64,000 nucleotides of DNA. Source: Aquimarina sp. BL5 (GTDB lineage: Bacteria; Bacteroidota; Bacteroidia; Flavobacteriales; Flavobacteriaceae). Numbering within the stretch: position 1 is the stretch's first letter; each line of letters opens with the position of its first letter. This document shows positions 1-64,000 of the stretch, in pieces. The stretch is from NCBI RefSeq assembly GCF_003443675.1, contig NZ_CP031963.1, forward strand, positions 5,368,501 to 5,432,500. The letters are read 5' to 3'. The notes beneath the pieces were generated by a model that searched no databases, was not told the DNA's origin, and worked only from the letters and a program-made list of their open reading frames with translations. Made by a program: the position numbers and the translations under genes.

Positions 1-3
1 CTC

Positions 4-918
4 TTAATTTTCTACTACCACGGTCTTACCGTTTTGCAATAGTTGGTATTGCAAACCTAAGGTACTAAAAACTGTTTTAAGGGCAACATCTATATCATTA
101 TTAGGAAAAGTTCCGGTGTAAATTATATCAGTATCTATATTTTTTGTGTCGATAGCGATATTGTACTGATCCTCTAACTCTTTAAAAACATAGTGTAGCG
201 GAACACTTCTAAACGAACTTGTATTAGAAATCCAGGAAGGTTCTAGTGCGTCAAAAGTCCAATTCTCTGAAGCGGTACGGGCAATTTTTCTATATCCTTT
301 TCCTGCTGTAAGAACTGTATTGTCTTGTCCACTTGTAACACTAACTCTTCCTTCATAACAAACTGCTTCAAAAAACGAAGCTTGTGATTGTACATTAAAC
401 TCAGTTCCTAATACAGAAACATCTCCATTAATTGTTGCTACCGTAAAGGTACTTCCCTTTTTTACTTTAAAATAAGCTTCCCCGTCTAAAGATACAGTTC
501 GGTTAGTATCCCAATTGTTTTTGTCAAAACTGGCTTCAGATTTAGCATTAAGTATCATTTCCGAACCATCAGGAAGCGTAACCGTTAATTGTTCTCCAAA
601 AGAAGTTGTAAAGGAATCATTAGAATTGAATAAGAATAATCCAAATATAATTACAATGGAAGCCGCTGCAGCGAAATATGGCCAAAGTTTAATAACAGGT
701 TTTGTGTCTTTCTGAGAATGAGTATTTCTTTTTGATTTTACAGTGTTTAAAGCTTTATCTACATCATACGTTGTTAGATCCAAAGCATCAGCACCAGCCA
801 TAATCTTGTTGTAATGAGTGTACTCCGGATGGGATTGGAACTCCTTAAGTTCCTCTGGAGAAAGTTCTCCATTTATCCATCTGGACAAGAATATATCATC
901 TTTTTTATCGTCAAACAT
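4..918 (-). CDS. FecR-family anti-sigma factor
   Basis: This is a 304-residue inner-membrane anti-sigma factor that would hold the neighbouring ECF sigma factor inactive and relay a periplasmic or outer-membrane signal. The cytoplasmic N-terminal part (about 1-80) is followed by one membrane helix (about 81-97). A FecR domain follows (about 103-195, with LPDGSEMILNAKS and VLGTEFNV), then a C-terminal DUF4974/STN-like domain (about 236-302). The sigma gene lies directly upstream, but the 54-base gap contains its own ECF-type promoter, so fecR is probably transcribed by the sigma factor it inhibits. The stop codon is at the window edge, so genes downstream cannot be seen. FecI/FecR pairs usually sit with a SusC/TonB receptor; none is visible here. 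Confidence 0.93.
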   Translation of the reverse strand: MFDDKKDDIFLSRWINGELSPEELKEFQSHPEYTHYNKIMAGADALDLTTYDVDKALNTVKSKRNTHSQKDTKPVIKLWPYFAAAASIVIIFGLFLFNSNDSFTTSFGEQLTVTLPDGSEMILNAKSEASFDKNNWDTNRTVSLDGEAYFKVKKGSTFTVATINGDVSVLGTEFNVQSQASFFEAVCYEGRVSVTSGQDNTVLTAGKGYRKIARTASENWTFDALEPSWISNTSSFRSVPLHYVFKELEDQYNIAIDTKNIDTDIIYTGTFPNNDIDVALKTVFSTLGLQYQLLQNGKTVVVEN

Positions 919-935
919 AATCTGCTTATATATAA

Positions 936-968
936 TAAAAACGTTTAAGTTTGGTATTACCCTACCTC
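936..968 (-). promoter_or_regulatory. ECF-type promoter of fecR
   Basis: Read on the minus strand, GAGGTAGGGTA (968-958) is followed by a 14-base spacer and CGTTTTT (943-937). This matches the three lipoprotein promoters of this locus at 9 of 11 positions in the -35 element and has the same spacing. It lies just past the sigma stop codon, 18 bases before the fecR start. CGTT at -10 is typical of ECF promoters. That the adjacent sigma factor reads it is inference. Confidence 0.7.
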
Positions 969-972
969 CGTT

Positions 973-1494
973 TTAAATATTTCCAATTTTTTTTCTTAAT
1001 GTTACTAGTGCTTTATGCATTAATTTCTCGATTGCTTTTACTGATACATTAGATAACTCCGCAATTTCTCTATATGTTTTTTTATCAATTCTGCTCAAAA
1101 GAAAAACTTCTCTTTGTCTATCAGGTAAATCAGCTATAGCATTTTTTAGTTTCTCCATATATTCTTTTTCGAGCATAACGAATTCTGGAGATTCATTGGT
1201 AACATCACTTTTTCGTTGCGTAATGTAATTTTGATGTTTAAACTTTACTTGCTGGTGACGTGCGATACTAATTCCAAGATTAGTAGCTATGGTATAGACA
1301 TAGCTTTTTGCTTTATCTAAAGGAACCTTTGCACAATTATTCCATAATTTAATAAAAGAGTCTTGTACAATATCTTCTGCTTGATCAAGATCCCCGAATT
1401 TATAGTATAGGTAACTTCTCAAAAGCTTTGCATGACTTTTGAAAAATTGGTCAAAGGCTTGTTCATCACAAGTAGAGTTTTTACTGTCAGACAT
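973..1494 (-). CDS. ECF RNA polymerase sigma factor, FecI-like
   Basis: This 173-residue sigma-70 family protein has the two-domain ECF layout. Region 2 is at about 17-76, with the acidic DQAEDIVQDSFIKLW segment. Region 4 is at about 119-173, starting LPDRQREVFLLS and holding the helix-turn-helix YREIAELSNVSVKAIE. It lacks regions 1 and 3. It sits immediately upstream of a fecR-type gene and divergent from three repeat lipoproteins that share one promoter pattern, so these are its likely targets. A perfect TAGTTTTG housekeeping box lies about 20 bases before its start, and no ECF-type element does. The sigma gene itself is therefore probably not autoregulated. Confidence 0.95.
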   Translation of the reverse strand: MSDSKNSTCDEQAFDQFFKSHAKLLRSYLYYKFGDLDQAEDIVQDSFIKLWNNCAKVPLDKAKSYVYTIATNLGISIARHQQVKFKHQNYITQRKSDVTNESPEFVMLEKEYMEKLKNAIADLPDRQREVFLLSRIDKKTYREIAELSNVSVKAIEKLMHKALVTLRKKIGNI

Positions 1495-1513
1495 TTGGGG
1501 ATTGATTTGTTGT

Positions 1514-1521
1514 CAAAACTA
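1514..1521 (-). promoter_or_regulatory. Bacteroidota -7 box (TAGTTTTG) of the ECF sigma gene
   Basis: TAGTTTTG on the minus strand matches the Bacteroidota housekeeping -7 consensus TAnnTTTG exactly and ends about 20 bases before the sigma start codon. I see no clear -33 TTTG. This suggests basal expression from the housekeeping sigma factor. Confidence 0.5.
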
Positions 1522-1571
1522 GATTTTTTTCTGATACGAAAAAAAATAAATCAAAAAAAATATGAAAGTAA

Positions 1572-1603
1572 GGGGTGGGGTAGTTGTATTCCTTGGCGTT
1601 TTA
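1572..1603 (+). promoter_or_regulatory. ECF-type promoter of the first repeat lipoprotein
   Basis: GGGGTGGGGTA (1572-1582), a 14-base spacer, then CGTTTTA (1597-1603). The 11-base upstream element is identical to those before the next two lipoprotein genes, and the spacer length is the same. The start codon is 64 bases downstream of the -10 element. A 14-bp palindrome (1606-1619) covers the expected transcription start. Confidence 0.75.
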
Positions 1604-1605
1604 TA

Positions 1606-1619
1606 TGTGTTATAACACA
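1606..1619. promoter_or_regulatory. Perfect 14-bp palindrome at the predicted transcription start
   Basis: TGTGTTATAACACA is a perfect inverted repeat starting three bases after the -10 element of the first lipoprotein promoter. Its position would suit a repressor operator. The second and third lipoprotein promoters lack it, so any extra control would be specific to this gene. It could also be a chance AT-rich palindrome. Confidence 0.35.
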
Positions 1620-1667
1620 CAAAATATCTCAATTGAGTTTTACTTAATCTTTAATTAAAAAATTAAA

Positions 1668-3119
1668 ATGAAAAATCTTAGAATACTTAGCCTACTCATA
1701 TTAGGGCTTATGGTAATATTTACTTCTTGTGAAGAAAACGATGATACCGATCCAACAACAGAATGCCCTGAATTATCTTTTGAAAGAGATGGTGGGAAAT
1801 TAATTGCAAATTTTGAAGAAATAAATAGTTTAGATGTTTACGAGTGGTTTGTAAATGATGAATTGATAGAAACCGAAAGATTAGAGGATCAACGCGATAA
1901 TACCTTAGATATTTCTGAATATAATCCTGGAACTTATACTGTTTGTATCAAAGCAGAAACCCCTGATTGTCCAGCAGGTGTAGAGTTTTGTAAGGAAATA
2001 GTTGTAGGAGAAGATATGGAAGGTTGCCCAGAATTAAAGTTTACAAGAGATGGGGATTATCTAATAGCTGATTTTGAGGGTATTGATACACTAGAATTTT
2101 ATGCTTGGCAAGTTACTGGAGAGACTCTTGATAATGAAGTTATTATAGAGAACGAGGGAACCGATAATCAAGGAGATAACAAGTTTTCTCTTGTTAATTT
2201 AGAAGAAGGAACGTATACTATTTGTTTAATTTCAGAAAGTCCAACTTGTACTAGTACAGAATATTGTGAAGAGATTTCTATCGATCGTAATGGACAGGAT
2301 TCTTGCCCTGATCTAGCTTTTACAAGAGAAGGAGAATATTTGATAGCGGATTTTGAAGGTATAGCGGATTTAGGATTTTATGCTTGGAAGATTACTGGCG
2401 AGGTATTAGGTAATGAAACTTTAATAGAGAATGAAGGGTTAGATTTTCAAGGTGATAATAAATTTCTACTGAGTACACTAGAGGCAGGAAAATATACAGT
2501 TTGTCTTATCTCAGAAAGTCCAACTTGTACCCAAGCAGAACCTTTCTGTAAAGAAATAGAAGTTGGAGATACTAACAATGGTTCTTGTCCAGACTTATCA
2601 TTTATCGAAGAAGGAACATTAATGTTCGCAAATTTTTCTGGAATTGATCAATTGGATGTATATGAATGGTTTGTTAATGGGACGTTAGTAGAAACAGAAA
2701 GTTTACAGAGTCAAGATAGAGATGATAAGTTAGATTTGTCTTCATATAATCCAGGAACTTATACTGTTTGTATCAAAGCAGAGACTAATGAGTGTCCAAA
2801 TGGAACAGAATTCTGTAGAGATATAGTAATTCCAGAACCAGAGCCAGTAGATTGCTCTGTCTTTAAACTAGAGTATTTTGAAACTAATACTGCAGAATTC
2901 GTAAACGCGAATGGTGTAATTCTATTTGGTTTAGATAATAATTCTGTAGTTTGGGAAATCGATGGAAATCAAGTTACGCCAACAACAGCAACTGGACATT
3001 TTTTAATTCTACAAGACCACCTTACACAAACTGGAAGATATGAGATTTGTTACAAAGCAGAATCTTCTGAATGTGGAAGTTTACAAGAGTGTATACAAGT
3101 TGACTTTCAGGGGATATAG
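1668..3119 (+). CDS. Lipoprotein with five four-cysteine PKD-like repeats (I)
   Basis: This 483-residue lipoprotein is of unknown function. A signal peptide ends in the lipobox IFTSC (Cys21), followed by acidic EENDD, which resembles the Bacteroidota surface-export signal. The rest is five repeats beginning at Cys33, 120, 213, 307 and 396 (period 87-94). A typical unit runs CPEL-F, a hydrophobic strand ending in an acidic turn, W-VNGE, then GTYTVCIKAET, CP-G and FCKEI. That gives four regularly placed cysteines, probably two disulfides. The strand pattern resembles PKD/Ig-like sandwiches. Repeats 1 and 4, and 2 and 3, are closest to each other; repeat 5 is divergent. The gene has its own ECF-type promoter and a terminator. 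A surface adhesin or matrix role is inference only. Confidence 0.8.
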   Translation: MKNLRILSLLILGLMVIFTSCEENDDTDPTTECPELSFERDGGKLIANFEEINSLDVYEWFVNDELIETERLEDQRDNTLDISEYNPGTYTVCIKAETPDCPAGVEFCKEIVVGEDMEGCPELKFTRDGDYLIADFEGIDTLEFYAWQVTGETLDNEVIIENEGTDNQGDNKFSLVNLEEGTYTICLISESPTCTSTEYCEEISIDRNGQDSCPDLAFTREGEYLIADFEGIADLGFYAWKITGEVLGNETLIENEGLDFQGDNKFLLSTLEAGKYTVCLISESPTCTQAEPFCKEIEVGDTNNGSCPDLSFIEEGTLMFANFSGIDQLDVYEWFVNGTLVETESLQSQDRDDKLDLSSYNPGTYTVCIKAETNECPNGTEFCRDIVIPEPEPVDCSVFKLEYFETNTAEFVNANGVILFGLDNNSVVWEIDGNQVTPTTATGHFLILQDHLTQTGRYEICYKAESSECGSLQECIQVDFQGI

Positions 3120-3155
3120 AAAAATAATTTTCAGTAAATCATAATTTTAGAATGA

Positions 3156-3189
3156 TGAGGTTGTATCCTATTACAACCTCATTTTTTTT
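3156..3189 (+). terminator. Intrinsic terminator after repeat lipoprotein I
   Basis: A 10-bp perfect stem (3156-3165 with 3172-3181) and a 6-base loop are followed by a run of T. It lies 36 bases after the stop codon, so the next lipoprotein must be transcribed from its own promoter. Confidence 0.85.
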
Positions 3190-3398
3190 ATTAGTGATCG
3201 GTCTAGGTGAATGAAAATTATATAGCAGTGCATTCAAAATTACTAATTGAACTAATCTCGTATTTCAGAGAGATCTCAGGTCCAATACCGCAAAGCTTGC
3301 TTGGGAATTTTAAAAACTATTTTTTATTGAATATCTCGTATACTCATATCGAGGTAATTTATTCCAAAAATTACTTTTTAACATTTTTTTTGAAGGAA

Positions 3399-3430
3399 GG
3401 GGTGGGGTATTCTTTTTTAACCGCGTTTCA
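3399..3430 (+). promoter_or_regulatory. ECF-type promoter of the second repeat lipoprotein
   Basis: GGGGTGGGGTA (3399-3409), 14-base spacer, CGTTTCA (3424-3430). The -35 element is identical to those of the neighbouring lipoprotein genes. The distance from the -10 element to the start codon is 64 bases, the same as for the first lipoprotein gene. Confidence 0.75.
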
Positions 3431-3494
3431 TTATTGTAGAGCCGATAAAAAGGTTCGGACAATTAATTATTGACAACCCCTAAAAATTATAACG

Positions 3495-4928
3495 ATGAAA
3501 AAACTTAGTATTTGGTATGTAATGATCTTTGCATTACTGTTAGGATTTATTTCTTGTGAAGAGATTGAAGAATTAGAAAACTGTCCAGATGTTACTATTA
3601 ATGTAGACAATGTTTCTGGTAGTGCGGTATATAGATTTGCTGCTCAATTTGATGGTATCGAAGATGTAAGACTTACTTGGTCTATTGATGGTGAAGAAAT
3701 AGATACCGGTAATCTAGATGATATAGCAAATCAAATTTTCGAATATCAATTCGAAGAAGGGACATATACTGTTTGTGTAAAAGTAGCAAGCGATTCTTGT
3801 CCTATAGAAGTATGTAAAGAGATTGAAGTAGACATTGATGAAACAGATCCTTGTCCAGACTTATTCTTTGAAGCAAGACAATATGAAAGACCAAATAAAT
3901 ATAAGTTTATTGCAGATTTCCCAGGAATTGAAGAAACTCGTTATGAGTGGTTTATCAATGGAGAAGTAGTAAGTAATGATAATCAGAATGATGATAACTA
4001 TCTGTTTTGGGAATTTAATGAGCCTGGTAGCTATGAAGTATGTATTATGTCTGAAACTCCTGAATGTCCTAATGGAACTTCGTATTGTAAGGTGATTGAA
4101 GTAGAAGAAGGAGATACAGAAGAAGATTGTCCAGAATTGTTTTTTATTGCAGAACAAGATGGTGATAACCCGGCATATTACTTCCAGGTAGAGTTTGAAG
4201 GTGCAGATCAATTCGAGTGGTTAGGATGGTTTATTAATGGAGAGTTTGTAGAGGATTCTAATAACGGAGACAATAACAGATTCTACTATCAATTCGAGCC
4301 AGGAAGATATGAAGTATGTTTAAAAACTGAAACTCCAGAGTGTCCACAAGGAACTTCATATTGCAAAATTATTGAGATTGAAGGTGACCCTAGTGTTTGC
4401 CCAGAATTATTCTTTGAGGCAGAACAAGATGGTAACAATCCTGCATACTATTTTTATCCAAACGCTTTTGATGGCATCAATGATGTAGTATTAGAATGGT
4501 CTATAAATGGAGAATATGTAGGAACTAGTTCTGGACACGATGATCCTTTTTACTATCAATTTAATTCAGGAAGTTATGAAGTGTGTCTTTCTGTTGAAAC
4601 TCCGGAATGTCCAAATGGTACTACATTCTGTAAAGTAATAGAAATTGAAGAAACAACTTCGGATTGCCCAAATCTGAACTTCCAGATTGAACAAGAAGGA
4701 GATACTCCCGGATATAATTTCTGGGCAGAATTCGAGGGAATGAATGATATTTCATATGAATGGACAATCAATGGAGAAGTTGTGAACTCTGAAATTATAG
4801 GTAGTAACGATAGAGATGATTATTTATACTACCAGTTCGGATCAGGTACATACGAAATCTGTATCATTGCAGAAACACCGAATTGTCCTAATGGAACTAC
4901 ATTTTGTAAAACATTAGTGATCGAATAA
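3495..4928 (+). CDS. Lipoprotein with five four-cysteine PKD-like repeats (II)
   Basis: This 477-residue paralogue of the preceding lipoprotein is of unknown function. The signal peptide ends GFISC (Cys21) followed by EEIEELE, an acidic surface-export-like stretch. Five repeats start at Cys30, 120, 212, 302 and 391, each with a CP-(D/E)-L opening, a W-ING(E) turn, (S/T)YEVC, ECPNGT and (F/Y)CK. Several units carry an aromatic YYQF strand not present in the first paralogue. The mature protein is very acidic. It is monocistronic in appearance, with its own ECF-type promoter and terminator. Binding partner and function cannot be read from the sequence. Confidence 0.8.
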   Translation: MKKLSIWYVMIFALLLGFISCEEIEELENCPDVTINVDNVSGSAVYRFAAQFDGIEDVRLTWSIDGEEIDTGNLDDIANQIFEYQFEEGTYTVCVKVASDSCPIEVCKEIEVDIDETDPCPDLFFEARQYERPNKYKFIADFPGIEETRYEWFINGEVVSNDNQNDDNYLFWEFNEPGSYEVCIMSETPECPNGTSYCKVIEVEEGDTEEDCPELFFIAEQDGDNPAYYFQVEFEGADQFEWLGWFINGEFVEDSNNGDNNRFYYQFEPGRYEVCLKTETPECPQGTSYCKIIEIEGDPSVCPELFFEAEQDGNNPAYYFYPNAFDGINDVVLEWSINGEYVGTSSGHDDPFYYQFNSGSYEVCLSVETPECPNGTTFCKVIEIEETTSDCPNLNFQIEQEGDTPGYNFWAEFEGMNDISYEWTINGEVVNSEIIGSNDRDDYLYYQFGSGTYEICIIAETPNCPNGTTFCKTLVIE

Positions 4929-4959
4929 AAAGGTTTAGTTAGGTTAGATTAATTAGGTT

Positions 4960-5002
4960 AATTCCCTGGGAGCATTGCCATTCTTCCAGGGAATTTTGTT
5001 TT
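4960..5002 (+). terminator. Intrinsic terminator after repeat lipoprotein II
   Basis: A 10-bp perfect stem (4960-4969 with 4986-4995) and a 16-base loop are followed by TTTTGTTTTA. It lies 31 bases after the stop codon. Confidence 0.75.
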
Positions 5003-5059
5003 ACCAATAAGATATGTTAGATTGTGATCTAAAATAGATGGATAATTTATTTTATTCTG

Positions 5060-5091
5060 GGGGTGGGGTAGGCTGGTTTTCAGACGTTTTA
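5060..5091 (+). promoter_or_regulatory. ECF-type promoter of the third repeat lipoprotein
   Basis: GGGGTGGGGTA (5060-5070), 14-base spacer, CGTTTTA (5085-5091). The -35 element is identical to the first two lipoprotein promoters. Only 21 bases separate it from the TTG start, so the leader would be very short. Confidence 0.75.
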
Positions 5092-5112
5092 CTTATATAA
5101 AGACAAGTTATT

Positions 5113-6573
5113 TTGAAGAATTTCAATACATATATACAATTATCAATATTACTCTTTTCGATACTCTTTAGCAGTTGTGTCAATGATGACTCGTTCTTTC
5201 CAGAAGAAAATACAGATAATGTGATATCAAGTGCCGCCTTAGTAACGGTTCTTAATAATTTTGGTGATGCTACTAATTTTCCTTCCGAAAATGAACAGTG
5301 TTTTAAATTTGTATATCCAATTACCTTGGGATATAATACGAATTCAACTATCAGGATTGATAGTTACGAGGGGTTGGCAGATGTGATTTCTAGTCAAGGA
5401 GTTAATTTTAATGTTACCGGATTACAATTTCCGGTTCAGATTGTTTTTAGAAATACGGATGTTGAAGTTTCTATAACTAATGAAGCTGCTTTGCTTAACA
5501 TATTGAGAGAATGTGAGTTTGACACTGTAAGAGACGAATTTGATCGCTTTTTTAACAACTGTTTTAAGTTGGATTATCCAGTAGTTTTATTAAATATAGA
5601 TGGAAATGAAACAAATATAACTTCAGATGAAGAATTTGCGATTTTTTATCAAAATCAAGGTCTAACGTATCAACCTGAATTTAAATTTCCGGTAAATGTA
5701 TTAGTAGCTCCAAATTTTGAGAGTACCTCTATAGATACTTATTTTGGTTTTTTCAGAATTACGGAATCTTGTGAGCGTCGTTGTCCTGAATTAAATTTTA
5801 CTTTTGAAATAGAAGATCGCTTTAACCTAGGGTATCAATTTACAGCTGATTTTCCTGATTTAATAGTTTTAGGTACTTATGATTGGTTTGTAGATGATCA
5901 ATTTATTGAGAGTGATGGACCAAATAATCAAGGGGATAATATATTAATACGTGATTTTGAAGCACCTGGTACTTATATTGTTTGTATAAAAGCAGAAACG
6001 GATAGCTGTCCTGAAGGCATAGAATTTTGTGAAACGATCGAGGTAGCAACCGTTTGTCCAGAATTGTTTTTCGAATCTGAACAAGAACCAGGAACATTGA
6101 ACTATTCTTTTGTTGCTAATTTTGAAGGAATAGATGAGTTAACCTATCAATGGCTTATTGATAACGAGCTTATAGAGGAAGATGGAGGTGTTAATGGCGA
6201 TAATATGTTTTTCTCTGAATTTTCACCAGGAGTTCATACTGTTTGTATAAAAACAACAACACCTTCTTGTCCGGATGGAAGGGAGTTTTGTAAAGAAATT
6301 GTCGTGGAACCGATCTGTCCAGATTTATCCTTTATAATAGAGCAAGAAGGAAATACAACAGGTTATAATTTTACAGCAAATTTTGAAAATATCGATACCA
6401 TAATCTATGAATGGGAAATAAATGGAGATGTTATAGAACAGGATGGTGGTCAAGGAGGGGATAATATGTTGTTTTTCCAATTTGACCCAGGAACCTATGA
6501 AATTTGTATTAGAGCAGAAACTCCTACTTGTCCTGAAGGAACGCAATTTTGTGAAGAGTTAATAATTCAATAG
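5113..6573 (+). CDS. Lipoprotein with duplicated N-terminal domain and three four-cysteine repeats (III)
   Basis: This 486-residue lipoprotein is the third of the set. The start is TTG, since no ATG precedes the signal peptide, which ends LFSSC (Cys22) followed by VNDD. Residues about 62-220 hold two copies of a different domain. Each opens with CFK-(F/L)-(V/D)YP and has a later FPV-(Q/N)-(I/V) strand (106-110 and 192-196). Three four-cysteine PKD-like repeats follow, starting at Cys224, 315 and 402, of the same type as in the two upstream genes. Its own ECF-type promoter lies just upstream. I recognise the N-terminal type only as a recurrent lipoprotein domain in Flavobacteriia; no function is known to me. 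Confidence 0.78.
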   Translation: MKNFNTYIQLSILLFSILFSSCVNDDSFFPEENTDNVISSAALVTVLNNFGDATNFPSENEQCFKFVYPITLGYNTNSTIRIDSYEGLADVISSQGVNFNVTGLQFPVQIVFRNTDVEVSITNEAALLNILRECEFDTVRDEFDRFFNNCFKLDYPVVLLNIDGNETNITSDEEFAIFYQNQGLTYQPEFKFPVNVLVAPNFESTSIDTYFGFFRITESCERRCPELNFTFEIEDRFNLGYQFTADFPDLIVLGTYDWFVDDQFIESDGPNNQGDNILIRDFEAPGTYIVCIKAETDSCPEGIEFCETIEVATVCPELFFESEQEPGTLNYSFVANFEGIDELTYQWLIDNELIEEDGGVNGDNMFFSEFSPGVHTVCIKTTTPSCPDGREFCKEIVVEPICPDLSFIIEQEGNTTGYNFTANFENIDTIIYEWEINGDVIEQDGGQGGDNMLFFQFDPGTYEICIRAETPTCPEGTQFCEELIIQ

Positions 6574-6705
6574 TGTTGTCTTATTAAAGCTATAAAATTA
6601 TTAGACTAAAATTTGAGATCTATTAGTATCATTCTTCCTAAATTCAGAAAAAGATAATTCTTCTTTGTAGTGTGTTAAAGAACTGTGTTCAGATCTTTAT
6701 TTGTG

Positions 6706-6713
6706 TAATTTTG
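6706..6713 (+). promoter_or_regulatory. Bacteroidota -7 box (TAATTTTG) of the thioesterase gene
   Basis: TAATTTTG matches TAnnTTTG exactly and lies 17 bases before the ATG of the following gene. The -33 element is not obvious. Confidence 0.5.
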
Positions 6714-6730
6714 TAGCAAAGTAAAGGGAA

Positions 6731-7123
6731 ATGAGATATCATACAAGAAAGATTGTAAAACCGGGTGATCTAAATCCAAATGAAACGTTATTTGGAGGTA
6801 GATTGTTAGAATGGATTGATGAAGAGGCTGCACTCTATGCAGTTATTCAGTTAGAAAGCAAAAGAGTTGTAACAAAATTTATGTCGGAAATAAATTTTGT
6901 AAGTTCTGCTGTTCAGGGTGACATTGTAGAAATAGGAATGGACGTAGTAAAGTTTGGAAGATCCTCTTTAATTTTAACTTGTGAGGTTAGAAATAAACTA
7001 ACTCGAAAAGCAATTATTAAAGTAGAAAAAATTACTATGGTTAATCTGGATGAGAATGGAAAACCTGCACCACATGGTAAAACTAAAATTGAATTCGTAA
7101 GGGATAGGTTAGCGCAAAACTAA
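6731..7123 (+). CDS. Acyl-CoA thioesterase, hotdog fold
   Basis: This 130-residue cytoplasmic protein of the YciA/acyl-CoA hydrolase group hydrolyses acyl-CoA thioesters. The single hotdog domain shows the family's opening pattern: N at the turn, then LFGGRLLEWIDEEAA, in which the glycine pair and the acidic residue form the catalytic turn. ATG at 6731 is preceded by a housekeeping -7 box and an A/G-rich stretch. Its 3' end overlaps by 15 bases the end of the convergent DUF721 gene. Substrate chain length cannot be told from the sequence. Confidence 0.85.
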   Translation: MRYHTRKIVKPGDLNPNETLFGGRLLEWIDEEAALYAVIQLESKRVVTKFMSEINFVSSAVQGDIVEIGMDVVKFGRSSLILTCEVRNKLTRKAIIKVEKITMVNLDENGKPAPHGKTKIEFVRDRLAQN

Positions 7124-7405
7124 TTTCTTAATCAGCTCTCTTCCGAGGCTTTCATTAAGATTGGTAATGATTTTTTCTTTTCCATAGCTTAGTTCTTCTC
7201 TAAGAACTGAAGAAGTAAGTTCTATATATAAGGTTTCTCTGTCTAGTTTAATGTTTCTGGTGTATTTATTAATAGCAGGACCCATAATTTGTTCCCAAAC
7301 ATCGCGTACCTCTACCTTGTCCAGGCCTTTCTGAAGTTTGTTTTCGCTCACAAAATCTTTGAGAACGTTGTTTATGCTTTGAAGATCATTTTGTCGCCTT
7401 GCCAT
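7109..7405 (-). CDS. DUF721 (DciA-like) protein
   Basis: This 98-residue protein matches the small DUF721 family found next to recF in many Bacteroidota, related to the helicase-loading protein DciA of other bacteria. It has a short helical N-terminus, the V-VWEQIMGPAI segment (about 28-39) and a strand-rich middle with LYIELTSSVLREEL, typical of the family. It is the last gene of a tight minus-strand group after recF and a small lipoprotein: the upstream stop codon abuts its start. A role in replication initiation is inferred from the family and from recF, not shown here. Confidence 0.75.
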   Translation of the reverse strand: MARRQNDLQSINNVLKDFVSENKLQKGLDKVEVRDVWEQIMGPAINKYTRNIKLDRETLYIELTSSVLREELSYGKEKIITNLNESLGRELIKKLVLR

Positions 7406-7819
7406 TTATAATTCAATCTTTGTATATGGTTTGTAAAAGTAAAGATTTCCTGCATCATTCCTTATGATCATCTGGTTTTCTTTTGCAGAAATTAATGTTT
7501 CTTTCCAGATCGATAATGGAGTTTTATAATGCATTCTTAGGCTGTCGTTTTCGATAACTAAGGTAAATGTTTCACTATCTCTGGTCGCGATAAAATTACC
7601 GTTTAATCGTGGTTGTACTTTTTTGCGAATTCCTGTCATATTAGTTACTTCAAAGAAGTCAATGCTTTGATTAAAATTGTATTGTTTTTCCAAGCCGTCA
7701 GAAGTAATTACTTTTTCAATTTCCCAATACCCGTCAATATGTTTAATAAATGTTTCTGGATTTGGTTTTGAACATGAAACTAATAGTAATGCTATTGTAT
7801 ATACGATATATTTTGACAT
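7406..7819 (-). CDS. Small lipoprotein of unknown function
   Basis: This 137-residue protein has a short signal peptide ending LLLVSC (Cys16). The mature part reads as a small beta-rich domain (WEIEKVITSDG, then several short strands ending NLYFYKPY), similar in style to lipocalin-like lipoproteins. It lies between recF, 12 bases upstream, and the DUF721 gene, which starts on the next base after its stop, so the three are probably co-transcribed. I do not recognise a specific family. Confidence 0.6.
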   Translation of the reverse strand: MSKYIVYTIALLLVSCSKPNPETFIKHIDGYWEIEKVITSDGLEKQYNFNQSIDFFEVTNMTGIRKKVQPRLNGNFIATRDSETFTLVIENDSLRMHYKTPLSIWKETLISAKENQMIIRNDAGNLYFYKPYTKIEL

Positions 7820-7831
7820 AAATTCGATTTT

Positions 7832-8920
7832 TTAATCTAATCCCAGCTTAATAATCTTATAAGATTGAGATATTTTTTTTACCACATTTTCTGTACGATC
7901 TGCATGAGTATCACTAATAAAAAGTTGACCAAAATTCTGATCATCCACAAGCTGTATTATATGTTCTACCCTTTTTTCATCAAGTTTGTCAAAAATGTCA
8001 TCTAAAAGGAGTAGTGGATTTACCTTACTTTGTTTTTTGATAAAATCGAATTGGGCAAGCTTTAATGCTATCAAAAATGATTTTTGTTGTCCTTGACTTC
8101 CGAACTTTTTTATTGGATGCCCTTCTATTTCAAAAGATAAATCATCCTTATGCACTCCTACGCTTGTATATTGTAACATCCTATCTTTTGCTAAGTTTTG
8201 TTCCAAAAGCGTTAGTAAATCATTTTCTGATAATTTACTTTGATAACTTAGTGCAACAGATTCTTTGCCAGAGCTAATAGCTTCATAACGATTTATGAAA
8301 ATAGGTATAAATGTTTCTAGGAAAGTAGTTCTCTTCTCATGAATGATACTACCAAGCTCATTCATTTGTTGATTGTAAATTTCTAAAGTAGTTGCATCAA
8401 ATGTGTTGTTAGCAGCAAAATACTTTAATAGAGAATTACGTTGAGAAACAACTTTAGCGTATTTTAATAAGGTAGAAAGATATGCAGTATCACTCTGAGA
8501 GATTACACCATCTATAAATTTACGACGGGTGTCACTTCCATCTGTAATAAGGTCTCTGTCCGCAGGAGAAATAATAACTAGTGGAAGAAAACCGATATGT
8601 TCACTAAAAGTGTCATAGGCTTTGCCATTTCGTTTTATTACCTTTTTTTGTCCCCTTTTTGCACTAACAATTACTTTTTCTTCTCGATCTGATTTTTCAT
8701 ACAATCCCTCAACTACAAAAAAATCAGCGTCATGTTTTATGTTTTGACCTGTAATTGGGTTGAAATAGCTTTTCCCAAAAGATAAATGATAAATAGCATC
8801 AAGGATATTAGTTTTTCCTACTCCATTGTGTCCAACAAGGCAATTAATCTTATCATCAAATTCGAAATTAACGGATTCAAAATTTTTATAATTGATTAAG
8901 GAAAGTGATTTTAGAATCAT
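7832..8920 (-). CDS. recF: DNA replication and repair protein RecF
   Basis: This 362-residue SMC-like ATPase loads RecA at gaps together with RecO and RecR. It has a Walker A motif GHNGVGKTN (about 30-38), a signature segment FGSQGQQKS in the C-terminal third, and a Walker [13 protein letters not shown] (about 300-315). Length is normal for the family. It is the first gene of a minus-strand group with a lipoprotein and DUF721, and is divergent from a TPR gene with a 136-base gap between them. In Bacteroidota recF is not necessarily beside dnaA, and no origin is evident here. Confidence 0.95.
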
Positions 8921-9028
8921 AAATTACTGATCATCAGTGAGTAGTGACTTTTTTGAAATTCTCAAATAAGAAGTGCAAAATATTGAAAAATAACAAATAT
9001 TTTCGCTTTTAATTATGAATAAAAATTT

Positions 9029-9036
9029 TATTTTTG
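9029..9036 (+). promoter_or_regulatory. Bacteroidota -7 box (TATTTTTG) of the TPR gene
   Basis: TATTTTTG matches TAnnTTTG exactly, 20 bases before the start codon of the following TPR protein gene. Confidence 0.5.
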
Positions 9037-9056
9037 CCGTTCATTAAATATAATTT

Positions 9057-9830
9057 ATGGCAACTTATAAGAAACGAGGATACAAACCAAAAAATAAAGC
9101 AGAAGAGGTAGAACAATTAGAAGACAATTCTACAACTGCTGAGGTATTTAATACTTTAGATGAAGGTGCTTCCCGAACTGAAGAATGGGTTGCTGCTAAT
9201 CAAAAATATATATTTATCATTGTTGGTGCTATCGCTGTTGTAGTTTTAGGATATCTTGGATATCAGAAATATATTCAGGAGCCAAAAGAATTAGAAGCAT
9301 CTAATGAGATGTTCAAAGCACAGCAATATTTTGATAATGCAGTAAATGGTAATACTACTCTTAGCGATTCTTTATATACATTAGCTCTTAATGGAGGAGA
9401 AGGTAAATACGGGTTTTTAGAAATCATAGAAAACTATAGTGGTACTAAGGCATCTAACTTGGCCAATTATTATGCAGGGTTTTCATACCTAAATATGAAC
9501 AAGTATCAAGAAGCTATTGATTATCTTGATAAGTTTAAGAGTGATGACGAAATGCTTGGTCCTTTGGCATTAGGAGGAATCGGTGATGCATTTGCTCAGT
9601 TAGATCAAATGGGTGAAGCTTTATCTTATTATGAAAAAGCGGCAAAAGCTAAGAACAATGAATTTACAACTCCTAAGTTTTTATTAAAGGCGGCGATCAC
9701 TGCAATTTCATTAGGGAAACCAGAAATAGCAGTTACATACCTAGAAAGAATAAAAGAAGAGTTTTCTAAAAGTGTAGAAGCTAATCAAGCTGATGTACAC
9801 TTAGGAAGAGCTCAAGGAATGCTTAAGTAG
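9057..9830 (+). CDS. Membrane-anchored tetratricopeptide repeat protein, YfgM-like
   Basis: This 257-residue protein has a charged cytoplasmic N-terminus (1-50), one membrane helix (about 51-69) and an extracytoplasmic TPR region (about 80-257). The repeats include ASNLANYYAGFSYLNMNKY and the segment around GEALSYYEKAAKAK. The layout resembles YfgM/Tol-Pal associated scaffold proteins, which help periplasmic folding or secretion in proteobacteria. The gene has a housekeeping -7 box and is followed by ribH after 85 bases. The fixed pairing with ribH is common in Flavobacteriia as far as I recall; a functional link is unproven. Confidence 0.75.
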   Translation: MATYKKRGYKPKNKAEEVEQLEDNSTTAEVFNTLDEGASRTEEWVAANQKYIFIIVGAIAVVVLGYLGYQKYIQEPKELEASNEMFKAQQYFDNAVNGNTTLSDSLYTLALNGGEGKYGFLEIIENYSGTKASNLANYYAGFSYLNMNKYQEAIDYLDKFKSDDEMLGPLALGGIGDAFAQLDQMGEALSYYEKAAKAKNNEFTTPKFLLKAAITAISLGKPEIAVTYLERIKEEFSKSVEANQADVHLGRAQGMLK

Positions 9831-9915
9831 TTTACAGTTGTTGGTTTTTAGTTCTTAGTTTTTAAAACAAAGTCATAGAAACTATCAACTACTAACAATA
9901 AACGGTCAACCAAAT

Positions 9916-10413
9916 ATGGCTACAGAAAATAAAAATTTATCTCAATACGATAAAACAACAATCCCAAACTCGAAAAATTTTCGGTTTGGGATTGTTGTTT
10001 CAGAATGGAATGACACAATTACTGAAGGTCTTTTTCAAGGGGCTTTTGATGCTTTAATAGACTGCGGAGCTATCAAGGAGAATATTGTAAGGTGGAATGT
10101 ACCAGGAAGTTTTGAGTTAATCTATGGTTGTAAAAAAATGCAGGAATCCTACGATATGCTTGATGCGGTAATAGCTATTGGTAGTGTTATTCAGGGAGAA
10201 ACAAAGCATTTTGATTTTGTATGCGACGGAGTCACTCAGGGAATTAAGGATTTAAATATCCAGAGTGATATTCCTGTAATCTTTTGTGTTCTTACTGATA
10301 ATAATATGCAGCAATCGATTGATCGATCAGGTGGTAAACACGGTAATAAAGGTACAGAGGCTGCTATCGCTGCGATAAAAATGGCACAATTACGAAAAGA
10401 TGCTAAGTTCTAG
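9916..10413 (+). CDS. ribH: 6,7-dimethyl-8-ribityllumazine synthase
   Basis: This 165-residue enzyme joins the 5-amino-6-ribitylamino-uracil intermediate with 3,4-dihydroxy-2-butanone 4-phosphate in the penultimate step of riboflavin synthesis. Family motifs are clear: the substrate-binding VPGSFEL segment, the GSVIQGETKHFDFVC loop with the catalytic histidine, and the C-terminal RSGGKHGNKGTEAA phosphate-binding part. The N-terminus is slightly long, with about 20 extra residues. No FMN riboswitch is visible upstream. The short gap before it holds an AT-rich stretch with no clear promoter. Confidence 0.95.
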   Translation: MATENKNLSQYDKTTIPNSKNFRFGIVVSEWNDTITEGLFQGAFDALIDCGAIKENIVRWNVPGSFELIYGCKKMQESYDMLDAVIAIGSVIQGETKHFDFVCDGVTQGIKDLNIQSDIPVIFCVLTDNNMQQSIDRSGGKHGNKGTEAAIAAIKMAQLRKDAKF

Positions 10414-10576
10414 GAAGGGATATTACACGCTTTCTATACTACCTTAACTTTTTATGAATCCTAAAAATGGCATTATACTTGATGTTGATATTTTCAATGT
10501 TATTGTAATGCTAAAAGCTTTAGATTACTATGCATTTTAAGTATATTTGGATAATATAAAAAGAAAGGAGCATCAC

Positions 10577-10870
10577 GTGAAATTAAGTATCCCTAAGAGA
10601 AAAACAAATCGAAGATATAACTATACTCCAAGGTATTACGAAGGAAAGAGTAAAGGAAATATTTATGATTTCGAAAATAGAATTACTAAATATCGTGAAA
10701 CTAGAAATGCAATTGACTTCGGATCTCAATGGAGTGAAGATCGAAAAGCTAGCAGAAATAGAGGCAATCGAGAAATAAATCGAAGAGTTATTTATGTTGC
10801 ATTTGTACTAATCTTTATCTTTTTATATTTAATTGATTTTGATTTATCCATATTTACTGCCCGACAATAA
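10577..10870 (+). CDS. Small membrane protein between ribH and mutL
   Basis: This small basic protein has a highly charged N-terminal part and one C-terminal membrane helix (VIYVAFVLIFIFLYLI). I chose GTG at 10577, giving about 97 residues, because AAAGGAG lies 6 bases upstream, an unusually good ribosome binding site for this phylum. An in-frame TTG at 10547 would give 107 residues. Homologues in this position are sometimes labelled riboflavin synthase subunit beta, which the sequence does not support. It ends immediately before mutL. Function unknown. Confidence 0.6.
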   Translation: MKLSIPKRKTNRRYNYTPRYYEGKSKGNIYDFENRITKYRETRNAIDFGSQWSEDRKASRNRGNREINRRVIYVAFVLIFIFLYLIDFDLSIFTARQ

Positions 10871-12748
10871 ATGTCAGATATCATCCAACTATTACCGGAT
10901 CACGTAGCCAATCAAATAGCTGCCGGAGAGGTGGTGCAGAGACCGGCTTCCGTAGTTAAAGAACTATTAGAAAATGCGATTGATGCCAGAGCTACTCATA
11001 TAAAATTGATTGTTAAAGAAGCTGGAAAAACACTTATCCAAGTGATTGATGATGGTTTAGGTATGAGTGTCACAGATGCTCGACTCAGTTTCGAACGACA
11101 CGCAACTTCCAAAATAAAAACAGCAGAAGATCTTTTTCAACTCAATACCAAAGGGTTTAGAGGAGAAGCACTTGCATCTATTGCAGCGATTGCTCATGTG
11201 GAGTTAAAGACCAAACAGGAAGATGATGAGGTCGGAACAGAGATTAAAATAGAAGGTAGTGAAGTCGTTTCTCAAGAAGTTTGCGTTACACCAAAAGGAA
11301 CTTCTATTAGTGTTAAGAATTTATTTTATAACATTCCTGCACGCCGTAATTTTCTGAAATCAAATGCAGTAGAGCTACGTCACATTATTGATGAATTTCA
11401 TAGAGTAGCGATGGTACATGCTGATATTAAATTTGACATGTATCACAACGGAAGTGAGGTTTTTAGTTTACCAATTTCTAATTGCAGACAACGAATTGTC
11501 CATATTTTTGGAGGGAAAACTAATGAGAAACTAGTTCCGGTTGATGAAGAAACCGATTTAGTAAGTATTACAGGATTTGTGTGCAAGCCTGAGTATGCAA
11601 AACGTACTCGAGGAGAGCAGTTCTTTTTTGTAAACAATAGGTTTATTAAAAGTGCTTACCTGAATCATGGAGTGAATTCTGCATTCGAAGGATTACTGAA
11701 AGAGAAAACACATCCTAGTTATTTTATTTATCTAACAGTAGATCCAATATCAATAGATATTAATATTCACCCTACAAAAACTGAAATTAAGTTTGATGAT
11801 GAACATGCGTTGTATGCAATGTTGCGATCTACGATAAAACATAGTTTAGGACAATTTAATGTTGCGCCTATATTAGATTTTAATAGAGATGCATCTATGG
11901 ATACTCCGTATGAGTATAAAAGTAAAATGGTGAAAACGCCAACCATAGAAGTTGATCGAAATTTTAATCCTTTTAAAGAGGAAAAGAAAGAAGATTCATC
12001 ATTTTCTTCTGCCAAAAGTTATTCTAGTTTTAAGAAAGAATCTACAGGTAGTTGGGAAAATTTATATGCTGGTCTGGATACTACAGAAATACCGTCTAAA
12101 CCTACTGAAAGTGAATTTTCTTCCATACAGTTTGAAAGTTCTGAGGTAACCGGTTCTTTATTTAATAGTGATCAGGAAGCCGCATTGGAGCATAATACGA
12201 CATATCAGCTAAGACGAAAATATATTGTGACTACTATTAAAAGTGGTATGGTGATTATTAATCAACACAGAGCACATCAGAGGATATTGTATGAAGAGGT
12301 GTTGCGCAATATTACAATGGCTAGTGCTGTAAGCCAGCAGTTACTATTTCCTCTAAAGTTATCTTTTTCTAAACAAGAAATAGCGTTGTTAAAGTCTGTG
12401 CGCGAACATTTAGAAAATACTGGCTTTGTTTTTGGAGATATTGCAGGAGAAGAAATATCTATTTCTGGTATACCTACCGTAACTACCGAAAGTGAAGTTT
12501 CTGTACTCTTAGAGAAGTTAGTTAGTGATATAGAACAGGAAGTACCTGATAGTGGATTTTCTTTAACTGATTTATTGGCAAGATCTATTTCAGGGAGCAT
12601 AGCTGTGAGAACAGGAGTGGATCTAGCCAAAGAGCAACAACAGCATATAGTAAATAGTCTTTTTGCTTGCACAGAACCAACAGTAACACCAGATAATAAG
12701 CCAACTTTCATCACGTTAACAGTAGATGATATAGATAAAAAATTTTAA
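10871..12748 (+). CDS. mutL: DNA mismatch repair protein MutL
   Basis: This 625-residue GHKL ATPase links MutS recognition to strand removal. The N-terminal ATPase motifs are intact: ELLENAIDARAT, DDGLGM and KGFRGEALASI. A poorly conserved linker (about 330-440) joins the C-terminal dimerisation domain. In MutL endonucleases that domain carries DQHAxxExxxxE; here the same place reads NQHRAHQRILYE (464-475), so the aspartate and first glutamate are replaced. The C-terminal CPHGRP-type zinc motif is also absent (TPDNKPTF). Nicking activity is therefore doubtful. It starts directly after the small membrane protein and is followed 6 bases later by rhomboid genes. Confidence 0.95.
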   Translation: MSDIIQLLPDHVANQIAAGEVVQRPASVVKELLENAIDARATHIKLIVKEAGKTLIQVIDDGLGMSVTDARLSFERHATSKIKTAEDLFQLNTKGFRGEALASIAAIAHVELKTKQEDDEVGTEIKIEGSEVVSQEVCVTPKGTSISVKNLFYNIPARRNFLKSNAVELRHIIDEFHRVAMVHADIKFDMYHNGSEVFSLPISNCRQRIVHIFGGKTNEKLVPVDEETDLVSITGFVCKPEYAKRTRGEQFFFVNNRFIKSAYLNHGVNSAFEGLLKEKTHPSYFIYLTVDPISIDINIHPTKTEIKFDDEHALYAMLRSTIKHSLGQFNVAPILDFNRDASMDTPYEYKSKMVKTPTIEVDRNFNPFKEEKKEDSSFSSAKSYSSFKKESTGSWENLYAGLDTTEIPSKPTESEFSSIQFESSEVTGSLFNSDQEAALEHNTTYQLRRKYIVTTIKSGMVIINQHRAHQRILYEEVLRNITMASAVSQQLLFPLKLSFSKQEIALLKSVREHLENTGFVFGDIAGEEISISGIPTVTTESEVSVLLEKLVSDIEQEVPDSGFSLTDLLARSISGSIAVRTGVDLAKEQQQHIVNSLFACTEPTVTPDNKPTFITLTVDDIDKKF

Positions 12749-12754
12749 AAGTAA

Positions 12755-13555
12755 ATGAGGGGAATTTCACCAGCTGTAAAGCACATATTAATTATTAATG
12801 TAATTTTTTGGATAGGAACAATATCTTTAGGAAGAGGAGTTTTATTTGAGAACCTTTTTGCCTACCATTTTGTTATGAGTGATTTGTTTAAGCCTTGGCA
12901 GGTTTTTACGCATATGTTTATGCATGCAGGATATGTTCCAACTCCAGGAGGTGGAGAGACAATTTATTTTCAGCATATATTATTTAATATGTTCGGTCTT
13001 TGGATGTTTGGAACGCCAGTTGAGAAGTTTTTAGGAACAAAGAAGTTTGTGTTTTTTTATATTTCCGCAGGTTTGGGAGCTTTATTAATACACGCTGGAT
13101 GGGATTATTTTCAGTTTCAGTCAGAACTTACTTCCTTAGTAAATGCTGGTTTTGATAAGGAATCAGTTTTGGGGATACTTAACGAGGGACATATGACTCA
13201 TCCAGAATATGATAAATGGGCATTAGTTCTAGGTGATGATGGATTTCAAAGTCTTGGAAGAAATTTCATGGGTACTTTGGTAGGTGCTTCTGGAGCTTTA
13301 ATGGGAGTACTGGTCGCTTTTGGTGTTTTGTTTCCAGAGACACCGTTAATGTTGATATTTCTTCCTATACCTATAAAAGCAAAATATTTTATTCCTGCTA
13401 TACTCTTATTAGATCTATTTTCTATGCTGTCAGGATATTCCATTTTTAGCCCATCAAATACGGCTTATTTAGCTCACTTAGGAGGAGCTCTGTTTGGATT
13501 TATGATGGTTTGGTACTGGAAAAAGAATTCGTTTAATCAAAATCGTTGGAACTAA
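12755..13555 (+). CDS. Rhomboid-family intramembrane serine protease (first copy)
   Basis: This 266-residue polytopic membrane protease cleaves substrates within the membrane. The catalytic dyad is visible: Ser179 in GASG and His241 in AHLGGALFG. An FNMFGLWMFG segment near residues 77-87 fits the oxyanion/second helix region. An insertion (about 125-165) sits between helices. The stop codon overlaps the start of a second rhomboid gene (TAATG), so the pair is co-translated, and mutL lies just upstream. Substrates are unknown. Confidence 0.9.
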   Translation: MRGISPAVKHILIINVIFWIGTISLGRGVLFENLFAYHFVMSDLFKPWQVFTHMFMHAGYVPTPGGGETIYFQHILFNMFGLWMFGTPVEKFLGTKKFVFFYISAGLGALLIHAGWDYFQFQSELTSLVNAGFDKESVLGILNEGHMTHPEYDKWALVLGDDGFQSLGRNFMGTLVGASGALMGVLVAFGVLFPETPLMLIFLPIPIKAKYFIPAILLLDLFSMLSGYSIFSPSNTAYLAHLGGALFGFMMVWYWKKNSFNQNRWN

Positions 13556-14448
13556 TGTCGCAGATAGACGATTTAAAATTGAAGTTTAAGAGATTTACTA
13601 TTATTGAGAAATTGATAGTAATCAATATTGTTGTATTCGTATCTTTTTACCTGTTAAATACGTTTGCTTTCTTGTTTAATGCTTCTAGTGGCTTTTTGAT
13701 GGATTGGTTTGTCTTTCCAAAAGAGTTTAGTAGCTTTTTGACACAACCTTGGTCCATTATAACGTATGCTTTTTTACATAGTGGTCTTTGGCATATTGCA
13801 TCCAATATGATTATCCTTTATTTTTCAGGAAGATATTTTGTCTCTTATCTTACAGGAAAGAGAGTGTTAACTGTTTATTTTCTGGGAGCAATTTTTGGAG
13901 CAGTACTTTACATGCTATCTTATAATTTATTTCCGGCTTTTTCGGAAGTAGGTGATTCAGTATTGTTAGGAGCTTCTGCTTCGGTTATGGCAATATTGAT
14001 AGCCATAGCAACGTATATACCTAACATGAGCATTAGATTAATGTTTATAGGTAGTATTAAGTTCTGGTGGATAGCGGCTTTTTTTGTTATAATGGATCTT
14101 ATCCAAATACCTGCTAGCAATGCAGGTGGTCATATCGCTCATCTCGGAGGAGCATTATTTGGTTATTTGTATGCTAGTCAGTTAAAGAAAGGCAATGATA
14201 TAGGAAGTTGGTTTGAGAAGTTAATGGATGGAGTGGTAAGTCTTTTTAAGCCAAGAAATAAAAGTCCTTTAAAAACAGTGCATAAAGCTAAGAAACCAAG
14301 AAACACTACTAAAACAACAACTTCCTCAACTACTAAAAACCCCAATCAAGCTCAGATAGACGCAATACTTGATAAAATTAGTAAAAGTGGTTACGATAGC
14401 TTAACCAAACAAGAAAAAGACTTTTTGTTTAAAGCGGGCAAAGATTAA
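13555..14448 (+). CDS. Rhomboid-family intramembrane serine protease (second copy)
   Basis: This 297-residue protein starts at the ATG overlapping the previous stop codon; an in-frame TTG nine bases earlier is less likely. The six-helix rhomboid core ends near residue 215. Ser141 lies in GASAS rather than the usual GxSG, and His196 lies in IAHLGGALFG. A lysine- and threonine-rich cytoplasmic tail follows, with a final helical motif near LTKQEKDFLFKAGK that resembles the C-terminal part of related Bacteroidota rhomboids. It is tandem with the first rhomboid gene, with an EEP-family gene 2 bases downstream. Confidence 0.88.
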   Translation: MSQIDDLKLKFKRFTIIEKLIVINIVVFVSFYLLNTFAFLFNASSGFLMDWFVFPKEFSSFLTQPWSIITYAFLHSGLWHIASNMIILYFSGRYFVSYLTGKRVLTVYFLGAIFGAVLYMLSYNLFPAFSEVGDSVLLGASASVMAILIAIATYIPNMSIRLMFIGSIKFWWIAAFFVIMDLIQIPASNAGGHIAHLGGALFGYLYASQLKKGNDIGSWFEKLMDGVVSLFKPRNKSPLKTVHKAKKPRNTTKTTTSSTTKNPNQAQIDAILDKISKSGYDSLTKQEKDFLFKAGKD

Positions 14449-14450
14449 TC

Positions 14451-15470
14451 ATGAGAAAACTGGTTAATAAGATTATATTTTTTATCAATTCGGTAGTGGC
14501 TTTTGCATTATTGATGTCATATTTATTGCCATATATTTCTCCGCAAACATTTCCGTTATTATCTGTATTGAGTCTTACTGTACCCATTTTAATTGTTATT
14601 AACGTTCTTTTTCTGTTGTATTGGGCAATACTCTTAAAACGTAAGATGTTATTGTCATTAATAGTGCTAATTCTTGGAATTTCTCATGTATCTTCTTTAT
14701 ATAAATTAAGAGGAAAATCATCTGATGAAATTAGTGAAAGTACACTTTCATTGTTCAGTTTTAATGTCCACGCTTTTAATCGGTTTAAATGGATTGATTC
14801 GGACATCATACCAAAGGATATTTCTAAATTGGTAAGAGATGAGAACCCTGATATTTTTTGTGCACAAGAGTTTTATAATAATCCAGATATAGATTTTAAG
14901 CAATACGATCATAAGTATGAATACTTTCATCACGGTAGTCAAGAATTGGCATTAGTTATTTTTTCTAAATATCCGTTTATAAATAAAGGCTCGCTAAGTT
15001 TTAAGAAGACTGCCAATAATGTGATTTTTGCCGATATTGCGACGCCGTCTGATACTATTAGAGTGTACAATGTCCATTTACAATCTCACGGAATTAGTAC
15101 TAAAACTCATGATTTAGCGAAGGCGGATTCTCAGAAGTTGTTCAAACGGATACAAGTTTCCTTCAAAAAACAACAAAGCCAAGCAGAACAGCTTATCGAG
15201 CATATGAAATCATCACCATATAAGAATATCGTAATGGGTGATTTTAATAATACAGCATATTCGTATATATATGACAAGATAAAATCGGAAAACCTTCAGG
15301 ATACTTTTAAGGAAGCAGGTAAAGGGTTCGGGAAAACCTTTAATTTTGAGCTGTTTCCGGCCAGGATCGATTTTATTTTAGTTCCAGAAGATACTGAAGT
15401 AGTAGATTTTAAAAGTTTTGATATAGAACTTTCTGATCACTATCCTATATTTTCAAGAATCAAACTATAG
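14451..15470 (+). CDS. Endonuclease/exonuclease/phosphatase family membrane protein
   Basis: This 339-residue protein has three N-terminal membrane helices (about 8-90) followed by an EEP-fold hydrolase domain. Motifs of the DNase I/sphingomyelinase-like fold are present: FNVHAFN, CAQEFYN with the metal-binding Glu, VMGDFNNTA and the terminal SDHYPI. The active site is probably extracytoplasmic. It follows the second rhomboid gene with a 2-base gap. The substrate could be a phospholipid, nucleic acid or phosphate ester, and the sequence does not decide. Confidence 0.82.
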   Translation: MRKLVNKIIFFINSVVAFALLMSYLLPYISPQTFPLLSVLSLTVPILIVINVLFLLYWAILLKRKMLLSLIVLILGISHVSSLYKLRGKSSDEISESTLSLFSFNVHAFNRFKWIDSDIIPKDISKLVRDENPDIFCAQEFYNNPDIDFKQYDHKYEYFHHGSQELALVIFSKYPFINKGSLSFKKTANNVIFADIATPSDTIRVYNVHLQSHGISTKTHDLAKADSQKLFKRIQVSFKKQQSQAEQLIEHMKSSPYKNIVMGDFNNTAYSYIYDKIKSENLQDTFKEAGKGFGKTFNFELFPARIDFILVPEDTEVVDFKSFDIELSDHYPIFSRIKL

Positions 15471-15537
15471 CTTATAAAATATAAAGATTGCTTTAAACAT
15501 ATAACGGGGATTAGCAAGCACACTTGATCTTAAAGCT

Positions 15538-16308
15538 TTATTTATTTTCTAAACGAGTAGCTTTATTTTTTATACTTTTCTCCCAATCATCGGCAAAAAT
15601 AGCGTGGCCATTTTTTGTCATTAGTTTCATTTTTTCTATTACAGCTTCTTGTATTTGTATTGGAAAATTATAGAGTTTCTTGCTAATTTTAGTAATTCTT
15701 CCATCAGAAATTTCACTGTTCTGATGTTTAATAGTTACTCTGCTTTTTTTATAATAAGCTATAATTTTTACTCTACCATCTTCATACATACTATGCGTAG
15801 TGGTGCCATATACTATTATAGGGTCTACTTCACCGTCACCATCAAGATCTGATAATTGTGAGTATTGATTCCAGAAACCGATTGAAGTTTCCCATTCTTG
15901 ATCTATCTCACCTTTAATTGTTGATCTTTTCTTAAATTGATTTTTTTCAACTCTTAAGTTTAACCCATATATATTATCGTATAAGGTATCTTTTTCTTCG
16001 TTTACGACATTTTTATGGTCAGTTAGTAACAAATAATATTCACCTGATTTGTCTTTATAATTATATGCTTGGTATAATGGGTTAGAAATACCTAATTGAA
16101 TCTGTCTCCTATTAGAGAAAATAGTATTCATCTCTTTTTTGGAAAGTTTTCTAGCCAGTGTTGTGTCCATGGGTATGGTAGCGTGTTTTTGTATGGGCAA
16201 CACTTCAATGTTTTCTATTTGACTTTTAGAATCTTCCTTTGATTCTTTAGTTTGTTTTCCGCAAGAGAAAAAGGTTATTAAAACGGTAAAAAGTAGAAAT
16301 CTATTCAT
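15538..16308 (-). CDS. Lipoprotein of unknown function
   Basis: This 256-residue protein has a signal peptide ending ITFFSC (Cys16). The mature part contains a DLDGDGEVDPIIVY segment (calcium-loop or VCBS-like), preceded by several beta strands and followed by a helical C-terminus. It resembles the flavobacterial M949_RS01915 family, which carries a surface polysaccharide biosynthesis label, but I hold that match loosely. It is convergent with the EEP gene (67-base gap) and lies upstream of DUF6122 and wbqC homologues on the same strand only in orientation; 77 bases separate them. Confidence 0.6.
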   Translation of the reverse strand: MNRFLLFTVLITFFSCGKQTKESKEDSKSQIENIEVLPIQKHATIPMDTTLARKLSKKEMNTIFSNRRQIQLGISNPLYQAYNYKDKSGEYYLLLTDHKNVVNEEKDTLYDNIYGLNLRVEKNQFKKRSTIKGEIDQEWETSIGFWNQYSQLSDLDGDGEVDPIIVYGTTTHSMYEDGRVKIIAYYKKSRVTIKHQNSEISDGRITKISKKLYNFPIQIQEAVIEKMKLMTKNGHAIFADDWEKSIKNKATRLENK

Positions 16309-16385
16309 AGGAAAACAGGGTTAAAAAGAAATATGTACAACTAGTTTTGTATTAAATGTAAAGAATATTTTCTAAATAAGCGCAT

Positions 16386-17317
<932 letters not shown>

Positions 17318-17353
17318 TAGTTAGAATTGTTTTTCGATACCTAGGAAATAATC

Positions 17354-18922
17354 TTACGCTGCTTTCTTTCTTTTTCGATACTTGCTAAAAACTATATAAC
17401 CAATCAGCGCGATCAAGAAGTAATAGAAATAAGATACAGGCTTTCCGTTACCACCTACTGTGGTAAATAGACGCTCCCATCGTATTTTATTAAAAAGTCC
17501 TTTGGCATTGGTATCCCAGCTCATCCAGATAAAAACAGGTTTCCCTACAATATGATTTGCTGGTACATACCCCCAAGCCCGACTATCCTCACTATTATGA
17601 CGATTGTCACCCATCATCCAGTAATAATCTTGTTTAAAAGTATATGTGTCGATAGGATTTCCGTTTAATAATACCTGAGTTTTATTAACAGATAATTTAT
17701 TGTCAATTCCCATTTCAGATCCTTCATAGACTTCTATGATTCTTCGATATAAAGAAAAACTTTTAAGGTCCATTTTTACTGTTTTTCCAGCTTCCGGGAT
17801 ATAAATGGCACCAAAATTATCTCGGTTCCAGTTTACTTTGCCACTATTAGGAAAAATACCAAACTCTTTCTTTCCAGGAGGAGTGATTGTTCTTTTTATG
17901 CTAGTTACATTAGGATGATTTTTAAACTTAGTAGCAGCTTCTTCTGTTAGTCCTCCTGATTGAAATATTTCATTATTATAACCAAACTCGTTTGGTTTAA
18001 TCCCATAACGATTGTACAGATTTTGGGTATTAAAACGATTACCTTTCGTAGTCCCCGTGTAGGAAAACTGTAGTTGAGCTCTATCAGGTAACTCAGTTTG
18101 TTTCCCATTGATATAGACATATCCATCAACAACCGATAAGGAATCACCAGGGACACCTACACACCGTTTTACGTAATTAGACTTTTTATCAATAGGTTTA
18201 TAGACATGAATCCCAGATGGATCTCTAAAAAAACGTACCGTATCGACTGGCCAGCTAAATACAACAATATCATTGCGTTTAATTTTCTGAAAACCTGGTA
18301 ATCTGAAATATGGATATTGTATATCGCTATTATATGATTTAGTCTTTATTACTGGAATAGTGTCATGTACCATAGGAAAAGAAACCGATGTCATAGGTGT
18401 TCTAGCACCATAATGAAACTTACTCACAAACAAGAAGTCTCCTACCAATAGTGTTCTTTCTAAAGATCCAGTAGGTATGGTATAAGGCTGCATAAAGTAT
18501 GTATGCACTAGTGTCGCTGCAACTACTGCAAAAAGAATAGAGCTTATCCATTCTCCAGTACTAGTTTTCGGTTTTAGATCTCTATCTTCTATGTGTTTAA
18601 CATCTAGCATATAGTTTACATAGTAGATATAGAATCCTAATGTTACGATTACAAGTATAGTATCTGTTGTGGCGTTTTTCCCAAAACTTCTAATGGTTTC
18701 TACCCATATTACAGGAAGCATGATTACATTGATCACAGGGATAAACAATAATATAACCCACCACCACGGACGATTAATTATTTTCATTAATACTACTGCA
18801 TTGTATACTGGTACTCCTGCTTCCCAAGCTTTTCTTCCTGCTTTAACGTATAATTTCCAAGTTCCTAAGAAATGTATTACTTGTACCGCCAGGAAAAATA
18901 TAAACCATTCTGATAGTGTCAT
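17354..18922 (-). CDS. lepB: Signal peptidase I
   Basis: This 522-residue S26 peptidase removes signal peptides at the outer face of the inner membrane. Four hydrophobic segments precede the catalytic domain (about 5-25, 52-74, 86-106, 126-142). The nucleophile is Ser153 in PTGSLERT, with Leu where most bacteria have Met. The general base is Lys252 in YVKRCVGVPGD. The late box MGDNRHNSEDSRAWGYV is intact. The protein is roughly twice the usual Gram-negative size, as is common in Bacteroidota, with a large insertion between catalytic segments. A further helix near 500-515 ends in a basic tail. Confidence 0.95.
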   Translation of the reverse strand: MTLSEWFIFFLAVQVIHFLGTWKLYVKAGRKAWEAGVPVYNAVVLMKIINRPWWWVILLFIPVINVIMLPVIWVETIRSFGKNATTDTILVIVTLGFYIYYVNYMLDVKHIEDRDLKPKTSTGEWISSILFAVVAATLVHTYFMQPYTIPTGSLERTLLVGDFLFVSKFHYGARTPMTSVSFPMVHDTIPVIKTKSYNSDIQYPYFRLPGFQKIKRNDIVVFSWPVDTVRFFRDPSGIHVYKPIDKKSNYVKRCVGVPGDSLSVVDGYVYINGKQTELPDRAQLQFSYTGTTKGNRFNTQNLYNRYGIKPNEFGYNNEIFQSGGLTEEAATKFKNHPNVTSIKRTITPPGKKEFGIFPNSGKVNWNRDNFGAIYIPEAGKTVKMDLKSFSLYRRIIEVYEGSEMGIDNKLSVNKTQVLLNGNPIDTYTFKQDYYWMMGDNRHNSEDSRAWGYVPANHIVGKPVFIWMSWDTNAKGLFNKIRWERLFTTVGGNGKPVSYFYYFLIALIGYIVFSKYRKRKKAA

Positions 18923-18986
18923 TCTATATATGTTTTTAGTATAAGTGTAAGTAACATCAAAAGTGTTACACTTTTTCTTTTTTTAG

Positions 18987-19685
18987 TTATAGACCTAAAA
19001 CGTCTTTCATCCCGAAAACTCCTGTTTTACCAGATAACCATTCTGCAGCTACAACGGCACCAAGTGCGAATCCCTGACGATTATGTGCAGTATGTTTGAT
19101 TTCTATATCATCTACTGCTGATGTATAGGTAACCGTATGTGTACCAGGAACGTTTTCAATTCTTTTTGCTACAATAGGAATTGTGTTATCGTCTCCCTTG
19201 TCTAATTGCCAAGCATCCTTATCAGTGTTTTCTATAATCCCTTCTGCTAATGTAATTGCCGTTCCGCTAGGAGCATCCAATTTCTGAGTATGATGAATTT
19301 CTTCCATATGGATGTCATATCCATCTATTGGATTCATCATGTTAGCTAATTTTTTGTTTAATTCAAAAAATAGGTTAACCCCTAAGCTGTAATTTGAAGC
19401 GTAAATAAAACCACCTCTTTTTTCCTTACAAAGAGATACGATATGATCATAATGATCCAGCCAACCTGTGGTTCCTGAAACAATAGGTACCCCAGCGTTA
19501 AAGCAGTTCGTAATGTTATTTACTGCAGCGGATGGAATGCTAAAATCAATAGCTACATCAGCAACAGATACATCATATTCTTTATCATCCTTATCTACGG
19601 TGAGTACAATAGTATGACCTCTTTCTGTAGCAATTTTTTCTATGGTTTTACCCATTCTGCCATATCCTAGTAGCGCAATATTCAT
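18987..19685 (-). CDS. dapB: 4-hydroxy-tetrahydrodipicolinate reductase
   Basis: This 232-residue enzyme reduces dihydrodipicolinate with NAD(P)H on the lysine/diaminopimelate route. It has an N-terminal nucleotide-binding GYGRMG, the SGTTGW segment, and the catalytic EIHHTQKLDAPSGTA with paired histidines and Lys. It is shorter than the E. coli enzyme (about 270), as in other Bacteroidota. It lies between a DUF5683 gene upstream and lepB downstream in a minus-strand run. Confidence 0.95.
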   Translation of the reverse strand: MNIALLGYGRMGKTIEKIATERGHTIVLTVDKDDKEYDVSVADVAIDFSIPSAAVNNITNCFNAGVPIVSGTTGWLDHYDHIVSLCKEKRGGFIYASNYSLGVNLFFELNKKLANMMNPIDGYDIHMEEIHHTQKLDAPSGTAITLAEGIIENTDKDAWQLDKGDDNTIPIVAKRIENVPGTHTVTYTSAVDDIEIKHTAHNRQGFALGAVVAAEWLSGKTGVFGMKDVLGL

Positions 19686-19711
19686 ATTTTTAGTGATGGT
19701 GGTTATAAAAT

Positions 19712-20323
19712 TTAGAAACTGTAATTTAGTGACATACCATAATTGGGTTTACCACCTAATTCATTAAAATTTACTTTTGGTTTAAAGGATAGGTCTTTAG
19801 AAACATTAAATTGCTGTAAATGAGCAGTTACATTGGCATCAATGATATTTAGTACATATAAACCTACTGTAATCATTATTGATAATTCCTGATCCTTTCT
19901 AAAGCGTCGTTGTCGATCTATTAATTGTTCATTAGTAAGAACAGATAATCTATTGGTCGGATCATCTGGGACACCTGCTAATCTACTTTTATAAAAATCA
20001 CGAGCTTCGGTATACAAATCATTATTAAATTTATAATAATATATTCCGGCTCCCAGCGCACCATAAACAATCGGTATTTTCCAATACTTTCCGGTATGAG
20101 CTTGTCCGAGTCCTGGTAAGATAGCTGAATAAAAAGCCGCCCGAGCAGGAGCTAAGGGTTCATAAGGTCTTAATTTTTGATTCTTTTTCTTCTTCTTTTT
20201 TACGGCTACTTCTTCAGTAACCACTTTTAGTTCTTCGTTTTCATTCTCTTCTTGAGAAAAAATAGAATGAACACAAAAAAACAGGAATAGGATAATATAA
20301 AAGGACTTAGTTTTCACTATCAA
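19712..20323 (-). CDS. DUF5683 protein
   Basis: This 203-residue protein has an N-terminal signal or membrane segment (about 5-24), a lysine-rich stretch (KKKKKK near 44), and the family core beginning LRPYEPLAPARAAFYSAILPGLGQ. Small glycine-rich helices and a C-terminal beta part ending GMSLNYSF follow. The aromatic terminal strand suggests association with the outer membrane or a secreted beta structure. Its start overlaps the parB end by 17 bases, so it is translationally linked to the segregation genes. Role unknown. Confidence 0.75.
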   Translation of the reverse strand: MIVKTKSFYIILFLFFCVHSIFSQEENENEELKVVTEEVAVKKKKKKNQKLRPYEPLAPARAAFYSAILPGLGQAHTGKYWKIPIVYGALGAGIYYYKFNNDLYTEARDFYKSRLAGVPDDPTNRLSVLTNEQLIDRQRRFRKDQELSIMITVGLYVLNIIDANVTAHLQQFNVSKDLSFKPKVNFNELGGKPNYGMSLNYSF

Positions 20324-21212
20324 TGAGTTTCTTTAGGCGTTTAAAATCTTCTTCTGAAGAAAACGGGATAATTAATTTCCCACGTCCGTTACTGGAAACC
20401 TTCACGTCAATCTTTGCTCCAAAATACTCTGAGAAATCTTTGATTCCTTTTAGGATATATTGGGGAGCTTTACTTTCCGTTTTTTCAGTAGTAGGTTTTT
20501 CTTCTTTGTTATTTAAAGACCTAACTAATTTTTCAGTGTTACGAACAGATAATGAATCTCCAATAATTTTTTCATAAATATCAAGCTGTTGTTGCTGATC
20601 TTGGATATTAATCAATGCTCTTCCATGACCCATAGAGATAAATCCATCTCGAATACCAGTTTGTACAATAGGATCTAATTTTAATAATCTTAAGTAATTA
20701 GCAATCGTAGATCTTTTTTTACCTACACGATCACTTAATTGTTCTTGGGTTAGTTTAATCTCATCGATTAATCTTTGATAGGATAATGAAATCTCGATAG
20801 GGTCTAAATCCTGACGTTGAATATTTTCTACCAGTGCCATTGTCAATGACTCTTGGTCATCTGCAATACGAATATAGGCGGGAATGGTTTTTAATCCAAC
20901 CAATTTAGACGCTCTAAAACGTCTTTCTCCACTTACTAGTTGATACTTGTCAAAATCTAACTTACGAACTGTAATCGGCTGGATTACACCTATTTCTTTT
21001 ATAGAAGTAGCAAGTTCTTGTAGTGTTTCATCATTAAAACTTGTACGCGGCTGAAAAGGATTTACTTCAATACTAGTGAGATCCAATTCTATAATATTTC
21101 CAACCACTTTATCGGCATTTTTATCTTCTGCCGATTTGATATCATTTTCCGGGTCTTTCAGTAAAGCTGATAACCCTCTGCCTAAAGCTTGTTTTTTCTT
21201 TGCCTTCGCCAT
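20307..21212 (-). CDS. parB: Chromosome partition protein ParB
   Basis: This 301-residue CTPase and parS-binding protein has an N-terminal KKQALGRGLSALL, the ParB nuclease-like domain with ENPFQPR-type and SGERRFRAS motifs (about 45-130), the ENIQRQDLDPIE arginine box, an HTH region (about 155-205), and a C-terminal dimerisation part. It starts 6 bases after parA. Chromosomal parABS loci are usually near the origin, but I find no good parS in this window. Confidence 0.95.
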   Translation of the reverse strand: MAKAKKKQALGRGLSALLKDPENDIKSAEDKNADKVVGNIIELDLTSIEVNPFQPRTSFNDETLQELATSIKEIGVIQPITVRKLDFDKYQLVSGERRFRASKLVGLKTIPAYIRIADDQESLTMALVENIQRQDLDPIEISLSYQRLIDEIKLTQEQLSDRVGKKRSTIANYLRLLKLDPIVQTGIRDGFISMGHGRALINIQDQQQQLDIYEKIIGDSLSVRNTEKLVRSLNNKEEKPTTEKTESKAPQYILKGIKDFSEYFGAKIDVKVSSNGRGKLIIPFSSEEDFKRLKKLIDSEN

Positions 21213-21218
21213 GAATCC

Positions 21219-21983
21219 TTAACTATTTTTCTTTATAATCTCGTGCGCCAAACTTAAGTAATTGCTGGCACCTTTACTAGAAGCATCGTAATTTATTATG
21301 CTTTCGCCATAACTAGGTGCTTCGCTTAAACGGATATTTCTCTGAATGATTGTTTTAAAAACCATTTCATTAAAATGTTTTTGTACTTCTTCGACTACTT
21401 GATTAGATAATCGCAACCTAGAGTCATACATGGTTAACAATAACCCTTCGATATCCAGATGTTGATTGTGGATTTTCTGAACACTTTTTATTGTATTTAG
21501 TAATTTTCCTAAACCTTCAAGCGCAAAATATTCACATTGAATAGGAATAATTACCGAATCCGATGCTGTAAGTGCATTAAGTGTTAACAAACCAAGTGAT
21601 GGAGCGCAGTCTATCAAAATATAATCATATGCTGATTTAAGATGTTCAATAGCCTTTTTTAGCATATATTCTCGTTCGTCCTTATCTACTAGTTCAATCT
21701 CTATAGCCACCAGATCAATATGCGCTGGTATAATATCTACATTAGGAGAATTAGTCTCTAATATTGCCTCTTCAGGTTTAATAGTATGTTCCAGAATCTG
21801 ATAGGTTCCTTTTTCAATACTTTCCACGTCTAGTCCCAGTCCCGAAGTCGCATTGGCTTGAGGGTCTGCATCTATTAGTAATACTTTTTTCTCTAATACT
21901 CCTAGAGAAGCTGCTAAATTTACAGAAGTGGTTGTTTTACCAACACCACCTTTTTGATTGGCAATCGCTATTATTTTACCCAT
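21219..21983 (-). CDS. parA: Chromosome partition ATPase ParA (Soj)
   Basis: This 254-residue deviant Walker ATPase segregates origins with ParB. The Walker A motif is KGGVGKTTTSVNLAASL near residues 10-26, followed by VLLIDADPQANATSGL and YILIDCAPSLGLLTLNAL. It has no N-terminal HTH, so it is a chromosomal rather than plasmid type Ia ParA. It is first in the run parA-parB-DUF5683-dapB-lepB-wbqC. Confidence 0.96.
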   Translation of the reverse strand: MGKIIAIANQKGGVGKTTTSVNLAASLGVLEKKVLLIDADPQANATSGLGLDVESIEKGTYQILEHTIKPEEAILETNSPNVDIIPAHIDLVAIEIELVDKDEREYMLKKAIEHLKSAYDYILIDCAPSLGLLTLNALTASDSVIIPIQCEYFALEGLGKLLNTIKSVQKIHNQHLDIEGLLLTMYDSRLRLSNQVVEEVQKHFNEMVFKTIIQRNIRLSEAPSYGESIINYDASSKGASNYLSLAHEIIKKNS

Positions 21984-22061
21984 GTGGGGAGATTTGGATT
22001 TAAGCGATAAAAATACAATTAATTATACATTATAAAAATGAAAAATATTAACAGTGTTTAA

Positions 22062-22094
22062 TAAAAAAGGCCATCAGCTGAAACTGATGGCCTT
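22062..22094 (-). terminator. Intrinsic terminator after the M16 peptidase gene
   Basis: An 11-bp perfect stem (22067-22077 with 22084-22094) and a 6-base loop, followed on the minus strand by TTTTTTA. It lies 22 bases beyond the peptidase stop codon. Confidence 0.9.
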
Positions 22095-22116
22095 CGGGAT
22101 GAATAATAAGTTTAAA

Positions 22117-24969
22117 TTATTCTTTTTCTGGCATTAGTATACCTAAAATATATCCAGCATCTACATATTTTTTAGCTACATTCTGAATATCTTGTTTAGA
22201 TAACTTTATGATAGTTTCAGCATAGGTTTCTCCAATCACTATTGGTGTTTGATTATAATCCGCATTCTGAAGATTGCTCAGCCAAAATGAGTTTTGTTTA
22301 CTTTTTTCTTTATAGTCTAATAATCTAGATTCTTTAATTTTAGAAAGATCCTTATCAGTTGGTCCTTCTTTTACGATTTTTTGTAACTCGGCAATAGCGG
22401 CATCAGTTAATTTTTTTACGTTTTCCGGACCGCAAGGAAAACTTATGCTAAAGTTATAACTTCCATAGGGTAGTTTGTTAAGTCTTCCTCTAGCACCGAC
22501 ACCATAAACACCACTTTCTTCTTCTCTCAGTTTTTCAATTAACTTAATAGAAAGGACTTCTCCCAGAACTTTTATGGCTAAATCTTCGGATTTATTATAT
22601 TCTGTTTCACCTCTCCAAATTATATTTACAGAGCTTTTGGGGTCTTTACCTTTGTATACTATTTTTTCATGAGCTCCAGATATTGGCCTAAAATCGGAAA
22701 CGTTATAGGTTTCATCTTTGCCAGTGTCTGGTAAACTAGCAATATACTTTTCTACATATTCTTTCAGTTTAACTTCCTCAATACTTCCTACTAGGTAGAA
22801 ATTGAACCCGCCAACACCTGCAAATCTCTCTTTATATTTTTGGTACGCAAGTTCATAATTAACGGCATCTAATTTTTCTGAAGTAGGAAAACCAGTATAT
22901 CTTGGGCTTTCCCCATATTGAAATTTATTAAACGCTTCACTAAAATAATTTTGTGGATTAGAAAGATAATTTGTTAAAAATCCTTTTTGTTTTTCTAGTT
23001 CTGTTCTAAATGCTTTCTCATCTTTATTTACATCCGTAAAGTATAAATACAGTTGTTGGAATAGTGTTTCCATATCTTTAGGAGTTGTAAAACCATTGAA
23101 ACCTTCAGAGATGCTACCTATATAGGGGCTTAATGCGACAATTTTTCCAGACATCACTTTCCTGATGTCATTACGTGATAGTCCACCTAAACCGGTTTGT
23201 GATACACTACCACTTCCAAAAGTAATTTGCAGATATTCTTCATCAGTATATAAAGAGTTTCCTCCATAACTAAATGCAGAAAATAAAATTTCATCGTTTT
23301 TAAAATCAGTTTTTTTATAGGTGATTCTTGCTCCGTTGCTTAATTCTAGAACTGTATAACCTAATTTTTCATTAGTTTTAGAAGAAACGATTTTTCCAGG
23401 AACCGGCATATTTTCGATCAGGTTTTCACGAACTTCTTCGTCCTTATAATCTTCGATTTCAGAAGTCTCTACTGCATTTAATAAGGAAATGATTTCTTCT
23501 TTTGTAACCTGCTTTAGTCCTTCTTTTTCTGGTCCAGTCATTACTACGACACGGTTATCATCGTGTAAAAAATTCTTAATTAACTCATTTACTTCTTCTA
23601 GAGTAATGGTTGGTAATTGTGATATTGTATATTCATATTCCCATTCGATTCCAGGAATAGGTTCCTGTTCAAGGTAGTTATTAATATATTCTCCTATGAT
23701 TCTATTAGATTCTCTTTTATCTTTATCCTTGAACGATTTTTCCCATCTTGCCGAAATATCTTTTTTTGCTCTATCCAGTTCTCCTTTTTTGAATCCGTAT
23801 TGTTGTACTCTTTTGTTCTCCTGTAGAATTACTTTCAAAGCATTAAGTTGTCCAGTTTCAGAAGTCAAAGCGAACGACTGATATGCTTTCTTATTTCTTG
23901 CGAAAATGCCACTGTGGCTACTCCCTGCAAATACGAAAGGTGGATTGGGTTTGTTTCTTAGTTCGTTAAGACGGTTATTCATCATTTGAGTAAAAACCCC
24001 CTCTACAATATTCTTTCTGTAATCACTTACCGTAGTCATTGGTTCTGAAATCTCTCTATCCTTATACATTAGTCTTACAATAGAGTTAGATGCTTCTTTG
24101 TCTGAAACTACCGCGATAAGAGTTTCCTTGTGATTTGGCGTGCCATAAGTTTCTCTTTTTTTAGGATTCTCTGGCATTTGGATACCGCTGAAATGATCTT
24201 TTATCTTTTGTTCTAAAATTGTAACATCGAGATCTCCAACAGCAACTACTGACATTAAATCAGGTCTGTACCAATCTTTATAATAGCTTCTTACATCTTC
24301 ATATTTAAAGTTTTCGAGATTTTCTTTTGTACCTATAGGCAAACGTTCAGAATATTTAGAATTATAGGCAATTATGGGTAAGTATTTTTGAAGCATTCTT
24401 TCATTAGCACCTTTACCTATGCGATACTCTTCTAGGACAACACCTCTTTCTCCATCAATCCCTTCTTCTGTTAGCTCCGCATTGTGCGCCCAATCTTCAA
24501 TTATTTGGAAACCTTTTTCTAACTTTTCGGGATCATCACTAGGGATAGGCAATATATACACTGTTTGGTCAAAGCTGGTATATGCATTCAAATCTGCGCC
24601 AAATTTTACTCCAATAGTTTGTAAGTAGTCAATCAGATCATTCTTTTTGAAATTCTTCGTGCCATTGAAGTTCATGTGCTCCATAAAATGAGCAAGTCCT
24701 AATTGATTTTCATTTTCTAAAATGGATCCTGCATTTACAACTAGCCTTAGTTCTACTTTATCTTCTGGTTTTCCATTGTTTCGGATGTAATAGGTGAGGC
24801 CATTATCTAATTTTCCTATTTTTACATTAGGGTCTACCGGGATTTTTGCCTCATTTTCTATACTATTAGATACTCCCGATTCTTTATTAGTTGTTTGTGC
24901 AATTATAGTAAGTGGGATGCTACATAAAAATGCTCCGATAAGCGCTATAGAAATTTTTTTCCTCTTCAT
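22117..24969 (-). CDS. M16 family zinc metallopeptidase (pitrilysin-like)
   Basis: This 950-residue periplasmic peptidase has an N-terminal signal or membrane segment (about 5-25) followed by two M16 halves. The inverted zinc motif is HFMEH (His94, Glu97, His98), with the distal EEYRIGKG glutamate region near 190. The second half lacks the zinc motif, as is usual, and includes GVYGVGARGRLNKLPYG. It probably degrades short peptides. It is monocistronic, with a clear terminator downstream and a 275-base gap upstream. Confidence 0.93.
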   Translation of the reverse strand: MKRKKISIALIGAFLCSIPLTIIAQTTNKESGVSNSIENEAKIPVDPNVKIGKLDNGLTYYIRNNGKPEDKVELRLVVNAGSILENENQLGLAHFMEHMNFNGTKNFKKNDLIDYLQTIGVKFGADLNAYTSFDQTVYILPIPSDDPEKLEKGFQIIEDWAHNAELTEEGIDGERGVVLEEYRIGKGANERMLQKYLPIIAYNSKYSERLPIGTKENLENFKYEDVRSYYKDWYRPDLMSVVAVGDLDVTILEQKIKDHFSGIQMPENPKKRETYGTPNHKETLIAVVSDKEASNSIVRLMYKDREISEPMTTVSDYRKNIVEGVFTQMMNNRLNELRNKPNPPFVFAGSSHSGIFARNKKAYQSFALTSETGQLNALKVILQENKRVQQYGFKKGELDRAKKDISARWEKSFKDKDKRESNRIIGEYINNYLEQEPIPGIEWEYEYTISQLPTITLEEVNELIKNFLHDDNRVVVMTGPEKEGLKQVTKEEIISLLNAVETSEIEDYKDEEVRENLIENMPVPGKIVSSKTNEKLGYTVLELSNGARITYKKTDFKNDEILFSAFSYGGNSLYTDEEYLQITFGSGSVSQTGLGGLSRNDIRKVMSGKIVALSPYIGSISEGFNGFTTPKDMETLFQQLYLYFTDVNKDEKAFRTELEKQKGFLTNYLSNPQNYFSEAFNKFQYGESPRYTGFPTSEKLDAVNYELAYQKYKERFAGVGGFNFYLVGSIEEVKLKEYVEKYIASLPDTGKDETYNVSDFRPISGAHEKIVYKGKDPKSSVNIIWRGETEYNKSEDLAIKVLGEVLSIKLIEKLREEESGVYGVGARGRLNKLPYGSYNFSISFPCGPENVKKLTDAAIAELQKIVKEGPTDKDLSKIKESRLLDYKEKSKQNSFWLSNLQNADYNQTPIVIGETYAETIIKLSKQDIQNVAKKYVDAGYILGILMPEKE

Positions 24970-25180
24970 TGATGAATTATTAGTATAAACTCGTTCTAGA
25001 ATTTACTAGAAGCCTAAAATAGTTAAAAAATCGATTTAAAGAATATTGTAAGAGATAGGGGGTGACTAATTAATTTTTTATTTAACCTTTTTAAAATTCT
25101 CTTGAATATTACTTTAATAAACCATTATTTGCTAATACGTGTTCTTTAGTTTGTTTCTGTTAGACTCCATATGTATTTTA

Positions 25181-25220
25181 AAAAAAAAACTGAATACCAG
25201 AAAAAAATCCGATATTCAGT
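25181..25220 (-). terminator. Intrinsic terminator after the SDR gene
   Basis: An 8-bp stem (25189-25196 with 25213-25220) and a 16-base loop, followed on the minus strand by a run of nine T. It lies 25 bases past the stop codon of the SDR gene. Confidence 0.75.
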
Positions 25221-25244
25221 AATGTTCAATTTATATGATGTGTT

Positions 25245-26126
25245 TTATTTACTCTTTTTAGCTCGAATTGCAGCTTCTAGCATATCCCACATTTGCTCAG
25301 GAACTTGATCCAATAAGTTGAATTGTCCAGCTCCTTTCAGCCATTCTCCTCCATCTAATGTGATTACTTCACCATTAACATATGCAGAAAAATCAGAAAC
25401 AAGGTATGCTGCTAAGTTTGCTAATTCTTGATGTTCTCCTAAACGCTGTAGTGGTACTTTTTTAGAAAGATCAAACTTATCCTTCATATCTCCAGGTAAT
25501 AATCTATCCCAAGCACCTTTAGTTGGAAAAGGCCCTGGAGCAATTGCATTAAATCGCATTCCATATTTGGCCCATTCTACCGCAAGTGATCGTGTCATAG
25601 CTAATACTCCCGCTTTAGCAGTTGCACTTGGTACTACGTACGCAGAACCGGTCCAAGCATAAGTAGTCACTATGTTTAAAACATTAGTATTTTGATATTT
25701 TGTATCAATCCAGTGTTTTCCAAAAGCAAGAGTACAGTTTTTAGTTCCTTTTAGTACAATATCAATAATGGTATCAAAAGCATTAGCGGATAAACGTTCT
25801 GTAGGAGAGATAAAATTTCCTGCCGCGTTATTTAATAGTATATCTACGGTTCCGAATGCTTCTAAAACCTGATCTCTCATAGCTTCTACTTGATCATAAT
25901 GCCTTACATCACATTGTACAGGTATACAAGTTCCTCCTGTTTCTTCTTCAAGTTCTTTTACAGTACCTTGTAGTTTTTCGAGATTACGTGAGGTAATAGC
26001 TACTTTGGCACCAAGTTCCATAAAATACTTGGTCATTGATTTACCTAATCCGCTACCACCACCGGTAACTACAATGTTTTTTCCTTCCAAGGCCCCATCA
26101 CGAAGCATTTTATCAGTATAGCTCAT
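25245..26126 (-). CDS. SDR oxidoreductase, 2,4-dienoyl-CoA reductase-like
   Basis: This 293-residue short-chain dehydrogenase has TGGGSGLGK cofactor binding (about 21-29) and NNAAGNF. At the usual YxxxK site it reads VVPSATAK: Ser replaces the catalytic Tyr, as in mitochondrial 2,4-dienoyl-CoA reductase (DECR1), which it also resembles through KYGMRFNAIAPGPFPTKGAW. It therefore probably reduces dienoyl-CoA during oxidation of unsaturated fatty acids, using NADPH. It follows the methylmalonyl-CoA mutase large subunit on the same strand, separated by a strong hairpin. Confidence 0.85.
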   Translation of the reverse strand: MSYTDKMLRDGALEGKNIVVTGGGSGLGKSMTKYFMELGAKVAITSRNLEKLQGTVKELEEETGGTCIPVQCDVRHYDQVEAMRDQVLEAFGTVDILLNNAAGNFISPTERLSANAFDTIIDIVLKGTKNCTLAFGKHWIDTKYQNTNVLNIVTTYAWTGSAYVVPSATAKAGVLAMTRSLAVEWAKYGMRFNAIAPGPFPTKGAWDRLLPGDMKDKFDLSKKVPLQRLGEHQELANLAAYLVSDFSAYVNGEVITLDGGEWLKGAGQFNLLDQVPEQMWDMLEAAIRAKKSK

Positions 26127-26172
26127 ATGTTTTGTATTAATATCGTTCGTTATTTTTGTGAAAGTTACAATT

Positions 26173-26212
26173 TAATTTTAAAATACTATGCACGCATAGT
26201 ATTTTAAAATTA
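26173..26212 (-). terminator. 18-bp perfect hairpin overlapping the mutase stop codon
   Basis: An 18-bp perfect stem (26173-26190 with 26195-26212) with a CACG loop covers the stop codon of the mutase large subunit gene. The arms are AT-rich and the downstream strand is T-rich on the minus strand, so it can act as a terminator or a 3'-end stabiliser before the SDR gene. Which one cannot be told. Confidence 0.55.
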
Positions 26213-28345
26213 TTCTAAGGTCGAAATTAAAATTTCCAAAATGGTAATCGCCGCATCGCTTATTTTGGTTCCAGGACCAAATATAGCAACAGCTCCTTCC
26301 TGAAATAGAAATTCATAATCATCAGGAGGAATTACTCCACCTACAATAACCATAATGTCTTCTCTTTCATATTTCTTTAATTCGGCAATAATTTGAGGGA
26401 CTAAAGTTTTGTGTCCTCCAGCTAATGAGGAAACACCTACAATATGTACATCATTCTCCACAGCTTGTTTTGCGGCTTCCTCCGGAGTTTGAAATAAAGG
26501 ACCTATATCTACATCAAAACCTACATCAGCATAACTAGTAGCAACAACTTTAGCTCCACGGTCATGACCATCTTGTCCCATTTTTGCAATCATTATTCTA
26601 GGTCTTCGACCCTCGAGATCTGAATATTTGTTAGCTAATTCTCTTGCTTTATTAAATGATTTATCGTCTTTTATTTCTTTAGCGTACACTCCTGTAAATG
26701 ATTTTATTTCTGCTTTATATCTTCCAAATTCTTTTTCGAGAGCATCACTAATTTCCCCTAAGGTAGCTCTTAATCGCGCAGCATCCACAGCTAAAGCTAA
26801 TAAGTTTTTCTCATCATCTTTAGCCGCTTTTGTTAGATTAAGCAGTGCTTGTTGTACCGCTTTTTCGTCTCTAGAGTTTTTTACTTTATTTAGACCATCA
26901 ATTTGTTGTTTTCTTACAGCATTATTATCTACTTTCAGGGTAGCGATATGTTCTTCTTCTTCTAGTTGAAATTTATTAACTCCGATAATTAAATCTTGTT
27001 GACTATCGATTCTAGCTTGCTTACGAGCTGCCGCTTCTTCTATGCGCATTTTAGGAATTCCAGCTTCTATCGCTTTAGTCATTCCCCCTAATTCCTTAAC
27101 TTCTTCTATAAGTTTCCAGGCTTTTTCTGCTATATCATTTGTTAAAGATTCTACATAGTAGCTTCCGGCCCAAGGATCAACAGTACGTGTTATTTGAGTT
27201 TCTTCCTGAAGGTATATTTGTGTATTTCTAGCTATTCTGGCAGAAAAATCAGTAGGTAATGCTATAGCTTCATCTAATGCATTGGTATGCAAACTTTGCG
27301 TGCCTCCAAAAGCCGCTGCGCTAGCTTCTATACAGGTCCTGGCTACATTGTTAAAGGGATCTTGTGCGGTTAAACTCCATCCGCTGGTCTGACAATGTGT
27401 TCTGAGCATTAAGGATTTTGGATTTTTAGGATTGAATTGTTTAATCAGTTTAGCCCAAAGCATACGTGCTGCTCTCATTTTTGCAATTTCCATGAAATGA
27501 TTCATTCCTATTGCCCAGAAAAATGATAGACGAGGAGCGAAAGAATCAACATCTAAACCAGCATCAATCCCTTTTCTGATATATTCTAATCCATCCGCTA
27601 ATGTATATGCTAATTCAATATCACAAGTTGCTCCCGCTTCTTGCATATGGTATCCGGAAATACTTATTGGATTAAATTTAGGCATGTTTTTAGAGCAATA
27701 TTTAAAAATATCGCTGATGATCCTCATGGATGGAGTAGGTGGATAAATATAGGTGTTACGTACCATAAATTCCTTCAGGATATCATTCTGAATAGTTCCT
27801 GATAACAATTTTTGATCGACTCCTTGTTCTTCTGCTGCTACAATATAAAAAGCCATTATTGGTAAAACCGCTCCATTCATTGTCATAGAGACAGACATCT
27901 TATCTAGTGGTATCTGATCGAAGAGTACTTTCATATCTTCTACTGTGTCGATGGCTACTCCAGCCATTCCTACATCTCCAAATACTCTCTCATGATCACT
28001 GTCATATCCGCGATGTGTAGCAAGATCAAAAGCCACAGAGAGTCCTTTTTGACCTGCTGCAAGATTTCTACGATAAAAAGCATTACTTTCTTCTGCAGTA
28101 GAGAATCCGGCATATTGTCTAATAGTCCAAGGTCTTCTTACATACATAGTAGAGTAGGGGCCACGCAAATAAGGAGGTATTCCAGCTACGAAATTAAGAT
28201 GGGGAAGATTTTTTATATCTTCTTTGCTATATTCAGATTTTATTTCAATTCCTTCCGAAGTAGTAAAGATCTCCTTTTCAGAAGATGAATCGGAAGCTTT
28301 ACTCTCTGGACGTAACGTAATATGTTGAATATTTTTTCTGGTCAT
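26210..28345 (-). CDS. scpA: Methylmalonyl-CoA mutase large (alpha) subunit
   Basis: This 711-residue adenosylcobalamin enzyme interconverts L-methylmalonyl-CoA and succinyl-CoA. The N-terminal TIM-barrel half binds CoA ([36 protein letters not shown]). The C-terminal B12 domain begins near 585 and has the base-off motif DGHDRG (Asp592, His594, Gly597), followed by GVSSLAGG. All catalytic features are present, unlike in the partner subunit. It starts 2 bases after the stop of an unknown lipoprotein gene. It serves propionate, odd-chain and branched-chain catabolism or the reverse. Confidence 0.96.
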
Positions 28346-28347
28346 TT

Positions 28348-29001
28348 TTAAAATTTCATTTTTTCAATATATCCATCAAAATTTACTTCAAACGGAGTTG
28401 TAAGATTGATCATAAATGTTTGCTTATCTGCCGTAATTATATAAAAATTACTAAATATTCGAATGTCTTCCTCTACATTATCGACCTGGAATATAGATCT
28501 AAACATGGTGAAATCCTTATTTTTTGCGTAAGCAGCGGTAAGTTTTTTAAAGTTGAGGTCAGTAACAAGGCTTACTTGATTGTTTTTTTGCTTGATAATG
28601 GACAGCAACATAGCAGCATCTTGCTTACTAAAATTCATATAAGGAAGAGTGTTTAAGGTATAGGTTGATCTAGTATAAGAGTCAAAGAACAAATAAAAAT
28701 CTCCTTCCATGTCTCTCATACTTTCTAGTCTTCTCATTTCATTAGTTAACTGGGATCTTGTGAGAGAGGAGTCTAGTATGGATCTATAAGTTTCTAATGT
28801 AAGTTGTTTAAATCCTTTAGGTAGAAACGTTTTGATCAATCCATTCTCTAGATGGAAGTAATTACCTTCTAATATCTGGATGGTGTTATCATTTGATTTT
28901 TCTATCCAATTTTGGGTTTCCTGTAAAACAGTATTACACGAAATTAAAATCAGCAAAGAACCAATAAGAAGATATAGTCTTATTCTCATTGAAGAAAACA
29001 T
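28348..29001 (-). CDS. Lipoprotein of unknown function within the mutase gene cluster
   Basis: This 217-residue protein has a signal peptide ending LILISC (Cys22) and a mature domain of mixed helices and strands with no motif I recognise (for example [20 protein letters not shown] and a terminal [17 protein letters not shown]). It lies 2 bases upstream of the mutase large subunit gene, so it is almost certainly co-transcribed with it. No known part of the mutase system is a lipoprotein, so the association is probably operonic rather than enzymatic. Confidence 0.6.
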
Positions 29002-29092
29002 TAATAAAAATGTAAAATTACGGTTTTATTAGTGATCTATTTTAGAAAATATAGATTATGTTAGCTAGTTAATAAGAATATTGCAATAACAA

Positions 29093-29725
29093 TTAACCAA
29101 ATGCTTTTTCGATAACCATAAGAATAGAGAAATAAATATCAAAAGCGATAAACTTTTTTATTTCGGAAGAACGAAATTTCTTGTCCGGAATATAATAAAT
29201 TCTTTGTGCGATTAGCGACGTACTTACATTTCCATCTTGCTCTAAGGTAGTAATGATGTTTTGGAAGTCATCACTATCACTATTGTTTTTTAAACACTGG
29301 ATAAGTCCTCCTCTATAATTAAAAATCAGAATCTCTTCCTCTCCCTTTTTACTAGGATGAGTATAAGGTGATGGTTTTTTGCTTGCTTCTTGATTCTCGT
29401 ATTCACTTAGTTTTACCCAAATAGAATTAGGATCATTAGATTTCTTTTTAAAAAGTCGCGCTAATTGGATAGAATTGTCCGATGGTAATTTTCTTAAATC
29501 CAATGATAAACTAGCTACTTCTGCTAAGAACGTGCGATATGTTTTTATGGAATCGTTTCCAAATTTGTAGTATTCGAATAAGTCTTTTTCGAAAGAATTG
29601 AATGCTTTACTGTAGAGTCCACTGCTATCAACGCTGAGGCAATTAATACCGTTTTGGGAGTAACATATTGATGTTAAAAGTAGTAAAGTTATTATGACGA
29701 TTCTAGATCTAATCATTTGGGGCAT
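29093..29725 (-). CDS. Exported protein of unknown function
   Basis: This 210-residue protein has a signal peptide cleaved after about residue 24 (SICYSQ). ATG three codons downstream (29716) is an equally good start. The mature part is mostly alpha-helical and charged, ending in a hydrophobic FIAFDIYFSILMVIEKAFG segment. It lies between the two mutase subunit genes, with 84 and 91 bases to its neighbours. I do not recognise a family. Confidence 0.55.
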   Translation of the reverse strand: MPQMIRSRIVIITLLLLTSICYSQNGINCLSVDSSGLYSKAFNSFEKDLFEYYKFGNDSIKTYRTFLAEVASLSLDLRKLPSDNSIQLARLFKKKSNDPNSIWVKLSEYENQEASKKPSPYTHPSKKGEEEILIFNYRGGLIQCLKNNSDSDDFQNIITTLEQDGNVSTSLIAQRIYYIPDKKFRSSEIKKFIAFDIYFSILMVIEKAFG

Positions 29726-29809
29726 CGATTAAGATTTAGTTTTGTTAATTATTTGGTGTTAAATGTTAATTTTTTTGGAAAGTTAACAATAAATTATGAA
29801 TTATTTCCG

Positions 29810-31177
29810 TTATATACTAATTTTCTCAATTTTTTCACACAATCTTTTTTTGATAATTGGACTAATTAAAGTTTTTCTTACATTTTTTTCAAGAAAGGGA
29901 TTTTTCTCCATCGGAGGTAATACTTCTTCAGGATTTCTGTAGGTATTAGCTCCTGTTAAAATAATTGCCTCTTTGTCAAAAAGCTCCTGTTCTTTCTCTG
30001 AACTTTCTTTTATTTTTTTCTGGATGGTTCCAGATTTTAATTGTTTTAAATAGCCTCCGCCTTCTTCAATGTTTTTAAATAAAGACAACGCTTTTTCAGC
30101 TAGCTGATTTGTTAAGCTTTCGATATAATAAGATCCAGATGCAGGATTGTTTACAACATCAAAAGCACTCTCGTTTTTTAGAATTAACAATTGATTGATT
30201 GCTATTCTTGTTCCGAAATCGTTTTCTAGATTATATACATCATCATATCTCAAATTATGAATCGTATCTGCTCCACCTAGTATAGCACTCATGCACTCAG
30301 TGGTGGTACGAAGCATATTTACATTATAATCTAAAATGGTTTTGTTTCTGTGTGAAGGATGCGCGAATATATAACATTTTTTTAACATTTTATATTCTTC
30401 TGCCAAAGAATCCCATAATATCCTTAAAGCTCTTAGTTTAGCAATTTCGAAGAAGTAATTTCCCCCAATAGCAACTTTGAAAATTATTGGTTTTTCCCGG
30501 AAAGGATTGTTTTCTTGATTTTCGAAATGATTAAGGTATTCATTAGCGTGAGCTAATCCATACGCTAATTGCTGGATCATAGTAGCTCCCGCATTTTGAA
30601 GTATACCAAGGTCTACACTAATAATATTGTCTATGTTAGTGCCTTCTTTTACTATGTTTTCTACTATCTGATGATCTTCTTTTAGATTCTTAAACCAATT
30701 TCCGGTTTTTGCCAGATTCCCAATGATATCGGTGAGTAAATGAATAGAAATCTTCGATTTATCAGCATAGGTGTTTATCTTTTGGATATAAGCTGAAGAC
30801 AAAAATAAAGTTTCAATATAAACAGGTATCTCCGGGGAGATATCGGATAAAAGTGTATCCGGTTCTATATTTTCAGTGGTAACAATAAAATAAATACTTT
30901 CTGCTCCTTTTTTAATAGCATTTAAGGCAGCGCTATTTCCAGTAGTAGCATCCTCAACTTCAATTTTTAAAGAGTTTTTCCAAGCAGAAGGGTGAGAGGT
31001 ATTAAGATCTACATCAATAATATCTTCAGCATTATAGAAAGGTTTTACGTCAATTCCTTCATACGATTTATAGATTAGAGCTTCATTATAATCAGCTCCT
31101 TTTAAATCGAACTGAATTTTTTGCTTCCATTCTTTTGCAGAAATTTCATCAAAACTATCAAACAAAGTTTTAGTCAT
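29810..31177 (-). CDS. mutA: Methylmalonyl-CoA mutase small (beta) subunit
   Basis: This 455-residue partner subunit keeps the TIM-barrel half of the mutase (opening LFDSFDEISAKEWKQKI; later ILWDSLAEEYKML and GSYYIESLTNQLAEKAL) but has no C-terminal cobalamin domain, so it ends far short of the large subunit. I start it at ATG 31177, where the mutase homology begins, rather than at an upstream ATG that would add a lysine-rich 18 residues inside ftsB. This start overlaps the ftsB stop by 8 bases. It probably stabilises the catalytic subunit. Confidence 0.9.
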   Translation of the reverse strand: MTKTLFDSFDEISAKEWKQKIQFDLKGADYNEALIYKSYEGIDVKPFYNAEDIIDVDLNTSHPSAWKNSLKIEVEDATTGNSAALNAIKKGAESIYFIVTTENIEPDTLLSDISPEIPVYIETLFLSSAYIQKINTYADKSKISIHLLTDIIGNLAKTGNWFKNLKEDHQIVENIVKEGTNIDNIISVDLGILQNAGATMIQQLAYGLAHANEYLNHFENQENNPFREKPIIFKVAIGGNYFFEIAKLRALRILWDSLAEEYKMLKKCYIFAHPSHRNKTILDYNVNMLRTTTECMSAILGGADTIHNLRYDDVYNLENDFGTRIAINQLLILKNESAFDVVNNPASGSYYIESLTNQLAEKALSLFKNIEEGGGYLKQLKSGTIQKKIKESSEKEQELFDKEAIILTGANTYRNPEEVLPPMEKNPFLEKNVRKTLISPIIKKRLCEKIEKISI

Positions 31178-31529
31178 CTTTTTCTTTTTTAGGGATACTG
31201 TCTTCGTATTCAATAATGTAGATTTCTTCATTATCTCTCTTCATAAAATATTCTTCTCTGGCAAACTTTTCTAGTTCACTGCTATCTTTTAGAATTTTTA
31301 TATCCTTTTGATCCTTTACAATTTCCTTTTTATAATATTCTTTGTTATTCTTTAATTCTTTGATTTCCTGATCTAATTCTCTATGTATAAGCCATGAATT
31401 TGTATCCAAAAACAGGATCCATATTACGAACACCAAAATTATCAACACATATTTATTAAAAAATATGGCAAAAACCGGTATCAGAGCAGGAGTGTTCCTT
31501 AGCTTTTCGAAATAACGTTTTAGCTTCAA
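31170..31529 (-). CDS. ftsB: Septum formation initiator, FtsB/DivIC-like
   Basis: This 119-residue bitopic division protein has one membrane helix (about 22-42), a periplasmic coiled coil (about 48-85) rich in Glu/Lys, and the short conserved tail ELEKFAREEYFMKRDNEEIYI typical of FtsB/DivIC. It would bridge FtsL and FtsQ at the divisome. Its stop codon lies inside the start region of the mutase small subunit gene (8-base overlap), an unusual translational coupling of division and metabolic genes. The uridine kinase gene lies 39 bases upstream. Confidence 0.85.
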   Translation of the reverse strand: MKLKRYFEKLRNTPALIPVFAIFFNKYVLIILVFVIWILFLDTNSWLIHRELDQEIKELKNNKEYYKKEIVKDQKDIKILKDSSELEKFAREEYFMKRDNEEIYIIEYEDSIPKKEKDD

Positions 31530-31568
31530 CTTAGATCAAATAATTTTTAGTTTATAAAGGTACAAAAG

Positions 31569-32183
31569 TTAATTCAAGCGTTCTTTTACAATGGTACGAA
31601 CAATATCAATGGCAACATTATTGTAATTATTATTAGGAATAATCAAATCAGCAAACTCCTTTGTAGGGTCAATAAACTGCTGATGCATCGGTTTTAGAGT
31701 GTTCTGGTAGCGGTGTAAAACTTCTTCCATATCGCGACCTCTTTCTGCGATATCGCGTTTTAATCGTCTAATTAAGCGCTCGTCACTATCTGTGTGGACA
31801 TATATTTTGATATCGAACATATCCCGAATCTTTGGATTCGTAAGAATTAAAATTCCTTCTACAATAATTACCTTACTGGGTTTGGTCTTTATGGTTTCCT
31901 TAGTACGATTGTGTTCGACAAATGAATATACAGGTTGCTCAATAGTTTCTCCCTTTCTTAAAGCGTTCAGATGTTCACCTAATAGTTCAAAATCTATGGA
32001 TTGTGGATGATCAAAGTTTATTTTAGTTCTTTCCTCGTATCTAAGGTGACTAGTGTCTTTGTAATATGAATCCTGTGAAATAACACATACTTCATTTTCA
32101 GGTAATTCGTTTACAATTTGATTTACGACAGTCGTTTTTCCACAACCTGTTCCTCCAGCTATACCAATAATAAGCATTCCCAA
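31569..32183 (-). CDS. udk: Uridine kinase
   Basis: This 204-residue enzyme phosphorylates uridine and cytidine in pyrimidine salvage. P-loop GIAGGTGCGKTT (about 7-18), then SQDSYYKD, the substrate-binding FDHPQSIDFELL, and RRLKRDIAERGRD for the lid are all present. ATG at 32183 gives a two-residue extension compared with ATG at the third codon; either is possible. A -7 box lies close upstream, so this may begin the udk-ftsB-mutA transcript. Confidence 0.93.
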   Translation of the reverse strand: MGMLIIGIAGGTGCGKTTVVNQIVNELPENEVCVISQDSYYKDTSHLRYEERTKINFDHPQSIDFELLGEHLNALRKGETIEQPVYSFVEHNRTKETIKTKPSKVIIVEGILILTNPKIRDMFDIKIYVHTDSDERLIRRLKRDIAERGRDMEEVLHRYQNTLKPMHQQFIDPTKEFADLIIPNNNYNNVAIDIVRTIVKERLN

Positions 32184-32194
32184 TTATTTTTTGA

Positions 32195-32202
32195 CAAATT
32201 TA
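32195..32202 (-). promoter_or_regulatory. Bacteroidota -7 box (TAAATTTG) of udk
   Basis: TAAATTTG on the minus strand matches TAnnTTTG exactly, 11 bases before the udk start codon. This would leave a leader of only a few bases. Confidence 0.4.
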
Positions 32203-32273
32203 GAAATAGTTATTGAGTTATCGAGTTTTTGATCGATAGAGTTTTTTACAAAAGGTTAGAAGAAATTGAAATA

Positions 32274-33359
32274 TTATTGGGGATAGTAGATAACTCCTGA
32301 TGAAGAATCTCTTTTTGCACCAGTAACAGACTGCAGACAATTTGTTTCATTTCTATCTCTTAACACTCCCATAAATGCAAAAATTAAAGCTTCTTTATAA
32401 TCAATGATATTTTTACTGGGTATAATAACTGTAGAGAATTTTTGAAGTTTATATTGTAAAATTTCTATCAAAAAATCATTTTTGGCACCGCCACCAGTGA
32501 TCAGAAGTGATGAATTTTTTTTATGGGTTACTTTTATAGCGTTAGAGATTTGTAATGCGATATGATGAACGGCTGTATGTAGTAAATTTTCGACCGAATC
32601 ATTTGCGTTTTCGATAATTGGAACGACTTTCTCCAAAAACCATTCGTATCCTAGCGATTTGGGATAGGGCTCTTTATAATACGCCAATTCATTTAAAGCT
32701 TCCGATATCTTTTTATTTAATGTTCCGGTTTTGGCAAGTTTTCCTCTATCGTCATATTCAAGATTTATTTTAGAGCAAATAAGATTCAATAACATATTAG
32801 CTGGAGAAATATCATAAGCAATTCTTTTGTCATTAAGTTCAAAAGAAATATTACTGATACCACCTAGGTTGAGACAAAAATCATAATCACTAAATAGGAA
32901 TCGATCTCCAATAGGAACTAAGGGAGCCCCTTGACCACCAAGAGCCACATCATTAGTTCTAAAGTCACAAATCACTTTTTGATTACAAGAATTAGCAATA
33001 TGTTGACCAGAACCAATCTGATAAGTTAATCCGATTTCTGGTTGATGATAAACTGTGTGACCATGACTTGAAACAAAATCTATTTTCAGGTTGTTTTCTT
33101 CAATAAATTGTTTCACTTGGGCGCCTAACCATAATCCGTATTGGTTATGAAAGGCAAGTAAGCTAACGGGATCAAGATGTACTGCGTTCTTTAAACTATT
33201 TTTAAGTTCTGGATTGTAATCTACGTCTTTAGTTTTAGTAATCGAAAAAGTCCAGGAATCTTGCTGTTTTTCTATTTCACAATAGGCAATATCCAAACCA
33301 TCTAATGAGGTTCCGGACATTAATCCTATTACTTTATATATTTTAGGAGGAATTGACAT
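32274..33359 (-). CDS. anmK: Anhydro-N-acetylmuramic acid kinase
   Basis: This 361-residue ASKHA-fold kinase hydrolyses and phosphorylates 1,6-anhydro-MurNAc to MurNAc-6-phosphate in cell-wall recycling. Motifs are GLMSGTSLDGLDIAYC near the N-terminus, the SHGHTVYHQP segment, DFRTNDVALGGQGAPLVPIGD, and LITGGGAKNDFL at the nucleotide site. Length is as expected. It is followed by udk on the same strand with a 90-base gap; no direct operon partner in murein recycling is adjacent. Confidence 0.94.
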   Translation of the reverse strand: MSIPPKIYKVIGLMSGTSLDGLDIAYCEIEKQQDSWTFSITKTKDVDYNPELKNSLKNAVHLDPVSLLAFHNQYGLWLGAQVKQFIEENNLKIDFVSSHGHTVYHQPEIGLTYQIGSGQHIANSCNQKVICDFRTNDVALGGQGAPLVPIGDRFLFSDYDFCLNLGGISNISFELNDKRIAYDISPANMLLNLICSKINLEYDDRGKLAKTGTLNKKISEALNELAYYKEPYPKSLGYEWFLEKVVPIIENANDSVENLLHTAVHHIALQISNAIKVTHKKNSSLLITGGGAKNDFLIEILQYKLQKFSTVIIPSKNIIDYKEALIFAFMGVLRDRNETNCLQSVTGAKRDSSSGVIYYPQ

Positions 33360-33405
33360 TTACGAATGCAAACTAGTAAAATATTTTTAACAATATTCTT
33401 TTTAC

Positions 33406-34158
33406 CTAGTTATATTTATTGATGTATTGAAGGTCAAGTTTTTCTGGGTCAATTTCTACTATCGCTTTTTTATAGTAAAAATCGATGATCTCATTTTCCA
33501 GATATGTCTTAATCTCATCGACACTTTTTTTTCCGAATAAGGAATATATATATGCAGCTTCTGCTTTTTTGAATTCTGTAATAAGTTCATCTGGATTTTC
33601 TACAACATTGATGCCTTTATATCCGTCAAATTTTTTCTTCATCCAGCGATGACTAGCTAATCTGATTAGGCTTTTTTGTCTTTCTTGATTTAAAGAATCT
33701 ATCTCCTTTGTATTTGTGGGGTCTTTCTTTTTTAAACGGTCTACTATCGTTTTTGCTTTGATGTATTGTCTTTCAAGCTTGAAATCAATACGTTTCATGT
33801 CTCTTTTTAACTTTTCCACAACATCATAAAGAGCTCCGTTATACATGATCACAAACTCTTCATAATTGTATAAGGCATCAAGAAATAAGATCGCTTTTTT
33901 TCGATATACTCTAGGAAATGCTTGCTTTTTAGCATCTATAAAAAGTTTATTAAGTTCAGTTTGAATCTCTTCTGGAATTCCGGAAAATTTAGGGCTGTTT
34001 TTTATTTTTCTAAGTTGGTCCGTTATATCCATTCTTGACCCTTTGTATACTATGGATCGGTACTTAAATCTATATCTGTTGGGTGAAATATCTTCTAATT
34101 CTTGGTTATAAGCATGTAGGCTTATGAAAAGTGTAACAAAAAATAAAAGGGATTTCAT
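33406..34158 (-). CDS. Exported protein of unknown function
   Basis: This 250-residue protein has a signal peptide cleaved near residue 18 (SLHAYNQ), then a mainly helical, basic, charged chain. Recurrent hydrophobic spacing and repeated RLKKKDPTN-like segments suggest a coiled-coil or helical bundle. No family is recognised. It sits 46 bases upstream of anmK on the same strand and 141 bases after the cytochrome c stop, so it may belong with anmK. Confidence 0.55.
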   Translation of the reverse strand: MKSLLFFVTLFISLHAYNQELEDISPNRYRFKYRSIVYKGSRMDITDQLRKIKNSPKFSGIPEEIQTELNKLFIDAKKQAFPRVYRKKAILFLDALYNYEEFVIMYNGALYDVVEKLKRDMKRIDFKLERQYIKAKTIVDRLKKKDPTNTKEIDSLNQERQKSLIRLASHRWMKKKFDGYKGINVVENPDELITEFKKAEAAYIYSLFGKKSVDEIKTYLENEIIDFYYKKAIVEIDPEKLDLQYINKYN

Positions 34159-34299
34159 AAATCTTGGTTTCTACAGACTTTCCGAATATGTTTTATAAAT
34201 GCTATAAAAAATGTTAACGTAAATTATATAGTGATTGTTATGTTTTTCTTAATGAAATATTTTTCAAGCAAATATTTTCAAAATAGATGACAATTATTT

Positions 34300-34782
34300 T
34301 TATTTCTTAACTGCGGTCACTTCTTCTGGTGTAACCATCTTTTTTTGTTTATTACCCCAGCTATTCATAATGTAATTCATGACATCTGCAATTTCTTCAT
34401 CTTCTAGTCCCAATGAAGTCATAGCACTGTTATATGACTCTCCATTAACTTTGATAGGGCCATTTAATCCGTATTTTATAGAATGAATACTCTCTTCACG
34501 TTTGTTTACTAACCAATCCGATCCCGCTAATGGAGGAAAAACCTTAGGTGTTCCTTTGCCGTCGTGTAAATGACATTGCATACAGAAATCAGTATAAATT
34601 TCTTCTCCTCTAAGAATACTTTTAGAAAGTTCAGTTTCTTGAGAATCTAATCTATGGTTAGCAACATATTCGGTATTTGGATTTCCTTGTCTAGCTAATA
34701 CAGAGATACAGAATATAATAGAAATAACTTCTAGAATTAGTATTTGCTTTAAACGTTTTCTTATTTTTAATTTAACAAACAT
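34300..34782 (-). CDS. Cytochrome c, class I, exported
   Basis: This 160-residue monohaem cytochrome has an N-terminal membrane/signal segment (about 10-30). The haem-binding CMQCH is at Cys67-Cys70-His71, followed by HDGKGTPKVFPPLAGSDW, with Met121 in SAMTSLG as the likely sixth ligand. It lies 3 bases after the sugar dehydrogenase gene on the same strand and is therefore probably its electron acceptor. It resembles the cytochromes paired with sorbosone or aldose dehydrogenases. Confidence 0.9.
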   Translation of the reverse strand: MFVKLKIRKRLKQILILEVISIIFCISVLARQGNPNTEYVANHRLDSQETELSKSILRGEEIYTDFCMQCHLHDGKGTPKVFPPLAGSDWLVNKREESIHSIKYGLNGPIKVNGESYNSAMTSLGLEDEEIADVMNYIMNSWGNKQKKMVTPEEVTAVKK

Positions 34783-34785
34783 CGA

Positions 34786-35907
34786 CTATGATTTTGGTAA
34801 GATTTTTATAATTCCTTTATTTTCTACGGCAACATAAATATAACCATCTGGACCTTGGCGCACATTGCGTACTCGACCAATATCTTCGGCTATTTTTTTT
34901 CTACCAATAACTTGGTCCTTATCTAGTTCTACTAATTCCAGATATTGAAATTTTAGAGAGCCTACTAATAGATCATTTTTCCAGTCAGGATATTTGTCAC
35001 TAGTTACAAAATCCATTCCGCTTGGAGCGATAGAAGGAGTCCAGTAATATATAGGTTGTTCCATACCTTCTTTGTTGGTTATATCTGTGATAGAAGATCC
35101 ACTATAATTAATTCCATATGTAATGATTGGCCATCCATAGTTTACTTCTTTTTTGACAATATTAATTTCATCGCCTCCTCTTGGACCGTGTTCGTGAACC
35201 CATATTTTTCCGTCTAAAGGATTTAGTGCCATACCTTGAGGGTTTCTATGTCCGTATGAGAAGATTGCTTTTTTTGCACCATTTTCATTTACGAAAGGAT
35301 TGTCATCGGGAATGCTTCCATCATCATTAAGTCTATAAACTTTTCCACCATCCCTAGTTATATCTTGTGGGTTTTCATCTCTATTTCCTCTATCTCCAAT
35401 ACTGAAATAAAGATACCCTTCATTATCAAATTCTATTCTAGATCCAAAATGGTGTCCGCGAGTAGTATTAGGAGTTCCTTTATATAATTTTTCTATAGAC
35501 GTTAATTGGTTATTTTGGAGTTTAGCTCTGATCAATGCAGTATGTCCTCCTTTTTCTGACCCTTCTTTGGAGGAATGTGTGATATATAGCCATCCATTCT
35601 CACTGTATTTAGGATGAAGCTCAATGTCTAATAACCCTCCCTGATTACGGTTGTATACTTCAGGGACATTGCCGATTTGAGTCTTGGTTCCGCCTTTATA
35701 ATGAATTAGTTCGCCACTTTTTTCCGTAATAAGCATACTACCGTCTGGTAACCAAACCATCCCCCAAGGAATTTGTAAATCAGGAACGACAATTTCTGTA
35801 GTATAGTTTTTTGGATCAGCGACTATCTGGACATCATTTTTCTTTTCTTGGGCACAGGAAAAGAGGGTACTTAATAGTACTATTTTTAGAAATACAAAAT
35901 TCTTCAT
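34786..35907 (-). CDS. PQQ-dependent sugar dehydrogenase-like lipoprotein
   Basis: This protein of about 373 residues has a signal peptide ending STLFSC (lipobox) and a six-bladed beta-propeller of the soluble aldose/glucose dehydrogenase family. Family motifs are visible: IPWGMVWLPDGSMLITEK, HHFGSRIEFDNEGYLYFSIGDRG, YGHRNPQGMALNP, HEHGPRGGDEIN and YWTPSIAPSGM. It would oxidise the anomeric carbon of a sugar with PQQ. I start at the ATG of MKNFVF; an in-frame ATG nine bases earlier is possible. No PQQ synthesis genes are in the window, so cofactor supply is unknown. Cytochrome c follows, and a TonB receptor precedes. Confidence 0.88.
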   Translation of the reverse strand: MKNFVFLKIVLLSTLFSCAQEKKNDVQIVADPKNYTTEIVVPDLQIPWGMVWLPDGSMLITEKSGELIHYKGGTKTQIGNVPEVYNRNQGGLLDIELHPKYSENGWLYITHSSKEGSEKGGHTALIRAKLQNNQLTSIEKLYKGTPNTTRGHHFGSRIEFDNEGYLYFSIGDRGNRDENPQDITRDGGKVYRLNDDGSIPDDNPFVNENGAKKAIFSYGHRNPQGMALNPLDGKIWVHEHGPRGGDEINIVKKEVNYGWPIITYGINYSGSSITDITNKEGMEQPIYYWTPSIAPSGMDFVTSDKYPDWKNDLLVGSLKFQYLELVELDKDQVIGRKKIAEDIGRVRNVRQGPDGYIYVAVENKGIIKILPKS

Positions 35908-35951
35908 TTCAATCATTGAGTTTACTCCTGAAAATTACAAATAAAAATTAT

Positions 35952-38234
35952 TTATAATCTATATTTTATGTTAATGCCTCCATATATATTAAAAGGTATC
36001 CCTGGATAAAAATACCTAGGAGCATTACCTCCAAAACCGCTGGCATTAATCTGTAGTTGCGAAGCGTATTTTATGTCTAAAATGTTATTGGCGCCTAAAA
36101 AGAGATCGTAAGAGAGGTGCTTTATAATATTGTTTTTATATCCTATTTTACCATTTAATAATTCATATTGATCATTGAACACTGTGTTTTGATCATTAGC
36201 TGGAATTTCACCAACTATCTGAAAATTAAGATTTCCGTAAATTCCTTTTTTAGAGATTAGGTCAACCCCTAGATTAATAACATGAGAAGGAACCCCAGTA
36301 ACATCATTACCCGAAAAATCCGAATCAAGATCTACAAAATCATTAAATTTATAATCATTGATAGATGCGTTAGCAAATAAATTGAGTTGTTTTTGATTAA
36401 ACTTAAGTAGGTTGTAATTTATCGTTCCTTCTATTCCGTTATGAATTGTTTTTCCGGCATTAATGGCAAAGAAATTATCTTCTTCAGTTCTTCTAGCTAC
36501 TAATAAATCTTTAATTCGCAGAGAGTATAAAGAAAGAGAACCATATAATTTGCTTTTGAAAAAATTATAACGAGTACCAATTTCATAGTTCCATCCGATT
36601 TCTGGTTTTATATCCGGATTGAATTCACCATCCGGTAATAAAGTTTCTGAAGTAGTAGGAGTAGAGAAACCGTGAGCTACGTTTCCGAAAAAAATAAAAT
36701 TATTGTTTAATAGGTAATTTACTCCAGCTTTTGGAGAGAAAATTGGATCAAAATCAAAACTTCCAGAACTATCATCATTATCAACTAAAAACTCATCATC
36801 AATATCAAAAAATGTTTGATTTAGATGAATCCCAAAATTAAATTGAAGTTTATCATTTGCTTTGAAATTAGTCTCGGCAAAAAGATTGTAATAATTCCTT
36901 TTTTCATCAAGATCCGAAAGCTGGTCGCCTAAAATACTGCCAGTACCGGGAGGAAAATCTTCATAGAGATTATCAAACGTTTTACTATTATAAAAGTCTA
37001 AAAAAAGTTCACCACCCGCCGTCCAGTTCCACTTTTTATTAAATAGGTTAGAAATACCAATGATTCTACTTCTTATACCTATCGTATTAGATTCTTCTTT
37101 TAATATATTAAATGGTCTTGGTTCATAATTATTTCTGAAAGAAGTAAATATACTAGTATGGTGAGAAAATAATGGGTTATAGTTGTGTTTCCAGGTCAGT
37201 CCCAGAATTCCATGCCTAACATCTTCAAAAGCTTGAGATCGTCCCCAAGTGAAAGCAGCTTGTCTTGGATTGTTGTCAAAATCTTCCTGATCCAAAGAAC
37301 TGGGTATCCCGGCTTTTAAATCAACATAACTTGCAATAATGGAAAAACTATTTTTCTCTCCAGAGTATATAGAAGAAGTAACCGTAACTGTATTTCTATT
37401 ATAGCTGTTATTATCTCGGTATCCACTAGAATGATTATTACTATAAACGATATTAAGATTTGATTTTTTTCCTCCAATAGCAATTTTTGCAATATTTCTA
37501 CTCAATCCGTAACTCCCTAAGGAGCTAGAAAAGAAAGCCTCTGTAGTTTGGTAATCTATAAATTCTGGTCTTAACAAGATAGTTCCTCCTAAGCCAACAC
37601 CATAGCTACTAGACGAAGGTCCTTTATGAATGTCAATTCTAGAAATTGAAGCTAGTTCAAGATCTTCAATAGATGATTCTCCGTTACCATCCGTTAGAGG
37701 AATATCTCCGAAATATGTTCTAATATTTGCTGTACCAAATAAATTTCGAGCACCAATTCCTCTTATGGTAATCCTATTGGTGTTGAGCGTACCGTTTTGC
37801 ATAAAAACTCCCGGAACTTTATTTAGAATTGGGTGTAATTCAATAGTATTACCACGGTTGATTTCTTGCTTACTTACAATAGCAATTGCGTCGGTTGCAT
37901 ATTTCTCTTGTAGGGGAATGGATTGGCTATTTATAAATACCTCTTGTAATAGATTTATATTTGGGATAAGCGATATGGTAATGCTTTGATCATTAGTTAC
38001 GGTGATCTTTTTGGTTTCATATCCTGCAAAAGAAATTTCAATAATTCCATTACTAACAAGTTTAAAAGTACCGTTGTTATCAGAAAGTGTTTTATTTCCC
38101 GTCTTTACATCTATTATCGTTGCATTTTTTATAGGGATTAGCGTGGTATTGTCAATAACTAATCCAGAAATGTTAAACTGTGCATTTGTTACATAACTGA
38201 GAAAAAAGAAGAGGAGTATTATTTTTTTTTTCAA
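35952..38234 (-). CDS. TonB-dependent outer-membrane receptor
   Basis: This 760-residue receptor has a signal peptide (ending VTNAQ, about 19), then a carboxypeptidase regulatory-like domain (about 21-95) typical of Bacteroidota receptors, and a plug (about 105-225, with ITIRGIGARNLFG). A 22-strand-type barrel ends in NIYGGINIKYRL, an aromatic-rich final strand. No SusD neighbour is present, so it is not a SusCD pair. It resembles FecA-like siderophore or metal receptors more than glycan importers. Its location just upstream of the PQQ dehydrogenase suggests uptake of PQQ, a sugar or a metal, but this is inference. Confidence 0.9.
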   Translation of the reverse strand: MKKKIILLFFFLSYVTNAQFNISGLVIDNTTLIPIKNATIIDVKTGNKTLSDNNGTFKLVSNGIIEISFAGYETKKITVTNDQSITISLIPNINLLQEVFINSQSIPLQEKYATDAIAIVSKQEINRGNTIELHPILNKVPGVFMQNGTLNTNRITIRGIGARNLFGTANIRTYFGDIPLTDGNGESSIEDLELASISRIDIHKGPSSSSYGVGLGGTILLRPEFIDYQTTEAFFSSSLGSYGLSRNIAKIAIGGKKSNLNIVYSNNHSSGYRDNNSYNRNTVTVTSSIYSGEKNSFSIIASYVDLKAGIPSSLDQEDFDNNPRQAAFTWGRSQAFEDVRHGILGLTWKHNYNPLFSHHTSIFTSFRNNYEPRPFNILKEESNTIGIRSRIIGISNLFNKKWNWTAGGELFLDFYNSKTFDNLYEDFPPGTGSILGDQLSDLDEKRNYYNLFAETNFKANDKLQFNFGIHLNQTFFDIDDEFLVDNDDSSGSFDFDPIFSPKAGVNYLLNNNFIFFGNVAHGFSTPTTSETLLPDGEFNPDIKPEIGWNYEIGTRYNFFKSKLYGSLSLYSLRIKDLLVARRTEEDNFFAINAGKTIHNGIEGTINYNLLKFNQKQLNLFANASINDYKFNDFVDLDSDFSGNDVTGVPSHVINLGVDLISKKGIYGNLNFQIVGEIPANDQNTVFNDQYELLNGKIGYKNNIIKHLSYDLFLGANNILDIKYASQLQINASGFGGNAPRYFYPGIPFNIYGGINIKYRL

Positions 38235-38342
38235 AAGGCGAAATTTTGCTCAAATATCGTAAACTAATTATGTATCGATTCTTAAAAATAACTTATAATT
38301 GTAATCAGATCAAAAATCGTAATCAATAATATCTGTCATCCA

Positions 38343-38957
38343 ATGTTTAGAAAAATAGTTTTCCTTTTTCTGGTTTCCACCAGTACAGTTTCTTTTGCAC
38401 AAAGAATTAAAATCGATAAGAAAAAACTTGAGTTTTTGAAGAATGAAACAAAGATTGCTGTAAAGCTTACTTTTCCTGAAGATGTTATCTTTTTTAGTCT
38501 TCACCCTGAAAAGGAATTTATAGAGAATATGAAGAGTAAGTATGGAAAGATAGATAAGAATAAAGGCGAAAAGTGGTTGGAGACTTATGAAAAAGCTAAA
38601 AAAGAAACCTGGCGTAATGCTTTTATTCAAGGAGTAAGCAAAAAATTAGATGCCTATAGCGATTTAAAATTCGTATTTGCAGAAGAAGAAACGAATTATA
38701 CATTGATCATCGAAGCAGATTGGATATATACAGGATATGGAGGTAGTGCGAGTGTGGGTAGAGAAGAAGGTAAACTTGAGACAACACTAAAATTTGTAAA
38801 GACAGCTCAGCCAGATTCATATGTATATAGTACCCAGACGCCTAAAGTAATTGGGAATTACGCTTACGGAGAATTTGGAGATATAGAAAGAATAAGAGAA
38901 TGCTATGATAAGTTGGGGTATTTATTAGAACTTCAATTAAAACGAATATTGAAATAA
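38343..38957 (+). CDS. Exported protein of unknown function
   Basis: This 204-residue protein has a signal peptide cleaved after about residue 20 (STVSFAQ), followed by a mixed alpha/beta domain with repeated charged helices (KKLEFLKNETKIAVKL) and a terminal LEDQL-type helix. It contains a GYGGSASVGREEGKLETTLKF strand pair. It lies upstream of tRNA-Pro and divergent from the TonB receptor. I recognise no family. Confidence 0.6.
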   Translation: MFRKIVFLFLVSTSTVSFAQRIKIDKKKLEFLKNETKIAVKLTFPEDVIFFSLHPEKEFIENMKSKYGKIDKNKGEKWLETYEKAKKETWRNAFIQGVSKKLDAYSDLKFVFAEEETNYTLIIEADWIYTGYGGSASVGREEGKLETTLKFVKTAQPDSYVYSTQTPKVIGNYAYGEFGDIERIRECYDKLGYLLELQLKRILK

Positions 38958-38998
38958 AATCTTTAAATAAATAATAGGTTTTAACAAAAGAGTTTACT

Positions 38999-39006
38999 TA
39001 TATTTG
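38999..39006 (+). promoter_or_regulatory. Bacteroidota -7 box (TATATTTG) of tRNA-Pro
   Basis: TATATTTG matches TAnnTTTG exactly and ends 24 bases before the tRNA 5' end. Confidence 0.5.
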
Positions 39007-39030
39007 CACCCGCAAAAAGGATAACTATTT

Positions 39031-39105
39031 CGGGGTGTAGCGTAGCCCGGTTATCGCGCCGCGTTTGGGACGCGGAGGTCGCAGGTTCGAATCCTGCCAC
39101 CCCGA
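39031..39105 (+). tRNA. tRNA-Pro (anticodon TGG)
   Basis: This is a complete cloverleaf. The acceptor stem CGGGGTG pairs with CACCCCG (39098-39104), with discriminator A39105. The anticodon stem CCGCG/CGCGG encloses the loop TTTGGGA with anticodon TGG at 39066-39068 and G37, as expected for proline. The TTCGAAT T-loop is present. CCA is not encoded. A -7 box lies upstream and a terminator immediately downstream. Confidence 0.97.
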
Positions 39106-39112
39106 CAAAAAG

Positions 39113-39143
39113 AATCCAATCACATTATGTGGTTGGATTTTTT
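39113..39143 (+). terminator. Intrinsic terminator after tRNA-Pro
   Basis: A 12-bp stem with one G-T pair (39113-39124 with 39128-39139), a 3-base loop, then a T run. It begins 7 bases after the tRNA. Confidence 0.85.
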
Positions 39144-39214
39144 AGTTACAAGAGTTTAAAAAACTTGGTTTTGTGAGAAACAGTCAAATTATTTCCATCA
39201 GTTCGAGAATCAGT

Positions 39215-40837
39215 TCAATATCTTGAAATAAATTCTACAAGATTATCATTCCTATCTAATTGTAATTTCTTTCGTAATCGATATCTTGATGTGTGCACGC
39301 TTTCTATAGATATACCTAATAAAGAGGCCATGTCCTTACTAGAAAAATTTAACTTAACCAGCGCACAAATTTTGAGATCTGTCTGTGTTAACGAAGAAAA
39401 ATCAGTTTTTATGTTTTTGTAAAAATTCGGATTAATATCTATAAATCTGATTTCGAATTCTTTCCAGTTATTTCCAACATCAGATTTAATAGATTTAATA
39501 ATTTTATTGAGAGAATTCTGATTCGGATTTTCCTTCTGATCATTGAGTGTACTTTTTAATCCTAAAATAAATTCATCTTTTTCAATTAATTGCAGAGCAG
39601 ATGCTGTAAGTTCTCTATTCTTAAGTTCTATAACTTCTTTGCTTTCTATTAGTTTCAATCGCTGTTTCTTTTTTAACTGGGCTTTTTCTTTTATGTGTTT
39701 TTGTTTTAATTTTTTAAAAACTATAATGCTCATTATTAATATAAACAATGTGGTTATAAAAAGTAATATTGATCTTAGAAATGATATTTTTTCTTTTTGT
39801 TCTAACTCGAGTAGTTTTTGTTCTTTAAATAGCTGTTCTTGCTTTTCTTTTTGAATTCTATACTTATCTTTTATTTCGAAGAGATATTTGTTGTTATCAC
39901 TATTAATACCAAATATTTTATTTTCTAAATCAATTGCTTGTCTTATATGAAAAAAAGCATTTTGATATTCTTTAGAGTCATAGTATAATTGAGAGAGTTC
40001 TTTGTGGTTGATAATTTGATAATTTTTATGACTGTTATAAATGCCGGATAATTCTAAAGATCTATTATAGTGAAATTTACTTTTTTCTACTTCGTTTTTC
40101 TTGTGGTATAACTTAGCCAAAAAGAAATGTATAATAACTAGATATGACTCATTGTTTTCTTTAAAGTGATCATACGATTTTACGAGAATCATTTCGGCAC
40201 TATCAAATTTACCATCCGCGGCTAATAAAAAACCTTTTTCAGATTCTAAGAAATAATTTTTTACGCCTTTGCTTGTGGGTGTGAAATATGAATAGCAACT
40301 ATCCAAGTAAATTCTTGCATTTTCAAGATCGTTATTATCTCTATAGAAAGCAACGATAGAATAATAATCACTTATAACATTATTTATTTTGCTTCGATTT
40401 TGAGTAGAAAGTTTTTTACTTAGTTCCAAAGCTTTGCTAAAATTCTCAAGGGCTTCTGTATTACGGTTATAAAAACTGTACAACCAGCCTAGAGATTGGT
40501 AAACCCTAGATTTAGAAAATTCGTCATTACTTTTTTCTGCTAAAAGTAACGCTTCCCAGTATCCGTCATAAGCCTTACTGTAATTTAGATTGTGACCATA
40601 TACATCGGATAGTTCATTGATACTATTAATTAAATTAAACGTATCCCTTTTATGGGTAAAATATTCAATACTTTTTTTATAGTTTTTAATTGATATTTCG
40701 GAATTTAGAAATTTATTCTTTCTTGCTTTCTTAAGATATTGGTTGGTTTTATAATGTTGTTGAGAAAATGTGAAATTACCACTGAATGGTATTACAGTGA
40801 TTATTATCCATAACAATAGCGATAGTGTTTTTATCAT
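39215..40837 (-). CDS. Membrane-anchored TPR/LuxR-type transcriptional regulator
   Basis: This 540-residue protein combines a signal peptide (about 1-25) and an extracytoplasmic TPR array (about 30-330, with repeats such as SKSRVYQSLGWLYSFYNRNT and the unit around NALENFSKALELSKKL). One membrane helix (about 356-376), a cytoplasmic coiled coil rich in Lys/Glu, and a C-terminal LuxR-type HTH (about 475-535, with SSKDMASLLGISIESVHTSR) complete it. Such one-component receptors of Bacteroidota couple periplasmic ligand binding to DNA binding. The gene is divergent from the GH2/GH117 operon with a 225-base shared region, so it is a good candidate regulator of that module. Confidence 0.85.
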   Translation of the reverse strand: MIKTLSLLLWIIITVIPFSGNFTFSQQHYKTNQYLKKARKNKFLNSEISIKNYKKSIEYFTHKRDTFNLINSINELSDVYGHNLNYSKAYDGYWEALLLAEKSNDEFSKSRVYQSLGWLYSFYNRNTEALENFSKALELSKKLSTQNRSKINNVISDYYSIVAFYRDNNDLENARIYLDSCYSYFTPTSKGVKNYFLESEKGFLLAADGKFDSAEMILVKSYDHFKENNESYLVIIHFFLAKLYHKKNEVEKSKFHYNRSLELSGIYNSHKNYQIINHKELSQLYYDSKEYQNAFFHIRQAIDLENKIFGINSDNNKYLFEIKDKYRIQKEKQEQLFKEQKLLELEQKEKISFLRSILLFITTLFILIMSIIVFKKLKQKHIKEKAQLKKKQRLKLIESKEVIELKNRELTASALQLIEKDEFILGLKSTLNDQKENPNQNSLNKIIKSIKSDVGNNWKEFEIRFIDINPNFYKNIKTDFSSLTQTDLKICALVKLNFSSKDMASLLGISIESVHTSRYRLRKKLQLDRNDNLVEFISRY

Positions 40838-41062
40838 TAATTCTTATATCGAGGTAATTTTCAGAATTTCTAAATTAATATAAAGGAATGCTAAATAAAA
40901 AAAGAAAAACTATTTATTTCACAGGAATTAGTGAAAATAATCTTTTTGTATACCAACCATTAATAGATCATGAAATATGTTCAGTTTATGTCTAGTTGTA
41001 TCCAATATAAGATCGTGTAGAAGTTTTGATATTTGTGTAAGTCTATCAATTAAATTTCTAAT

Positions 41063-43594
41063 ATGTTATTAAAAACGTTTCTTAAATTTTTTTTAGTTTT
41101 TAATTTTATAACTGTCAATGCTCAAGATTATTCAGAAATAGGTACGCACGATTTTAACTTCGACTGGGAGTTTAAACTTCAAGGAAATACTTGGAATTTA
41201 GATAAATCAGAATACAAAAATTGGACTGCAATACAATTACCACATGATTGGAGTGTTCATTTTTCTTATGATTCTATACAGGGAGAAGGAGCTACAGGAT
41301 ACCTGCCTGGAGGTATTGGATTTTATAAAAAGAATTTTTTATTAAATAGAAACAGCCATACTACATATATTTTATTCGATGGTGTCTACAATAATAGTAC
41401 AGTGTATTTAAATAATCAGTTAGTAGGTTTTCATCCATATGGATATTCACCTTTTTATTTTGATATAAGTAATTACTTAAAGGATGATAACACTTTTAAT
41501 AGCTTAAAAGTAGAAGTAGATCATAGCAGATATGCAGATAGTAGATGGTATACGGGTTCTGGAATATATAGAAATGTAAAACTGATTCGTAAAAATAATC
41601 TTCATGTACCTGTATGGGGGATCTTTATTACCACTCCCAATATTACAAAGGAATGGGTTGTAACTAATATAAAAACTACTATCAAAAATAATAATATTCA
41701 TAAAGAGAGTTTTGAATTATGTATTGAAATTTATGATGATAGAAACAAGCTAGTATCAGATGCTAAAAAAGAATACTTAGTAAAAAGTAATCAAGAAATC
41801 ATTTTAGAAAATAGGCTTACAATTCTAAAACCTTATATATGGGATGTTAATTCACCAAGATTGTATAGAGCTATTATTACATTGTTAAAAGGTGATTGTG
41901 TAATAGACAAAAATATAGTGAAATTTGGGGCGAGAAAAATTGAATTTGATCCTAACAAAGGTTTTTTTCTTAACGATAAGAATACACCAATAAAGGGTGT
42001 TTGTCTTCATCATGATGCAGGTTTGGTGGGAGCAGCAGTACCAAAAGATGTTTGGAGAAGGAGATTACAAAAACTTAAAAATGCAGGTTGTAATGCTATC
42101 AGAATATCCCATAACCCTGGATCAGAAGATTTTTTAGATCTATGCGATGAAATGGGTTTTTTGGTACAGGATGAATTTTTTGATGAGTGGGATCATCCAA
42201 AAGATAAAAGATTTAATATGAATGAAAAAAGAGTAGATTCTATAACCAGAGGGTATACGCGTTATTTTCAGGATTGGGCAGAGAAAGATCTTAAAAATAC
42301 AGTTCTAGCGCATAGGAATCATCCAGCGATTTTTCAATGGAGTATTGGGAACGAAATCGAATGGACATATCCAAGAAATGCAGATGCGACGGGTTTTTTT
42401 AATAATATGAATTGGAGTGGTAATTATTTCTGGGAAGAGCCACCACATACAATTGAGCAGATAAAAGAAAAATTAAAGACACTACCTAAAGGAAAATACA
42501 CGATAGGGCAAACTGCTAAAAAGCTAACGAATTGGACTAGAGAACTAGACACCACAAGGTATATTACTGCTAATTGTATATTACCCTCTGCTAGCCATCT
42601 TTCTGGATATACAGAAGTATTGGATGTTGTTGGGTATAGTTACCGAAGGGTGTTGTATGACTATGGACATAAAAACTATCCAAACAAACCGATAATGGGT
42701 TCTGAAAACCTTGTACAATGGCACGAATGGAAAGCAGTTGAAGAGAGACCTTTTATTTCAGGTACTTTTTTGTGGACAGGGATTGATTATATGGGCGAAT
42801 CAAATGGACAATGGCCAAGAAAAGCTACAGAAAGTGGAATGTTAGATATTGCTGGTTTTGAAAAACCATCATATCATATGATGAAAACCCTTTGGAATGA
42901 AGAACCTCATATATACATTGCCACACAAACCATTGATAAATCAATATTTAAAGAAGACGAAAAAACAGGCAAAGTTGTAGAAAAGAAAAAAGGAAAATGG
43001 AAAAAAGCACTTTGGGTATGGCATGATGTAAACGAGCATTGGAACTATAACAAAAATGATACAATAGTAGTGGAGGTATATGCTAACTATCCTGAGTTAG
43101 AGCTATATTTAAACGGAGCATCTTTCCAAACAAAAAAGCTAGAAAGTTTCGAAGATCGAATTTATAAATGGATAGTTCCATTTAAAGAAGGAGAATTAAA
43201 ACTGATAGGTAAGAAAAATGGTGAAGTAAAAGAAATAAAAACTCTCCCTACTACAGGGCAGGTAGCTCAAATATCTCTTTCTGTCGATAAAACTTTAATA
43301 AACCCGGATAGCTATAGTGTAGCACATATTATAGCACAATTAAAAGATATTAAGGGAAATCCAATTAAGAATGTAAACAAAGAAGTTACCTTTTCTATAG
43401 AAGGCGATGTAAAGCTATTAGGTGTGGATAATGGATCCGCTTATAGTGTACAAGATTATAAAACAAACTCAGTAAAAACAAACAATGGAAGGTGCTTGCT
43501 TGTGATTCAATCCAAAAGAAAAGAAACAGAAGTAAAGATAATTGCTACAACAGAAAAAATACATAGTAACACATTAGAAATTCAGATAAAATAA
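41063..43594 (+). CDS. Glycoside hydrolase family 2, beta-galactosidase-like
   Basis: This 843-residue exported enzyme has a signal peptide (about 1-20, ending TVNAQ), a jelly-roll sugar-binding domain, an Ig-like domain and a TIM barrel, followed by extra C-terminal Ig-like domains. The acid/base is Glu431 in WSIGNE; the nucleophile is Glu548 in [15 protein letters not shown] and ISHNPGS are typical of the family. The last ~110 residues ([16 protein letters not shown]) form an extra Ig/invasin-like domain. With the following GH117 gene it fits exo-acting agar or porphyran oligosaccharide breakdown. The linkage specificity cannot be read directly. Confidence 0.9.
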
Positions 43595-43600
43595 TACTCA

Positions 43601-44848
43601 ATGAAACTAGAATTTAAAAAAATAGTACTCTTCTTCTTAATTGGAATTATAGCTTCTTGTGGAGAAACGATAAGAAAAGAAGAACTTTCTGTGGAAAAAG
43701 AATTTCCTTGTCAACCTTTGCTGGATCTTTCGCAAGAAAAGTTAGATCGATTTGGAATCACAAATAAAGAATACTTAAGTGCAGCTTCTAAAAGAGCGCT
43801 ACAATGGCCATATGTAGAGAATGATTGGTTTCGACTCTTTAATAAATTACAACCATTAAAAGGAGATTTAGCTTATGAAAAAGGTGTAGTTAGAAGAGAT
43901 CCTTCAGCGATCATTAAAGAAAACGGTAAATATTACGTGTGGTACAGTAAAAGTGTAGGGAAATCTCAAGGTTTTGGGGGAGATATAGAAAAGGATAAGG
44001 TTTTTCCATGGGATCGTTGTGATATATGGTATGCAACTTCTGATGATGGATGGACCTGGAAAGAAGAAGGCATCGCTGTACCAAGAGGGGAAAAAGGAGC
44101 TTATGATGATCGTTCCGTATTTACGGTAGAAATTATGAAGCATGATACGATGTATTACTTGTGCTATCAAACAGTAAAATCACCATACAATGTAAGAGTA
44201 AAAAATCAAGTAGGTTTAGCCTGGTCAAGTTCTCCAGATGGTCCTTGGGAAAAAAGTAAGGAACCTATTCTTAAACCTGCAGATAATGGGATATGGAAAG
44301 GTAAGGAGCAGAATAGATTTTTAGTAAACAAAAAAGGAGATTTTGATTCCCACAAAGTACATGATCCGTGTATACTTCCTTTTAAAGGAAAGTTCTATCT
44401 CTATTATAAAGGAGAGCAAATGGGTGAAGAAATTTTATTTGGAGGAAGACAAATTAGACATGGTGTAGCCATTGCGGATAATCCTAAAGGTCCTTACGTA
44501 AAATCAAAATACAATCCAATATCTAATTCAGGTCATGAAATATGCGTATGGCCTACTCAAGGTGGGATAGCTTCATTAATCACCACAGATGGACCGGAAA
44601 GAAATACAATTCAATGGGCTCCCGATGGTATTAATTTTGAAATAAGAGCTGCTGTACAGACTTATACGACACCACCTCACGCTATTGGTTTAAATAGAAC
44701 GATTGAAGTGCCGGATAATAATCCAACAAAAATTTTCGATTGGGGATTATCCCATATGTATAATAACAGTGATGAACAATCAATTATGCGTTTTAGTTCA
44801 TACATGAAAAAATTTCACGTGGCCAAAGGAGTAAAAAAATCTAAATAA
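43601..44848 (+). CDS. Glycoside hydrolase family 117, anhydro-galactosidase-like lipoprotein
   Basis: This 415-residue lipoprotein (lipobox IIASC, Cys20) is a five-bladed beta-propeller. The helical N-terminal dimerisation segment (LSAASKRALQWPYVENDWF) and the catalytic residues fit GH117: Asp100 in RRDPSAI, Asp255 in HDPCI and His312-Glu313 in GHEICVW. The spacing Asp100-Asp255-Glu313 (155 and 58) equals that of characterised GH117 enzymes as I recall them. Such enzymes release 3,6-anhydro-L-galactose from the non-reducing end of neoagaro-oligosaccharides. It starts 6 bases after the GH2 stop, so the two are co-expressed and would alternate on the same chain. Confidence 0.9.
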   Translation: MKLEFKKIVLFFLIGIIASCGETIRKEELSVEKEFPCQPLLDLSQEKLDRFGITNKEYLSAASKRALQWPYVENDWFRLFNKLQPLKGDLAYEKGVVRRDPSAIIKENGKYYVWYSKSVGKSQGFGGDIEKDKVFPWDRCDIWYATSDDGWTWKEEGIAVPRGEKGAYDDRSVFTVEIMKHDTMYYLCYQTVKSPYNVRVKNQVGLAWSSSPDGPWEKSKEPILKPADNGIWKGKEQNRFLVNKKGDFDSHKVHDPCILPFKGKFYLYYKGEQMGEEILFGGRQIRHGVAIADNPKGPYVKSKYNPISNSGHEICVWPTQGGIASLITTDGPERNTIQWAPDGINFEIRAAVQTYTTPPHAIGLNRTIEVPDNNPTKIFDWGLSHMYNNSDEQSIMRFSSYMKKFHVAKGVKKSK

Positions 44849-44955
44849 ACAGAGAAGATAGTTAGTGATTTACTATTAATAAACAAAACATATAACCTTA
44901 CAACGCTTTCAAAATGATGAAGGGGCCGCAAGATTTTATGTTGTTCTATGTTAAG

Positions 44956-44990
44956 ATGCTTATTCATTTGTTTATAATAAGCATAACTTT
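44956..44990 (+). terminator. Possible terminator after the GH117 gene
   Basis: A 9-bp stem (44956-44964 with 44976-44984) and an 11-base loop, followed by AACTTTT. The tail is weak. It lies in the 159-base gap between the convergent GH117 and beta-propeller genes. Confidence 0.4.
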
Positions 44991-45007
44991 TAAATTATTT
45001 TAACCTG

Positions 45008-48000
45008 TTATTTTATTAACTTCTTACTCCAGCTATTATCTTGTGATGAAATTATATATAAACCACGGCTAAGTTCAGAAATATCAACAATGGTTGTTCC
45101 GGGATTTAATGTTTTGGTCATTAATAGTTTTCCGCTAAGATCTGATATCTTAATTCGTATATTACCTGTAACCCCTGTAAATGTAATTTGTTCATTTGCT
45201 GGATTTGGAGCAAACCGGACGCTTTCAAATTTAAAAGATGCTATGTTTAATGGATCTGTAGGTGTAATATTCCATTGCTGATTTACATTCGTAGGATTAA
45301 AGAAGAATGTATGAATATTAGCATCCACTGCTCCAAAATCTCTATCCACACCTTGTACAAGACAATGTTGAGGTTTGATGCTATAGTTTTCTCCATTTTC
45401 TTCAATCTTAAACATTTGGTAGGTTTCTGTATTGTCAATCCCAGTAGTTACATTTGTTTGATTTCCACAGCTACCATTAGTTACTTCTAAATAACGGGAA
45501 GTTGCCTTATTCTGGAATGTATAAACATCGTTTCCTAAATGTATAAGTGTCCAAGTGTCTAAATCATTAGAGGTACCATTATCCATTCTAGCATTAAAGT
45601 TTTCAGAACTTAATGCCACAAGCCTTTGCTGATTAACAGGAGATTCTATGAAATATTCTCCATCTGCAAGTAATGGAGCAGGAGGTTCTGGAGCATCTAC
45701 AGTAATTATAGCAAAATCACTGTATCTGCTAGCTATTAAAGCTGTTATTTTTGCTTGCCCCATAGAGACGGCTGTGACGTTACCATTTTGATCTACAGTT
45801 GCTATTGATGGATTACTGGAACTCCAAGTGATATCTGATTGATTAAACCCTCCACGTAGGATTGTAGCTTGTATTGTTTCTGTTTCTCCTGATTGCATAT
45901 CAACCTCAAAAGGAGAAACACTTAATACTCTTGCTTGAGTTCCATTAGAATATGCTCCGCGATTAAAACCATTACCCAAAGATACAGCCCATAACGTCGT
46001 AGCATCATGAAGATCAAATTCTACATTTCTGATTTCTGTATTCAAACCATCGATATTATTTTTTTTCCAGGTCAATCCACGATCTTCACTCAGATAGATA
46101 CCTGGATTTAATTGTAAAAAACCAATAGTTGCCACCAGAATGTTATTATCAAATGGAGAAACATCTATTGAAAAAGTTCTGTCATTATCAAAAATACGAG
46201 TCCAAGTAACTCCGAAGTCATCTGTATACCAAACCCCACCCGTTATATTTTCATTAAAAGTACCTCGATGTCCGCTGGTAACGTACATTCTATTTGTAGT
46301 ATCAAACTCAATTCTATTAACACCAGTCACTCCTGGAGCAATATCAATTCTCGTCCAATTCAATCCTCTATTATTTGTGAAATATAATCCGCCTTGAGCT
46401 AAAGGAGACGAACCGCTCCCTTGACTAAAAGACAGTCTTTGAGCTGCTGCAAAGTAAGAGGCATTTGTTTGATCTCTAGGATCTATTTTTATATCACTTA
46501 TTCGAACATTTGTAGGAAGTCCCGTATTTCTTGGTGTAAATGTTCTGCCTCCATCATCAGAATAATAAAAGCCACCTTCTTTATCAACATCGTTAATTTC
46601 TTTATCTGTAATCCCAAAAAACATGATATCCGGGTTTTTTGGGTCGACCCCTAAAGATTGCGTCCGCATTTGGGATTCGGCAGGCGTGGCTAGTCCCCAA
46701 TCAGAAAAGGATTCTCCTCCATCTGTAGAACGCTCAATCCTTTCCTTACCAGCTTGTCTATAAGAAGTTGTGAAAATAATATCTTTATTTAATGGGTGTG
46801 TTACTAAAGTACTTATAGTTTCTCTAGAGTTTTTTATTTGTCTTACACCTTGTCTATCGTTTGTTCCATCATCGGTAAGAAGCCATAATCTATGTTCTCC
46901 AGACCCCATTAATGGTCTGTCTGGTCCTAATCGTTTATCTTGATGTATACTTTCTCCTGGTAAATTACTATTACCTCTTCCTACTAAACCGGTAGCTGTA
47001 TTATCCTCGTCTACCTGATTAAAGGTTACTCCATTATCAGTACTTAATAAGGTGTTATGTCCTGCTATAATCATAACATCTCCTCGGCTGTTTACTGAGC
47101 AATATCGTAAAGATCTCAAAGGATAATTTTGACCAAACTGTTGAATAAATGGCTCATGTCCCATAACCATATTATCATTAAATGGATTTCCTCTGGATTC
47201 CCAATAGGTTCTATCATTTTCCCAGGCAGGACCAAAATCTCTAGCCAAATTTGTCCATTTCTGACCTCCATTACTTGTACCCCAAAGTCGTCCTGGTACG
47301 ATAGAGTTTTGTATTTGGGCATCTGCGAACCCAACATAGAGTGCATCAGGTCTACTAGGATCTACATTTAAAGAATTAAAATATTGTAATACATTAGTTG
47401 GTCTAACTGGATAGGTTGATTGAGCCGCAGCAACGCTAATACCAAACCAATTTGCAATATATTGATCATAATTTTGAGGTACACCTCCTGTTAATTGGTT
47501 TACATCTATATAAAGATCTCCGGTGATATCCGTAAATGTAACTCCATTATCTTCTGTTTTAAATATCCCACCAGTATTTGTTGTTGTATTTCCAGATGGA
47601 AAATAACGTATTTGATCTATTAAATATAGTACAAATCTATCAGAAGTAACATCATAATAAAAATCCATATCTACGATGGTATTATTAGGTAATTTACCTT
47701 CTCCAATATTAGTCCAAGTAGTACCTCCATTTTCTGATTTATATAGTCCATCGATTGAAGCAGCGTAGACTTCTTGATTGTTTGAAGGGTTTACAATAAT
47801 TCTACAAAACTGAGCTTTTGAATCAATTCCATTTGTTAATTCCGTCCAACTAGTTCCTCCGTTCATAGTTTTGTATATACTACCTTGAAAAGCAACCCCT
47901 TGAAAAGATATATTTTCTCTACCTCTTGGATTAGCAGCATTCACATTGCTCTGTGTTGTAAAACGTGATTCTCCTCTAATATGCCCACCTGTACCTACGT

Positions 48001-48526
48001 ACCAAGTATTGTCATCATTAGGATCTATTGCTATTGAAGATACTTTTGAAATGAAACCTAATCCATCAGACCCATCTGTATCAGCATTATACCATGGGGC
48101 ATTCTGTACAATAGTCCAATTTCTGCCCATATCAATGGTTTTCCATAGTTGTGAACTTTCTATAGCAAGCCCAAAACTTTCATTAGTACCTGAATAATAT
48201 AAATCACGCAATCTCGAAAACTCTCCATTACCATCTTTGTCTTTTATATTAAACCAACTTTGACCATTATTTTCAGATTGCCATACTACGAATAAGTCTG
48301 GCCCCATCACTATTACATCAGGTTGCGTAGGATGATATCTTAAGAAATCAGAAAATCCAGCATTACCTGGTCCAAATTGTTTCCATTCAATATCATTTTC
48401 AGAAGGCACTCTTTCTGTTTTTAATCTCTGAAAATAAGTTTGGTCCAATTGTGCTTGAACTAGAATAGGGATTATTAAGAATATAAACCTTAAGTATTTT
48501 TTTTTGGGTAAATGGTATTGCAGCAT
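45008..48526 (-). CDS. Secreted BNR/sortilin-type beta-propeller protein with T9SS sorting domain
   Basis: This 1172-residue secreted protein has a signal peptide (ending VQAQ, about 25). It contains many BNR/Asp-box repeats across about 50-860 (SxDxGxTW pattern, for example SENGGTTW and SEDRGLTW), resembling a double-propeller GH74-like or VPS10/sortilin-like fold. A bacterial Ig-like domain of the Big2 type is at about 867-950, a ricin-type beta-trefoil at about 951-1090, and a type IX C-terminal sorting domain at about 1103-1172 (FAPNPANEQITF to SKKLIK). It is convergent with the GH2/GH117 pair. Enzyme activity (xyloglucanase-type or sialidase-type) is uncertain, since no catalytic Asp pair can be assigned with confidence. 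Confidence 0.85.
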   Translation of the reverse strand: MLQYHLPKKKYLRFIFLIIPILVQAQLDQTYFQRLKTERVPSENDIEWKQFGPGNAGFSDFLRYHPTQPDVIVMGPDLFVVWQSENNGQSWFNIKDKDGNGEFSRLRDLYYSGTNESFGLAIESSQLWKTIDMGRNWTIVQNAPWYNADTDGSDGLGFISKVSSIAIDPNDDNTWYVGTGGHIRGESRFTTQSNVNAANPRGRENISFQGVAFQGSIYKTMNGGTSWTELTNGIDSKAQFCRIIVNPSNNQEVYAASIDGLYKSENGGTTWTNIGEGKLPNNTIVDMDFYYDVTSDRFVLYLIDQIRYFPSGNTTTNTGGIFKTEDNGVTFTDITGDLYIDVNQLTGGVPQNYDQYIANWFGISVAAAQSTYPVRPTNVLQYFNSLNVDPSRPDALYVGFADAQIQNSIVPGRLWGTSNGGQKWTNLARDFGPAWENDRTYWESRGNPFNDNMVMGHEPFIQQFGQNYPLRSLRYCSVNSRGDVMIIAGHNTLLSTDNGVTFNQVDEDNTATGLVGRGNSNLPGESIHQDKRLGPDRPLMGSGEHRLWLLTDDGTNDRQGVRQIKNSRETISTLVTHPLNKDIIFTTSYRQAGKERIERSTDGGESFSDWGLATPAESQMRTQSLGVDPKNPDIMFFGITDKEINDVDKEGGFYYSDDGGRTFTPRNTGLPTNVRISDIKIDPRDQTNASYFAAAQRLSFSQGSGSSPLAQGGLYFTNNRGLNWTRIDIAPGVTGVNRIEFDTTNRMYVTSGHRGTFNENITGGVWYTDDFGVTWTRIFDNDRTFSIDVSPFDNNILVATIGFLQLNPGIYLSEDRGLTWKKNNIDGLNTEIRNVEFDLHDATTLWAVSLGNGFNRGAYSNGTQARVLSVSPFEVDMQSGETETIQATILRGGFNQSDITWSSSNPSIATVDQNGNVTAVSMGQAKITALIASRYSDFAIITVDAPEPPAPLLADGEYFIESPVNQQRLVALSSENFNARMDNGTSNDLDTWTLIHLGNDVYTFQNKATSRYLEVTNGSCGNQTNVTTGIDNTETYQMFKIEENGENYSIKPQHCLVQGVDRDFGAVDANIHTFFFNPTNVNQQWNITPTDPLNIASFKFESVRFAPNPANEQITFTGVTGNIRIKISDLSGKLLMTKTLNPGTTIVDISELSRGLYIISSQDNSWSKKLIK

Positions 48527-49321
48527 AAATAGTTCTTTATTTTGATGTTCTTTATTAAGTTAAAGACTTAATAGATTTAGATTTCTAAATGTAATAAATT
48601 GATAGTATATAGTCTTAGAAAATAACTGTACAAAAACTAGACAAAGTATATTAAGTCTTATTTTGAATTTATTTCTAGAAAATAAAATAGCACTAAACAA
48701 GTTACTCACTTTTGATATTCAAAAAGGTAGACTGTGATACGTTTAGTTATTATTAAGCACTGATAATCGTTTTGAGACATAATTTTTTGAAGACTCTTAA
48801 TAGATTCTCCAAAGTATTTTCTTTTGTCTTGAACTATCAAAATTGATGAAGTCAGAAATACCTTGTTTGAAAAGTAGTAACTTCGATATAATTTGAATAA
48901 ACGAAGAAAAGAGTTAAAGGATTATAGCTTATCGTCAACGGATAATTAACTTGCTGATGAAATATGGATTGATATCAAAAAAAGAGGTAAAACCACTTCT
49001 CGAACTTATAAGAAATCTAAAAAAAGGTTCGTTTTTGGAATCACTTTTACCTAAGTTAATCTCACTGTGCTTTAGGAATTTCTCTTGGTGAAAATCACAA
49101 AGACTGATCAATCAATACTAAAGATCGCATCAATTAAAAAGGAACATCTATAAATTCAGTTGAAAAAAGTTTCAAAAGAATAAAACACCAAATTGGATAA
49201 GCTTAACAGAAAAAGATTGGTATACTAAAAAACAAATAGAACAATTGAAAAAAGCTACAGGTTTAGACAAATTAACTCGTGACGATTAGGTTTTAAAATT
49301 ATTGTTTGAAGAAATCAAATT
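48527..49321. other. Gene-poor stretch (795 bases)
   Basis: No intact gene is visible. The left part (to about 48930) contains only short AT-rich sequence without motifs I recognise. The right part holds fragments of reading frame interrupted by stops and is described separately as a probable eroded gene. No terminal inverted repeats or target duplications are apparent. Confidence 0.55.
48950..49320 (+). pseudogene. Eroded coding remnant, family unknown
   Basis: Broken frames read protein-like segments. One reads WIDIKKRGKTTSRTYKKSKK and continues RFVFGITFT (about 48966-49050). Another reads WISLTEKDWYTKKQIEQLKK and continues ATGLDKLTRDD (about 49194-49288). They are in different frames, separated by several stops and apparent frameshifts. 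The composition is that of real protein, not random AT-rich sequence, so a decayed gene is likely. I do not recognise the family; a transposase or a mobile-element protein is possible but unsupported. Confidence 0.3.
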
Positions 49322-49774
49322 TTAGTCTTTTGAAAACTTAAACAAAGTACCACTACTATCAGAATATTCCATTATCGAACTAGAAATCTTCACGAACTTA
49401 TATGTGAAAGGATCTATATCTTGAATACTATAGAAGGTAATTTTATACAAATTATAATCATTATGATCTTCAATAATACTACGTACATTTATATTTAGGG
49501 ATAGCGTATTATTTTCATTATCCGTTAATAAGATATTATCGTGAGTAAAGGTAAACGCTTTTATTTTTTGATTGGGGTTTTTGTTTTTCCAAGTTCCGAT
49601 AATCCAATTTGGAGGATTAAAATAAATTTCTGAAACATCATCATAATCATCATAAAAAGCATCATCACAGTCATCATAGAAAAAATCATCATTTTCACAA
49701 TAGCAAGGATTAATTGTACAGCAAGATGTTATGCTTACAAAGCAGCAGAACGCATATATTTTAAACAATTTCAT
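49322..49774 (-). CDS. Small Asp/Tyr/Cys-rich lipoprotein
   Basis: This 150-residue protein has a signal peptide ending ITSC (first lipobox cysteine at about 18), immediately followed by CTINPCYC and a dense acidic block with FYDDCDDAFYDDYDD. Then comes a beta-rich domain (NWIIGTWKNKNPNQKIKAF and on to SSGTLFKFSKD) of the lipocalin-like small-lipoprotein style. The acidic block could bind metal or act as a surface-export signal. It is convergent with the eroded region and has no operon partner. Family not recognised. Confidence 0.6.
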   Translation of the reverse strand: MKLFKIYAFCCFVSITSCCTINPCYCENDDFFYDDCDDAFYDDYDDVSEIYFNPPNWIIGTWKNKNPNQKIKAFTFTHDNILLTDNENNTLSLNINVRSIIEDHNDYNLYKITFYSIQDIDPFTYKFVKISSSIMEYSDSSGTLFKFSKD

Positions 49775-49975
49775 TTTTGATTATTTTAAGTTTTATCGAA
49801 ATCAATTCATATGCCAATATCTAGGTATGTTTATTTAAGAATATATTTTGGTTGAAAACAAGGGGTGGATACCATTATAAACCACTATGATGCTATTGAT
49901 ATAGTATAACTAAGGGAATAGTAGGTTAGGTAAAGGTTTGTAAGACTTGAAATTATTTACGAAGAATATTTTAGT

Positions 49976-49983
49976 TACTTTTG
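49976..49983 (+). promoter_or_regulatory. Bacteroidota -7 box (TACTTTTG) of the FMN reductase gene
   Basis: TACTTTTG matches TAnnTTTG exactly and lies 18 bases before ATG 50002. Because it covers the in-frame TTG at 49981, it supports the ATG as the true start. Confidence 0.5.
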
Positions 49984-50001
49984 AGGGTAAAATTATTCAT
50001 A

Positions 50002-50541
50002 ATGAAAAACATTCTAGCCTTTGCTGGTTCTAATAGTAGTACTTCAATTAATCATAAACTTGTAGAATATGTTGCTTCAGAAATAAAGGATCATAAAATT
50101 AAAGTTCTGAAATTGGCGAATTATCAAATGCCAATGTATAGTGAAGATGTCGAAAAGGAGAATGGTTTTCCAGGGATGACGTTAGGTCTAAAACAAGAAA
50201 TATCAGAAGCAGATGCTTTGATTATTTCGGTTAATGAACATAATGGTAGCTGGAGTGCTTTTTTTAAAAATGTAATTGATTGGTTATCTCGATTGGATCG
50301 TAATTTTTTGGAAGGTAAAAAGATATTGTTAATGAGCACTTCTCCTGGTCAGCGAGGAGGAGTAAGTTCTTTAGAATTTGCAAAAAATGTATTACCAAGA
50401 TTTGGAGGAGAGATTATAGAAAGTTTTAGTTTTCCTTCGTTTCATTCAAATTTTTCTTCGGAAGATAAAGCAGTTACCGATGAGACACTTTTGTTGGGAT
50501 TGAAGGAAGTTCTAAGTACTTTTGCCCATCAGATTAAATAG
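50002..50541 (+). CDS. NAD(P)H-dependent FMN reductase-like flavoprotein
   Basis: This 179-residue flavodoxin-fold protein of the NADPH-dependent FMN reductase family opens with LAFAGSNSSTSIN, the phosphate-binding loop. MPMYSEDVE and SVNEHNGSWSAFFKNVIDWLSR follow, the last matching the family's flavin-contacting segment. I take ATG at 50002, because the longer TTG frame begins inside the -7 box. It probably reduces flavins or quinones in the cytoplasm. pabB follows three bases after its stop codon. Confidence 0.85.
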   Translation: MKNILAFAGSNSSTSINHKLVEYVASEIKDHKIKVLKLANYQMPMYSEDVEKENGFPGMTLGLKQEISEADALIISVNEHNGSWSAFFKNVIDWLSRLDRNFLEGKKILLMSTSPGQRGGVSSLEFAKNVLPRFGGEIIESFSFPSFHSNFSSEDKAVTDETLLLGLKEVLSTFAHQIK

Positions 50542-50544
50542 CTC

Positions 50545-51852
50545 GTGCGAAGTACCAAAATATACACTTTAGATAATTCTTCAGAATTTAAAATCAGATT
50601 ATTGCAATGGGCACAACAATTTGATGACATCCTGTGGCTTGATTCCAATACATATTCTCAGAAGTATTCCAGTTATGATGTAATTTTAGCAGTTGATGCG
50701 TTTACTTCCATAAAGACAGACTATTATTCTTCTTTCGATAAATTAAAGGAATATCAGGAACAAACTGCCGATTGGATTTTTGGATATCTCTCTTATGATC
50801 TTAAAAATGATGTAGAAAAATTGGTTTCTAAAAACCAGGATAACCTTGATTTTCCGGATTTGTATTTTTTTCAACCAAAAAAAATATTTCTTCTTAAGGA
50901 TGACAAACTAGAAGTTCAGTATTTGAGAATGGTAGATGATGAAATGGACGAAGATCAGCGGTTAATTGAAACTTTTCCATCTTCAATAGCCGTTTCTAAT
51001 GAAGATTCCCCTTGCGGTAAGGTGAAGATAAGTTTGCGAATAACCAAAGATGTATACAAAGAAAAAATCCAACAAATACTTGCTCATATACATCGAGGAG
51101 ATATTTATGAAGCAAATTTTTGCCAAGAGTTTTTTGCAGAGGATAGCTGTATTGCTCCCTTAGAGACGTATCACCATCTTAATCAAATTTCGAAACCGCC
51201 GTTTGCTGCATTTTTTAGAATGAATGATCAGTATATGTTATCGGCATCTCCCGAAAGATATTTAAGAAAAGAAGGAAGCAAAATTATTTCTCAACCTATA
51301 AAGGGAACTGCAAAACGATCAACTATAATTGAGGATGATAAAAAACTCGTTTCTGATCTGGAACAAGACCCAAAAGAACAATCAGAAAATGTAATGATTG
51401 TTGATTTGGTTAGAAATGATCTTTCCAGAACTGCATTAAAAGGTACTGTTACTGTCGAAGAATTATGTAAGGTATATACATTTAGACAGGTACATCAGAT
51501 GATATCTACGGTAGTTTCGGAGATTGATCCAGTGACTTCACCGGTGGATGTAATCAGAACCACATTTCCCATGGGGAGTATGACTGGTGCTCCCAAAATT
51601 TCTGCTATGCAAATTATAGAAGATTTAGAGGAATCTAAAAGAGGGCTATATAGTGGAGCAGTAGGATATTTTACTCCAGAAGGAGATTTTGATTTTAACG
51701 TAGTGATCAGAAGTATTTTGTATAATGAGAGAAAGCAATATATTTCTTATACAGTAGGTGGAGCAATCACTGCTAAATCTGATCCTGATAAGGAATATGA
51801 AGAATGTTTAATTAAAGCAAAGGCAATGAGAGAGGTATTAGAAGGATTGTAG
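50545..51852 (+). CDS. pabB: Aminodeoxychorismate synthase component I
   Basis: This 435-residue chorismate-binding enzyme makes 4-amino-4-deoxychorismate for folate synthesis. The start is GTG, 3 bases after the preceding stop. The C-terminal half shows the family motifs: QPIKGTAKRS, DLVRNDLSRTA, FPMGSMTGAPKISAM and the final GGAITAKSDPDKEYEE. The weak N-terminal domain is typical of PabB rather than TrpE. A glutamine amidotransferase partner is not next to it. TrpE identity is possible but less likely. Confidence 0.85.
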   Translation: MRSTKIYTLDNSSEFKIRLLQWAQQFDDILWLDSNTYSQKYSSYDVILAVDAFTSIKTDYYSSFDKLKEYQEQTADWIFGYLSYDLKNDVEKLVSKNQDNLDFPDLYFFQPKKIFLLKDDKLEVQYLRMVDDEMDEDQRLIETFPSSIAVSNEDSPCGKVKISLRITKDVYKEKIQQILAHIHRGDIYEANFCQEFFAEDSCIAPLETYHHLNQISKPPFAAFFRMNDQYMLSASPERYLRKEGSKIISQPIKGTAKRSTIIEDDKKLVSDLEQDPKEQSENVMIVDLVRNDLSRTALKGTVTVEELCKVYTFRQVHQMISTVVSEIDPVTSPVDVIRTTFPMGSMTGAPKISAMQIIEDLEESKRGLYSGAVGYFTPEGDFDFNVVIRSILYNERKQYISYTVGGAITAKSDPDKEYEECLIKAKAMREVLEGL

Positions 51853-51954
51853 ATGTTAGATCCGAAGTAATAGGTATAAAACATATAACCTCACTAAAAG
51901 TAACAATTATAGAAGATGATTACTTGCTTTTTCTTAGAGCTAATTTTCACTACT

Positions 51955-52659
51955 TTATATAAGATTCTTTCTAAAACTCTTTCTAACGTCAATAATAGTT
52001 GCTTTTACCTCTTGTGGAGTGATATCTTTGATTCTTGCTATTTCTTCAAAATTTAATTTTCCAAAAACAAAGAGGTCTATAATTTTAGAAGTTTCTAGAG
52101 GCAACCAGCTATAAAACTTACCTAAAAGTTTTTGTTTTTTATTTTCCGAAGATTCTTCGGATTCGATAACCTTAAGAATAGCCGAATCGGCATCATCATA
52201 AATGAATAATTGTTTTTTCTCCGAGTTTTGATGATAGGATATGTCATTTAGTTCTTCATTCATAATCAATTCGTTATCGGCCTCAGAAGTATAGTTTTCT
52301 TCCAATTTATTTAACTCTTCACTTAAGAAATAATTGGTGCTTATACATCGCTGATGCCAACCTTCATTGATGTATAATTCATCAATTAGATGATCAGCAA
52401 TTCTAAAAAGTTTTAACTCTAGAGATAGCTTGTCCATATCTATATCCAGATGATCTTCATTATATAACTGTACAATAGCATCATCGATAATACCATTAGA
52501 ACAATACATATTTCTAGGTAAAATACCAGTGCTTTCTGCAATATATATTCTATGTTTGACATAAGGGTGTAGATGAGGAACTACGGATAATAGTTTTTTG
52601 CTAAACTCTTTTTTATGATCATCTTCTTGGTGTTTTGGCTTTTCATCTATCACATTCAT
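51955..52659 (-). CDS. Sigma-70 region 4-like protein with unusual N-terminal part
   Basis: This 234-residue protein has a C-terminal sigma-70 region-4-like helix-turn-helix (about 178-234: LPLETSKIIDLFVFGKLNFE, then EEIARIKDITPQEVKATI). The N-terminal 175 residues are helical and very acidic (for example NKLEENYTSEADNELIMNEE) with no normal region 2. It might be a degenerate or specialised sigma factor, or a sigma-like regulator that does not bind -10 DNA. It stands alone on the minus strand, divergent from tilS. Confidence 0.55.
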   Translation of the reverse strand: MNVIDEKPKHQEDDHKKEFSKKLLSVVPHLHPYVKHRIYIAESTGILPRNMYCSNGIIDDAIVQLYNEDHLDIDMDKLSLELKLFRIADHLIDELYINEGWHQRCISTNYFLSEELNKLEENYTSEADNELIMNEELNDISYHQNSEKKQLFIYDDADSAILKVIESEESSENKKQKLLGKFYSWLPLETSKIIDLFVFGKLNFEEIARIKDITPQEVKATIIDVRKSFRKNLI

Positions 52660-52758
52660 AATATCAAAATTTTTAAGAGTTGCTTAAAAATAACAAAAAT
52701 GATTTGATTTTTATGTTAAAAACCTGAAAATCAAATCATAAAGACTGCTAATAGAAAG

Positions 52759-52789
52759 GTTGCCCTACTTCTACAAAATCGTATATTTG
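52759..52789 (+). promoter_or_regulatory. Bacteroidota promoter of tilS
   Basis: GTTG (52759-52762) and TATATTTG (52782-52789) are separated by 19 bases, close to the -33/-7 promoter consensus (TTTG, about 19-21 bases, TAnnTTTG). The start codon of tilS is 20 bases downstream. Confidence 0.6.
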
Positions 52790-52809
52790 AAACCAGCAAA
52801 CACAAATAT

Positions 52810-54132
52810 TTGAAAGCATTGATAGGTAAGTTTAAAGCTCATATCGAAGACAAGTTATCTTTTCTTAAAGAAAAGAAATTACTTATTGCCTGCAGTGGAG
52901 GATTGGATAGTATGGTGTTAACTTATATGTGTCATTTACTTGGTTTAGATTTTGGGATCGCACATTGTAATTTTAAGTTACGAGGAGCAGAAAGTGAAGG
53001 CGATGAAGAATTTGTTTCGGAAGTAGCGAATAAGATGAAAGTTCCTTTTTACGTTACAAACTTCGAAACAGAACAATATGCAAAAAAACATAAGCTCTCT
53101 ATCCAGATGGCGGCTAGAGAGTTGAGGTATAATTGGTTTCGGGAGCTAATCTTAGAATATCAATATGATTACGTTCTGACAGCTCATCATAAAGATGACA
53201 ATTTAGAAACTTTTTTAATTAACCTTTCTCGAGGCACTGGAATTGATGGACTTACAGGTATTCCGGAAATAAATGATGTTTATGTACGACCATTATTACC
53301 ATTTTCTCGAAATCAAATTTTAGAATTTGCACAAAAGAATACTATTAGCTGGAGAGAAGATAGCAGTAATAGCAGTACAAAATATGTTAGAAATAAACTG
53401 CGACATGATGTGATTCCCGAGCTTTTAGCAATAAATCCTCAATTTTTACAAAACTTTGAAACTACTTTAGATCATCTAAAACAGACCAGAACATTTGTCA
53501 AAAATCAAGTAAAAAGGGTCAAAAAAGATGTGTTTGAATATTCGGAACTTGATACCATAAAAATACCAATTCATAAGCTACAGGAACATAATGAACCAAA
53601 AACGTATTTATATTTTCTATTAAAAGAATATGGATTCACTGCTTGGGATGATATCGCACGAATGCTAACTGCGCAATCTGGTAAACAAGTTTTTTCTCCC
53701 ACGCATAGGTTAGTGAAAAATAGATGGTATTTATTACTTTGTCCAATAGTCGAGGAGGTTTCTGATCGTGTTTACAAAATTCCTGAAGAAGAAAATATGA
53801 TTATCATCCCTTCGGGAATGATAAAGCTTAAAGAGGTTTCCGAACTATCAAACACTGATCTGAGGACGATTTACGTAGATAAAGAAAAGTTAAAGTATCC
53901 ATTAATTGTAAGAAAATGGAAAGAAGGCGACTATTTTTATCCCTTAGGAATGAAAGGCAAAAAGAAGTTGAGTAAGTATTTTAAAGATGAAAAACTATCT
54001 TTGCTGGCTAAGGAAAGAGTCTGGTTATTATGTTCTGAAGACGATATTGTTTGGATCATAAATTACAGAGCAGATAACAGATTTAAAATAAGCCCCAAAA
54101 CAAAACAATTACTAAAAGTAACGATAACCTAA
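52810..54132 (+). CDS. tilS: tRNA(Ile)-lysidine synthetase
   Basis: This 440-residue enzyme converts the wobble cytidine of tRNA-Ile(CAU) to lysidine, an essential step. The N-type ATP pyrophosphatase motif SGGLDS is at about 31-36, followed by HCNFKLRGAESEGDEEF, AARELRYNWF, and TAHHKDDNLETFLINL. The C-terminal TilS domains follow. The start is TTG, with no ATG before the PP-loop. It overlaps the dsbD start by one base (TAATG). Confidence 0.93.
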   Translation: MKALIGKFKAHIEDKLSFLKEKKLLIACSGGLDSMVLTYMCHLLGLDFGIAHCNFKLRGAESEGDEEFVSEVANKMKVPFYVTNFETEQYAKKHKLSIQMAARELRYNWFRELILEYQYDYVLTAHHKDDNLETFLINLSRGTGIDGLTGIPEINDVYVRPLLPFSRNQILEFAQKNTISWREDSSNSSTKYVRNKLRHDVIPELLAINPQFLQNFETTLDHLKQTRTFVKNQVKRVKKDVFEYSELDTIKIPIHKLQEHNEPKTYLYFLLKEYGFTAWDDIARMLTAQSGKQVFSPTHRLVKNRWYLLLCPIVEEVSDRVYKIPEEENMIIIPSGMIKLKEVSELSNTDLRTIYVDKEKLKYPLIVRKWKEGDYFYPLGMKGKKKLSKYFKDEKLSLLAKERVWLLCSEDDIVWIINYRADNRFKISPKTKQLLKVTIT

Positions 54133-56111
54133 TGAGGAATATTCTAGTACTAGCAACAACACTGTTATTTTCCACTACCTTGTTTTCACAAATATTTGAA
54201 CCGATAAAATGGAAAAGTAGTGTTAAGGAAGAATCAGAAAATTTGTATACACTATATTTTGAAGCAACCTTAGAAAAAGGTTGGCATATATATTCTCAGC
54301 AAGTAGTGGAAACGGATGAAATAGCACCTACTGCCACAGAATTCACTTTTTATAATGAAGATAAAGCGTATGAACTAATAGGAGAAACAGAAGAACCAGA
54401 AGGTATCCAGAAGTTTGACAAAGTTTTCGAAATGGATATTAAATATTTTGAAAACAATGTTGTATTTATTCAAAAAGTAAAGCGATTGAATACTTCTTTG
54501 GAAACTATTAAAGCAGAAGTGTTCTTTGGAGTTTGTGATGACGAAAAATGCCTGGCACCAGATATCGTTGAGTTCAATTTGAAATTATCTGGAGAGGATG
54601 TAAATGAAACAGCTGATTCAGGGATTACTTCAGAAGATATTAATAAATCTAAAGCTTTGGATGCGGGAATCAAAGGTTGGGATGAATTTCCTAAAGAAGA
54701 TGTGCAGAGTCAAAGCTATCTAAAAATATTTGTACTTGGCTTTTTAGGTGGTTTAATAGCGTTGTTAACACCTTGTGTATTCCCAATGATTCCGCTTACA
54801 GTATCTTTTTTTACAAAAGGTGCCAAGGATCGTAAAAAAGGAATGATGAATGCTATACTTTATGGGGTATTTATATTCGCTATTTATGTATTATTAAGTC
54901 TTCCATTTCATCTTTTGGACTCTCTCGACCCAGAAATTCTTAACAATATATCGACTAATGTAACACTCAACATAATCTTTTTTGTTGTGTTTATAGTATT
55001 TGCAATATCCTTTTTTGGATATTTTGAAATTACCCTGCCAGCATCCTGGAGTAATAAAATGGATAGTAAGGCGACAAGTGTAGGAGGGATTTTAGGAGTA
55101 TTCTTTATGGCATTGACTTTGGCCCTAGTTTCATTTTCTTGTACTGGTCCGATTTTAGGTTCTTTATTAGGAGGTTCGCTAAGTAGTGATGGAGGAGCAA
55201 TGCAATTAAGTTTTGGAATGGGAGGATTTGGTTTAGCACTTGCACTACCTTTCGGGCTTTTCGCTTTATTTCCTAATTGGTTGAATAACTTGCCTAAAAG
55301 TGGCGGATGGCTTAACGCGGTAAAAGTAGTTTTAGGATTTATAGAACTAGCGTTGGCGTTTAAATTCTTATCTAATGCAGATTTAGTGGAGCATTGGGGA
55401 ATTCTGAAACGTGAAATATTTATTGGAATTTGGATTGTTATAGGAATAGGATTAACGCTGTATCTCTTTGGGAAAATTCGTTTCCCACATGATAGTCCAA
55501 TTAAAAAATTAGGTAAAGTAAGAATCACAACAGGAGTTCTGACACTTGCTTTTGTAATCTATTTAATTCCCGGTCTTACCAATACGGTATATGCTAATCT
55601 AAAGTTGTTGAGTGGTTTTCCACCGCCGCTATTTTATAGTATATATGAGAAGGAAACACATGGTCCATTAGGCCTAAATGCGTATACTGATTTTGAAAAA
55701 GGCGTAGAAGCAGCAAAGAAACAGAGTAAACCAATAATGATCGATTTTACAGGTTGGGCTTGTGTCAATTGTAGAAAGATGGAAGAGCAGGTTTGGAGTA
55801 ATCCGGAAATTACTAAAATTCTTAAAAATGAGTATATATTGATCTCACTTTATGTGGATGATCGAGAAAAACTTAAAGAAGAGGATCAGTTTAAATTTCT
55901 AAAGTCTTCCGGTACTATAAAATCAATTAAAACTGTTGGTGACAAATGGGCTACTTTTCAAACACTAAATTTTGAAAATAACTCTCAACCATATTACGTA
56001 TTAGTTGATTCTAAAATGAAGCTTTTAAATAAAACTACTGCATACACTCCTAATGAAAATGAATATCTAAAATGGTTAAAAATGGGATTAAAGAATTTTA
56101 ATAAAAAGTAA
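54132..56111 (+). CDS. dsbD: Thiol:disulfide interchange protein DsbD
   Basis: This 659-residue membrane protein carries reducing power from cytoplasmic thioredoxin to the periplasm. It has a signal peptide (about 1-20) and a periplasmic alpha domain with FGVCDDEKCLAPD (two cysteines). Eight or so membrane helices follow (about 195-510), with cysteines in TPCVFPMIP and SCTGPILG. The C-terminal thioredoxin-like domain has WACVNCRKME (CxxC). It is co-translated with tilS. Confidence 0.93.
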   Translation: MRNILVLATTLLFSTTLFSQIFEPIKWKSSVKEESENLYTLYFEATLEKGWHIYSQQVVETDEIAPTATEFTFYNEDKAYELIGETEEPEGIQKFDKVFEMDIKYFENNVVFIQKVKRLNTSLETIKAEVFFGVCDDEKCLAPDIVEFNLKLSGEDVNETADSGITSEDINKSKALDAGIKGWDEFPKEDVQSQSYLKIFVLGFLGGLIALLTPCVFPMIPLTVSFFTKGAKDRKKGMMNAILYGVFIFAIYVLLSLPFHLLDSLDPEILNNISTNVTLNIIFFVVFIVFAISFFGYFEITLPASWSNKMDSKATSVGGILGVFFMALTLALVSFSCTGPILGSLLGGSLSSDGGAMQLSFGMGGFGLALALPFGLFALFPNWLNNLPKSGGWLNAVKVVLGFIELALAFKFLSNADLVEHWGILKREIFIGIWIVIGIGLTLYLFGKIRFPHDSPIKKLGKVRITTGVLTLAFVIYLIPGLTNTVYANLKLLSGFPPPLFYSIYEKETHGPLGLNAYTDFEKGVEAAKKQSKPIMIDFTGWACVNCRKMEEQVWSNPEITKILKNEYILISLYVDDREKLKEEDQFKFLKSSGTIKSIKTVGDKWATFQTLNFENNSQPYYVLVDSKMKLLNKTTAYTPNENEYLKWLKMGLKNFNKK

Positions 56112-56208
56112 ATAACTTATAGTTATATAAGTTTTTATTATGGCATTGGTGTAAGGACAAGCTTAATTATCGACTTTACTATTAGTATAAAAGTAACTAA
56201 TAGTGTCC

Positions 56209-56859
56209 ATGGAAAAAATAGACTTATCCCAATGTTTCCCATTTATTGAAAATGAGCTGAAAGATGAAATGATGTCTTTTGGAGATTTTAAAAATATAGC
56301 TAAAGGCGAATATGTTGTAAAACAAGGGAGTTACTTGACCTTTTTGCCAATCATTTTGGATGGTTTGATAAAAATGTATGCAGAAGAAGATGAAGTGGAG
56401 TTTCTATTGTATTACATACATCCCAATCATTGTTGTATTCTCAGTTTTAATCATTTATTTAATCAGAAAGCGGTGCGCTTCTCAGCTAAAACCGAAGAAG
56501 ACACAACAGTATTGTGTTTACCCATAAACAAAGTAAAAGAGTGGTTTGTAAAGTACCCTTCGTTTACACAAATTATTTTAAAAGATTTTCAACGTAATTA
56601 TGAAGATTTATTAAATACAACGAAACAAGTTGTATGTTATAAAATAGAGGAAAGACTCGTAAATTATCTGGATGAAAAAGCAAAGCTTCAGAATTGTAAT
56701 ATGATCCAGATGTCTCATAAAGAAATAGCATCGGATCTAGGTACATCTAGAGAAGTTGTTTCCAGAATAACTAAAAAATTACAAGCTTCAAATATATTAG
56801 TTCAGCATAAACGACATATAGAGCTGACAAAAACAAGAGGAGTTTATTGTCAGAACTAA
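56209..56859 (+). CDS. Crp/Fnr family transcriptional regulator
   Basis: This 216-residue protein (ATG at 56209; an in-frame GTG two codons earlier is less likely) has a cyclic-nucleotide-binding-like N-terminal domain (about 15-125) and a C-terminal winged helix (about 150-216) with MSHKEIASDLGTSREVVSRI. The N-terminal cysteine set of oxygen-sensing FNR is absent, so the ligand is unknown. It is followed by a lipoprotein gene whose promoter carries a GTGA-N6-TCAC palindrome, a natural candidate target. A long hairpin separates the two. Confidence 0.85.
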   Translation: MEKIDLSQCFPFIENELKDEMMSFGDFKNIAKGEYVVKQGSYLTFLPIILDGLIKMYAEEDEVEFLLYYIHPNHCCILSFNHLFNQKAVRFSAKTEEDTTVLCLPINKVKEWFVKYPSFTQIILKDFQRNYEDLLNTTKQVVCYKIEERLVNYLDEKAKLQNCNMIQMSHKEIASDLGTSREVVSRITKKLQASNILVQHKRHIELTKTRGVYCQN

Positions 56860-56871
56860 CACGCTTTTATT

Positions 56872-56931
56872 AAAAAAAGAGCAGCAAAGAAACATCGCAA
56901 ATATGCGATGTTTCTTTGCTGCTCTTTTTTT
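56872..56931 (+). terminator. 28-bp perfect hairpin terminator after the Crp/Fnr gene
   Basis: A 28-base left arm (56872-56899) pairs perfectly with the right arm (56904-56931) around the 4-base loop AATA, with A- and T-runs at the ends. It is far longer than other terminators here and could work in both directions. Confidence 0.85.
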
Positions 56932-56995
56932 TTAAAATTTATATATAATCAACTGTTTTACAGATATTTAAATAACATTTTTTTAACTTTTCACA

Positions 56996-57009
56996 GTGAC
57001 TTTTATCAC
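56996..57009. promoter_or_regulatory. Candidate Crp/Fnr operator GTGA-N6-TCAC
   Basis: GTGACTTTTATCAC matches the core of Crp-type operators. Its centre (57002.5) is about 41-42 bases before the likely transcription start set by the -7 box at 57033-57040, the class II activator position. A second TCACAGTGA palindrome overlaps its left half. The neighbouring regulator gene makes it plausible, but binding is not shown. Confidence 0.5.
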
Positions 57010-57032
57010 CGTTTTTCACCTTTTTGAGCTTA

Positions 57033-57040
57033 TATATTTG
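57033..57040 (+). promoter_or_regulatory. Bacteroidota -7 box (TATATTTG) of the lamin-tail/spondin gene
   Basis: TATATTTG matches TAnnTTTG exactly and ends 34 bases before the start codon. It lacks a good -33 element, consistent with dependence on an activator. Confidence 0.55.
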
Positions 57041-57074
57041 CATCATATTGATGAACAAAAAAAATGTATAAATC

Positions 57075-59447
57075 ATGAAAAACAATTTTATTTATTTAAT
57101 TATTGGACTGTTTACTTTTATCTCATGTAGTGAGGATGATGATATTGTAATACAACCAGATGGAGAAACTGATGAAGTAATTAATCAGGTAGTCTTTAAT
57201 GAAGTCAGATATCAAGGAACGGATTTGATAGAGATCTTCAACAAAGGAAATCAAGAAGCGGATTTAAGTGATTACTGGTTATGCCTAGGACCAGGAACAT
57301 ATGAAAGAATAGGTGATCTAACACCAGAGAGTGGAAGTATTGTGACTCCTGCAGGAGGATTTTTGGTATTATCGTATGATTTACCAGACAATTCAGGGGG
57401 TCTAGGGTTATATTCTTCTAATGCTTTTACAGATGCAGATGCTATTGTAGATTTTGTTCAATATGGAGCAGGAGAAAGTGCTAGAGAGAATATTGCCGTT
57501 GCCGCAGGTATATGGACTGCAGGAGAGTTCGTACCTACGATAACTAATCCAGATAATAGTATTGTATTCGATGGAGAAGGAAACGGAGCAGCAAATTGGG
57601 CTGAAACAACTACTGTGACTTTTGGATCAGAAAACGTATTAACAATGCCAGATAATGGTGTACGTTCAATAGTTATTAATGAAGTGAATTATGGGGAAGA
57701 TAAACTAATTGAACTATGGAACAATGGAACAGTTGCAGTAGATATTTCTACATATTGGTTATGTTTAGGACCTGGGCAGTATGTTCAGATGCAAAACGCA
57801 ACAATTACTAGCGGAGATGCTAATTTAGATCCAGGAGAATTTGTAGTTGTAAATTGGGATGAACTAACTAATAGTGAAGGATTGGGATTATATGCAAACA
57901 ATTCATTTACAAGTGCTGATGCAATTATGGACTTTGTACAATGGGGATCTGCAGGAAGTGCTAGAGAGAATGTAGCAGTAGCAGCAGGAATTTGGACCAC
58001 TGGAGATTTTGTGCCAGAGGTAAGATTACCTAGCTACAGTATAGCATATGATGGAGAAGGAGATGCTGCAACTGATTGGAACGAAACCATAAACCCAACT
58101 TTCGGACTAGGAAATGCCACGCCTATTGAGACAACAACTTTTTCGATTACAATTACTAATACTATTAATTATTTAAATGTACATACATTTACTACTCCAG
58201 TTGGAGCTACAAGTCCAGGACCATTAACAACAGATGGTGCTCAATATCAAGTTTCTTTTAAAGCAGTTCCTGGTACTAAATTTACTCCAGTTACTATGAT
58301 GGGGAATAGTAATGACTGGTTTTTAGCACCTACAGATCTTGATGGAATTGATTTGTTTCCTAATGGTCAAGCTTTAAATGGTATAGATATTGCAAGTCAA
58401 CTTTCATTATATGATCTTGGAACAGAAGCAGATAAAGATCCGGCTACTTTTCCACCAGCTGGCGCTAATGTTGGTCCTGCAGACGCAAATCCATTAGTTC
58501 GTTTAGTAGATGGTAGAGGTACTGGAGATATTTATATGACTGCTGTATTAGATTATGCTAATGGAGATGGAAATTCCGCTGGAACATTTACACTAACTAT
58601 TACAGCAATAAACACTCCCAATGCTAATATGGCACCGAGTTCAGATAATGGATTTGTAATTACTCCTGGTATTATAGTACTTCATGCGCAAGGTGAACCA
58701 TTATTTACTATTGGAGAAGAAGACAGAGGAGTGGGATTAGAAGGAATTGCAGAAGATGGTATGCCGGGAGCTTTATACAGTTGGTTTACAGAAGAAGGAT
58801 CTCAGGGAACTCCGTTACGTTTATCATCATCTCTAACGCCTTTCTCACCAGCTTTTATCTATGCCTTTAATACGGATAGTGATCCTTGGTTTAATCAAGG
58901 AGAAGCAACGCAAGTATCCAATGGTTTAGAAGAAATAGCCGAAGATGGAGATAGATCAGTAGCTTACAATTATTTAAAGGATTTTGGTATTCCAGTAGCC
59001 TTAAGTAATGAAACAGGACCAATAGTGCCGGGTGGCTCTCAGACATTTACTATAGAAGTACCCAAAAATCAGGATTATAAGTTTGGGTTTGGAACTATGT
59101 TCGTAAAATCTAATGACTGGTTTTTAAGTTATAATAACGCTGGATTACCGTTGTTCGGGGAGGATGGAATTACACCATATTCAGGTACAGATCTAAGTAC
59201 TAAAACTTATTTGTATGATGCAGGAACAGAAGAAGATCAACCAGTAGGATTCGGTATGGATCAGGTGATGAATCAATCGGGAGCAAATATTGGTAATACA
59301 GATGCAAATACTACGATCAGAAGAGTATCGAACCTAGAAGATGTACAATTTGGAAAAGGAGTGATCAGTAGCCCTCCAGGTGTAACTTGGTCTGGAGATT
59401 CCAGAGGAGGATATAATATGATAGAGATTAATATTCTACCGCAATAA
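57075..59447 (+). CDS. Lipoprotein with two lamin-tail-like and two spondin-like domains
   Basis: This 790-residue lipoprotein (lipobox FISCSEDDD, Cys18, a good surface-export-like acidic stretch) has two lamin-tail-like domains (about 38-185 and 196-355). Each has a WLCLGPG turn, GGxGLYSxNxFTxADAIxDFVQ and RENxAVAAGIWT. The C-terminal half carries two spondin-N-like domains (about 365-525 and 535-780) with SNDWFLAPTDLDGIDLF and its later partner SNDWFLSYNNAGLPLF. The mix suggests a cell-surface adhesive or matrix protein. The gene follows the Crp/Fnr regulator and has a -7 box with a candidate operator. Function unknown. Confidence 0.8.
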   Translation: MKNNFIYLIIGLFTFISCSEDDDIVIQPDGETDEVINQVVFNEVRYQGTDLIEIFNKGNQEADLSDYWLCLGPGTYERIGDLTPESGSIVTPAGGFLVLSYDLPDNSGGLGLYSSNAFTDADAIVDFVQYGAGESARENIAVAAGIWTAGEFVPTITNPDNSIVFDGEGNGAANWAETTTVTFGSENVLTMPDNGVRSIVINEVNYGEDKLIELWNNGTVAVDISTYWLCLGPGQYVQMQNATITSGDANLDPGEFVVVNWDELTNSEGLGLYANNSFTSADAIMDFVQWGSAGSARENVAVAAGIWTTGDFVPEVRLPSYSIAYDGEGDAATDWNETINPTFGLGNATPIETTTFSITITNTINYLNVHTFTTPVGATSPGPLTTDGAQYQVSFKAVPGTKFTPVTMMGNSNDWFLAPTDLDGIDLFPNGQALNGIDIASQLSLYDLGTEADKDPATFPPAGANVGPADANPLVRLVDGRGTGDIYMTAVLDYANGDGNSAGTFTLTITAINTPNANMAPSSDNGFVITPGIIVLHAQGEPLFTIGEEDRGVGLEGIAEDGMPGALYSWFTEEGSQGTPLRLSSSLTPFSPAFIYAFNTDSDPWFNQGEATQVSNGLEEIAEDGDRSVAYNYLKDFGIPVALSNETGPIVPGGSQTFTIEVPKNQDYKFGFGTMFVKSNDWFLSYNNAGLPLFGEDGITPYSGTDLSTKTYLYDAGTEEDQPVGFGMDQVMNQSGANIGNTDANTTIRRVSNLEDVQFGKGVISSPPGVTWSGDSRGGYNMIEINILPQ

Positions 59448-59493
59448 ATAACTAAGAACTTGATATATTTGGGGATATAAGTTCTTAGCATCA

Positions 59494-59530
59494 ATGAGCC
59501 TTCAGTTAGCGCTGAAGGTTCATTTGTTTT
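59494..59530 (+). terminator. Intrinsic terminator after the lamin-tail/spondin gene
   Basis: A 12-bp stem with one G-T pair (59494-59505 with 59512-59523) and a 6-base loop, followed by a T-rich tail. Confidence 0.8.
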
Positions 59531-59624
59531 ACACTATATCTAGAGAAGATTGTTAAAATCTCCTTAAAAGGAAGCTTGTCAGCATTCCATTTTTTATCTT
59601 CAGCATTCAACTAAACTCAAGCAA

Positions 59625-61529
59625 ATGCGATCAATTAGAATACTATTATTATCTCTTTTTAGCTTTTTAATTTTTTTTACTTCCTGTGCTAAAAAAGAAG
59701 AAATCTCTACCAAATCGGAAGTTCAAAAAACAGATGAAGGAACCGCTACAGAAAAAGATGCTTACAAAGTAAAAGAACATTATTCTAAACAGGAAGTAGA
59801 TATTGTAATGAGAGATGGAACTAAACTCCATACCACAATTTATTCTCCTAAGGATACCAGTAAAAAGTATCCTATCCTAATGCAAAGAACTCCTTATAGT
59901 TCTCGTCCATACGGAGAAGGAGAGTTTCGATCTAAAATTGGTCCAAACGAGTTTCTGATGAAGGAAGGTAATATAATCGTATACCAAGATGTGCGTGGGC
60001 GCTGGATGAGTGAAGGAGTTTATGATAATATGAGAGCCTATATACCTAATAAAAAGGATAAGCAATTTGATGAATCAAGCGATACGTATGATACTATCGA
60101 ATGGCTTGTGAATAATGTAGAAAATACGAATGGGAAAGTAGGAGTTTGGGGTATTTCGTACCCAGGTTTTTATGCTACCTATTCTTTATTAGATTCACAT
60201 CCTGCGTTAAAGGCAGTTTCTCCGCAAGCCTGTATTGGAGATTTCTTTTTTGATGATTTTCATCACAATGGAGCATATTTATTGAGCTATTGGAGAGCTA
60301 CAGCAGTATTTGGGTATGAAAAAACAGAACCATTAAAAGAAAGTTGGTACTCCTTTCCGGAGTTGGGAACAAAGGATCAATATCAATTTTTCCTTGATGC
60401 TGTTCCGCTTAGTTCATTGGATCAATATTATAAGGAAGATAACGTTTTCTGGACACAATTAAAAGAGCACCCTAATTACGATGATTTTTGGCAAAAGAGA
60501 GGAATTATACAACATCTTAAAGATATTAAACCAGCTGTAATGGTAGTTGGAGGGTTGTTTGATGCAGAAGATTTATATGGGCCTTTCGAAACGTATGAGA
60601 AAATAGAAAACAATAGTGAGAATTATAACATTATGGTTTTTGGGCCATGGAGTCATGGAGATTGGGCAAGAAATAAAAAACGTCAGGCGATTGGAAACGT
60701 ATATTTTGGAGACAATATTTCGCTCAATTTTCAAAAAAATATAGAAACAAAATTCTTTAATCATTTCCTAAAAGGAAATGGTGAAAAGAATACAGGGCTT
60801 GCTGAAATTCAGATTTTTGATACAGGAAAAAAGGAATGGAATACTTATGATAGTTGGCCACCAAAAAATGCAGAAAAGAAAACAATGTATTTATCTGGTG
60901 ATGGTTTAACAGAAAGTGCAGGGAAAGGATTTTCAGAATTTATTAGCGATCCTAAAAAACCTGTTCCATATTCGGAAGATATAAAAATGGTGTTTACACC
61001 GAGGAAGTATATGACAGATGATCAACGTTTTGCTGCGCGTCGACCTGATGTATTAGTGTATGAAACCTCTGTACTTACAGAAGATATGACGCTTTCTGGT
61101 GAAGTTTTGGCAAAATTAAAAGTTGCTACTACGGGAACAGCTGCGGATTGGGTAGTGAAATTAATCGATGTGTATCCTCCCGATGCAGAGGATACCGAAG
61201 AAACTCAAGCATATTTAAAAATGTCCAATTACCATATGATGGTTCGAAGTGAAGTACTAAGAGGGAGATTTAGAAATAGTTTCAGTAATCCAGAACCTTT
61301 TGTAGCAAATCAGAAAACAGATGTAACTATTAAACTTCAGGATGTACACCATACGTTTATGAAAGGACATAAAATCCAAATTCAGGTGCAGAGTACTTGG
61401 TTCCCTTATATAGATTTAAATCCACAAACATTTGTTCCTAATATTTTTAAAGCTAAAGCATCTGATTTTAAGAAGCAAACCCATAAGGTATTTGATGATT
61501 CATCAATCGAAATTTCTGTCTTGAAATAA
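59625..61529 (+). CDS. CocE/NonD family hydrolase, S15-like lipoprotein
   Basis: This 634-residue exported lipoprotein (lipobox FFTSC, about Cys21) has an alpha/beta-hydrolase core with GISYPGFYATYS (Ser nucleophile). DVRGRWMSEG, the acid and His region near WSHGDW, and a C-terminal jelly-roll (TTGTAADWVVKLIDVYPPD and HKIQIQVQSTWFPYIDLNP) follow. The family includes cocaine esterase, glutaryl-7-ACA acylase and Xaa-Pro peptidases; substrate is not decided by sequence. A DUF885 lipoprotein follows after 31 bases, so they may share a peptide-degrading role. Confidence 0.88.
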   Translation: MRSIRILLLSLFSFLIFFTSCAKKEEISTKSEVQKTDEGTATEKDAYKVKEHYSKQEVDIVMRDGTKLHTTIYSPKDTSKKYPILMQRTPYSSRPYGEGEFRSKIGPNEFLMKEGNIIVYQDVRGRWMSEGVYDNMRAYIPNKKDKQFDESSDTYDTIEWLVNNVENTNGKVGVWGISYPGFYATYSLLDSHPALKAVSPQACIGDFFFDDFHHNGAYLLSYWRATAVFGYEKTEPLKESWYSFPELGTKDQYQFFLDAVPLSSLDQYYKEDNVFWTQLKEHPNYDDFWQKRGIIQHLKDIKPAVMVVGGLFDAEDLYGPFETYEKIENNSENYNIMVFGPWSHGDWARNKKRQAIGNVYFGDNISLNFQKNIETKFFNHFLKGNGEKNTGLAEIQIFDTGKKEWNTYDSWPPKNAEKKTMYLSGDGLTESAGKGFSEFISDPKKPVPYSEDIKMVFTPRKYMTDDQRFAARRPDVLVYETSVLTEDMTLSGEVLAKLKVATTGTAADWVVKLIDVYPPDAEDTEETQAYLKMSNYHMMVRSEVLRGRFRNSFSNPEPFVANQKTDVTIKLQDVHHTFMKGHKIQIQVQSTWFPYIDLNPQTFVPNIFKAKASDFKKQTHKVFDDSSIEISVLK

Positions 61530-61560
61530 ACTAAACTAACGAACTTTAATACCCTGAAAG

Positions 61561-63429
61561 ATGAATAATGTAAAATTAAGTATCGTATTTATTTTCTCTC
61601 TTTTTATATTTCTTAGTTGTAAAAATGAGAATAAAAAAAGCGAAGTTATTATTACTAATGAAGAACAAATTAAGATACATTCTAAAAAACTTAATGATTG
61701 GTTTGAGACTCAGTTTCAAGAAGAAGTGTCTGAATCTCCTATGATGCAAACGTATTTAGGAGTAAAAACGGAAGATTATAGTAAATGGGATGATGTTTCT
61801 TCTAAAAAAGAAGTAAAAGACTTAGATAAAGCTAAAAAACGATTGAGATACTTAAATGATTCAATTGATATTACTAAACTAAACAAAGCTACCACTTTGA
61901 GTTATCGATTGATGAAGGAAGATTTAAGAAATGAAATAGATGATTTTCAATATCGTTTTTATGATTATCCTGTAAATCAAATGCACGGAATGCAAGCAGA
62001 AATTCCAGCATTTTTGATTAATATGCATAAAATAGAAAACAAGAATGATGCTGAGGCATACGTCTCCAGGTTAGAAGGAATAGATGAGCTATTTGAACAA
62101 CAAATAGAAAATATTAAGATTAGAGAAAAAAATGGAATCGTTCCTCCTAAGTTCGTTTTTGCCAAGGTTCTTAATGATTGTCGTAATCTAATCACAGGTA
62201 AACCGTTTGACGATTCGAATAACGAAAGTACGTTATTATCTGATTTCAAATCTAAAATAAAGAAATTAGAGATTTCAGAAGAAGTAAAGGATAGTTTGAT
62301 TTTTAAAGCTGAGTTAGCTTTGAAAAAAGATGTGAAAACTGCCTATAATCAACTAATTGCCTTATTACAAGATCAGCAACAAAGAGCTACTACAGAAGAT
62401 GGAGCCTGGAAATTTCCTAAAGGTAATGCATTTTATAATAATGCATTAAGACGCACTACTACTACCAATATGACTGCAGAAGAAATTCATCAACTTGGAC
62501 TAGACGAGGTGGCTAGAATTCATAAGGAAATGAAAGATATTATGACAGAGCTTAAGTACGAAGGAACGTTGCAAGACTTTTTTAAGTTCATGAAAGAAGA
62601 TGAAAGGTTTTATTATAGTAATGACGAAGCGGGCAGAGAAGGATACCTTAAAAGAGCAGTGGGGTTAATTGATAACATGAAATCTAGAATGGACGAACTT
62701 TTTATCACTAAACCCAAAGCTGATATTATAGTGAAAGCAGTAGAACCTTTTAGAGAAAAAAGTGCTGGAAAAGCATTTTATCAAAGAGGAACTCCTGATG
62801 GATCAAGACCAGGAACTTATTATGCGAACCTTTATGATATGGAAGCAATGCCAAAATATCAAATGGAAGCTCTTGCATACCACGAAGGAATACCTGGGCA
62901 TCATATGCAAATTTCTATCGCGCAAGAATTAGAAAATATCCCAAAGTTTAGAAAGTTCGGTGGATATACCGCGTATGTAGAAGGATGGGGATTGTACAAT
63001 GAATTCTTACCAAAAGAAATAGGACTTTATAATGATCCATATTCTAATTTTGGAAGATTAGCGATGGAGTTATGGAGAGCTTGTAGGTTAGTAGTAGATA
63101 CTGGCATACATGCAAAGAAATGGACAAGAGAGGATGGAATAAAATATTATACAGATAATACTCCAAATGCAGAAAGTGATGCAATAAAAATGGTAGAAAG
63201 GCATATCGTAATGCCCGGTCAAGCTACGGCTTATAAAATTGGTATGAATAAGATTCTTGAATTAAGAGAAGCTGCAAGATCTAAATTAGGGAATGATTTA
63301 TTTGATATACGAGAGTTTCATGATGTGGTGTTGACAAATGGAGCAGTGCCACTTACAATACTTGAAGAATTAGTGAATGAATGGATAGCATCCAAGAGTA
63401 AAACATTAGAAACTAAAGAAACGAGTTGA
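61561..63429 (+). CDS. DUF885 family lipoprotein, metallopeptidase-like
   Basis: This 622-residue lipoprotein (lipobox FLSC, Cys20) is a helical DUF885 protein with the conserved zinc-type motif YHEGIPGHHMQ, as in gluzincin-like peptidases of this family, and a distal Glu region YVEGWGLY. It probably cleaves peptides at the cell surface or in the periplasm. It follows the CocE-type lipoprotein gene on the same strand with a 31-base gap and is followed by a strong terminator. Confidence 0.85.
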   Translation: MNNVKLSIVFIFSLFIFLSCKNENKKSEVIITNEEQIKIHSKKLNDWFETQFQEEVSESPMMQTYLGVKTEDYSKWDDVSSKKEVKDLDKAKKRLRYLNDSIDITKLNKATTLSYRLMKEDLRNEIDDFQYRFYDYPVNQMHGMQAEIPAFLINMHKIENKNDAEAYVSRLEGIDELFEQQIENIKIREKNGIVPPKFVFAKVLNDCRNLITGKPFDDSNNESTLLSDFKSKIKKLEISEEVKDSLIFKAELALKKDVKTAYNQLIALLQDQQQRATTEDGAWKFPKGNAFYNNALRRTTTTNMTAEEIHQLGLDEVARIHKEMKDIMTELKYEGTLQDFFKFMKEDERFYYSNDEAGREGYLKRAVGLIDNMKSRMDELFITKPKADIIVKAVEPFREKSAGKAFYQRGTPDGSRPGTYYANLYDMEAMPKYQMEALAYHEGIPGHHMQISIAQELENIPKFRKFGGYTAYVEGWGLYNEFLPKEIGLYNDPYSNFGRLAMELWRACRLVVDTGIHAKKWTREDGIKYYTDNTPNAESDAIKMVERHIVMPGQATAYKIGMNKILELREAARSKLGNDLFDIREFHDVVLTNGAVPLTILEELVNEWIASKSKTLETKETS

Positions 63430-63466
63430 TATTTATTTGAATACGAATATTTTACATATAAGTTAT

Positions 63467-63496
63467 AGCCTTTCATCCGCTGAAAGGCTTTTTTTT
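63467..63496 (+). terminator. Intrinsic terminator after the DUF885 gene
   Basis: A 9-bp perfect stem (63467-63475 with 63481-63489) with a 5-base loop, followed by a run of T. Confidence 0.9.
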
Positions 63497-63636
63497 TACC
63501 TAAACTGATCTAAATTACGGGAAATCTATAAATTTAAGTAAGAATATTACTACAATATTATATATTTAAAGATATTTTTGTGTACTTTGCTGGTGTAATT
63601 GGTATTTAATCTGGTTCTAGCCCCAAAATAGATCAT

Positions 63637-64000
63637 ATGAATAAAGCAATTTTAACCTTTGTGATTTTCTGCGCAATGAACCTACTTGGTTTTTCGCAAA
63701 GTCAATTTTCAGCAGTTGATTTTTCTAAAATAGAAAACGTAAAAGATTCTTTGTTATTTAATAGCGCGGTAAATGATTTACAGCATTATGTCAATGAAGA
63801 TCAATTAGACCGAGCGGATGATATCGCTAATAAACTTATTAAGCTTGGCCATGATATTAAGTATTTTAAAGGATTAGGCTTAGTGTATAGGCTGAAAGGC
63901 GTTATTAATAACGAACTGAATAAGAGTATTGATTCTAAAGAAAGCTTTGAAAAAGCCGTGCTTAACTTTCAAAAAGTTAATGATAAAAACGGTTTAGCAA
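63637..64000 (+). CDS. Exported TPR-like protein, 3' end beyond the window
   Basis: An open frame runs from ATG 63637 to the window edge (121 codons) and continues beyond. A signal peptide (about 1-20, ending LLGFSQSQ) precedes helical repeats that read like tetratricopeptides, for example LDRADDIANKLIKLGHDIK and SFEKAVLNFQKVNDKNG. The missing C-terminus probably carries a membrane helix and either a histidine kinase or a LuxR-type HTH, as in other Bacteroidota TPR proteins, but this cannot be seen. Confidence 0.7.
   Translation, partial: MNKAILTFVIFCAMNLLGFSQSQFSAVDFSKIENVKDSLLFNSAVNDLQHYVNEDQLDRADDIANKLIKLGHDIKYFKGLGLVYRLKGVINNELNKSIDSKESFEKAVLNFQKVNDKNGLA

Follow-up and report, generated by a model that had tools for sequence, protein, structure and literature searches.

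A G-rich element with a fixed 14-base spacer is a probable promoter of a FecIR-type ECF sigma factor in Aquimarina

Results

Organisation of the sigma factor locus

The window, the whole 64,000-nucleotide stretch of Aquimarina sp. BL5 DNA analysed here, begins with genes for an anti-sigma factor, a sigma factor and three lipoproteins. The ECF sigma factor (973..1494, minus strand) narrowly passes the curated cut-off of TIGR02985, with 127.3 against 126.4 bits; its closest named relatives are from Aquimarina (99% identity), and its own genome holds 47 matches to the family, five of them above the cut-off. The adjoining FecR-type anti-sigma factor (4..918, minus strand) carries FecR and FecR_C domains. 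The gene of an 850-aa TonB receptor follows fecR after four bases, beyond the edge of the window. Plug and barrel are found in the receptor, and its N-terminus (aa 28-92) scores as FecR_C in Pfam; this N-terminus is read as an STN-type signalling fold. With an ECF sigma gene next to fecR, a TonB receptor carrying an N-terminal signalling domain, a promoter-like site before the fecR-receptor pair and no such site facing the sigma gene, the locus is best read as a FecIR-type surface-signalling unit.

On the plus strand, three lipoprotein genes with similar repeats follow. Repeat lipoproteins 1 (1668..3119) and 2 (3495..4928) each show a lipobox by eye, and lipoprotein 3 (5113..6573) combines an N-terminal alpha/beta part with Ig-like repeats. 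Against Pfam, the repeats of these proteins give weak summed matches (PKD and similar), with no single stretch passing. The predicted structure of lipoprotein 3 comprises the alpha/beta part and a series of beta-sandwich repeats (pLDDT 86.8, pTM 0.49), which Foldseek matches to generic Ig/FN3 arrays with TM below 0.45 among the matches listed. Lipoprotein 3 and many of its relatives seem to use a TTG start, close behind the promoter.

Four copies of a bipartite element

The 30-base core GRGGTRGGGTA-N14-CGTTT occurs exactly four times in the 64-kb window, at 1572-1601(+), 3399-3428(+), 5060-5089(+) and 968-939(-), and nowhere else in it. The 32-base intervals of the earlier note correspond to this core plus two bases, which are YA in the three plus-strand copies. 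Promoter 1 (1572..1603, plus strand, GGGGTGGGGTA-N14-CGTTTTA) precedes lipoprotein gene 1 and diverges from the sigma gene; promoter 2 (3399..3430, plus strand, GGGGTGGGGTA-N14-CGTTTCA) and promoter 3 (5060..5091, plus strand, GGGGTGGGGTA-N14-CGTTTTA) precede lipoprotein genes 2 and 3, so that each of the three genes has its own copy. Promoter 4 (937..968, minus strand, GAGGTAGGGTA-N14-CGTTTT) lies between sigma and fecR, beginning five bases past the sigma gene and ending 18 bases before the fecR start, where it would drive fecR and the receptor gene behind it. The positions of promoters 1 and 4 are the same in related loci.

The earlier description of the element, with four copies, a G-rich -35 part identical in three of them, and a spacer of 14 bases in each, holds on exact matching: GGGGTGGGGTA is identical in the three plus-strand copies, the G-rich -35 is confirmed by the sequence, and the spacer is 14 in 4/4 copies. 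The letters of the spacer vary among copies, while its length and both boxes are constant. The distance of 64 bases given for the first two copies is recovered when it is counted from the interval ends (1603 and 3430) to the ATG codons of lipoprotein genes 1 and 2 (1668 and 3495). At lipoprotein gene 3 the TTG start at 5113 lies 21 bases after the promoter end (5091).

Such a cluster is not expected by chance. With up to three mismatches the window has seven sites, four of them exact, against a mean of 0.51 and a largest value of 2 in 100 dinucleotide shuffles. The whole genome (6,011,237 bases in one contig) has 13 sites with up to two mismatches (five exact, none with one, eight with two) and the reversed control has six; only the exact copies therefore stand out.

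The element keeps its position beside related sigma genes

A total of 200 sigma loci were gathered, of which 194 could be scored; the six without a passing sigma ORF are all among the 30 loci from the Aquimarina sp. BL5 genome itself. Those whose score against the window sigma exceeded 160 bits were taken as related (174). A site was required to have an exact GTT, a spacer of 13-15 and no more than one mismatch in the -35 part, and was searched for divergent from sigma within 300 bases and behind sigma within 700. Under these criteria 141 of the 174 related loci carry a site in the divergent position, between sigma and fecR, or in both, 139 of them at spacer 14, and 33 carry none. In the same places, the reversed -35 gives 19 loci, the wrong strand none, and any other single spacer from 8 to 25 at most 26. 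Some of the 174 loci are near-duplicates, L129 and L177 being the same locus; when these are removed at 82% identity, 109 loci are left, and 80 have a site. Counted by sites, the spacer is 14 in 237/245 and 15 in the other eight. None of the 174 loci has the element facing sigma within 300 bases, which indicates that the sigma gene is not its own target via this element. None of the 20 remoter ECF loci, all from the same genome as the window, has a site.

The first base of the -10 box differs between sigma groups

The first base of the -10 box is C in the clade of the window sigma, T in most other site-bearing loci and G in a few. Where a locus has two sites, they agree in this base in 99/104 cases (51 CC, 46 TT, 2 GG). 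Among spacer-14 sites, GTRGGG is kept in 103/103 C sites and 128/129 T sites and is followed by T in 96 of 103 and 129 of 129, counts that lean towards the motif because the search fixed GTT and allowed one -35 mismatch.

All three dialects are present in the Aquimarina sp. BL5 genome, with CGTT at the window locus and GGTT and TGTT at paralogues. Three sigma paralogues, 54-56% identical, have sites nearby with an unchanged -35 and spacer: GGTT occurs twice at paralogue 3205391, and TGTT is found near paralogues 4417147 and 4839260, the latter site with one -35 mismatch. The stretches near C1:3205391 (L342, L343) contain another sigma-fecR-receptor locus, paralogous to that of the window, in which both promoter positions are occupied and both sites have GGTT. 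Two further T-dialect sites (L341 and L344, at C1:2480141 and 3698402) have no sigma gene in their 3-kb stretches, and one of them lies 204 bases before the gene of an exported CarboxypepD-like protein. These two sites are perhaps targets of a sigma paralogue.

In 84 sequences less than 85% identical, the sigma residues split without exception into S76, R79 and L158 in the C dialect and N76 and R158 in the T and G dialects. In the alignment, R79 falls on an arginine in SigW (5wuq) and in SigE (9m9d), and both of these have an aspartate at the place of S76. The C-dialect sigmas form one branch of the tree with a support of 99, and the link between residues and dialect therefore counts as a single event. 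Residue covariation was considered as proof of dialect reading and was dropped, the tree showing one change for the C group.

These data bear on whether one of the three related sigmas of the same genome reads the CGTT sites too, or reads them in place of the window sigma. Three paralogues with the same -35 and spacer nearby speak for such sharing, and overlapping ECF regulons have been considered for F. psychrophilum in the accessible part of PMC9723704. The paralogue sites, however, begin their -10 box with T or G, and the 99/104 agreement within loci that have two sites also speaks against exchange. We regard shared reading as unlikely, and as the strongest of the alternatives to reading by the adjacent sigma.

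Element and sigma clade occur together

Exact sites number 82 across the 66 same-genus genomes and are spread over 42 of them; the reversed control has none. The sigma clade, defined by a best sigma match of E at most 2.0e-60 (the next genome is at 1.9e-56), is present in 56 of the 66; 42 of these 56 have an exact site and 14 do not, and exact sites are absent from the 10 same-genus genomes without the clade (Fisher p 9e-6, genomes treated as independent of kinship). The comparison of sites with sigma presence, proposed in the earlier note, places all 82 exact sites within the 56 clade genomes, and 58 of the 82 are within 6 kb of sigma. The absence outside the clade is not perfect: completeness is below 90% in at least five of the 10 genomes, among them the draft G036 (89%), in which near-exact sites precede the candidate RNAs A and B described below.

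The loose three-dialect form GGGTAGGGTA-N14-BGTT shows no enrichment in 296 genomes of the order taken irrespective of their sigma content (22 sites in 17 genomes against 20 reversed controls, the reversed string being a possibly unequal control). A stricter two-dialect pattern gives 16 sites in nine of 148 phylum genomes against one control, and of the 13 sites that lie outside the Aquimarina sp. BL5 genome, seven have a sigma of the window sigma's family within the same 3-kb stretch. By itself, the loose motif carries little information where the genome lacks the sigma.

Alternatively, the direct GGGTR repeat that makes up the G-rich half might be the operator of an activator that works with polymerase and another sigma, the ECF neighbour being incidental. 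Activators bind repeats near -35, and GGGTAGGGTA reads as a tandem repeat. Against this, the 14-bp distance to a CGTT, TGTT or GGTT box is kept in 139/141 site-bearing loci, the factor that accompanies the sites is the sigma, and the sigma-A box TAnnTTTG is absent from the stretches checked behind the three plus-strand sites; one such box behind the fecR site overlaps the fecR start codon. An operator of this kind is quite improbable, and a sigma-read promoter is the better account of the element.

Distal sites precede candidate small RNAs and a T9SS-cargo gene

Sorting by eye places eight of the genus's 24 distal exact sites before candidate sRNA A, seven before candidate sRNA B, five at a T9SS-cargo locus or its remains and four at other sequence. 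Candidate sRNA A is about 110 nt long, with a hairpin bearing an AGGGA loop and a covarying terminator, and ends in a hairpin and T run. It occurs in 25/66 genus genomes, one copy each (L098, L100, L108, L120, L285-L309), and in four loci examined it adjoins a DUF4230-like gene, one of which is confirmed by Pfam. Candidate sRNA B, of about 75 nt, has a conserved CCCATAACTTATCTAT stretch and a covarying terminator, ends in the same manner and occurs in 18/66 genus genomes (L102, L107, L310-L327). In the Aquimarina sp. BL5 genome, neither A nor B is found by the models.

The RNA models for A and B were built without promoter sequence. An N14 promoter stands before 24/25 A loci, the remaining one having N15 and an insert, and before 18/18 B loci with 0-2 mismatches in the -35. 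With the loci first found via the promoter removed, the counts are 16/17 for A and 11/11 for B. Base pairs changed on both sides number 9/20 in A and 9/17 in B, values reached by 0/500 shuffles each; the alignments were fitted to the models, so the covariation leans that way, and the changes in B are mostly in the terminator hairpin. Two antisense matches of RNA model R2 were excluded from the pair count. The seven A and B loci searched match no Rfam family, the best match having E 0.17 and 27 bits against a gathering score of 55.8.

The fifth exact copy in the Aquimarina sp. BL5 genome (L009:5201-5230, C1:4441200) has no long reading frame behind it; it reads as fronting the tail of a T9SS-cargo gene whose long frame is retained in six relatives. 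A third RNA family, modelled on this site and two relatives (R3), was rejected because its hairpin falls within coding sequence, at the 3' end. R3 matches occur in 12/66 genomes. In six of these loci an open frame of 432-451 codons, counted stop to stop, lies between the promoter and the hairpin; in five, including that of Aquimarina sp. BL5, the promoter comes directly before the apparent last part of the T9SS-cargo gene; the remaining locus, L339, contains a similar stretch.

That the copies are functionless leftovers of a recent gene duplication, as the similar repeats of the three lipoproteins might suggest, is hardly credible: the element also stands before fecR, the sRNAs and the T9SS-cargo gene, none of which is related to the lipoproteins, and spacer letters change while spacer length and both boxes are retained.

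Discussion

On sequence evidence, the element (-35 GGTRGGGTA, fixed 14-bp spacer, -10 CGTT) is very probably the promoter read by the neighbouring ECF sigma factor within a FecIR-type unit. The earlier note had named this sigma as the natural reader, and the choice gains support from the co-occurrence of element and sigma clade, from the paired sites beside its relatives and from the 0/20 count among remoter ECF loci of the same genome. At that stage neither the receptor with its STN-type domain nor the fifth copy, the two other dialects (T and G) or the candidate sRNAs of relatives could be seen.

We infer that the sigma binds the element and sets the transcription start behind it, responding to a signal under feedback. 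By analogy with FecIRA and HasISR, a substrate at the receptor would relieve FecR. The freed sigma would then transcribe fecR and the receptor gene, giving a feedback, together with the three surface lipoprotein genes, its own gene being left out. Raised anti-sigma would permit a quick shut-off, as argued for hasS in the available portion of PMC9249621.

In a wider and tentative reading, to which we give somewhat less than an even chance, a FecR-linked subfamily of Bacteroidota sigmas would use one G-rich -35 and a 14-bp spacer and would keep its regulons apart by the first -10 base, the C dialect driving sRNAs in many Aquimarina relatives. In E. coli, the small RNAs of sigma-E trim envelope mRNAs. 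That the sRNAs of the Aquimarina relatives may do the same is speculation by analogy.

Bacteroidota have many ECF sigma factors and few with a known promoter, and a promoter that is legible in sequence makes surface-signalling regulons listable by computer. The presence of three -10 dialects in one genome provides a natural test of base choice by ECF region 2, and the candidate sRNAs would give such a regulon an RNA arm. The same element stands beside many related sigma factors, which makes the promoter idea directly testable.

In print, the letter strings of the motif lead to a qPCR primer in the bacterial paper checked among the matches listed. A G-rich -35 for a Bacteroidota ECF was not found in the literature searched, most subscription papers lying outside it. 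As of 2020, according to the accessible text of PMC7366714, no promoter was known for any B. thetaiotaomicron ECF, and the EcfO motif of B. fragilis is cited there as known.

The unit resembles E. coli FecI-FecR-FecA in its ECF sigma, FecR and TonB receptor with signalling domain, and in a sigma that is not autoregulated (PMC9249621, in the part available). FecI, unlike what is proposed for the sigma here, does not drive fecR, its promoter differs, and the genes behind the other sites are an iron-citrate transport operon in E. coli and surface lipoproteins here. In HasI-HasS-HasR of Serratia marcescens, the sigma drives the genes of its anti-sigma and its receptor and leaves its own gene out (same portion of PMC9249621); this is a haem system of another phylum, and its proposed promoter sequence differs. 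The SM6 promoters of Flavobacterium psychrophilum, likewise a flavobacterium, have a CGT box of ECF type at -10; they stand before T9SS and Band-7 genes, with no G-rich -35 mentioned in the accessible part of PMC9723704. The PM2 promoters of B. thetaiotaomicron have TGTT near -10, as in the T dialect; in the available parts of PMC12596196 and PMC7366714 they are linked to the ECFs SigW-1 and SigH-1 and also stand before intergenic sRNAs including GibS. These ECFs are assigned to other groups (ECF251, ECF114). In conclusion, the components of the unit are of known kind, and the closest promoter found in print, within the portions available, is PM2, compared on the -10 box alone.
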